Part shown: piece by piece, positions 1 through 25,267 of the stretch
Position numbering within the stretch: position 1 is the stretch's first letter
How the letters are laid out: every line of letters begins with the position of its first letter
Virus record (IMG/VR): IMGVR_UViG_3300005095_000130
Location: 1-25,267 of that record
Source: a virus
Direction: 5' to 3' (one strand)
DNA: 25,267 bases
Notes under the pieces: generated by a model
What the model saw: only the letters and a program-made list of their open reading frames with translations
Told to the model about the DNA's origin: nothing
The model's database searches: none
Translations under genes and position numbers: made by a program

Positions 1-11
1 AGCTCACCTGG

Positions 12-254
12 ATGGCCGAGTACCTGCAGCACCCCGATCAGGTCAAGCGCCTCGAGGCCGGGGACTCGGAGGTCCTCGAGCTCACCGAGACTGCCCGGAG
101 CTTGCGCGACGCGCTGAGGCGCATGGAAGCGGAGATGCCTGGCGCCCTGCGGTACGCGATGGCCGCGATCGAGGAGCGCTACGGCAGGGGAGACCGGAGG
201 GCCTCGAGAGCTCGCCAGATGGCCCGGACGCTCGGAAGGGTGGAGGCAGTATGA
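12..254 (+). CDS. Small hypothetical phage protein, possibly truncated at the window edge
   Basis: I do not recognise this family. The frame begins with ATG at 12 and encodes 80 residues that are mostly charged and helical (many Glu, Arg, Ala), with no cysteine, signal peptide or membrane segment. The frame is also open to the left edge of the window (Leu-Thr-Trp before the Met), so the true start may lie outside and the protein may be longer. Its stop overlaps the ATG of the next gene in an ATGA, which supports it as a real translated gene in the same operon as the membrane protein and the RusA resolvase downstream. Function is unknown. Confidence 0.55.
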   Translation: MAEYLQHPDQVKRLEAGDSEVLELTETARSLRDALRRMEAEMPGALRYAMAAIEERYGRGDRRASRARQMARTLGRVEAV

Positions 255-496
255 ACACCGAACCCCATGTCCTGCTCTGGGCGTTTTTCGACATCGTGCT
301 TGCCCTCTTGAGCCTGGTTGCTGCCGGAGCTTCGGCGGCCTTCGCGCGGGCGCTCGTGAGGGAGGAGCGAGCGGGGCTCTTCCGTGCGCTCCTCGCCCTG
401 GCCTTCTCCCTGCTCTCGGTGGCACTCGTGATCCTGGCGGTGATCCTGGCCACGCTCGGCCTCGGTACCGCCTGGCGAGGGGGGTGGATCTGGTGA
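251..496 (+). CDS. Small membrane protein with two predicted transmembrane helices
   Basis: This 81-residue protein has two long hydrophobic segments, at about residues 7-32 and 44-70, separated by a short charged stretch rich in Arg and Glu, and a Trp-rich C-terminus. That is a helical hairpin in the cytoplasmic membrane. The start ATG overlaps the stop of the preceding gene, and its TGA stop overlaps the likely GTG start of the RusA gene (GTGA), so it sits inside a translationally coupled early operon. I cannot assign a function. Its position among replication/recombination genes rather than lysis genes makes a holin role unlikely but not excluded. Confidence 0.6.
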   Translation: MNTEPHVLLWAFFDIVLALLSLVAAGASAAFARALVREERAGLFRALLALAFSLLSVALVILAVILATLGLGTAWRGGWIW

Positions 497-834
497 AGCT
501 CACCCTCCCCTGGCCCCCCAGGAGCGGCAACAACCAGCACGGCCAGCGTGCTGGCAAGCGCTACCTGACCCCGGAGATCCGCGCCTACCGCGCTGAGGTG
601 TGGGCTTTGCTGGCCAGGGTTCCTAGGCCGGAGGGGCTGGTGGGGCTCCGGTTCACGCTCTACCCGCCGGATCGGAGGGCGCGGGACGGGGACAACGTGC
701 TGAAGGTGGTCATGGATGCGCTCGTGGCCGGCGGCTGGTTGCCGGACGACTCGAACCGGACGATCGCCCGGTACGTGTGGGGCGAGCCGGTGAAGGACGG
801 GCGGATCGAGGTGGTGGTGGAGGATGTTTCCTAA
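493..834 (+). CDS. rusA: RusA-family crossover junction endodeoxyribonuclease
   Basis: Predicted Holliday junction resolvase that would cut branched DNA during phage replication, recombination or packaging. Counting from GTG 493 the protein is 113 residues, close to the usual RusA length of about 120. It begins with the family's short strand followed by PPRSGNN and a conserved Tyr/Lys stretch. The catalytic signature is clear: D65-G-D67-N, K71, D75 and the pair D85-D86 in GGWLPDD. These match the spacing of E. coli RusA Asp70, Asp72, Lys76 and Asp91. GTG 493 overlaps the preceding stop as GTGA; a GTG three codons upstream at 484 is an alternative. The end overlaps the next gene by 11 bases. 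Confidence 0.9.
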   Translation: MKLTLPWPPRSGNNQHGQRAGKRYLTPEIRAYRAEVWALLARVPRPEGLVGLRFTLYPPDRRARDGDNVLKVVMDALVAGGWLPDDSNRTIARYVWGEPVKDGRIEVVVEDVS

Positions 835-1135
835 ATCGCTTGCCGACTTTGAGAAAAATGCAGCAGCCGAGTTCGCTCGGCTGATTACCGACATGATCAA
901 TGCTGGGGTGCTTCCCGATTACGGCAAATATGACTATCACGTCTTTGGCCGTGAGGTTGCAAAACTCGCCGTTTATGGGACCGAGGGCCATGCCGACGCT
1001 TACGTTGATGCTGCTGACTTCCTGCATCGGTACGGGGCGATGTCTGGCAAGCGCGAGCTGTACGTTGCCTCCGCTGTTCTGGGGGCTGCTGCCCGGGTGA
1101 TTCGGAAGAAGCTCGGCGAGGAGGCGGATGCGTGA
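824..1135 (+). CDS. Small hypothetical protein
   Basis: A 103-residue protein that I do not recognise. It is soluble-looking, mainly helical and Ala/Tyr/Asp rich, with a basic patch near the C-terminus (VIRKKLGEEADA). Its start overlaps the RusA gene by 11 bases and lies just after a GGTGGTGGAGG ribosome-binding sequence. Its TGA stop overlaps the GTG start of the next gene. The codons at its beginning are noticeably less GC-rich than in rusA or the following gene, which hints at a separate origin. No cysteine, membrane or nucleotide-binding motif is visible. It is likely an accessory protein of the phage early operon. Confidence 0.6.
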   Translation: MFPKSLADFEKNAAAEFARLITDMINAGVLPDYGKYDYHVFGREVAKLAVYGTEGHADAYVDAADFLHRYGAMSGKRELYVASAVLGAAARVIRKKLGEEADA

Positions 1136-1704
1136 CCGCCGAGGAGCGCCAGCTCGCCGAGGCCTGGTACCAGGCCCTCCGTGCCTGGAAGACCCGAAAC
1201 CTCACCGATACCCTGCCCACCGGACCCCGCAGGACGCCGAAGGGGGCGGCGGTGCGGGTGGTCTGGGGGTGTCCGGTTTGCCGTTCGCTCCGAGCGCCCG
1301 AGTTCGACCTGGCCATTTTGGAGGCTCGAGCTCGCGGCGACGATCTGCGCCCGATCGTGCGGTGGATCGCGGAGGAGCTCCGCGTGCGTGAGGAGGTTGT
1401 GTGGACGCACGCCCGCGAGCACCTCGACCCGGCCCCGGCCCGCCCCCTGGTGGGGGAGTGGGCGCGGCGCCGGCGGATCGACCTCGGCGAGCACCTGCTC
1501 ACCCCGGCCGGGTGGATCCCGGTCGAGCGGGTGCTGGCGGTGATTCGGGAGGCGCCGGAGGAGTACCGGGTGCTCTTGGATCAGGTGCGGTTTGGGAAAA
1601 CACGCTTTCGGCGCCTGCTGGATGGTGATGGCTTTTTTCGAGATGCCCGTGCGAAGCGGGTTGGGGAGGCGGTTCTATGGTTCGCGAAGAAGCTGAAGTT
1701 TTAA
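1132..1704 (+). CDS. Putative zinc/helix-turn-helix DNA-binding protein (CxxC...HxxxH)
   Basis: A 190-residue protein starting at GTG 1132, which overlaps the preceding TGA (GTGA). It carries CPVC at residues 47-50 and an H-x3-H at residues 93-97. The 42 residues between them have the look of a helical DNA-binding unit. The same layout with almost the same spacing occurs in the small-terminase candidate at 6621 (C8/C11 and H52/H56), so the two may share a domain. The C-terminal half is basic and ends in FAKKLKF, compatible with nucleic-acid binding. It overlaps the csf1 gene by 28 bases, so it is co-translated with the type IV operon. A specific job (replication accessory, regulator or csf partner) cannot be read from sequence alone. 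Confidence 0.6.
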   Translation: MTAEERQLAEAWYQALRAWKTRNLTDTLPTGPRRTPKGAAVRVVWGCPVCRSLRAPEFDLAILEARARGDDLRPIVRWIAEELRVREEVVWTHAREHLDPAPARPLVGEWARRRRIDLGEHLLTPAGWIPVERVLAVIREAPEEYRVLLDQVRFGKTRFRRLLDGDGFFRDARAKRVGEAVLWFAKKLKF

Positions 1705-2477
1705 CGGTTTCCGGCCTTCTCTGGCGGGCGGCGGGGATGCCAGCACCGAAGTGGGAGCTGGAGCCGGCAGAAGGGCCTTGCGGGACCTGCGGGCGCCCGA
1801 TCACTGCAGGCGTCCCGCAGAAGGCGATCAACAGCCCGACGTTCGCGCAGCACTCCGACTACCTCAAGTACGGCAGCCACGTATGCGCGGCCTGCGCCTG
1901 GCTCTACGGGCTTGGGCGTTCCAGGCCGGGGAATTTCCTTGTGGTGGGGGAGCGGGTTTACTGGCCGGTGATCTCGCTTGAATCCGAAACCGAAGATCGC
2001 CCGTCGTGGCTCCGTGTTATCCGCGAGGTGGCGCGGATGGACCCCCGTCTGCCCGCTGCCGGCGTGTTGACCACTGACGTGAAGCCCCGCCTATGGCCGC
2101 GCACGCGGGTGGTCACGCTCAGGGCATTCGGGCTCTACGTGCACGCACCGGAGTATGACGTGTCCACCTTCGTGGAGCTTGACCTCGCGGAGCTTGAGCG
2201 CGTGGCCCTGGAGATCGGCGAAGCTCTGCGCCAGGGGTTCACGAAGACAGACGTCTACCACGGCCTGTGGCGCAACTACAAACGGATGCGGCGGTTGGGA
2301 AAGGAGGGGATAGAGCTGGAGAAACGCTTATCGGAGGTTCGGCAAAGTGAGGTTTTCGTCCCGGCGCTGGTGGTCGCCGGGGTTAGGAAAGGAGGGAAAC
2401 ATGGAACTGCTGGAAAATCTTACGGAGCAAGAGAAGCACGCGGTGAAGCTCATCAAAACGGCCTTGGACTTCTATAA
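1677..2477 (+). CDS. csf1: Type IV-B CRISPR-Cas Csf1, Cas8-like zinc-finger subunit
   Basis: Predicted large-subunit-like protein of a type IV CRISPR ribonucleoprotein. The 266-residue frame has two zinc-ribbon knuckles, C35-x2-C38 (CGTC) and C70-x2-C73 (CAAC), with an aromatic stretch between them (SPTFAQHSDYL) and AWLYGLG after, the layout known for Csf1. A GGGAGGCGG ribosome-binding site precedes ATG 1677; ATG 1737 is an alternative start but would still keep the zinc site. The assignment rests on the cysteines plus the downstream order cas11-csf2-csf3-cysH, not on a profile search. The last about 25 codons overlap cas11 by 77 bases and look unlike natural protein. Adding one G to the GGGG at 2381-2384 would place a TAG just before the cas11 ribosome-binding site, so the true C-terminus may be shorter. 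Confidence 0.72.
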   Translation: MVREEAEVLTVSGLLWRAAGMPAPKWELEPAEGPCGTCGRPITAGVPQKAINSPTFAQHSDYLKYGSHVCAACAWLYGLGRSRPGNFLVVGERVYWPVISLESETEDRPSWLRVIREVARMDPRLPAAGVLTTDVKPRLWPRTRVVTLRAFGLYVHAPEYDVSTFVELDLAELERVALEIGEALRQGFTKTDVYHGLWRNYKRMRRLGKEGIELEKRLSEVRQSEVFVPALVVAGVRKGGKHGTAGKSYGAREARGEAHQNGLGLL

Positions 2478-2823
2478 CGCCTACGACGGCATCGGGCTTT
2501 TCGCCGGGCCCGGGAGGTATGCGGCCCTTGAAGGGCGGGTGCGGATTGCGGCGGTGCAGAGCCGCACGCTCTTCGAGTTCTGGTCGCGCTTGCTCACCAA
2601 GATGCAGTGGCCGACGCCGCCTAAAAAGGCTGATGCGGTGATCCTTCCAATGCTCCGGCACGAAGACGAGCTCGGCGTGCTCCGGGTTCTGGCTGAGGAG
2701 GCCCCGAGTATCGTCATGCTGGCTAGGGCCTGGCACGACGAGGACAAGGCGGCTAGGAAGGAGGCCTGGGAGGAGGAAGAAGGCGCTACGGAGGACGAGG
2801 GGGTGCTTTTCGATGAAGTCTAA
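2401..2823 (+). CDS. cas11: Type IV-B CRISPR-Cas small subunit, Cas11-like
   Basis: A 140-residue, largely alpha-helical acidic protein sitting between csf1 and csf2, the place of the small subunit that lines the belly of type I/III/IV effector complexes. ATG 2401 follows a good AAGGAGGG site, so it is preferred to an upstream GTG at 2347. Features include a helical N-terminus, an aromatic helix (FEFWSRLL) and a strongly acidic tail (EEEEGATEDEG). No catalytic motif is visible, as expected for Cas11. The gene overlaps csf2 by 11 bases. Small subunits diverge quickly, so this call depends mostly on size, helical content and neighbours; a helical protein of another kind cannot be excluded without structure prediction. 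Confidence 0.62.
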   Translation: MELLENLTEQEKHAVKLIKTALDFYNAYDGIGLFAGPGRYAALEGRVRIAAVQSRTLFEFWSRLLTKMQWPTPPKKADAVILPMLRHEDELGVLRVLAEEAPSIVMLARAWHDEDKAARKEAWEEEEGATEDEGVLFDEV

Positions 2824-3664
2824 ACGGTACTGGATGGAGCTTGAGGCCGTGGAACCCGTGGCTCACGGGGATACGTTGACCGGGGTGGACAACGCCACCA
2901 ACACCCGGCTCTTCATGCGCTCGACGATGCTGGTTCGCGGTGTCCCGATGCGGGTGCCTGACATCAGCGAGAACGCCCTGCGAACGGTGGCGTTCCGGGT
3001 TCCCCTGGCGCTGCATCTGCTGGGGGCCCTCGGGGTCGAGAAGGGGACGCTTCCCCAGGCGGTGGTCAACCTGCTCTTCTCGGGCGGGAACATGGCAGCC
3101 GGCGCGAAGAGCCCGTCGAACGAGATCGAGCTCGGTCACCGCATCCGCGACCTTTATCCCAGCCTCGAGCTTCTTGGGGGCGCGGTGGACAGCTTTATCC
3201 TGCCACGATCCCGGTTGCGCCTGGCGGCCTGGCCGGTGGCGCGGGAGTTCCGTTGGGTTCTGGAACATGTGGCGCCGCATCTCGCCGAGGAAGCCGAGCG
3301 GGTTTCGGTGTTCGACCTCCTCTCCGAAGAGGTGCGCACCCGTGGCACGGGGACGGAGTCGGAGGGCAACCAGATGCTTTACCAGTACGAGGTCTTGGCC
3401 GCCGGGGCGCGGTTTTTCGTGGAGATCACCCTTGAGGCCGCGACTTCCCCGGCGGCAGAGGCGGCGGTGGCTGTTGCCCTGGAACACTGGGACGGCTATT
3501 TCGGCGGCCAGGCGCGTCAGGGGCGGGGGCGGATGGAGATTCGTAACGCCAGCCTGCCCAAGCCCGATGCATACCTCGAGCACGTCGATGGGCATGCGGA
3601 GGCCATGAAGGCCGGTTTGTTGGACGGCACGCTGGGAACGGGGCAGGTGGTATGCAGCCCGTAG
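2813..3664 (+). CDS. csf2: Type IV CRISPR-Cas backbone subunit Csf2 (Cas7-like RAMP)
   Basis: Predicted Cas7-family protein that would polymerise along a guide RNA to form the backbone of the effector. The 283-residue protein starts with a strand and then a loop rich in Asn/Thr/Asp (GVDNATNTRLFMRS), followed by SENALRTVAFR. This resembles the Arg-containing helix of Cas7/Csf2 proteins that contacts RNA. A later segment PSLELLGGAVDSFILPRSRL fits the hydrophobic-strand-Gly pattern seen in Csf2. Length is somewhat short for Csf2. Starts overlap: 11 bases with cas11 before and 13 with csf3 after. Seen directly: composition, order and overlaps. Inferred: RAMP fold and RNA binding. Confidence 0.72.
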   Translation: MKSKRYWMELEAVEPVAHGDTLTGVDNATNTRLFMRSTMLVRGVPMRVPDISENALRTVAFRVPLALHLLGALGVEKGTLPQAVVNLLFSGGNMAAGAKSPSNEIELGHRIRDLYPSLELLGGAVDSFILPRSRLRLAAWPVAREFRWVLEHVAPHLAEEAERVSVFDLLSEEVRTRGTGTESEGNQMLYQYEVLAAGARFFVEITLEAATSPAAEAAVAVALEHWDGYFGGQARQGRGRMEIRNASLPKPDAYLEHVDGHAEAMKAGLLDGTLGTGQVVCSP

Positions 3665-4476
3665 GCGATTTCGGTTACACGGACTGGGCCGAGGATGAGC
3701 CGGCACGCATTGGGCGTGTAACCGAGCTTCGTGAGGAGGCTTTTCCCGGCTCGTTTTTTTATGAGCTGTGGAAAACGTGGGCAAAGCAGCCCGTTCGTCT
3801 TGTACGGGTGATCGCCCACATGCTCGAACCTTACGTTCCAAGCGCTGGTATTCGCGTGCACCTTGACTCGATACTTGCTTGGGCGGTGGCAGACGCCTAC
3901 AGCGACAAAATCGAGGTGGATCGCCCCAGGGTGATTCCCATCCCGGCGGCGGCGCTGTGGACGGATGGCCAGCGGGTGCTTTGGGGTGTGGGGGATTTGG
4001 CCCCAGCACCAGGGCGGTGGATACGAGACAAGCGCTACCGCCATCGCCGTTACAAAGAGGCGGAGGCGGAGTGGTCCCAGCGCAAAAATGCTAACCGCTC
4101 CGTCGGCCGGTGGAAGGATAACCGCGTGCCGGTCGAAGCGGTTTTGACGCCTCGGGTGTGCACCTATGCTCTGGCGATCCCGGAGGCCTTGCGGGAAGTG
4201 CTCAAAGGGGTTACCCACATCGGCTCCAACACGTCCAGAGGGTACGGACGCGTCGATCGATGGGAGGTCGAAGAGGTGAAGCCGGAAGCGGACGACGTCG
4301 ACTTTCTTGCGAACACCTACATATTTCCGCTTCGGAACCTCCCAGCCGAAATGGGCGCGCATCCCAGCGGGCACGAATACCAGCCTGTAGTGGCCTGGGC
4401 TCCGCCCTACTGGTACCTGCCGTGGCACTCGCCCGGCTACGTGCCCCGGTCTAGAGCTCATGCGTGCCCTGGATAA
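3652..4476 (+). CDS. csf3: Type IV CRISPR-Cas Csf3 (Cas5-like RAMP)
   Basis: Predicted Cas5-like subunit that would cap the 5' end of the guide RNA in the complex. The 274-residue protein contains the glycine-rich loop NTSRGYGRVDRW at about residues 193-204, which matches the G-rich loop of Cas5/Csf3 RAMP proteins. Before it lies a long basic, Arg/Lys/Tyr-rich region (residues about 120-165) suitable for RNA contact. The C-terminus is aromatic and Pro-rich (PPYWYLPWHSPGY). It starts at ATG 3652 inside the end of csf2 and overlaps cysH by 17 bases. Base composition is a little lower in GC than the phage head genes. The call is supported by the Gly loop and by gene order; fold confirmation would need a profile or structure search. 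Confidence 0.72.
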   Translation: MQPVGDFGYTDWAEDEPARIGRVTELREEAFPGSFFYELWKTWAKQPVRLVRVIAHMLEPYVPSAGIRVHLDSILAWAVADAYSDKIEVDRPRVIPIPAAALWTDGQRVLWGVGDLAPAPGRWIRDKRYRHRRYKEAEAEWSQRKNANRSVGRWKDNRVPVEAVLTPRVCTYALAIPEALREVLKGVTHIGSNTSRGYGRVDRWEVEEVKPEADDVDFLANTYIFPLRNLPAEMGAHPSGHEYQPVVAWAPPYWYLPWHSPGYVPRSRAHACPG

Positions 4477-5194
4477 GGCGGCGTTCGCCGCGCACTACAG
4501 GACCGCGGCCTTCCGCCGTAGGGTGGACGAGGCCCGCCGGGGGGTTGAGCGATTCTGCGAGACCGCTTCTCACCCGGCGGTCGCCTTCTCTGGTGGCAAG
4601 GATTCAACGGTGGTTTTGCACTTAGTGCGTCAGGCGTGCCCCGAAGCCCCAGCGCTTTTTGGTCATGACGAATGGCTTTTACCGGAGACTGAGGAATACC
4701 TGTCCCGGGTGAAAGGCCTCATTACGTTTGCGTTCAGGGATCAGAAGCACGCAGAGTTCTTCCGTTCATGGGTAGACGGAGAGCCGCCGACGGACTACGT
4801 GTTTGAAGGTAATATCCCGGATTTTGTGCGCCGGATGGGGTACGACGGGCTTGCTTTTGGTCTTCGCATGGACGAGAACAGTTACCGCAAAATGCACGTC
4901 CGCAAGTACGGTCAGCTGTTCTTCTCGCGCACGCGGCGGATCTGGATGGCCTATCCGATTGCGCGCTGGAGCGTGCGCGACGTGTGGGCGTACATCGTGG
5001 GCAACGGCTTGGACTACAACCGCGCCTATGACCGCATGGCGGAGATCGGTGTGCCCTGGCGGGAGCAACGGGTGGGGCCGCTTGCGAACACCAGGGCACT
5101 CCGTGCTGGCCAGGCAGCGCTCCTGCGGCGGGGGTGGCCTGAGCTTTACGAGTGTTTTGCTGATACGTACCCCGAGGTGCGCAGATACGAGTAG
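4460..5194 (+). CDS. cysH: CysH-like PP-loop protein of the type IV-B CRISPR operon
   Basis: A 244-residue member of the adenine-nucleotide alpha-hydrolase (PAPS reductase/DndC-like) superfamily. The ATP-pyrophosphatase P-loop is explicit: SGGKDST at residues 44-50 after a hydrophobic strand (AVAF). Further conserved-looking segments are PALFGHDEWLLPET and YPIARWSVRDVWAYI, the second being the W-x2-W helix region common in these proteins. A cysH-like gene next to csf genes is the recognised hallmark of subtype IV-B. The C-terminal ECGIH-type catalytic cysteine motif of true PAPS/APS reductases is absent (it ends PEVRRYE), and there is no CxxC iron-sulfur site, so sulfate reduction is unlikely. 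It is the last gene of the overlapping operon; its role in type IV-B is not established. Confidence 0.85.
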   Translation: MRALDKAAFAAHYRTAAFRRRVDEARRGVERFCETASHPAVAFSGGKDSTVVLHLVRQACPEAPALFGHDEWLLPETEEYLSRVKGLITFAFRDQKHAEFFRSWVDGEPPTDYVFEGNIPDFVRRMGYDGLAFGLRMDENSYRKMHVRKYGQLFFSRTRRIWMAYPIARWSVRDVWAYIVGNGLDYNRAYDRMAEIGVPWREQRVGPLANTRALRAGQAALLRRGWPELYECFADTYPEVRRYE

Positions 5195-5234
5195 GGGCGG
5201 GCCAGGTGGCCCCGTGAGTGTGTGTCTTAGCCTT

Positions 5235-5426
5235 TTATGCCCTCTCTAAGGCCTTTTCGACCAACTCCAGCCACTCCGCGGAGTCCATGTCGGCCGCCTT
5301 GGCAATGGTGATCCCACGCTCCTGCAACGCCTCATACACCCGTTCTGCGTCCTCCTCCGTAGCCAGGTCGCCGAGCATCTGCCGTACTGCCTCGATCGGA
5401 TTCATATTTTCGATGAGCTTTTTCAT
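5235..5426 (-). CDS. Small acidic hypothetical protein, sole minus-strand gene
   Basis: A 63-residue acidic, helical protein (many Glu, Ala, Asp; ends VEKALERA) read on the minus strand, convergent with the cysH operon. It has a strong AGGAGG-type ribosome-binding site before the ATG at 5426, a perfect TTGACA -35 box and a palindromic operator in its promoter, so it is very likely expressed and regulated. I see no clear helix-turn-helix and do not recognise the family. Its place beside a CRISPR operon and its own repressible promoter make a regulator, an antitoxin-like protein or a small inhibitor possible, but nothing in the sequence decides among these. Confidence 0.6.
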   Translation of the reverse strand: MKKLIENMNPIEAVRQMLGDLATEEDAERVYEALQERGITIAKAADMDSAEWLELVEKALERA

Positions 5427-5445
5427 CTCCTACCTCCTCGCCTGT

Positions 5446-5474
5446 AGTGTAGCATGGTGCTAGCACCATGTCAA
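5446..5474 (-). promoter_or_regulatory. Sigma-70-type promoter for the minus-strand gene
   Basis: Read on the minus strand, TTGACA (5474-5469) is a perfect -35 box, followed after exactly 17 bases by TACACT (5451-5446) as the -10 box. The start codon of the 63-residue gene lies about 20 bases further on. The spacer is filled by an 18-bp palindrome. Confidence 0.7.
5453..5470. promoter_or_regulatory. 18-bp perfect palindrome, probable repressor operator
   Basis: CATGGTGCTAGCACCATG reads the same on both strands and occupies the -35/-10 spacer of the minus-strand promoter, the classic place for a repressor operator. The 8-mer GGTGCTAG from its left half (5456-5463) occurs again at 5497-5504, 41 bases away (close to four helical turns) and overlapping the likely plus-strand -10 element. 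One dimeric regulator could control both directions. Confidence 0.65.
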
Positions 5475-5498
5475 GCCCTACCCATATATATAGCGCGG

Positions 5499-5507
5499 TG
5501 CTAGTAT
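5499..5507 (+). promoter_or_regulatory. Possible extended -10 promoter for the 5528 gene
   Basis: TGCTAGTAT fits the extended -10 pattern TGnTAnnnT. No good -35 box is seen upstream. It overlaps the second GGTGCTAG half-site, and a strong GGAGGAGG ribosome-binding site follows at about 5513-5521. The start point would be only about 14 bases before the ATG, so the leader would be very short. Confidence 0.35.
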
Positions 5508-5527
5508 AGAGACGGAGGAGGTAGAGC

Positions 5528-5983
5528 ATGCCGATGGAGAGCAGCATCCAGGTATCCACCAGGCTCAGCCCATCCATACGCCCCGGCGCGGACATCGCGC
5601 GCCGCGCTGTCCAGATGTCCCCGACCGAGGTCGCCCGCCGCGACCTCGGTCGCTACTACGCCCTGCTCGAGCGCGCCAGGCGTTCGATGCGCGGGCTCTT
5701 TTCGCCCCGCGAGCTCGAGGCTCTGGCCTACGCGCTCGACTCGATGGCGAGCGTGGAGTCGCCGGAGCTGATCTACCTGGTTCCGGCCACGGTCGAGGAA
5801 GCCGTAGTCGATGAGCGCCTGTGCGAGCAGGCGCTCATCGAGGACTGCGAGGGGTTTTTGGAGCGCGTCAAGGGGCTGGACCTGGCCCAGCGCTATGCCA
5901 TAGTGGACGCGGTAAGTGCATACCTGGCGCGGCCTCGGGAAGAAAGGGGGGAAGAGGCATGGCGGGAGATCGGGATGATTTGA
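5528..5983 (+). CDS. Hypothetical mobile-element protein with RDLxRYYALL motif
   Basis: A 151-residue protein starting at ATG 5528 behind a strong GGAGGAGG site. The N-terminus (SSIQVSTRLSPSIRPG) is strand-like and polar. It is followed by the helical segment RRDLGRYYALLERARR at about residues 36-51 and LFSPRELEALAYALDSM. From memory, this RDL-x-RYYALL...E...L...DAL pattern occurs in short uncharacterised proteins of phages and conjugative elements; I know no biochemical function for them. The strand-then-helices start could be a ribbon-helix-helix-like regulator, which would fit the adjacent operator, but this is speculation. It overlaps the next gene by 25 bases. Confidence 0.6.
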   Translation: MPMESSIQVSTRLSPSIRPGADIARRAVQMSPTEVARRDLGRYYALLERARRSMRGLFSPRELEALAYALDSMASVESPELIYLVPATVEEAVVDERLCEQALIEDCEGFLERVKGLDLAQRYAIVDAVSAYLARPREERGEEAWREIGMI

Positions 5984-6432
5984 GCGCAAGGGTAGAGGCG
6001 GCGATTGATAGCGCCCTCGCCGAGGTGTTGATCTGGCATGAGCGCACCACGGTGCCGATCCGCGAGCTGATCCCGACCAGCATCCGGGGGCAGCGGCGAC
6101 AGAACATTCTGGATCTGCTTCGCCCCGCGCATGTGGTGCGCCAGCAGATCCTGGTTGGTGACAGGTTGGGCCCCCGCGAGTTGTCCCGCGATCTACCGGA
6201 GGCGTATGGCCTCGAGGTCCTGCTCGACCTTTTCGACGACAAACGCCTGCGCGATGCCTATGACGTCAGCAGGCGCGAGCTCAGGAACGTCAGAGCGGCC
6301 CGCACCTTGGCCGATGGATTTGCGGGCAATGAGGCCCTGCTTGCCTACATCGACGACCAGATCGCGTTTTTCGCCCGCGTGGCTGGGGTGTCGCGCACGA
6401 TACTGCATCGCCGGGGGATCCGCGTTTATTGA
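5959..6432 (+). CDS. Hypothetical protein
   Basis: A 157-residue protein read from ATG 5959, which lies after an AAGGGGGGAAGAGG ribosome-binding region inside the end of the previous gene; an earlier in-frame start at 5821 would overlap that gene far more. The protein is highly charged and helical, with many Arg/Asp/Leu repeats (LDLFDDKRLRDAYD) and no cysteine or membrane segment. I do not recognise it. It is the last gene before a rho-independent terminator, so it closes the short transcription unit that starts near 5500. It may act with the 5528 product. Confidence 0.6.
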   Translation: MAGDRDDLSARVEAAIDSALAEVLIWHERTTVPIRELIPTSIRGQRRQNILDLLRPAHVVRQQILVGDRLGPRELSRDLPEAYGLEVLLDLFDDKRLRDAYDVSRRELRNVRAARTLADGFAGNEALLAYIDDQIAFFARVAGVSRTILHRRGIRVY

Positions 6433-6470
6433 GCCATCCCCCGGTTTTTGGTAAGATTTCGCTAGGATAG

Positions 6471-6506
6471 GCAAACCCCTGCCCGGTGGCGGGGGTTTTG
6501 CTTTTT
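6471..6506 (+). terminator. Rho-independent terminator
   Basis: A GC-rich hairpin with arms GCAAACCCCTGCC (6471-6483) and GGCGGGGGTTTTGC (6488-6501) closes over a 4-base loop with one wobble and one bulge, and is followed by a T run (6502-6506). It ends the 5528-6432 transcription unit just before the tRNA. Confidence 0.8.
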
Positions 6507-6508
6507 GG

Positions 6509-6583
6509 AGCGGGGTGGAGCAACGGTAGCTCGCCGAGCTCATGACCCGGAGGTAGCGGGTTCGACTCCCGCCCCCGCGACCA
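6509..6583 (+). tRNA. tRNA-Met (CAU), initiator-like, CCA encoded
   Basis: A complete 75-base cloverleaf: acceptor AGCGGGG/CCCCGCG, D-stem GAGC/GCTC with a short 7-base loop, anticodon loop CTCATGA with CAT at 6541-6543, a perfect T-arm GCGGG-TTCGACT-CCCGC, discriminator A and an encoded CCA (6581-6583). Three features point to initiator tRNA: an unpaired 1-72 position (A-G), an A11:U24 pair, and near-identity to the bacterial fMet acceptor and D-arm. One oddity is an A30-C40 mismatch where initiators have the conserved G-C triple. An elongator Met or Ile2 identity cannot be fully excluded. The gene lies between a terminator and the terminase module. Confidence 0.85.
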
Positions 6584-6620
6584 CCGAAACACCCGTACCG
6601 CCGTTCCGGAACTCCGAAAC

Positions 6621-7136
6621 ATGCTCGGCTACAGCGCCAAGTGCCGGGTCTGCAACAGCCCGCACCGGGAGGAGATCGACGCCCGCCTGCTCGAGGGCTG
6701 GTCGCTTCGCCGTCTGTCCCGGTGGCTCAAGGAGACCTACGGCGAGGCCATCAGCACGGCCTCGCTGCACCGCCACCGCACCGCCCACCTGAACGTCACC
6801 GAAGAGGCGAAGGCCCGCCTCGAGGCCGTCCGCCCCAAGTTCGAGGAGGCGGTCGAGAAGACCCTCGACGAGATCGCCACCCTCGACGAGATTGCCCGGC
6901 TCGGCCTCGAGGTCGCCCGCTCCCTCACGCCGCTGGTCAAGGACCCCGAGGCCCGGGTGTCGAAGGCCAAGGCGGACATCTGGGCGGCGTCGCTCCGCGA
7001 GGCCCGCGAGGCGATGCGGGTAAAGCACGAGATCCTCGAAGGGAAGAAGGTGAACGTTGAGGGGAGCTTCACCGGCCTCGGCGAGCTCTTCGGTCTTGTC
7101 CTCAGCGAGGAAGCTGCTGGCGAGGTGGCGGAATGA
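6621..7136 (+). CDS. Putative terminase small subunit with zinc/HTH N-terminus
   Basis: A 171-residue protein directly upstream of and overlapping the large terminase gene, the usual position of the small subunit that recognises phage DNA. The N-terminus has CRVC (C8, C11), then GWSLRRLSRWLKE, a helix-turn-helix-like segment, then H50/H52/H56 (SLHRHRTAH), together suggesting a zinc-stabilised DNA-binding domain. The remainder is long charged helices (residues about 60-150) suited to oligomer formation. The start codon at 6621 has only a weak GGA upstream, and the tRNA ends 37 bases before it. The function is inferred from position and architecture; small terminases are poorly conserved. Confidence 0.65.
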   Translation: MLGYSAKCRVCNSPHREEIDARLLEGWSLRRLSRWLKETYGEAISTASLHRHRTAHLNVTEEAKARLEAVRPKFEEAVEKTLDEIATLDEIARLGLEVARSLTPLVKDPEARVSKAKADIWAASLREAREAMRVKHEILEGKKVNVEGSFTGLGELFGLVLSEEAAGEVAE

Positions 7137-8454
7137 CCCGGTGGCCTTCGCCCGCGAGGTCCTCCGGGTCCGCCCCTGGAGCCGCCAGGCCGAGGTGCTC
7201 GAGCTCGTGGCCCGCCATCCCTGGGTGGCGGTGCGCTCGGGCCACAAGGTGGGCAAGTCCACCAGCGCGGCCATCCTCGCGCTCTGGTGGGTGCTTACCC
7301 GTTCGAGGGGGCGCGTGGTGCTGACGGCCCCGGCCGACCACCAGGTCAAGAACATCCTCTGGCCCGAGCTAAGGCGGCTCTACCGTCAGGCTGCCGTCCC
7401 GCTTGGGGGCAAGCTCTACGACGACCACCGCTCGGGGCTCAAGTACGAGGACGGGCGTGAGGTGCTGGGGCTCACCACCAACGAGGCCGAGCGCATTGCG
7501 GGCCTTTCGAGCCCGAACCTCTTCTTCATCGTGGACGAGGCCGCCGGCTACCCCGAGGAGCTCTTTGAGGCGGTCTTCGGCAACCTGGCCGGTGGGGGCA
7601 AGGTGCTGCTCCTAGGGAACCCGACGCGCACCTCCGGCACCTTCTACGAGGCCTTCCACCAAAAGCGCGACCTCTGGGCCACGGCGCACATCTCGAGCCT
7701 CGAGAGCCCCTGCATCACCGGGGCCGAGCCTTGCATCCCCGGCCTGGCGACGCCCGAGTGGGTGGAGCGGGCCAGGGCCCAGTGGGGTGGCGAAGAGAGC
7801 CCCATCTACCAGGTGCGGGTGCTCGGCGAGTTCCCGCGCCAGGCGGAGAACGCGGTGATCGGCCTCGAGCTCGTCGAGGCGGCTGCCAAGCGGTGGCCTG
7901 AGACCCCGGAGGACGGGGAACTCGAGCTCGGGGTGGACGTGGCCCGCTACGGCGACGACCGCTCGGTGATCTTCCCCCGCCGGGGCCGGAAGGCCCTCAA
8001 GCCGGTGGTGCTTCGCAGCATGGACGTGGTCGAGGTGGCGGGGAAGGTTCTCGAGACCGCCCGCGCCCTGGCCAGGCCGGGCGAGAAGCCGGTGGTGAAG
8101 GTAGACGAGATCGGGATCGGCGCCGGCGTGGCGGACCTCCTGAAGCGCTCGGGCGAGGTGCGGGTGGTTGCGGTGAACGTCGCCGAACGGGCGCAGGCCG
8201 AGGGCTACGCAAAGCTTCGGGATCAGCTCTGGTTTTCCCTGCGCGACTGGCTCGCCGAGGGCGGTGCGATCCCGCCGATACCCGAGCTCGAGGCCGAGCT
8301 GGTGGCTCCCACCTACACCTTCGACACCCAGGGGCGTATCAAGGTCGAGGCCAAGGATCAGATCAAGAAACGGCTCGGCCGCTCGCCTGACTTGGCAGAC
8401 GCCCTGGCCCTCGCCGTGAGCCGCATGGAGCAAAAGAGGAGCGTGTTCCTGTGA
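7057..8454 (+). CDS. terL: Phage terminase large subunit (ATPase/nuclease)
   Basis: The DNA-packaging motor protein. It carries a Walker A SGHKVGKST (residues 61-69), a Walker B LFFIVDEA (155-162) and a coupling-motif-like GNPTRTSG (188-195). The RNase H-like nuclease part has GVDVARYGDD (about 292-301), VDEIGIGAGV (349-358) and SPDLADALALA near 445, giving the three acidic metal sites. Length of 465 residues is normal for this terminase type. The start is uncertain: TTG 7057 gives an 80-base overlap with the preceding gene, and GTG 7141 is an alternative that still keeps both domains. The segment WRNDPVAFAREVL looks conserved, favouring the earlier start. The end overlaps the portal start as GTGA. 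Confidence 0.93.
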   Translation: MRGASPASASSSVLSSARKLLARWRNDPVAFAREVLRVRPWSRQAEVLELVARHPWVAVRSGHKVGKSTSAAILALWWVLTRSRGRVVLTAPADHQVKNILWPELRRLYRQAAVPLGGKLYDDHRSGLKYEDGREVLGLTTNEAERIAGLSSPNLFFIVDEAAGYPEELFEAVFGNLAGGGKVLLLGNPTRTSGTFYEAFHQKRDLWATAHISSLESPCITGAEPCIPGLATPEWVERARAQWGGEESPIYQVRVLGEFPRQAENAVIGLELVEAAAKRWPETPEDGELELGVDVARYGDDRSVIFPRRGRKALKPVVLRSMDVVEVAGKVLETARALARPGEKPVVKVDEIGIGAGVADLLKRSGEVRVVAVNVAERAQAEGYAKLRDQLWFSLRDWLAEGGAIPPIPELEAELVAPTYTFDTQGRIKVEAKDQIKKRLGRSPDLADALALAVSRMEQKRSVFL

Positions 8455-10475
8455 GCTTTCTTGGCAAGCTGCTGGGCGCATTCCGCCGGGGGGCGCCGCT
8501 CCCCGATCCCCGCCCGTCCATCAGCGGCGGTCTGCTGATCCCCGGCACCGAGCCCGACGCCTTCCCGATCAAAGACAAGGAGGAGCAGCTCGCGGCTTAC
8601 GCCGGTTGGGTCTATGCCGCCGCCTCGCTGATCGCCCAGGATGTGCGGGCGGCCGAGTACCATTTTTGGCGCAAGGTCGGGAAAAACCGCGACGATTGGA
8701 AAGCCGAGGAAGACCACCCTGCACTCCGCCTGCTTGCCCGTCCCTCGCCGATCCACACCTTCGGCGATCTGCTCGAGCTCACCCAGCTCTCCCTCGACCT
8801 CTCCGGCGAGGCCTTCTGGCACTTGGTGACCGACCGCGCGGGCCGCGTGGTGGGGGCGCAGTTCGTGGCCCCGCACTGGGTGCACGAGCCCGTCATCGAG
8901 GACGGGCGTCTGGCTAGCTGGCGGGTGCAGGTGCCCGGCTGGGGCGACGTGCGGCAGATCCCACGCGACGACCTGATCTGGTTCCGCTACCCGCACCCGC
9001 TGGACCCCTGGCGCGGCGCTAGCCCGGTCGAGGCCTTCGCCGCCACCTACCACTTCGACCTCTACCTGCGGGCCTACGGCGCCACCCTGATGCGCAACGA
9101 TGCGGGTATCCCCGCGGGCGTGCTCTCCGTCGAGCACGACCTCACCGAGGAAGAGGCCCTGCTTCTCCAGGAGCGCTGGAAGGACCGCTACTACCGCCGC
9201 CGGGACGGGATCGCGGTGCTCGGTAAGGGCGCGAAGTTCCAGCCGATCGCGATTCCGCTTTCGGACATCAAGTTCCTCGAGGTCGGCCGTTTCACCCGCG
9301 ACCAGATCCTGGGCATCTACCGCGTGCCCGCGAGCAAGCTCGGCCTCGTCGAGGACGTGAACCGGGCCAACGCCGAGGCCAACGACCGCACCTACCGGGC
9401 CAACGCGCTGAGGCCCAGGCTCCGCCGCCTCGAGGAGGCGATCAACGTCTACGTCCTGCCCCGCCTGATTGGTGCCCAGGCCCGGCAGTACTACTTCGAG
9501 TTCGAGGACCCGGTCGAGGAGGACCCCGAGCTCGAGCTCCAGTGGCTCTCCACCGGCCTGAAGAGCGGGGCGGTGACGGTGAACGAGTACCGCGAGGCCG
9601 CAGGGCTCGACCCCCTGCCCGGCGGCGACCGCGTGCTGTTGCCGGCATCGTTGACGCCGACCGAGCTCAAGGGCGCTTCCAGGCCCCAGGCCCGGGCGGC
9701 CAGCGACGACCGCGACCTCGAGCTCGTCGCCCTCCGCTTTCTGGCCAAGCAGGACCCGCTTGAGCGCGAGGCCAAAAGCCGCATCCGCGCGCTCTTTTCC
9801 AAGGAACAAAAGCTCGTGCTCAAGGCCTTCCGCGAGCTGGCGGAGACCCGCGGCCTCGAGGCCCGGGCCTGGTACGACGACCCCCTGGATGAGACCCGTG
9901 AGGACTGGGAGAAGACCCTCGCCGAGATCTGGCGGAGGGCGCTTGAGGTGGGCTGGGGCCTAGTTGCCGCCGATCTCGCTTCGGAGCTGGCCTGGTCGGT
10001 GTACGAGCCGCTTGCCGTCGAGTACGCCGCCCGGCACGCGGCGCTCAACGTCTCGCTGATCCAGGAGACGACCCGGAAGAGGATCCAGGAGCTCGTCAGC
10101 CAGGCCCTGCTTGAGGGCTGGAGCAACGACAGCCTGGCCAAAGCCCTGGCCGAGCTCTACGACGGCTTCAAGGGGGCTAGGGCGGAGACTATCGCCCGCA
10201 CCGAGACCGCCCAGGCGGTGAACCGGGGCAAGTGGGAACATGCTCGCGAGGCGGCCCGCCGGTATGGCCTCGAGATCCGCCGCCGTTGGAGCGCGATCCT
10301 GGACCAGCGGGTCAGGCCCACCCACGCCGCCGCCCACGGGCAGACCGTCGGGTTGCACGAGCCTTATCAGGTGGGCGGTGTCTACTTGGCCCATCCGGGC
10401 GACCCGAGCGGGCCGGCCCGCGAGGTGATCAACTGCCGCTGCACGGAGGTCTTCGAGGTGGTGAAAAATGACTGA
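8451..10475 (+). CDS. Portal protein fused to a MuF-like head morphogenesis domain
   Basis: A 674-residue fusion. Residues about 30-400 are an HK97-type portal: YAGWVYAAASLIAQDV, HPALRLLARPSP, DLSGEAFWHLV and the FTRDQILGIYRVP...LG segment are hallmark stretches. The portal forms the ring through which DNA passes. Residues about 580-670 are a Phage_Mu_F domain, with a TARTETA-like helix (IARTETAQAVNRGKW), the core D-x-R-x2-TH...H and the terminal NCRC at about 660-663. These are usually two separate genes; here they are one frame without an internal stop. It starts at GTG 8451, overlapping terL by 4 bases, and overlaps the protease gene by 8. Confidence 0.9.
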   Translation: MSFLGKLLGAFRRGAPLPDPRPSISGGLLIPGTEPDAFPIKDKEEQLAAYAGWVYAAASLIAQDVRAAEYHFWRKVGKNRDDWKAEEDHPALRLLARPSPIHTFGDLLELTQLSLDLSGEAFWHLVTDRAGRVVGAQFVAPHWVHEPVIEDGRLASWRVQVPGWGDVRQIPRDDLIWFRYPHPLDPWRGASPVEAFAATYHFDLYLRAYGATLMRNDAGIPAGVLSVEHDLTEEEALLLQERWKDRYYRRRDGIAVLGKGAKFQPIAIPLSDIKFLEVGRFTRDQILGIYRVPASKLGLVEDVNRANAEANDRTYRANALRPRLRRLEEAINVYVLPRLIGAQARQYYFEFEDPVEEDPELELQWLSTGLKSGAVTVNEYREAAGLDPLPGGDRVLLPASLTPTELKGASRPQARAASDDRDLELVALRFLAKQDPLEREAKSRIRALFSKEQKLVLKAFRELAETRGLEARAWYDDPLDETREDWEKTLAEIWRRALEVGWGLVAADLASELAWSVYEPLAVEYAARHAALNVSLIQETTRKRIQELVSQALLEGWSNDSLAKALAELYDGFKGARAETIARTETAQAVNRGKWEHAREAARRYGLEIRRRWSAILDQRVRPTHAAAHGQTVGLHEPYQVGGVYLAHPGDPSGPAREVINCRCTEVFEVVKND

Positions 10476-11550
10476 AAAGCTCGAGCTCAGAGGTGCCCTG
10501 CTCCGCGCGCCCGACGAAGGGCGCGTGGTTCGTTTCAGGGCCTCGACGCCGGCGGTGGACCGCCACGGCACCATCGTGCGCCCCGAGGGGATCCGCGCCG
10601 AGAAGTTCGCCAAGAACCCGGTCTTCCTTTGGGGCCACGACGGTTACGGCGGCCTGGTGCCGCCCGACCCCGAATCGGTGATCGGGCGGGTGGTGGCCTG
10701 GGAGAAGTCGCCCGAGGCCTTCGACGTCGACGTCGAGTTTGCCCCCGCCGAGGTCAACCCAAGGGCCGAGATGGCCTTCCGCCTGGTGAAGGCGGGGTTT
10801 TTGAACGCGGTCTCCATCGGCTTCCTGCCGCTTCGCTGGCACGAGGAGCGCGTCCCCGGCGAGGGCGGGGCCGAGGAGGTCCGCGTGGTCTACGACGAGG
10901 TGGAGCTCCTCGAGGTCAGCCTGGTGCCGGTGCCGTCGAACCCCGAGGCGGTGGCCCTGGCCCGCGACATCGCCACCGCTCTCACCCGCGGGGTGGTGCC
11001 CCGGGACGTGAGCGAGAAGCTCGCCTCCGAGGACACCCCCTGGAAGAAGCCGAACCTCGAGGACTTCACTGAGAAATCCTGGGACGAGCTCACCGAGCGG
11101 GAGAAGCGGCGCATCGCCGGCCACTACGCCTGGGCGCCCAAGCTTCCGCCAGAGCGCTTCTCCGACCTAAAACTGCCGCACCACCGCCCTGAGGACGGCG
11201 CCGTGGTCTGGAACGGCGTGCGGGCGGCGATGGCCGCCCTCTTCGGCGCCCGGGGCGGCGTCGACATCCCCGACGAGGACCGGCGCAAGGTCTACAACCA
11301 TCTGGCGCGTCACTACCGCCAGTTCGACAAGGAGCCCCCGGAGTTCAAGCGCTACACAGCGGAGGAGCTCCGGGCCCTCTTCCCTGATCTGGTGGCCGAC
11401 GCGGAGCCGCGCGGCGAGGCCTCTCCCCCGGAAGGGGCAGACCTCGAGGCCGAAGCGGCAGCGCTCCGCGAGGCGCTAAGGGCCTTCAAGGCCAAGGTGG
11501 CTGCGGGGGTGCTCCGCAGCCGAATCGAGCAACTGCTCAAGGAGGTTTGA
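10468..11550 (+). CDS. HK97-like prohead protease (S78) with extra C-terminal domain
   Basis: Capsid maturation protease. The N-terminal about 180 residues match peptidase family S78: the catalytic His lies in FLWGHD (H57) and the catalytic Ser in LNAVSIGF (S115), followed by the LEVSLVPVPSNPEA strand-turn that marks the family. Residues about 195-300 form an additional domain (WDELTEREKRRIAGHYAW ... LPHH ... RGGVDIPDEDRRKVYNHLARHY) that is not part of the classic protease. From memory, similar extensions occur in other phage proteases. The last about 50 residues are a charged coiled coil (AEAAALREALRAFKAK), likely scaffold-like. ATG 10468 overlaps the portal gene; the stop lies 2 bases before the capsid start. 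Confidence 0.88.
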   Translation: MTEKLELRGALLRAPDEGRVVRFRASTPAVDRHGTIVRPEGIRAEKFAKNPVFLWGHDGYGGLVPPDPESVIGRVVAWEKSPEAFDVDVEFAPAEVNPRAEMAFRLVKAGFLNAVSIGFLPLRWHEERVPGEGGAEEVRVVYDEVELLEVSLVPVPSNPEAVALARDIATALTRGVVPRDVSEKLASEDTPWKKPNLEDFTEKSWDELTEREKRRIAGHYAWAPKLPPERFSDLKLPHHRPEDGAVVWNGVRAAMAALFGARGGVDIPDEDRRKVYNHLARHYRQFDKEPPEFKRYTAEELRALFPDLVADAEPRGEASPPEGADLEAEAAALREALRAFKAKVAAGVLRSRIEQLLKEV

Positions 11551-11552
11551 AC

Positions 11553-12788
11553 ATGGACGGGATCGTCAAAGAACTGGAACAGGCGATCGCCCCCGTGGTG
11601 GGGGAGATCAAGGAGATTCGGCAGAAGCTCTCCAAGCTTGAGGCCGCCGGCGTAAAGCCGGACGACACCAAGGTCGCGGACCTCGAGGCCCGGCTCGCCG
11701 AGCTCGAGGAGAAGACCCGCCTCATCGAGGTCGGGGTGGTCGGCAAGCCCGAGCAGAAGCGGGTGGACGTGGACACCGCCCTGCTCGCGGCCGCCGCCCG
11801 GGTGATCCCCGAGGACACCGCCATCAAGCGGGCCATCGACAGCTCGGTGATCGCCAGCGCCGGCAAGCTCAACCCCGAGCAGGCCGACGCCTTCATCGAC
11901 TTCGTGGTCAAGGAGCAGGTCGCCCTCTCGATGGCCCGGGTGCGGCGCATGACCGCCCCGCAGGCCCTCATCGAGGAGCTCGCCGTCAGCGCGCGCAAGC
12001 TGCGCAAGGCCACCGAGGGCACCGCCCCCAGCCTGGCCGACGCCGTCAGCGCCAAGCGGCGGGAGCTCTCCACCGTCGAGGTGATCTGGGCCGAGGACAT
12101 CACGCTGACCTTCCTCGAGGACAACATCGAGCGGCGCGGGGCCGAGAACCACATCGCCCGCCTGCTGGCCACCCAATTCGGCAACGACCTGGCCGACCTG
12201 GGCTGGAAGGGCGACGAGGGCCTGGCGGCCACCATCACCGACAGCAACGGGGACGGCCTCGACGACACCACCGGGCTCACCCAGGCGGATCACAACTTCC
12301 TGCGCACCAACAACGGCTGGCTCAAGATCGCCGGGAGCGACCCCGCCGCCCACGGTTACGACGCGGCTTCGGCGACGAAGGTCTCCGACATCTTCAAGGC
12401 CATGCTCAAGCTCCTGCCCGACAAGTACCGCGGGCTTGAGCTCGTCTTCTTCGTGCCCCCGGAGACCGCCGACGCCTACGCCAACGAGCTCGCGAACCGC
12501 GGCACCAACCTGGGCGACACCGTGATGGTGCAGGGGGTCCCCACCCTGCGCTACTTCGGTTACAAGGTGGTGGCCGACCCCTACCTCCGCAAGGAGGGCA
12601 ACCTCAGCCGCCGGGCGATCCTCACCATCCCCGACAACCTGGTCTTCGGCATCCAACGCGACATCACCATCGACGCCCAGTGGCAGCCGCGGAAGCGGGT
12701 GGTGGAGTACACCATCACCGCCCGCAACGACTACGAGTTCGCCAACGCCGACGCGGTGGTGCTCGCCAGCAACATCCCCGAGCTCTAA
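11553..12788 (+). CDS. Major capsid protein (HK97 fold)
   Basis: The 411-residue shell subunit. The first about 70 residues are a charged coiled coil (IKEIRQKLSKLEAAG...LEARLAELEEKTR), like the delta/scaffolding domain that HK97 proteases remove. The body contains typical capsid features: a long N-arm, the spine helix (NHIARLLATQFGNDLADLGWKGDE), and the C-terminal beta region (GVPTLRYFGYKVV, DNLVFGIQRDITID). ATG 11553 sits 7 bases after GGAGG and is preferred to TTG 11547. A short Ca-binding-like loop DSNGDGLDD at residues 230-238 is unusual. Family assignment (P2/Mu-like group within the HK97 fold) is by general pattern. Gene order after the protease supports it strongly. Confidence 0.88.
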   Translation: MDGIVKELEQAIAPVVGEIKEIRQKLSKLEAAGVKPDDTKVADLEARLAELEEKTRLIEVGVVGKPEQKRVDVDTALLAAAARVIPEDTAIKRAIDSSVIASAGKLNPEQADAFIDFVVKEQVALSMARVRRMTAPQALIEELAVSARKLRKATEGTAPSLADAVSAKRRELSTVEVIWAEDITLTFLEDNIERRGAENHIARLLATQFGNDLADLGWKGDEGLAATITDSNGDGLDDTTGLTQADHNFLRTNNGWLKIAGSDPAAHGYDAASATKVSDIFKAMLKLLPDKYRGLELVFFVPPETADAYANELANRGTNLGDTVMVQGVPTLRYFGYKVVADPYLRKEGNLSRRAILTIPDNLVFGIQRDITIDAQWQPRKRVVEYTITARNDYEFANADAVVLASNIPEL

Positions 12789-12799
12789 GGAGGTGAACC

Positions 12800-12979
12800 G
12801 TGAAGGTGAAGGCGCTTAAGCACGTGGCCTACCGCGTCGGTGACCGCGAGGTCTTCCTCCGCCCGGGGCAGGTGGCGGAGGTTCCCGACGAGGTGGTCGA
12901 GCGCAACCCCGGGTGGTTCGACCCGGTGAAGGAGCCAAAGAAGAAGACCACCCAGCAGAAGGAGGCGGCTAAGCGGTGA
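12800..12979 (+). CDS. Small head protein, LRPGQV-type
   Basis: A 59-residue protein from GTG 12800, just after a TAAGGAGGTG ribosome-binding site. It contains FLRPGQVAEVPDE, WFDPVKEPKKK and a Lys-rich tail. This is the small beta-rich, basic-tailed protein often found after phage capsid genes, of unknown but probably structural role. Its TGA overlaps the next gene's GTG (GTGA). A diverged second copy occurs at 14348. Confidence 0.7.
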   Translation: MKVKALKHVAYRVGDREVFLRPGQVAEVPDEVVERNPGWFDPVKEPKKKTTQQKEAAKR

Positions 12980-13503
12980 GCCTGGTGCCCGTCGCGGACT
13001 TGCGCGCCTACCTGCGTGAGGACGGCGCGACCGACGCCGGCCTGCAGGCGGCCCTCGAGGCTGCCGAGGCGGCGGTGGCGGCCTACATTGGGGCCCCTAC
13101 GCTCGCCGAGCGCGCGGTGACCGAGGTCCACCGCCTGCCGCGGGCGAAGACCCTGGTCGAGGTCCGCGACGGGCCCCTAACAGCCCTTTCCAAGGCGCTG
13201 CTCGACGGCGAGGAGATCACCGCCGAGCTGCAGACGTCGTTCTGGGCGGTGGCCCGCTACGAGTCCCTGCCGGAAGGGGCGGAGCTCGAGCTCCAGTTCA
13301 CCGCCGGCTGGACCTCGGTGAACCTGCCCGCCCAGGTGAAGCAGGCGGTGCTCATGGCCGCCGCCAGCATCTACGCCCGCCCCGACGCCGGCGTCGCCCG
13401 CCTGGGCAGCCCGGACGGCTCCTGGACCGGCTACCACCGGAGCTACCTCTCGCCCGACGTGCGCAAGATGCTCGAGCCCTACCGGAGGCCGTCGTGGACG
13501 TAG
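12976..13503 (+). CDS. Head-tail connector, gp6-like
   Basis: A 175-residue protein right after the capsid region, the usual place of the gp6-like adaptor that joins the portal to the tail. It has the family's N-terminal helical pair (LRAYLREDGATDAGLQAALEAAEAAVAAYIG), a central beta part (VEVRDGPLTALSKALLDGEEI) and a C-terminal helix (LPAQVKQAVLMAAASIYARP) typical of the HK97 gp6 fold. It starts at GTG 12976, with a 4-base overlap, and overlaps the next gene by 10 bases. The call is from length, helix-strand-helix arrangement and position. Confidence 0.75.
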   Translation: MSLVPVADLRAYLREDGATDAGLQAALEAAEAAVAAYIGAPTLAERAVTEVHRLPRAKTLVEVRDGPLTALSKALLDGEEITAELQTSFWAVARYESLPEGAELELQFTAGWTSVNLPAQVKQAVLMAAASIYARPDAGVARLGSPDGSWTGYHRSYLSPDVRKMLEPYRRPSWT

Positions 13504-13931
13504 AGGTCAGGGGCATCGGCGTGGTGCTGGCCACCCTGCGAAAGGTGGCCGAGGTGGACCCCCGGGGCGTGCTCGAGGAGATCGGCATGGCCATCCACCG
13601 CAGGGTGCTCGAGGGGTTCGAGCACCAGAGCGACCCCTGGGGCCGTCCCTGGAAGCCCCTCTCGCCGGAGACGATCGAGAAGAAGCGGTCGAGTCGGATC
13701 CTCGAGGACACCGGGCGGCTCCGCCAGTCCTTCGCCTGGCGCTTGCTCGGGCGCGACGCGGTGGTGGTCGGCACCAACGTCGAGTACGCGCTCTTCCACC
13801 AGTACGGCACCCGCCGCGGCCTTCCCAAGCGGCCGATGCTCCCGCTGGACGAGCACGGCGTTCACCTGCCCGGCGAGTGGATGAAGGAGATCGAGCGGAT
13901 CCTGGAGCGGCACTATGGCTTCCCCGATTGA
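13494..13931 (+). CDS. Phage virion morphogenesis protein (tail completion, gpS-like)
   Basis: A 145-residue protein beginning at GTG 13494. It shows the pattern of the phage virion morphogenesis family (P2 gpS/Mu gpG type): an N-terminal beta-helix unit ending in a helix with RVLEGFEHQ, then DPWGRPWKPLSPETIEKKR, then ILEDTGRLRQSF, then a strand GTNVEYALFHQYGTRRGLPKRPMLPL. The YALFHQYGT and PxRPML elements are strong family marks. The product is expected to complete the head-tail joint or the tail end. Overlaps of 10 bases upstream and 17 downstream fit a single late operon. Confidence 0.88.
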   Translation: MDVEVRGIGVVLATLRKVAEVDPRGVLEEIGMAIHRRVLEGFEHQSDPWGRPWKPLSPETIEKKRSSRILEDTGRLRQSFAWRLLGRDAVVVGTNVEYALFHQYGTRRGLPKRPMLPLDEHGVHLPGEWMKEIERILERHYGFPD

Positions 13932-14358
13932 ACAAGCGGCCCGCGCTCTGCTCGACAAGGCGCTCGCGGTCACGGCCACCACGCAGGACGGCCGCACCAT
14001 CCAGGCCAGGGGCGGGCGGACTGGCGAGGGCGGCCCCATCCGGGAGACCCCGTTCGTCGAAATCGGCGACGTCGGCCTCGACTTCGAGGGGATCTCCGCC
14101 ACCGCCGGGGCCCGCGACCTCGTCACGCTACGCCTCGCGGTGATCTTCTACCGCACCTACGCCAAGGAGGTGGACCGCGAGAAGGAGGAACTCAGGGAGC
14201 TCTTCTGGGCCTTCCGCGATGCGGTGCGCGCCGACTACACCTTGGGCGGGCTGGTGGACTACGCCCACGTGGCCAGCGCCCGGGCGACCCTCGAGCCCAG
14301 GGAGGGCCAGTGGTTCTGGGCTTGGATCACGGTCGTGGAGGTGATCTTTGAAGCTTAA
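13915..14358 (+). CDS. Putative tail terminator protein
   Basis: A 147-residue protein in the slot between the virion morphogenesis gene and the tail tube gene, where siphophages encode the tail terminator (lambda gpU-like). It has an N-terminal helix (IEQAARALLDKAL), an FVEIGDVGLDF strand, and a pattern of strands and one helix (DREKEELRELFWAFRDAV) consistent with that small alpha/beta fold. No enzymatic motif is present. It overlaps its upstream neighbour by 17 bases and the TTG start of the small gene at 14348 by 11. The call is based mostly on position and size. Confidence 0.55.
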   Translation: MASPIEQAARALLDKALAVTATTQDGRTIQARGGRTGEGGPIRETPFVEIGDVGLDFEGISATAGARDLVTLRLAVIFYRTYAKEVDREKEELRELFWAFRDAVRADYTLGGLVDYAHVASARATLEPREGQWFWAWITVVEVIFEA

Positions 14359-14517
14359 ATACACCCCCAACAAGGACGCCAAAGCCTTCGCCCCGGGCCT
14401 CCGCCCGGGGCAGGTGCTTGAGGTGTGGACCGGGAGGAAGGCAAGCGGCTCCTCGAAACCGGGGCCTTCGAGCCCGTCGAGGAGCCCAAGAAGAAGGGCA
14501 AAGGAGGTAAGAAGTGA
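14348..14517 (+). pseudogene. Small LRPGQV-type protein, frameshifted copy of the 12800 gene type
   Basis: From TTG 14348 the frame encodes MKLKYTPNKD...GLRPGQVLEV, then runs into unnatural sequence. One frame back from about 14425 the reading becomes VDREEGKRLLETGAFEPVEEPKKK and ends at TGA 14515-14517, which overlaps the next GTG as GTGA. Joined, the product would be 56 residues and matches the 12800 protein (LRPGQVxEV...FxPVxEPKKK). Restoring one G (GAGGTGGTGGAC instead of GAGGTGTGGAC) makes the gene intact. No standard slippery heptamer is present; a perfect 9-bp hairpin (14390-14411) lies just upstream. It could be a true lesion, a read error or, less likely, recoding. Confidence 0.6.
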
Positions 14518-15449
14518 GCGGACCGGCGCAACTCGCCCACATCGGGCTTGGTAAGGAGTCCACCTGGGGCAGCGGCGTGCCCCCCTCGGTCTTCCTGCCC
14601 GCGAGCAAGGACGTCAACATCGAGATCGCCCGCATGCGGATCGAGGGGCCGCACGCCACCGTGGCCCAGCTGAGGAGCGAGGCTGGGCGGAAGAGCATCC
14701 GCGGCGGCATGGGTGGCGTGCCCGGCTACACCGACGCCATCGGCCACATCCTGCGGGCGCTCCTCGGCGAGCCCTCGACGAGCGGCTCGGGCACCTACAC
14801 CCACCGCTGGCGGGTCGATAACCCACCGGTGCATAAGGACTACGCCCGGCCGCCCTACTCGCTGCAGTGGACCGCCGACGGCGTGACCCGCCGCCTCACC
14901 GGCGGGCAGCTCTCCCAGGTCACCTTCTCCCAGCCCGCCGACGACTACCTGAAGCTGAACCTCGACTGGCTCTTCAAGAGCCACCAGGACGGCGTCAGCG
15001 AGGCGACGCCGACCTACCCCACCGACGCGGTCTTCGGCTTCCGCGACCTCACCGTCAAGCGGGCGGGCTCGGACATCCCGGTACGGGTCGAGTCCCTCGA
15101 GCTCACCATCAACAACAACCTCGAGCCCGCCAACGCCGCGGGTGACGACGAGATCGCCGCCGTGGACCTGGGCGTGGTCACCGTTGAGGTTCAGTTCACC
15201 GTCGAGTTCAACGACGCCGATATCTACAACGATTTCATCAACGACCAGGCCCAGCGCTACGACCTGATCTGGTCCAAGGGCGGCAAGAGCCTGACCATCA
15301 CCATCCACCGCGGCGTTATCGCCGCCCACAGCCAGCCGATTCCCGCGAGCGGGCGGCTGACCGCGACTTTCACCGTCGCCGCCGAGCTTGACCCGAGCTC
15401 CGGCGACTTCGTGGACGTGGTGCTGGTCAACACCACCGCCAGCTACTGA
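14514..15449 (+). CDS. Major tail tube protein
   Basis: A 311-residue beta-rich protein that would form the tail tube. It begins AHIGLGKESTWGSGVPPSVFLPA, a typical opening of tail tube proteins of this type (a glycine-rich STWG element), followed by long alternating strands and few helices. The region SLELTINNNLEPANAAG and the C-terminal strands ending VDVVLVNTTASY fit a tube fold with a small extra domain. No cysteine and no enzymatic motif are seen. GTG 14514 overlaps the preceding stop and follows AAAGGAGG, a strong site. It lies directly before the tail chaperone and tape measure genes, as in other siphophages. Confidence 0.8.
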   Translation: MSGPAQLAHIGLGKESTWGSGVPPSVFLPASKDVNIEIARMRIEGPHATVAQLRSEAGRKSIRGGMGGVPGYTDAIGHILRALLGEPSTSGSGTYTHRWRVDNPPVHKDYARPPYSLQWTADGVTRRLTGGQLSQVTFSQPADDYLKLNLDWLFKSHQDGVSEATPTYPTDAVFGFRDLTVKRAGSDIPVRVESLELTINNNLEPANAAGDDEIAAVDLGVVTVEVQFTVEFNDADIYNDFINDQAQRYDLIWSKGGKSLTITIHRGVIAAHSQPIPASGRLTATFTVAAELDPSSGDFVDVVLVNTTASY

Positions 15450-15460
15450 GGAGGGCCGCT

Positions 15461-15994
15461 ATGGGGCTAGCTGAGAAGCTGAAGGAGTACGAGGCCCAGA
15501 AACTGATCTTCAAGTTGCCGGACGGGGAAGAACTCACTCTCCGCCCGGTCAAGGCGATCGAGGTGATCCCGCGCCTCGGCGTTGCCCCCGACGCTGTGGG
15601 CAGGTTCCTGGCCTCCGGCACCGGCGGCGAGGGGGCGGAGGTCCTCGACCCCGCCGACCTACCGCAGGCGGCGGTCCTGGCCGCCCGTCTTGAGGAGGCC
15701 TACTTCGTCTTCGGCATCGCTAACATCCCGCTCTGCTTCTCGCACGAGGCTATCGAAGGCAAGTGCGAGGACAAGACCCCGGTCGAGGAGTTCAAGGCCT
15801 TCATCCGGGACACCTACGGGCCGGAGGTCCTCGCCGAGCTCGAGCGCAGGATTCGCGAGGTCTCCGGCGAGATCCGGGCGGAGGAGGTCGCCCAAGACAA
15901 GGACTCCTTTCGTCCGGTGGCTGAGAGCTCTCCACCAGGTAGCGAAGGCGTACGGGACGAACCCGATCGCGCTCCTGAACCTGCCGCTGGGTGA
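15461..15994 (+). CDS. Tail assembly chaperone (gpG-like)
   Basis: A 177-residue protein between the tail tube and tape measure genes, the conserved location of tail assembly chaperones. It begins with a helix and then strands (LIFKLPDGEELTLRPVKAIEV), then long helices (LPQAAVLAARLEEAYFVFGI; VEEFKAFIRDTYGPEVLAELERRI). After about residue 150 the frame becomes low complexity (Pro/Glu/Ser-rich), while a +1 overlapping frame encodes a natural helical continuation. This is the known arrangement for a short and a long form made by frameshifting. ATG 15461 follows a TGAGGAGGG site. The short form would bind the tape measure and help tail tube assembly. Confidence 0.8.
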   Translation: MGLAEKLKEYEAQKLIFKLPDGEELTLRPVKAIEVIPRLGVAPDAVGRFLASGTGGEGAEVLDPADLPQAAVLAARLEEAYFVFGIANIPLCFSHEAIEGKCEDKTPVEEFKAFIRDTYGPEVLAELERRIREVSGEIRAEEVAQDKDSFRPVAESSPPGSEGVRDEPDRAPEPAAG

Positions 15995-16109
15995 GTTCGA
16001 GTTTCTTTTGCGGATCTTCGAGGAGGGCAGCGCTTACGAGGCGCTGCAGATGGAAAAAGCCCGCCAAAAAGCGGAGTTAGAGGCGAAACGTGCCCAGCAA
16101 CACGCTTGA
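15912..16109 (+). CDS. Frameshift extension of the tail chaperone (gpT-like part)
   Basis: The +1 frame carries VRWLRALHQVAKAYGTNPIA..., then LNLPLGEFEFLLRIFEEGSAYEALQMEKARQKAELEAKRA, a natural helical, charged sequence with no good start codon of its own. Reading TCC TTT CGT and slipping one base forward at TTT-C (15908-15911) lets tRNA-Phe re-pair on TTC and continues in this frame, giving a 215-residue fusion. The extension ends at TGA 16107-16109, overlapping the tape measure start at 16090. The slip site is inferred, and an indel is an alternative explanation. Confidence 0.65.
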   Translation, partial: VRWLRALHQVAKAYGTNPIALLNLPLGEFEFLLRIFEEGSAYEALQMEKARQKAELEAKRAQQHA

Positions 16110-18435
16110 ACTGGTCCTCCGGCTGCGGGACGAGGCGACCCGTGGCCTGAAGCAGGCCCGGCAGGCCATCAAGGGCCTCGAGGGCTCGCTGAAACAGGCC
16201 AAGGCCGCCGCCGCCCGGCTCAACGCCGAGCTCGAGCGGGCGGCGCCGGCAAGCCGGGCCCTTGCCGTGGCGCTGGCCGCTGGCGGTACTGGCGCCGCTA
16301 TTGCGCTGAAGTCCTTTGCCGAAGAGGCTTACCGCGCTCAGGTAGGCTTACGCCTCTTCCAACGCCAACTGGAACGCATGGGGCGGGACGTGCAAGCCGG
16401 TCAGCGTGAGCTTGAGAGGATCGCCGACCGGCTCGGCGTACTGCCGCAGAAACTCGCCGATTACGCCACTCAGCTGTTGCGGCAGGGGCTCTCAATGAAG
16501 GAGATTTCCATCCTCTTTGAGGGCGCCGCCGCTTCGGCCCTTGCCGCAGGCAAGGACGTGATGACCGGCATTGATGCGGTGACCAACGCCATCGTGAACC
16601 AGATGTCCGTTTACCTCAACTACGCCGGCATCGCCGAAAACCTCGACGTCGCCTACCGCGAGTACGCCAAGACGCTCGGCAAGACCGTGGACGCGCTGAC
16701 CAAGGAGGAGCGGGCTCGGGCGGCGGTGCTCCTGGTGCAGCGGGCTACCAAGGAGGAGGTTGCCGATCTTGACACCCTCCTCGGCGGCTTGACGGGCAAG
16801 CAAAATGCCTTCAATAAGGCGCTCACCGAGTTCCGTTTGACCCTGGGCAACGCCGTTCTGCCCGCCTACACCCGGGTGCTTGAGATATCCACAGAATTTG
16901 TCCGAAAGCTTCAGGCGTTGCCCGCCCTACTGCAGAAGTACCGTAACGGCATTGAAATCCTGGCGGGAGCGATTGCAGGGGCTCTTGTCCCATCGCTGAT
17001 TCAAGCCGCCCGTGGCGTCGCGCTCTTTATCCGCAACCTTTCCCCGTGGCTCTTAATCGGCGCGGCCGCCGTATCTGTGCTCAAGCTGCTCGGGGTCAAG
17101 TTCGACGACGTGATCAGGGTCATTAACCGTTTCGCGCAAGGTCTCTCAGGCCTATGGCAGATCGGTAAGGCGGTTTTTGAGGGCCTCATGCTAGCGGCCC
17201 TAGATTTATACGACTCATTCAAGCACGCGCCGCAGCTATTCGCGGCGCTTGGGCGCATATTCGTTGCCCCATTTAATGGCTTGCGGGAGGCCATTGACAG
17301 CGCAGCTGAGGCTATGCGCCGCCTGTTTGCTGGCGATTTCTCTGGAGCGGCGGAGGCAGCGGCGAAGGCAAACCCAGTCACCGCGATGGCGAAGGCCATG
17401 CGGGAAGCGCGGGGCGAGCTTAGCCGCGCATGGAACGAGATCGTTGCTGAGTTCGAAAAAGACCAAGGAGTTTACGATCAGATCTACTCCGCTCTCTCCG
17501 AGGGTTGGAAGAAGCTTGCTGATGCCATCACCGGCAAAGTCTCGCCGGCTACGTTCGACTTCAAAAAATTGCTCGAAGGAACCAAGGAAACGGTAAATGA
17601 GTTCCTTGGTGTAGCTGGGAAAGCCGGCGATAAACTGGGCATCTTCAACACCACCCTCCAAACCACCGCCACCGCCAGCACCGACGCCGCCGAAGGGCTG
17701 AAGAAGACCGGCGTCGAAGCCGAGGAGGTGGGAAACAAAGCAGAGGAAGCTGCCGAAAAGGTCATGGCGCTGAACGAGGCGATCCAGCGCCAGCTTGACC
17801 TTCTTGGGAAAGCGGCGCCGCGCGAGGCCATCGGCGGGCACGCCTACACCCCCATTGTTTCGCCGCGCGGTGAACCTCCCACCGCCAGCGGAATCGGAGC
17901 CGCGGAGCTGCTGCGCAAAAAGACCGCCCGGCAGCTGCAGGAGCTCAGGCGCCAGATCCGCGCCGAGCGGAACATCCTGCGGGCGGAGGCCGTCGACGCC
18001 GGTGCCGCTACCGCCGAGGCTTTCTTCGAGGGGTTGAGGCGGGCCCAGCGCGATGCCATCCGTCGCGCTTGGAACCGCGAAGCCCTGTTCGACCAGTTCA
18101 AGGGGCTTTGGGGTGAGGACCCGTTTGCCGGCGTTGACGCGGCAATTGCCATTAATCAAGGCGCTTCCAAGCCTACGCGAGCGGAGCAGGATCGTCGCCG
18201 AGCCCAGGCGGAGATGGCCGAGTACCTGGCTAAGCAATACCAGGAAGCCGTCGAGTGGGCCCAGCGCCTGCAGGCGGAGGCCGAGCGCATCGCTGAACTC
18301 CGCTTCGGCGAGGGCTGGGAGGCGAGCGGCCGTTCGCCGGAGTTTTGCCGACGCCACCGAGGCCATGCGCTACTTCTGGCGGGATGGAGAGTTAACCAAG
18401 GAAGAGATCGCCTTGCTGCGGGCGGCGTTCGGTGA
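16090..18435 (+). CDS. Tape measure protein, N-terminal part
   Basis: The first part of the tail-length ruler. From GTG 16090 the protein has a long N-terminal coiled-coil (LRDEATRGLKQARQAIKGLEGSL...), Ala-rich helices, several hydrophobic helices (about residues 287-337: GIEILAGAIAGALVPSL and PWLLIGAAAVSVLKLLGV) and long charged helical repeats, all typical of tape measures of the TP901-like kind. It is continuous to residue 752. Then at the TTTT of 18343-18346 the frame leaves its natural reading: after GAG TTT the codons TGC CGA CGC encode unnatural sequence until 18435. Dropping one T joins it smoothly to the part that begins at 18347. Combined length would be 1180 residues. Confidence 0.85.
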   Translation: MPSNTLELVLRLRDEATRGLKQARQAIKGLEGSLKQAKAAAARLNAELERAAPASRALAVALAAGGTGAAIALKSFAEEAYRAQVGLRLFQRQLERMGRDVQAGQRELERIADRLGVLPQKLADYATQLLRQGLSMKEISILFEGAAASALAAGKDVMTGIDAVTNAIVNQMSVYLNYAGIAENLDVAYREYAKTLGKTVDALTKEERARAAVLLVQRATKEEVADLDTLLGGLTGKQNAFNKALTEFRLTLGNAVLPAYTRVLEISTEFVRKLQALPALLQKYRNGIEILAGAIAGALVPSLIQAARGVALFIRNLSPWLLIGAAAVSVLKLLGVKFDDVIRVINRFAQGLSGLWQIGKAVFEGLMLAALDLYDSFKHAPQLFAALGRIFVAPFNGLREAIDSAAEAMRRLFAGDFSGAAEAAAKANPVTAMAKAMREARGELSRAWNEIVAEFEKDQGVYDQIYSALSEGWKKLADAITGKVSPATFDFKKLLEGTKETVNEFLGVAGKAGDKLGIFNTTLQTTATASTDAAEGLKKTGVEAEEVGNKAEEAAEKVMALNEAIQRQLDLLGKAAPREAIGGHAYTPIVSPRGEPPTASGIGAAELLRKKTARQLQELRRQIRAERNILRAEAVDAGAATAEAFFEGLRRAQRDAIRRAWNREALFDQFKGLWGEDPFAGVDAAIAINQGASKPTRAEQDRRRAQAEMAEYLAKQYQEAVEWAQRLQAEAERIAELRFGEGWEASGRSPEFCRRHRGHALLLAGWRVNQGRDRLAAGGVR

Positions 18436-19633
18436 CCTGCCCCCGGCGGTCAAGGCGGTGGGCGGAGAGCTCGAGGTCCTGCAGACCAAGTTCAAGCTCG
18501 GCAAAATCGGGGTCAAAGACTACCGGGCCTCCCTCGAGGCCATGCGCGACGGCCTCCGGGAGCTCCTCGACCAGACCAAAGAGGGCACCCCCGAGTGGCA
18601 GGCTTATGCGGAGGCCCTTGAACTTGTCATAAACTTGCTGAACAAATTGCCCAAAAAAACGGACAAGGCCAAAGAGGAAATCGACAAACTCAGCGACGCC
18701 CTGGACAAGATTCAGACCGCCTACTCTGGCCTCGACCGCATCCTTTCCTCAGTGAGCAAGTTTGGCAAGGACACTGGCAAGGCAATACGAGAGCTCTACG
18801 GGGGAGTTGCCGACCTGGCTAAGGCCATTCCGGTAGTGGGCAACTTGTTGAGCAAGGTCTTCAACTTCTTTGGCACCATCGCGCAGGGGCTTTACAAGCT
18901 CACCTGGCAGGCCACTATCGAGAGCCTGAACCGGGCTAAGGAGGCCTACGAAAAGCTCGGCGAGCAGATGGTGCTGATCCACCAGCGGGCCTATGCGAAG
19001 ATCGAAAAATACAAGGAAAAGTACCTCTTCGGGTTGATTCAGGTCGATCGCTACAAGGTCGAGATCGACCAGCTTGGACTCAAGATCGCTCAGACCCTGG
19101 AGAGCGGCGTCGGCGTGCTGGGTGGCCTCAAAAACGCGATGCGGGCGTTCCTCGAGGGTGCCGAGGACTGGCAGGAGCAGCTAAAAGCCGGCCTACGCTC
19201 GGCGATCGAGGAGGCCGTGATCGAGGCGGTGATCCAGGGCGCCCTCATCAAAGGGGCCCTCAGCGAAATGTTGACAAACATCTCTAAAGCCATCAGTGAG
19301 GGCAACTGGGATGCCGCCAAGCAGTACATCCAGAACTTGGCGGACCAGATCCCCGAGCTCACCAAAAATCTTGCTGAAGCACTCAAGCCCCTAAAGGGGG
19401 CGCTGGATCAGCTGAAACCACCAGATGACGCAGGTATCGGCCAAATGGCGCGAGAAGTAGAGATGACGGTCACCACCACTGCAGTGGTGCGGGCGCCTTT
19501 GTGGGTAGATCGCTTCGTGTCGGCGATCCGCCGGTTTGACGAGGCTACTCAACGCTTCGCCAATGCCAACGTGGTGGTGGTGGTGCGGGGCGACTCCATA
19601 CTCGCTGATTTGAACGCGGTGGCGAGCGCATGA
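18347..19633 (+). CDS. Tape measure protein, C-terminal part (separated by a single-base frameshift)
   Basis: The continuation of the tape measure in the +1 frame, starting ADATEAMRYFWRDGELTKEE and ending VVVVVRGDSILADLNAVASA. It contains charged helical repeats (KTDKAKEEIDKLSDALDKIQTAY), a central hydrophobic/basic stretch (LAKAIPVVGNLLSKVFNFFGTI) and further helices. ATG 18365 could in principle start a separate protein, but no ribosome-binding site precedes it, so it is more likely the second half of a broken gene. The stop TGA at 19631-19633 overlaps the next gene's ATG (ATGA). If the extra T is real, the tail would be truncated and probably non-functional. Confidence 0.75.
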   Translation, partial: ADATEAMRYFWRDGELTKEEIALLRAAFGDLPPAVKAVGGELEVLQTKFKLGKIGVKDYRASLEAMRDGLRELLDQTKEGTPEWQAYAEALELVINLLNKLPKKTDKAKEEIDKLSDALDKIQTAYSGLDRILSSVSKFGKDTGKAIRELYGGVADLAKAIPVVGNLLSKVFNFFGTIAQGLYKLTWQATIESLNRAKEAYEKLGEQMVLIHQRAYAKIEKYKEKYLFGLIQVDRYKVEIDQLGLKIAQTLESGVGVLGGLKNAMRAFLEGAEDWQEQLKAGLRSAIEEAVIEAVIQGALIKGALSEMLTNISKAISEGNWDAAKQYIQNLADQIPELTKNLAEALKPLKGALDQLKPPDDAGIGQMAREVEMTVTTTAVVRAPLWVDRFVSAIRRFDEATQRFANANVVVVVRGDSILADLNAVASA

Positions 19634-20853
19634 TGTGGGTTTTGATAGGAAGAGGGATTGGCATACCGGATGCCCCGATAACTGAGGGGCCACAGCGACC
19701 TAAAGATGAGTTGAGTGTTGAAATCGGGTCCGGAAGAGCAAAATCTCTCTCATGGCAAGCTGGCGACTTGGGACTCAATCCCTACAGCAGAGTAGCCCTG
19801 TATATCCACGGGTCACTTGTATTTGAGGGCTACGTCACTACTGCCTGGCGTGGCGCGAATTGTCCACAAACATGGAATGCTGAGGGCGATAAAGAAATCC
19901 CGCATAGTGATATATTTGACGCACGCAACTTGCCGGCCCAAAAAATACCGGTAGCCATAAACGCCGTGGACGCTTGCTCGCGTGGTGTTGCTACAGCAGA
20001 GTTGCACGCCATTGGTGGAACATTAAAGGGCAGCGAACTTAACAAGCCGTACACCGCCCTTAAGGGTCTCATTGCGGAGGCCGTGGAAAATGACCAACAT
20101 AGTTGGCTGAAGCGGGAAAAGCGCACGCGCTATACCGGGGAACTGCCCTGGGTGGAGGTGCAGCCTAATGTCGTCGAGGCCGACAGCGTTATCAATATGG
20201 ATAACCCAAGCGGGCCGCTGGACGGAAATGTGTCGGCTACCGAGGACACGAGTCAACCGTCAATATGGTTAGCAAAAGTGCATTTCCCAAATAAAAAACT
20301 GCCGCTCCGGGTAACCGCGAAGCTCAATTCGCCGACTGGCGCTATTTTGCACTACTACGTGGAGTGGATCCTGAGCACCCAATCTGGGCACCTGTCGACA
20401 TGGCCAGACTACGCTGCGATTTTGGGTACTGTACGCCTGGATTCAAATTGGAAAACATATGTTTTCCAAATTCCACGCCCCCCCAGATCGAAAGCAAAAG
20501 AGCCTTGGGTATGGTTGGACTTTCGAGTTTTGAGCGGAGATCTGCGAGTGGGGCCGGTTGGGTTTTGGCTGCCAGACACAACGCCACTCCGCGAGGCGGC
20601 AGCGGCGCTATTGCGCCGCCAGCCTACGGCGGCCTTAGCCATTGAGGTGCGCGGGTTCGTGCCCCCTGCCAGACATGTTGATACGGCGGCAGGGGGTATC
20701 AGCCCAAAACGCATTGTTTACCAAGTCAAAGGCAGCGACATTATAACTCGTCTCTACTCCGAGGACACGGGCAATAACCCGGTGGCCGCCACCGTACGGC
20801 GCATGTCAAGCGAGGACGCGTCGAGCGTACGATCAATCGTAGCGGATGTGTAG
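19630..20853 (+). CDS. Tail-tip / baseplate-region protein, AT-richer than its neighbours
   Basis: A 407-residue protein immediately after the tape measure, the place of distal-tail or baseplate components. The ATG at 19630 overlaps the preceding stop. The N-terminal about 80 residues are beta-rich (LSVEIGSGRAKSLSWQAGD...VALYIHGSLVFEGYV). This resembles the first beta-sandwich part of phage tail hub proteins, but I cannot confirm it. A middle region of about residues 195-330 looks like a carbohydrate-binding-type beta domain (LPLRVTAKLNSPTGA, WVWLDFRVLSGDLRVGPVGFWL). Base composition and codons are visibly less GC-rich than in the head genes, suggesting acquisition by recombination. Confidence 0.6.
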   Translation: MMWVLIGRGIGIPDAPITEGPQRPKDELSVEIGSGRAKSLSWQAGDLGLNPYSRVALYIHGSLVFEGYVTTAWRGANCPQTWNAEGDKEIPHSDIFDARNLPAQKIPVAINAVDACSRGVATAELHAIGGTLKGSELNKPYTALKGLIAEAVENDQHSWLKREKRTRYTGELPWVEVQPNVVEADSVINMDNPSGPLDGNVSATEDTSQPSIWLAKVHFPNKKLPLRVTAKLNSPTGAILHYYVEWILSTQSGHLSTWPDYAAILGTVRLDSNWKTYVFQIPRPPRSKAKEPWVWLDFRVLSGDLRVGPVGFWLPDTTPLREAAAALLRRQPTAALAIEVRGFVPPARHVDTAAGGISPKRIVYQVKGSDIITRLYSEDTGNNPVAATVRRMSSEDASSVRSIVADV

Positions 20854-20855
20854 CT

Positions 20856-21332
20856 ATGGGCTGGCAGCTCAGACGCGATTCCGCTGTGGCCGACATCGAT
20901 TTACTTGATCCGCCCGTGGCCGACACAACCAGCCCCAACCCGACTGTCACCGTAAGCGTAGGTTTATCGGGCACACCAAGGGATGTGTTCTTGGCTATCC
21001 GACGATTAATCGCAATCGCGTGGCCAGGCGCAACCCTTGTGCGACGAGACAACAGCGGGGAGTGGAGTTTGACCACTTACGGCTTAATTTCGTGGCGAGT
21101 TGCCGAGTTGGTGTTGACTCACAGGGCTGCGTTGGCCGTGCTCGAGCTTACGCTGCGCGGGTACGACACCGACTGCTCAGTGAAAGCGACTTGGGTGAGG
21201 ATGACGGGGACGAAGGAGATGCCTCTGGTGACGAGGGCTCCGGGGAGGGCAGCAGCGGGGACGACGACAGTGGGGATGACGGGAGCGGAGACGACAGCGG
21301 TGGTTCGCGATGATCGAACTCCAACACCCTGA
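20856..21332 (+). CDS. Tail-region hypothetical protein with apparent frameshift into an acidic C-terminal tail
   Basis: The frame from ATG 20856 encodes about 114 natural-looking residues (PNPTVTVSVGLSGTP ... LTLRGYDTDCSVKATWV) and then becomes Thr/Gly/Ala rubble to 21332. One frame back at 21197 the reading is EDDGDEGDASGDEG, continuing as an Asp/Ser/Gly-rich tail and ending at TGA 21311-21313, which overlaps the next gene's ATG as ATGA, the common junction here. Restoring one G after GTG 21195-21197 joins them into 152 residues. The acidic tail may be a flexible linker or Ca-binding stretch. I do not recognise the folded part; location suggests a tail-tip or baseplate accessory protein. 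Confidence 0.5.
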   Translation: MGWQLRRDSAVADIDLLDPPVADTTSPNPTVTVSVGLSGTPRDVFLAIRRLIAIAWPGATLVRRDNSGEWSLTTYGLISWRVAELVLTHRAALAVLELTLRGYDTDCSVKATWVRMTGTKEMPLVTRAPGRAAAGTTTVGMTGAETTAVVRDDRTPTP

Positions 21333-21678
21333 TGGTGCAGTAGCACTACACGTGCTGTCAGGGCTTGACTCCGCATTTCGAGGCGAAGGGCCAAAGGGGT
21401 GCCATTCTAGCCCTCCAGGTGCGCGCACCGAGCTTACGGTGCGCATTTCCGGGCATTATGGAGCAGATGAGATGGTTGCAGTTGAGGAACTGGATCAGAT
21501 AGCGAGCTCAGCTACTGCGATTAGGATCGCAGTAGCTGGCATGGTTATAAGCATTCCGATCGTTTCCTACCTCGGGTACCGGTACGCCGGCAAAATTGCC
21601 CCCCTAGCGCATCAGATTGTGCTCGCGTGGGTTACGAAAACGCCGCAGATTGACGGCGTGGGCCCAATCGCCCCATAG
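21310..21678 (+). CDS. Tail-region hypothetical protein
   Basis: A 122-residue protein starting at ATG 21310, overlapping the corrected stop of the previous gene. It has an N-terminal polar segment, VRISGHYGADEM, and a central stretch of moderate hydrophobicity (ATAIRIAVAGMVISIPIVSYLGY, about residues 68-90) that could be buried strands or a membrane helix. The base composition is AT-richer than the head genes, like its two upstream neighbours. No family is recognised. It sits between the tail-tip gene at 19630 and the GC-rich genes from 21687, so it probably belongs to the same exchanged tail module. Confidence 0.55.
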   Translation: MIELQHPDGAVALHVLSGLDSAFRGEGPKGCHSSPPGARTELTVRISGHYGADEMVAVEELDQIASSATAIRIAVAGMVISIPIVSYLGYRYAGKIAPLAHQIVLAWVTKTPQIDGVGPIAP

Positions 21679-21686
21679 GAGGCAGC

Positions 21687-22100
21687 ATGGGATGGATCAT
21701 CTCTGACAGCGCCAGGACCGAGGCGCTGGTGGTCAAGAATGCCCCCAGCCTCGACCACGCAATCGCAGTCGAGGCCCACGACTCCTCGGTGGGGATCAAG
21801 GTCAGGGGCGACCGGATCCCCGAGGCCCGGCCGCTCGTGCTCGAGGTCGGCATCCACGAGGCCGACTACGGCCAGGCCCTGGCCAAGCTCAAGCGCATCC
21901 TCGACATCGCCCGGGACGGTGGGACGATTCGCTACACCGAGGGATTGGATTCGCTTGAGCGTGCCTTTTCTGGCCTAAAGGCCTATGAGGCCACCCGGCT
22001 CCTGCCCATCCAAGGGCTGATCGAAGCACGGCTTACGCTCCTGCCCACCGGCCCCTACTGGAGCGGCACGCTGGGCAGCCGGGTGGTCTGGGCCTGGTAG
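21687..22100 (+). CDS. Tail-region hypothetical protein
   Basis: A 137-residue protein from ATG 21687, preceded by an ATAGGAGGCAGC ribosome-binding site. It has an N-terminal strand (WIISDSARTEALVVKNAP), a strand pair (IAVEAHDSSVGIKVRGD), a helix (DYGQALAKLKRILDIARDGG) and a final beta part (LIEARLTLLPTGPYWSG). The alternating pattern fits a small tail-tip or baseplate protein; TGPYW is a short motif I associate with distal tail proteins, but this is a weak memory, not evidence. The base composition returns to GC-rich here, with CTCGAG codon pairs again frequent. Function unassigned. Confidence 0.6.
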   Translation: MGWIISDSARTEALVVKNAPSLDHAIAVEAHDSSVGIKVRGDRIPEARPLVLEVGIHEADYGQALAKLKRILDIARDGGTIRYTEGLDSLERAFSGLKAYEATRLLPIQGLIEARLTLLPTGPYWSGTLGSRVVWAW

Positions 22101-22109
22101 GAGGTGGGA

Positions 22110-22583
22110 ATGCAGGTTTACCTGAGCGATGGAGCGGGCACCGTCACGCCGCTGGTGGTGCTCGGTGGCCTTGAAAGCGTGCTCAAGGCCGCGCGCAACC
22201 TCGACGTGGTCCGCCCGCCCCAGTCCGAGCGGTACGTGGCGGTTGGCCTCGGCAACAAACTGCCCCAGGAGGTGGCACTCACTGTGCGAGCCGGCGCGAC
22301 CGGTGGCATGACTGCGGCCCAGGCGGTGGACGCCCTGGTGGACGCCGCCGAGGCCGCCAAGTGGCTCTACGTCGAGCACGAGGGCGACGCGGTGCTCGTG
22401 CACCTCGCCGCCTTCCAGGGGGCGGGCAACGTCCAGTCCCGAGGCGCTTTCTCTTACGCGGTAGAGCTCCGCTGGCTCACCAGCGCGGTGGAGCGGGGTG
22501 GGCCCCTCTCCAGCGACGACGGGGCCTACCTGCTCACCGATGACAGCGGGGCGTACCAGCTTTTGTGGGAGGAGGAGATATAG
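22110..22583 (+). CDS. Tail-region hypothetical protein
   Basis: A 157-residue protein. ATG 22110 follows TAGGAGGTGGGA with suitable spacing and is preferred to GTG 22104. The sequence is beta-rich with helical insertions (MTAAQAVDALVDAAEAAKWLYVEHEG), and ends in DDGAYLLTDDSGAYQLLWEE, where a short DDxGAYxL unit is repeated twice, a pattern seen at the ends of tail fibre-connector proteins. The stop lies immediately before the ATG of the next gene. It is probably part of the tail-tip complex between the baseplate-type genes and the fibre-like protein. I know no specific function. Confidence 0.6.
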   Translation: MQVYLSDGAGTVTPLVVLGGLESVLKAARNLDVVRPPQSERYVAVGLGNKLPQEVALTVRAGATGGMTAAQAVDALVDAAEAAKWLYVEHEGDAVLVHLAAFQGAGNVQSRGAFSYAVELRWLTSAVERGGPLSSDDGAYLLTDDSGAYQLLWEEEI

Positions 22584-23177
22584 ATGGCACTACCTAAAGG
22601 CTTTTCTGACTGGCTTGTCAGTCTTGTGGCCGCGAGTGCACAGGCTGGCGATCAGGTTCCCATCGTCCAGGGCGGCGCCACCAAGCGCGTCCCTGCTGGG
22701 CAGGCGGGCGGCCTGGCGACGCTTGACGCATCGGGTAAGCTCGCCCAGCCCCGGCGGGTGCTCGGGGTGCACCTCGGCACCGTAAGCGCAAACGTCACCA
22801 CTACCGCCGTATACGCTAACGCGCCTGTGATCGGGGTTGTGGATATGCCCGTACGTAGTCATGGGCACTACGTGATCGCGATGGGCGCGGCTCTAGTAAG
22901 AGCTGATGACACCGATAACACCTACGTTCGCGGGCAATGGGTCTACTCCGATGACGGCGGTAACACGTGGAACGCCATTAGCTACACGCCACTCCAGACT
23001 GGAGTGGCTGCCGGCCAGCACGTGGCCTACCCGCTCGGTGCGGCGAAACTAGGCATCGCCGCAGGGACCGCCTACAAAATTGGGATCCGCATCGGCAACG
23101 GTATCTCCGCTGGACCATCAATAACGATCATAAAAAGCACACACACCAGCATCCTCTACCTGGAGGTGGACTACTGA
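22584..23177 (+). CDS. Tail fibre-like / receptor-binding candidate
   Basis: A 197-residue protein starting directly after the previous stop. The N-terminus has a helix then QVPIVQGGATKRVPAGQAGGLATLDASGKLAQPRRV. This segment has the ATLDxSGKLxxxQ signature found in many phage tail fibres, where it links the attachment domain to the receptor-binding end. The C-terminal about 120 residues are beta-rich and Gly/Thr/Asn-rich (ADDTDNTYVRGQWVYSDDGGNTWNAI), consistent with a small globular binding head. Short length suggests a tip rather than a long fibre. The base composition and repeat style differ slightly from the head genes. Host receptor is unknown. Confidence 0.65.
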   Translation: MALPKGFSDWLVSLVAASAQAGDQVPIVQGGATKRVPAGQAGGLATLDASGKLAQPRRVLGVHLGTVSANVTTTAVYANAPVIGVVDMPVRSHGHYVIAMGAALVRADDTDNTYVRGQWVYSDDGGNTWNAISYTPLQTGVAAGQHVAYPLGAAKLGIAAGTAYKIGIRIGNGISAGPSITIIKSTHTSILYLEVDY

Positions 23178-23642
23178 TGCTCGGGGTCGCGCAGAAAACC
23201 CTTGCCAGATGGGGCATCCGGGCTCGCCTTAGAGGGAGACGCGCTCCGCGTCCTCGGCGTGGACCGGGCCACCGCCCAGTCCTACCTGGACCGGGTGCGG
23301 GCGGCCTGGGCCGAGATCGTGCGGGAGGCGGCGATGGCGGAGCTCTACCGCCGGGCCACGGCCGCCTTCCGTGCTATCCGCGAGGAGCTCGCCGAGGCCG
23401 AGGAGGCCGAGGCGCTAGGCGTGCCACCACCTCGCGGGCGCTCGAGCCAAGAGCTGCAGGCCATTCTCGATGCCGGGCGGGCCGCGTTTAAGCAGGTCTA
23501 CGACGCGGTTTCCGCCGCCCAGTCCGTTGCCGGGATCAACGCCGCCCTCGCCAGAGCCCGCGAGCAGGGCCTCACGTGGCTCGTGCCCGAGAGCTGGCAG
23601 GCCTACCCCGAGGAGTGCCCTTGGGAGGTGGCGGGTGGTTGA
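23177..23642 (+). CDS. Small helical tail/accessory protein with an apparent one-base insertion
   Basis: ATG 23177 follows GGAGGTGG with good spacing and overlaps the previous TGA, so it is the likely true start. It reads MLGVAQK and then leaves its natural frame. The +1 frame reads PLPDGASGLALEGDALRVLG and continues as a helical, charged protein to TGA 23640-23642. The switch falls at AAAA (23195-23198); with three A's the gene would be intact at 154 residues. TTG 23202 could start the second part but has no ribosome-binding site. It contains Ala/Glu/Arg helices (ATAQSYLDRVRAAWAEIV; EELAEAEEAEALG) and a Trp-rich end. It may be a fibre-assembly or chaperone-like protein; the family is not recognised. 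Confidence 0.55.
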
Positions 23643-24084
23643 TCTCGCCGGCCTGCTCATCATCCTGGCGGCCCTGTTCGCATCGGGGCCGCCGGATCGC
23701 ATTGAGTGGTCGGCCTCAATTGGCCTCACGGCTTCCTACGGCCCCGGTGGAATGTCCGGGGCCGTAGTCATTGGAATTGACCCCACCCCAGTCTGGTACC
23801 GGCCAGCGCCGGAGCCGTGGGGGTGGAACTTCGGTTGGAACTGCGGCAAATCCGACGGATACAACATCTGGGTTTTGCCCGGGAGTGGGTGCCTCGATCA
23901 CGAGTTAATCCACGTGCGCCAGCGGCAGGCGGTGGGGTGGTTGGGGATGGCGCTCCTCGCCGCCGCCGGTGAGCTAGAGCCCTACCAGGACGCGCGCGGA
24001 GACATGGCCCGGCCCTACGGGCTCAATTTTCCGCTTTTTCGCCTCGCCATCCCCATCCGCTGGGAGGAGTGGCATGAACCGTGA
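23635..24084 (+). CDS. Membrane-anchored HExxH putative metallopeptidase
   Basis: From GTG 23635 the protein has 149 residues. The first about 18 form a hydrophobic segment (VDLAGLLIILAALFASG), a signal peptide or membrane anchor, followed by a polar domain rich in Trp/Tyr/Gly. HELIH at residues 89-93 is a zinc-binding HExxH motif; Glu113 or Glu115 downstream could be the third ligand. Two cysteines (C70, C86) flank the site. The gene lies just before the endolysin, so an envelope-directed protease or a lysis accessory is plausible, but HExxH also occurs by chance and the family is unknown. It overlaps its neighbours (8 bases upstream, 11 downstream), as usual in this operon. Confidence 0.6.
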   Translation: MVDLAGLLIILAALFASGPPDRIEWSASIGLTASYGPGGMSGAVVIGIDPTPVWYRPAPEPWGWNFGWNCGKSDGYNIWVLPGSGCLDHELIHVRQRQAVGWLGMALLAAAGELEPYQDARGDMARPYGLNFPLFRLAIPIRWEEWHEP

Positions 24085-24673
24085 GACCTTTATCCGGCGG
24101 GCTCTCGAGGCCGCTCGCAAGGCCCGCGAAGCCGGAGCGCCAATTGTCCCCGAGATCGCCGCCGCCCAAGCCGCACTTGAGAGCCGCTACGGGCGCAGCC
24201 TGCTGGCGCGGAAAGCCAGCAACTTCTTCGGCATCAAGGCAGGGCGCACCTGGCAGGGGCCGACGATCAACCTGCTGACGCGGGAGTTCGACCCGGAAAT
24301 TGGCTGGCGAGCCGTAGTCGCCCGCTGGCGCAAATATCCGAGCTGGCAGGCCTGCTTCGAGGACTACGGGCGCATTATCGCCCGCCTGCCCTGGTACGCC
24401 GACGCCGCCGAGGCAGCGAGGCGCGGCGACGCCCGCGGCTTCCTCAAGGGCCTCCTCGCTCGGCCCGAAGTCGGCGAGCCGGGCTGGGCCACCGACCCCG
24501 ACTACGAAACCAAAGTCCTCGCCATCGCCGAGGCCTGGGGGCTACTCAAGCCTGAGGACGAGCCAAAGCGCCTGCCCGTCAAGCGCTTCTTCCTCGACGG
24601 TGCGGAAAAGCCCCTCGACGCCGCCTCGGTGGTGGGCGACAAGCTCTACGTACGCACGAGGAGGCCGGAATGA
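24074..24673 (+). CDS. Endolysin, glucosaminidase (GH73/FlgJ-like)
   Basis: Cell-wall hydrolase of 199 residues. The N-terminal domain matches the glucosaminidase pattern: a helix leading to IAAAQAALESRYGRS, in which Glu36 is the catalytic acid, then ARKASNFFGIKAG, the conserved N-F-F/L-F-G-I-K motif, then WRKYPSWQACFEDYGRII and PWYADA. It would cut the glycan strand of peptidoglycan between GlcNAc and MurNAc at the end of infection. The C-terminus (residues about 165-199, LPVKRFFLDGAEKPLDAASVV) looks like a short copper-amine-oxidase/stalk-like wall or target-binding segment. No signal peptide is present, so release would need the nearby membrane proteins. Confidence 0.85.
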   Translation: MNRETFIRRALEAARKAREAGAPIVPEIAAAQAALESRYGRSLLARKASNFFGIKAGRTWQGPTINLLTREFDPEIGWRAVVARWRKYPSWQACFEDYGRIIARLPWYADAAEAARRGDARGFLKGLLARPEVGEPGWATDPDYETKVLAIAEAWGLLKPEDEPKRLPVKRFFLDGAEKPLDAASVVGDKLYVRTRRPE

Positions 24674-24948
24674 GGGCCTTCTTCCGCTCTTGGGTGGCGG
24701 TGGTTTCGATCTGGCTAGTGGGCACTGCCGTGAGCCTGCTCCTGGGGCTCTACGGCCTGGCCCTGGCCTACGTCCTGCTCGGCGTTGCCCTGCTTATTGC
24801 CGAGCGCATCGAGATCCGGCGAACTGGCCGGACGATCAGCGAAAACATCGGCATGGCGATCGACAAAAACTCCTGGATCGCATGGGCACTCCTCGCTCTT
24901 TTCGTCGCCACTGCCGGTGTTTTAGTGGCCCACTTCTGGGCTTACTAG
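24670..24948 (+). CDS. Small membrane protein, holin candidate
   Basis: A 92-residue protein with three hydrophobic segments, about residues 8-26, 28-44 and 69-89, and charged loops (ERIEIRRTGRTISENIGMAIDK). ATG 24670 overlaps the endolysin stop (24671-24673). A small protein with several membrane helices next to an endolysin is the usual setting of a holin or antiholin, which would form membrane lesions and let the endolysin reach the wall. Without a family match this remains a candidate; the next gene has a similar claim. Confidence 0.6.
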   Translation: MRAFFRSWVAVVSIWLVGTAVSLLLGLYGLALAYVLLGVALLIAERIEIRRTGRTISENIGMAIDKNSWIAWALLALFVATAGVLVAHFWAY

Positions 24949-24958
24949 GAGGGAAACC

Positions 24959-25186
24959 ATGAAGGAGAAAAAGGCTTTTTGGAAGTCCAAGACTTTCTGG
25001 GGAATGGTTATCACCGCCGTCGTGCTTTTCTACCAGGCGCTGCAGCAGGCCTTCGGCCTGCCACCACTGCCCGACGACCTTCTCAAGATGCTCGGCGCCG
25101 CTGGGCTCCTGCTGGTGGGGTACGGCCGTGCGGTGGCAGATCGCCCTCTGGGCCTTACTGACTACAGCCGCGCTCGCACTCGCTAA
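24959..25186 (+). CDS. Small membrane protein, holin-like
   Basis: A 75-residue protein whose N-terminus (KKAFWKSKTFWGMVITA) strongly resembles the basic, Trp-containing start of phage holins of the type MKKSFWKSKTFWG. A hydrophobic helix follows at about residues 14-28 and another at 41-57; the C-terminus is Arg-rich. ATG 24959 has GAGGGAA before it. The gene overlaps the start of the secreted protein at 25128. Together with the three-helix protein at 24670 it likely forms the holin/antiholin pair serving the endolysin. The assignment is from the start motif and gene position. Confidence 0.7.
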   Translation: MKEKKAFWKSKTFWGMVITAVVLFYQALQQAFGLPPLPDDLLKMLGAAGLLLVGYGRAVADRPLGLTDYSRARTR

Positions 25187-25267
25187 CCCGGCGAGTGCGG
25201 GCCGCGCCGGGTTTCGAGCAGAGGTCCAGCCGGACGGCTTCTCACTCCGCGCCTACGCGGAGGAGAC
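25128..25267 (+). CDS. Secreted protein with N-terminal signal peptide, cut off by the window end
   Basis: From GTG 25128, preceded by GGTGGGG, the frame reads MRWQIALWALLTTAALALANPASA and stays open to the end of the window (46 codons). It has a short basic start, a hydrophobic core and an A-S-A cleavage site before GRAGF, a standard Sec signal peptide. It overlaps the holin-like gene in another frame, as many genes here do. Being beside the lysis genes it could be a spanin-like or envelope protein, but only the first about 20 mature residues are visible, so no function can be given. Confidence 0.55.
   Translation, partial: MRWQIALWALLTTAALALANPASAGRAGFRAEVQPDGFSLRAYAEE

Follow-up and report, generated by a model that had tools for sequence, protein, structure and literature searches.

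The operon at positions 1677-5194 on the plus strand of IMG/VR record IMGVR_UViG_3300005095_000130 is almost certainly a type IV-B CRISPR-Cas effector operon borne by a phage, an assignment based on profile matches, a Csf2 tree and the fold of Csf1. The window, meaning the whole 25,267-nt (25 kb) stretch analysed, may fall short of a complete phage genome, and absences reported for it hold for that stretch. In the ORF list the gene order is csf1-cas11-csf2-csf3-cysH, every gene overlapping the next (by 77, 11, 13 and 17 bp, in gene order), and the five ORFs lie on the strand and at the coordinates given by an earlier note made from the sequence alone: csf1 (Cas8-like large subunit, 266 aa) at 1677..2477, cas11 (small subunit; ORF from 2347, 140 aa from the likely start) at 2401..2823, csf2 (Cas7-like backbone, 283 aa) at 2813..3664, csf3 (Cas5-like, 274 aa) at 3652..4476, and the gene for CasCysH (a PP-loop protein of the PAPS-reductase family, 244 aa) at 4460..5194. 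Upstream on the same strand are a RusA-like Holliday junction resolvase gene (484..834; PF05866, E 2.5e-10; phrog_34, E 1e-28) and two ORFs (824-1135 and 1132-1704) with no family match at the limits used; since these two run into one another and into csf1, the block seems to be read in continuation of the RusA gene. Neither promoter-like sites (1 versus 0.8 in shuffles) nor terminator-like sites (6 versus 5.9) rise above shuffled sequence. Downstream, also on the plus strand, follow the terminase large subunit (7057..8454; tblastn to annotated phage terminases, at most 37.6% identity, E 1e-75), the portal (8451-10475) and the major capsid protein (11547-12788), the latter two placed by tblastn to annotated portal and capsid genes, which bears out the proposed setting in a tailed-phage genome, with RusA on one side of the operon and terminase on the other. 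Between portal and capsid genes, the plus-strand ORF 10468-11550 is presumably protease-like, a label taken from gene order. The suggested Deinococcota host found no support: all terminase, capsid and portal matches in the phage collection are below 60% identity, and those listed name Salinibacter, Vibrio, Microbacterium, Streptomyces, Mycobacterium, Gordonia and others; neither Thermus nor Deinococcus appears in that list. The functions suggested in the note, competition with other elements or control of host RNA, likewise stay conjectural.

Ten ORFs around the operon were scanned with the PADLOC, NCBIfam, Pfam and PHROGs profile sets. PADLOC identified the 1677 product as typeIV_Cas8/Csf1 (PDLC01721, E 1.3e-14, residues 18-93), the product of ORF 2347-2823 as typeIV_Cas11 (PDLC01695, E 5.2e-8), the 2813 product as typeIV_Cas7 (PDLC01572, E 3.8e-32) and the 3652 product as typeIV_Cas5/Csf3 (PDLC01727, E 8.5e-25, residues 51-267). 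Profile searches were the check that the earlier note had set beforehand as able to refute it, and the three products concerned matched Csf1, Csf2 and Csf3 as it had predicted. NCBIfam models gave E-values of 1.6e-4 (Csf1), 5.7e-5 (Csf2) and 1.2e-9 (Csf3), with 21.4, 22.5 and 38.1 bits against curated cut-offs of 140, 130 and 140; scores so far under the cut-offs mark the proteins as divergent members of their families. The double CxxC attributed to Csf1 comprises C35, C38, C70 and C73, invariant in 13/13 aligned clade members, and the AlphaFold model of the protein (pLDDT 84.9) has as its best PDB match a type IV-A Csf1 (8rc3_G; Z 12.2, rmsd 4.3, 197 aligned), with a second IV-A match at Z 11.1. 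The RGYGR loop of Csf3, a G-x-G loop, lies within an alignment block (13 rows) holding two invariant glycines, G197 and G199. The cas11 ORF opens with GTG at 2347; translation most likely begins instead at ATG 2401, preceded by AGGAGG (sequence 2390-2403).

Subtype was judged from gene content, where the window combines Csf2, Csf1, Csf3, a Cas11-like protein and a CysH-like protein lacking the reductase cysteine with the absence of an array, as expected of IV-B; the profiles, the tree and the fold comparison uphold the IV-B content read earlier within a phage genome. Type IV-A shares with the window the Csf1 fold and the Csf2 and Csf3 families but has the DinG helicase, Cas6/Csf5 and an array, none of which was seen among the ten ORFs around the operon or, for the array, in the window, where a CysH-like gene is present instead. 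In type IV-C a Cas10-like large subunit would replace Csf1, whereas the window has the Csf1 profile and fold. Window Csf2 matches IV-B Csf2 of structure 7jhy (phmmer E 6.2e-8), and a Csf2 profile scores 136.6 bits to 7jhy, 138.8 to 11fs 'Cas7c' and at most 50.8 to IV-A chains, so on these scores Csf2 by itself does not separate IV-B from 11fs 'Cas7c'.

The IV-B systems of Mycobacterium sp. JS623 (the source of 7jhy) and of Mycobacterium, Rhodococcus and Gordonia plasmids have csf1, cas11, csf2 and csf3 in common with the window, and their Csf2 can be aligned with it. Of three plasmid stretches examined, two have, like the window, a PAPS-reductase-family gene, but there it lies on the opposite strand and 2-3 kb away, whereas the window cysH overlaps csf3. 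The window Csf2 also falls in a separate, virus-associated clade (14 tree rows, support 100/99) whose stem measures 1.91 changes per column, in a tree with long branches and some joins flagged as possibly false. A pattern-based scan found relatives on 11 viral contigs; single-protein scans of viral contigs gave one relative for Csf2 and none for CysH. No INPHARED phage matched the window Csf2, and JS623 Csf2 as query retrieved one, SPI1. Gene order is largely preserved among the related loci, whose gene lists come from a crude longest-ORF picker, with labels assigned by eye where no family scan was made. The dN/dS ratios, 0.08-0.34 in 15/15 comparisons from three close pairs of relatives and 0.12-0.27 in the 4/4 computable comparisons of the window with locus L020, indicate that the operon genes are under purifying selection in the relatives; in each close pair Csf2 has the lowest ratio of the five genes (0.08-0.12).

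Sequence comparison further indicates that the csf1-to-cysH block moves as a unit, both between and within tailed phages, transfer being read from the differing identities of block and backbone. Loci L024 and L025 are 95.5% identical across 3485 bp, from csf1 start to cysH stop, and piecewise comparison of the whole contigs found ten other common stretches, every one of them inverted with respect to the block and, given circularly permuted genomes, collinear with each other; the block alone stands in opposite orientation and at a different position relative to the common backbone. These ten stretches rule out that the two are unrelated phages. Loci L017 and L022 are 77% identical over the csf1-to-cysH interval, and elsewhere the two contigs have no more than 267 and 61 bp in common. 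Between the window and L020, identity is 76% for Csf2, 61% for Csf1 and 71% for Cas11, but only 28% for the portal. Two relatives of the window by terminase (L031, L032) have no block in the stretches examined. Among 24 IV-B operon stretches, 23 share no other gene with the window and one (L016) shares two weakly (TerS-like, 31%; part of the portal, 26%); of 24 further contig pieces, 6 remotely matched (28-44%) RusA, portal, a tail-module ORF (13494) or the tape-measure ORF. That related phages carry one block at different sites suggests that selection acts on the csf1-to-cysH stretch as a unit and ties CysH to the complex; any RNA gene of the block would, it seems, have to lie within its coding sequences.

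The RNA of the complex is probably supplied in trans, as no RNA gene was found in the block and no array in the loci. Repeat scans of 45 overlapping loci from 25 records, window included, yielded no CRISPR array, only isolated short pairs and repeats that, judged by eye, are coding or simple tandem ones; Rfam searches with gathering scores found three tRNAs in a set of 5 sources and no match in 10 more; and cas1 was absent from 18/18 virus records of relatives (a set to which the window does not belong), and the only match in the 19 records searched came from a bacterial MAG. Of IV-B operons, 97.8% were reported to lack an array (PMC7937560), so crRNA, if bound, would have to be foreign. That the trans-supplied RNA is crRNA has slightly less than an even chance in our estimate. 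crRNA, probably that of the host, is hinted at by a Cas6e-family gene (PF08798) between csf3 and cysH in two sister blocks, L022 (48.9 bits) and L017 (46.9; cut-off 25). Cas6e was found in 3/22 records searched, two being these IV-B blocks, which belong to one lineage, and the third a different contig of a MAG; the window block has none. Locus L028 carries type I-G Cas7g and Cas5-6g near its IV-B genes. A hairpin resembling the I-E repeat, on L084 (the contig that holds the L017 block), was rejected as chance (14 loci; 2 matches over both strands, shuffle mean 1.35). The MAG behind L017 has repeats of 36 nt, and its 23 spacers matched no IV-B locus and hit L033 once, over 16 bases.

The explanation we favour, tentatively and at somewhat under even probability as a whole, is a mobile phage-borne IV-B block that takes up host crRNA and has an AMP-transferring CysH. 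By analogy with solved class 1 complexes, Csf2 and Cas11 would form a filament on RNA with Csf3 and Csf1 at its ends; the RNA would most likely be crRNA of host CRISPR systems, processed by host Cas6 or, in the two sister blocks, cut by the block-encoded Cas6e; and its uptake might disarm host interference complexes or redirect guides during infection. CasCysH, an enzyme that has the ATP-pyrophosphatase fold and lacks a conserved reductase cysteine, would work together with the complex, transferring AMP to some substrate. Counter-defence as the benefit to the phage is somewhat less likely than not. A wider proposition, that the virus-associated IV-B branch is a guide-free crRNA-hijacking module traded by phages, some with their own Cas6e, in which AMP from CysH inactivates or marks the target and host immune RNA is turned to phage counter-defence, is speculative and rather unlikely.

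Equally doubtful, and the strongest rival, is a non-specific RNA sponge or a control of host RNA, in which the filament would coat small RNA of any kind, crRNA among it, without sequence choice, and CysH would modify what is bound. The purified plasmid IV-B complex was reported to have assembled on heterogeneous RNA of uniform length with no enrichment for I-E crRNA (PMC7937560), which also speaks against the favoured reading, and the missing RNA gene and array, as well as the low dN/dS of Csf2, fit this reading; yet Csf3 and Csf1, the expected readers of RNA end and target, are retained under selection, Csf1 keeping its type IV fold, and the capture of Cas6e by two sister blocks would make little sense. 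Somewhat less probable is competition between elements or superinfection exclusion, with trans-supplied guides silencing rival phages or plasmids without cutting: IV-A systems are reported to act thus between plasmids (PMC11656645), the Csf1 model matches Csf1 of DNA-bound IV-A complexes, and the block moves among phages, but with no array seen in the virus records examined there is no phage-chosen target, and no CRISPR-type helicase or nuclease lies among the ten scanned ORFs.

The identification of the fifth product as a CysH-like PP-loop protein held: the 4460 product matches PF01507 (PAPS_reduct, E 6.3e-16) and carries SGGKDS, an instance of the motif S-[GWAF]-G-K-[DQ]-S present in 22/22 aligned rows (D in 21). 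The C-terminal catalytic cysteine of PAPS reductase sensu stricto has no conserved counterpart in these rows; the fold is shared (Z 13-16). The model (pLDDT 84.6) gives its highest Z scores to adenylyltransferases, 16.9 to FAD synthase 8ron and 16.4 to the ATP sulfurylase CysD 1zun, in an order where these two and the best reductase are nearly tied; Foldseek places PAPS reductase 6vpu first, above FAD synthase. Whether CysH performs adenylyl transfer, as the model suggests it may, we put at even chances. That it acts alone or on phage DNA, in sulfur metabolism or DndC-type phosphorothioation with the Csf proteins only steering, is improbable: the PF01507 match, that Foldseek order and PADLOC matches to BrxP (6.1e-11) and DndC (1.8e-7) point that way, as do IbrA-like and ParB-like genes seen near IV-B genes in 5/25 records examined, but no alignment column holds cysteine in more than 6/22 rows, whereas PAPS reductase and DndC chemistry is reported to require one (PMC8175902), and no dnd partners occur among the ten ORFs. 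A decaying, functionless relic of a plasmid IV-B system is disfavoured and very improbable, since, despite the few relatives and an in-frame stop in csf2 of one viral block (L027), all window genes are open, selection in relatives is purifying, and the whole block has moved repeatedly with gene order largely preserved.

Virus-borne IV-B (PMC10848311) and the presence of type IV in certain phages and prophages (PMC11656645) are already published, and the window operon adds to the former. Fuxivirus of Bathyarchaeia viruses, compared by description only, likewise has IV-B genes and cysH inside a tailed virus genome but an archaeal host and a two-repeat mini-array (PMC10848311); no such array was seen in the window. 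Beyond that paper, PMC8175902, PMC7937560, PMC11656645, PMC11437467 and PMC11127173, the literature searched yielded no phage IV-B with cysH or Cas6e, though published surveys may already hold members of the clade. The function of IV-B is named as an open question (PMC7937560, PMC8175902, PMC11656645). In a phage the system becomes part of a life cycle, so that plaque counts can serve to measure its benefit; related blocks at different places in other viruses offer a route to function, and the Cas6e of the two sister blocks suggests which RNA class to seek. A cultured phage, helpful to such work, exists as well: orf40-44 of Skermania phage SPI1 (KR011061), annotated only as hypothetical and tied to CRISPR by none of the literature matches listed, form a complete csf1-cas11-csf2-csf3-cysH operon, whose Csf2 clusters with plasmid IV-B (98/99), outside the window's clade, and whose Csf1, in the sequence inspected, lacks the paired CxxC that the window protein has twice.

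The operon at 1677-5194 in the window, a virus record of 25,267 bases, is real, uninterrupted in all its genes, and belongs to subtype IV-B by both profile matches and the fold match of Csf1, as an earlier note had proposed; the five open reading frames (ORFs) listed there are all found in place on the plus strand, namely csf1 (1677-2477), cas11 (2347-2823, with a likely start at ATG 2401, preceded by AGGAGG), csf2 (2813-3664), csf3 (3652-4476) and cysH (4460-5194). Successive junctions overlap by 77, 11, 13 and 17 bp, counting cas11 from ATG 2401. PADLOC type IV models matched the first four products as Cas8 (E 1.3e-14), Cas11 (E 5.2e-8), Cas7 (E 3.8e-32) and Cas5 (E 8.5e-25), respectively, the fifth is a PF01507 protein, and NCBIfam models matched Csf1 (E 1.6e-4), Csf2 (E 5.7e-5) and Csf3 (E 1.2e-9), all far under the model cut-offs. 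A Csf2 profile built from 15 sequences and searched against solved chains ranked highest 11fs, labelled 'Cas7c' (138.8 bits), and the plasmid IV-B Csf2 7jhy (136.6 bits), with IV-A chains at 50.8 bits or less; since 11fs scores with 7jhy, Csf2 alone is insufficient, and the subtype is proven by Csf1, Cas11 and CysH jointly. The predicted Csf1 model (pLDDT 84.9, from 13 sequences), compared with 58 chains, aligned best with solved IV-A Csf1 (Z 12.2, 197 residues aligned, rmsd 4.3), then with two further ones (Z 11.1 and 7.8), type III Cas10 coming next below at Z 3.9.

Upstream, two ORFs (824-1135 and 1132-1704) overlap one another and csf1, so that the block appears to be read continuously from the RusA gene (484-834). 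Directly beyond cysH lies a small minus-strand ORF (5235-5426), followed by packaging and structural genes; a tRNA-Met (CAT) gene (6509-6583) lies beyond the operon and ahead of the terminase genes. A perfect 18-bp palindrome (5453-5470), with a related half-site near 5495, overlies a promoter-like site of the minus-strand ORF and looks operator-like by eye.

Relatives carrying Csf2 comprised 12 viral contigs by a broad profile and 11 by a clade profile, five being common to both, besides three contigs of bacterial metagenome-assembled genomes (MAGs) by the clade profile. The window's clade was sampled as 15 loci (the window and L017-L030), among which L017-L019 come from MAGs and are of unproven virus origin, and L027 and L028 are viral records whose neighbouring genes are not confirmed as phage genes. 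All 15 have csf2 and csf3, with L026 ending within csf3 and L030 beginning within csf2; cysH is present in 14 (L026 is cut off), csf1 in 13 (L019 and L030 begin within the block), and cas11 in 13, the exceptions being L030 and L028 (the L028 contig opens only a short way ahead of csf2). Gene order is that of the window, but in L027 and L028 csf1 comes after cysH, and additional sequence separates csf3 from cysH in L017, L021, L022 and L029. In L027 (10001-10836) a single in-frame TAG near the csf2 end interrupts an otherwise open frame, which may reflect decay, sequencing error or recoding. Among nine more distant loci (L003, L004, L010-L016), cysH occurs in all and csf1 in eight; cas11 was undetected in these nine with a profile built from the window's clade, which gives the result little weight. 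A 31-row Csf2 tree, in which the tree tool flagged long branches, united the 14 clade rows (100/99), with a stem of 1.91 beneath them, and kept four plasmid IV-B rows in a separate group (100/99).

The genes move as one block. Three pairwise matches, L024/L025 (95.5% identity across 3485 bp), L023/L024 (87% across 3500 bp) and L017/L022 (77% across 3858 bp), all run from csf1 start to cysH stop, within about 25 bp. The L024 block has a Mu-type portal gene (PF06074) on one side and a gpT capsid gene (PF10124) on the other, and L025 has a gpJ gene (PF24801). Piecewise comparison of the whole L024 (31 kb) and L025 (35 kb) contigs revealed, beyond the block, ten shared stretches, 47 to 2616 bp long and 78-98% identical, every one of them inverted and all in a single order if the contig ends are circularly permuted, whereas the block is the sole match in direct orientation, at a different place; by these sequence comparisons L024 and L025 are thus related phages in which the block moved or was gained twice. 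Outside the block, the L017 and L022 contigs have just 267 and 61 bp in common. Between the window and the phage of L020, identities are 61% for Csf1, 71% for Cas11, 76% for Csf2, 37% for Csf3 and 49% for CysH, and 28% for the portal. When 24 operon stretches, including that of the cultured Skermania phage SPI1, were searched with the remaining 29 proteins of the window (threshold E 1e-4), 23 had none and L016 had weak matches to two; further pieces of the operon-bearing contigs gave distant matches to common phage genes in 6 of 24. Two terminase (TerL) relatives, L031 (66% identity) and L032 (64%), have no IV-B genes in the fetched stretches, and different genes precede TerL. Selection on the block is purifying: all 15 comparisons within the three close pairs gave dN/dS values of 0.08-0.34 (Csf2, 0.08-0.12), and window/L020 gave 0.12-0.27 in four genes, Csf3 being saturated.

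RNA bound by the block's products is likely to be supplied in trans, and could quite possibly be crRNA, which might, more tentatively, serve counter-defence. A scan of 45 loci, drawn from 25 records and totalling 719 kb (the loci overlap, so unique length is smaller), revealed no CRISPR array, and none of 18 virus records had cas1, the sole cas1 match among 19 records being the MAG behind L017. As the window genes overlap, an RNA gene could be accommodated only within coding sequence. IV-B is described in PMC8175902 as without a crRNA-processing enzyme. In L022 and L017, the stretch of some 500 bp that separates csf3 from cysH (L022:11472-11993 and L017:11475-11999) encodes a protein of about 173 residues that matches the Cas6e family PF08798 with 48.9 bits (E 1.3e-12) and 46.9 bits (E 5e-12), respectively, over a cut-off of 25; the family occurs in three of 22 records searched, the third match lying in the MAG from which L018 comes, but on a different contig. 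Cas6e in these sister blocks, of one lineage, is the best hint that the complex may use crRNA. Type I-G Cas7g and Cas5-6g genes (L028:8115-9868) lie within 8 kb of the IV-B genes on the same viral contig. The csf3-cysH gap holds a gene for a weakly HTH-like protein in L021, and IbrA-like (PF01507 and DUF3440), ParB-like and methylase-like genes in L029. IbrA-like genes of the PAPS-reductase family and ParB-like genes were seen near IV-B in five of 25 records (L003, L004, L013, L014, L029).

For CysH, adenylyl transfer without sulfur chemistry has already been proposed (PMC8175902), and we give it about even chances. Its predicted model (pLDDT 84.6) resembles FAD synthase (Z 16.9 and 16.5), CysD (Z 16.4) and sulfonucleotide reductases (Z 13-16), and in the Foldseek ranking a PAPS reductase heads the list (E 6.1e-8), followed by FAD synthase, so the modelled fold does not discriminate for or against adenylyl transfer. 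Eight residues, numbered as in the window protein, do not vary over 22 aligned rows: S44, G46, K47, S49, G134, E139, P166 and W170. The PP-loop has the form SGGKDS in eight rows, SWGKDS in seven, SAGKDS in four, SFGKDS in two and SFGKQS in one. No cysteine is invariant in these rows, an absence that agrees with putative adenylyl transfer.

The phage setting of IV-B is not novel in kind: IV-B has been reported in Bathyarchaeia viruses (PMC10848311), and both prophages and lytic phages have been reported to carry type IV (PMC11656645). Apparently new, as far as our searches reach, are the virus-associated Csf2 clade, the limits of the block and its relocation, the IV-B blocks that include Cas6e, and the unannotated operon carried by SPI1. 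This phage (55,748 bp), isolated from wastewater, carries a complete IV-B operon, orf40-44 (KR011061.1 32609-36242), with PADLOC matches to Cas8 (1.9e-28), Cas11 (5.9e-15), Cas7 (1.2e-66) and Cas5 (2.1e-36); its fifth gene has no PADLOC match but matches the CysH profile built in this analysis (E 2.7e-46). The SPI1 Csf2 joins the plasmid IV-B rows (98/99) in the 31-row tree, and orf40-44 are all annotated as hypothetical, with lysin and holin genes downstream.

Follow-up and report, generated by a model that had tools for sequence, protein, structure and literature searches.

A viral DNA stretch of 25,267 nucleotides, here called the window, contains a control region between positions 5427 and 5527 from which genes diverge: a conserved 63-aa gene on the minus strand (5235–5426) and, on the plus strand, 5528 (5528–5983, 151 aa) and 5959 (5959–6432, 157 aa), the second gene of the cassette. 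The locus raises the question of which protein controls this region, in which direction and at which site.

A promoter filled by a palindrome

The 63-aa gene is driven by a sigma-70-like promoter, TTGACA-17-TACACT (5474–5446, minus strand), the sole match of a consensus scan of the whole window, in agreement with a sequence-only reading that had named this region the only clear regulatory hub. That reading had also called the promoter perfect, which holds for the -35 hexamer TTGACA (5469–5474; 6/6, identical in the related contig described below) and not for the promoter as a whole: the -10 hexamer TACACT (5451–5446) fits at 4/6 positions and aligns with TAACAT in the related contig, so that 10/12 bases match the consensus, with a TG ahead of the -10. 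The expected palindrome was found in the spacer of this promoter as a perfect 18-bp sequence, CATGGTGCTAGCACCATG (5453–5470), centred 7 nt after the -35. It occupies 16 of the 17 spacer bases and the final two of the -35, and is our proposed main operator. Scanning the 25-kb record for the same palindrome, as had been suggested, gave no further copy. From the promoter spacing, the minus-strand transcript is expected to start at about 5439; because the palindrome lies upstream of this start it would not be transcribed from the minus-strand promoter, which argues against a role as RNA.

The proposed half-site 41 bases away was also recovered. Three copies of the element GGTGCTAG are present in 25 kb, all of them in the control region, two within the palindrome and one at 5497–5504 (0.59 expected; 1 of 100 shuffles reached three). 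A longer repeat, TAGCATGGTGCTAG at 5450–5463 and TAGCGCGGTGCTAG at 5491–5504 (plus strand), is 12/14 identical over a distance of 41 bp; its second copy, proposed as a weaker site, is a half-site only, with the right half of the palindrome unmatched there. This copy overlaps, as had been claimed, an extended -10 (TGC-TAGTAT, 5499–5507, plus strand) that we read from the sequence and propose for the plus-strand operon, but the promoter itself is weak, with 4/6 matches in the -10, a poor -35 (TACCCA) and no hit in the promoter scan of the window.

By length, the palindrome is not rare at the scale of the window, as 0.26 perfect palindromes of at least 18 bp are expected per 25 kb, but it is rare for an intergenic region of this size: one is present in 0.27% of 101-bp random sequences of the region's composition, or in 0.8% when loops of up to 4 are permitted. 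Within a coding region, at 20448–20469, lies a perfect palindrome of 22 bp, TTGGAAAACATATGTTTTCCAA.

Exchange of the cassette between related phages

The 63-aa gene has one detectable relative, located on an 18-kb viral contig (L002/L006) and 82% identical in protein sequence. The window and this contig have only short blocks in common. One extends from the 63-aa gene across its promoter as far as 5482 (window 5251–5482 against L006 9494–9725, 81% match). The other starts at the terminator after 5959 (CCGGGGGA...TCCCCCGG then TTTTT; 6411–6449, plus strand), which is conserved in L006 and forms the right edge of the cassette; 6432–6515, beyond the regulator, matches at 83.5%. Within the shared promoter, the -35 is identical at 6/6 positions and the leader at 18/19, as opposed to 4/17 in the spacer (Fisher p about 1e-6). 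The slot between the common blocks holds a single XRE repressor gene in L006 (HTH_3, E 2e-10) and two genes, 5528 and 5959, in the window. The control region of the related contig has an operator of its own with two sites, whose 21-nt inverted-repeat arms are 95% complementary and start 40 bp apart; by our reading, the copies overlap both promoters.

The alignment, made against one comparison contig (L006), indicates that operator and regulator were swapped as one unit inside a fixed promoter frame. Exchange of an operator together with its regulator is typical of phage immunity regions. The earlier proposal that the region controls divergent genes and has its operator in the spacer gains support here, as L006 keeps the promoter frame while the spacer is replaced along with the regulator gene. 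Since the operator changes with the cassette, the regulator should be the product of 5528, of 5959 or of the two together. Of the three candidates named in the sequence-only reading, this speaks against 5235, the 63-aa gene, which is conserved while the operator changes; 5959 is disfavoured by its lack of detectable relatives, leaving 5528 as the favoured one.

Three further features of the two records were recorded alongside. A tRNA-Met gene (6509–6583) directly follows the cassette terminators in the window, and none was found in L006. Window 1133–1559, within a 190-aa gene, is 92% identical in DNA to L006 6642–7071, which suggests recent exchange between otherwise mostly unrelated records. 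Directly after the XRE cassette, L006 carries a PAPS-reductase-like gene and then a ParB-like gene (10512–11956), and a cysH-like gene is therefore found near the region in both phages.

The 5528 family and its link to AcrIE10

No Pfam model matched the 5528 protein with an E cut-off of 10, and no PHROG model with one of 0.1, DNA-binding models in both collections included. Single-sequence searches with 5528 and 5959 in viral contigs and phages found no relatives, and neither did profile scans of the genome collection with the 63-aa and 5528 profiles. Relatives of 5528 surfaced only through a plasmid match and a profile: a protein of 47% identity on an Allomeiothermus silvanus plasmid, a single match that suggests a Thermaceae host, and six more in viral contigs from the profile search. 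The family, which is unannotated, has eight members.

An AlphaFold model of the 5528 protein (pLDDT 84) found AcrIE10 entries as its best PDB matches, including the AcrIE10–DNA complex and a Cas7 complex. VIA aligned 111 residues of the model to the DNA complex (PDB: 9m7t), with Z 8.6 as opposed to 3.9 for the next unrelated row, while Foldseek gave a probability of 0.98 but an E of 0.5; the viral structure library yielded no significant match to the model. At the sequence level, hhalign connected the family profile with AcrIE10 at E 2e-5 and 2e-6, and the profile scored 41.3 against two AcrIE10 sequences (best of 200 column shuffles, 18.3). Fold and detectable sequence homology thus both place the 5528 protein with AcrIE10, and we regard the family as homologous to it on the strength of profile and model. 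Published studies describe AcrIE10 as dimeric, as a binder of Cas7e and as an inhibitor of Cascade assembly (PMC13131331; PMC12740422). The present results link an unannotated phage and plasmid protein family to AcrIE10 and show an AcrIE10-fold gene pair in the place that a classical XRE repressor occupies in a relative.

By eye, members of the 5528 family share an N-terminal strand-helix-turn-helix pattern, also visible in AcrIE10, followed by a helical C-terminal part. The pattern appears to resemble that of ribbon-helix-helix proteins. The family gave no match to the Pfam ribbon-helix-helix models, a search in which HMMER filters drop weak matches and the fold has diverged; the monomer model has helices at residues 21–26 and 32–54 and no strand in residues 1–16, where pLDDT is <50.

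Palindromes recur at the promoters of relatives. We examined 18 exact TTGACA hexamers at family loci outside the window. For three of them, in L008 and L009 (both GCCTAGGC) and L011 (TGTATACA), a palindrome of 8 bp or more has its centre exactly 7 nt downstream of the hexamer, matching the window. Each of the three belongs to the promoter of a family gene, of the gene diverging from it or of the operon that contains it, with a chance of about p = 5e-5, or 2e-3 if L008 and L009 are counted once. The Allomeiothermus copy carries TCATCTATAAtacTTATAGATGA over its -10. The operator sequences vary among family members, and no single motif ties the family to a site. In L011, three copies of GTATAC (4489–4530) extend across a TTGACA promoter upstream of a two-gene operon with a 5528 relative, and a PAPS-reductase-like gene is found just upstream.

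On plasmids of Klebsiella and Shewanella, the acrIE10 operons, whose proteins are 61% identical, share a conserved upstream palindrome, TGTATGACAnnTGTCATACA (L027 315–334; L026 1006–1033), which is likely the AcrIE10 operator. A palindromic site near the promoter of the own operon is accordingly present both in the window (5453–5470) and in these two operons. A collection scan for TTGACANNGTGCTAGCAC, aimed at the operator of the window within a promoter, returned six stretches, of which only L020 and L024 are promoter-like, unlike the identical pair L021/L022 and the stretches L023 and L025, which were set aside. In the unrelated phage L024, AAGTGCTAGCACTT (3333–3350, minus strand) fills the spacer of a TTGACA/TACACT promoter that precedes a small gene with a ribbon-helix-helix-like sequence (weak Pfam RHH_1 match, E 0.14), beside a DNA methylase-like gene. 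A literature search on GTGCTAGCAC returned only papers that were unrelated, judging by their titles.

Proposed regulation and relation to known systems

Taken together, we consider it probable that an exchangeable phage regulator cassette has its divergent promoter-operator here and that the 5528 protein, by binding to the palindrome, acts as repressor of the 63-aa gene. Most likely it would repress both directions, and control of both by one protein is plausible. As a probable DNA-binding regulator, judged by profile, structure model and family comparison, 5528 is predicted to encode a dimeric protein of AcrIE10 fold, probably of ribbon-helix-helix type. One such dimer, or two, on 5453–5470 between -35 and -10 would block RNA polymerase and keep the 63-aa gene off; at higher concentration, or with lower affinity, the protein would occupy the half-site at 5491–5504 over its own -10 and so limit its own synthesis. 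Looping over the 41 bp, about four helical turns, is conceivable but gains no support here.

The regulator might instead be the 5959 product, 5528 and 5959 acting jointly, or a host factor, with the palindrome as its operator and 5528 as a passenger (e.g. anti-CRISPR-like). We hold this to be unlikely. The product of 5959 shares the cassette and operon with 5528, either gene could replace the single repressor gene in the L006 slot, and a protein without known relatives is unconstrained; palindromic promoters, however, recur beside the 5528 family and not beside 5959, and it is AcrIE10, the structural relative of the 5528 protein, for which a DNA complex has been solved. Searches with 5959 found no relatives and no DNA-binding family match, though its model (pLDDT 52) is too poor to search or judge. 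A full lambda-like bistable switch, with looping or cooperation by a repressor dimer on palindrome and half-site and with the 63-aa protein as a Cro-like opponent, seems more doubtful still. The divergent genes, the two sites 41 bp apart, the comparable 40-bp spacing beside the XRE repressor of the related contig and the conservation of the 63-aa gene would all suit such a switch, but no DNA-binding model matched the 63-aa protein, the scanned ORFs yielded neither an integrase nor a lysogeny gene, and the second site is a half-site only.

We consider it very improbable that the palindrome arose by chance or serves as a DNA/RNA structure, with no protein dedicated to binding it. The expected number per window and the longer example in coding sequence show that such palindromes do arise, but this one lies in the sole promoter found, in a segment replaced between relatives, with a repeat nearby and the same position in relatives, and upstream of the likely transcript start.

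The genes at 1677–5194 (plus strand) form a type IV-B set of csf1, a cas11-like gene, csf2 (Cas7-like) and csf3, then a cysH-like gene; the same record carries phage terminase, portal and tail genes. The end of the set and that of the convergent 63-aa gene are 41 bp apart, and the minus-strand transcript enters cysH (4460–5194, plus strand) at the 3' end. Because the CRISPR genes, starting with csf at 1677, are convergent and on the plus strand, the hub does not drive them; direct control of the operon is ruled out by gene orientation, and the link that the sequence-only reading had drawn to it is unsupported. A regulatory connection could arise only via protein contact, for instance between the AcrIE10-like protein and a Cas7-like subunit. 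The 5528 protein, with its AcrIE10 fold, may be a dual-function switch, acting as repressor at its own divergent promoter and also binding a Cas7-type subunit (a host CRISPR effector or the phage's own Csf2), so that operator occupancy would sense CRISPR effector levels, an extension that we regard as speculative and rather unlikely.

For a phage with type IV-B CRISPR genes of its own, these results point to the likely regulator and operator of the one promoter hub that was found. If the family is regulatory at its root, AcrIE10 may be a repressor recruited as an anti-CRISPR.

Among known systems, the XRE/CI-type immunity regions represented by L006/L002 have the same slot, divergent layout, conserved 63-aa gene and terminator, and sites 40–41 bp apart; the window differs in its operator and in the two genes that fill its slot, the HTH_3-type gene of the related contig being absent from both 5528 and 5959. 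Ribbon-helix-helix (CopG/Arc-like) repressors have an N-terminal pattern that, by eye, is similar to that of the 5528 family, which differs in its fused helical C-terminal domain and in having no strand modelled in the monomer; the weak RHH_1 match in L024 adjoins a GTGCTAGCAC promoter. AcrIIA15 and similar self-repressing anti-CRISPRs combine own-promoter repression and CRISPR effector inhibition in one protein, an established design (PMC10901769), but AcrIIA15 has an HTH N-terminal domain and targets Cas9, and we claim no homology to 5528. AcrIE10 itself, a Klebsiella plasmid anti-CRISPR (PDB: 8ji9, 9m71, 9m7t), is about 17% identical to the longer 5528 protein, and its palindrome lies upstream of the -35 instead of in the promoter spacer; the two have in common the fold, as judged by model and profile, a similar small size and a palindrome before the operon, and AcrIE10 is known to dimerise and has a solved DNA complex.
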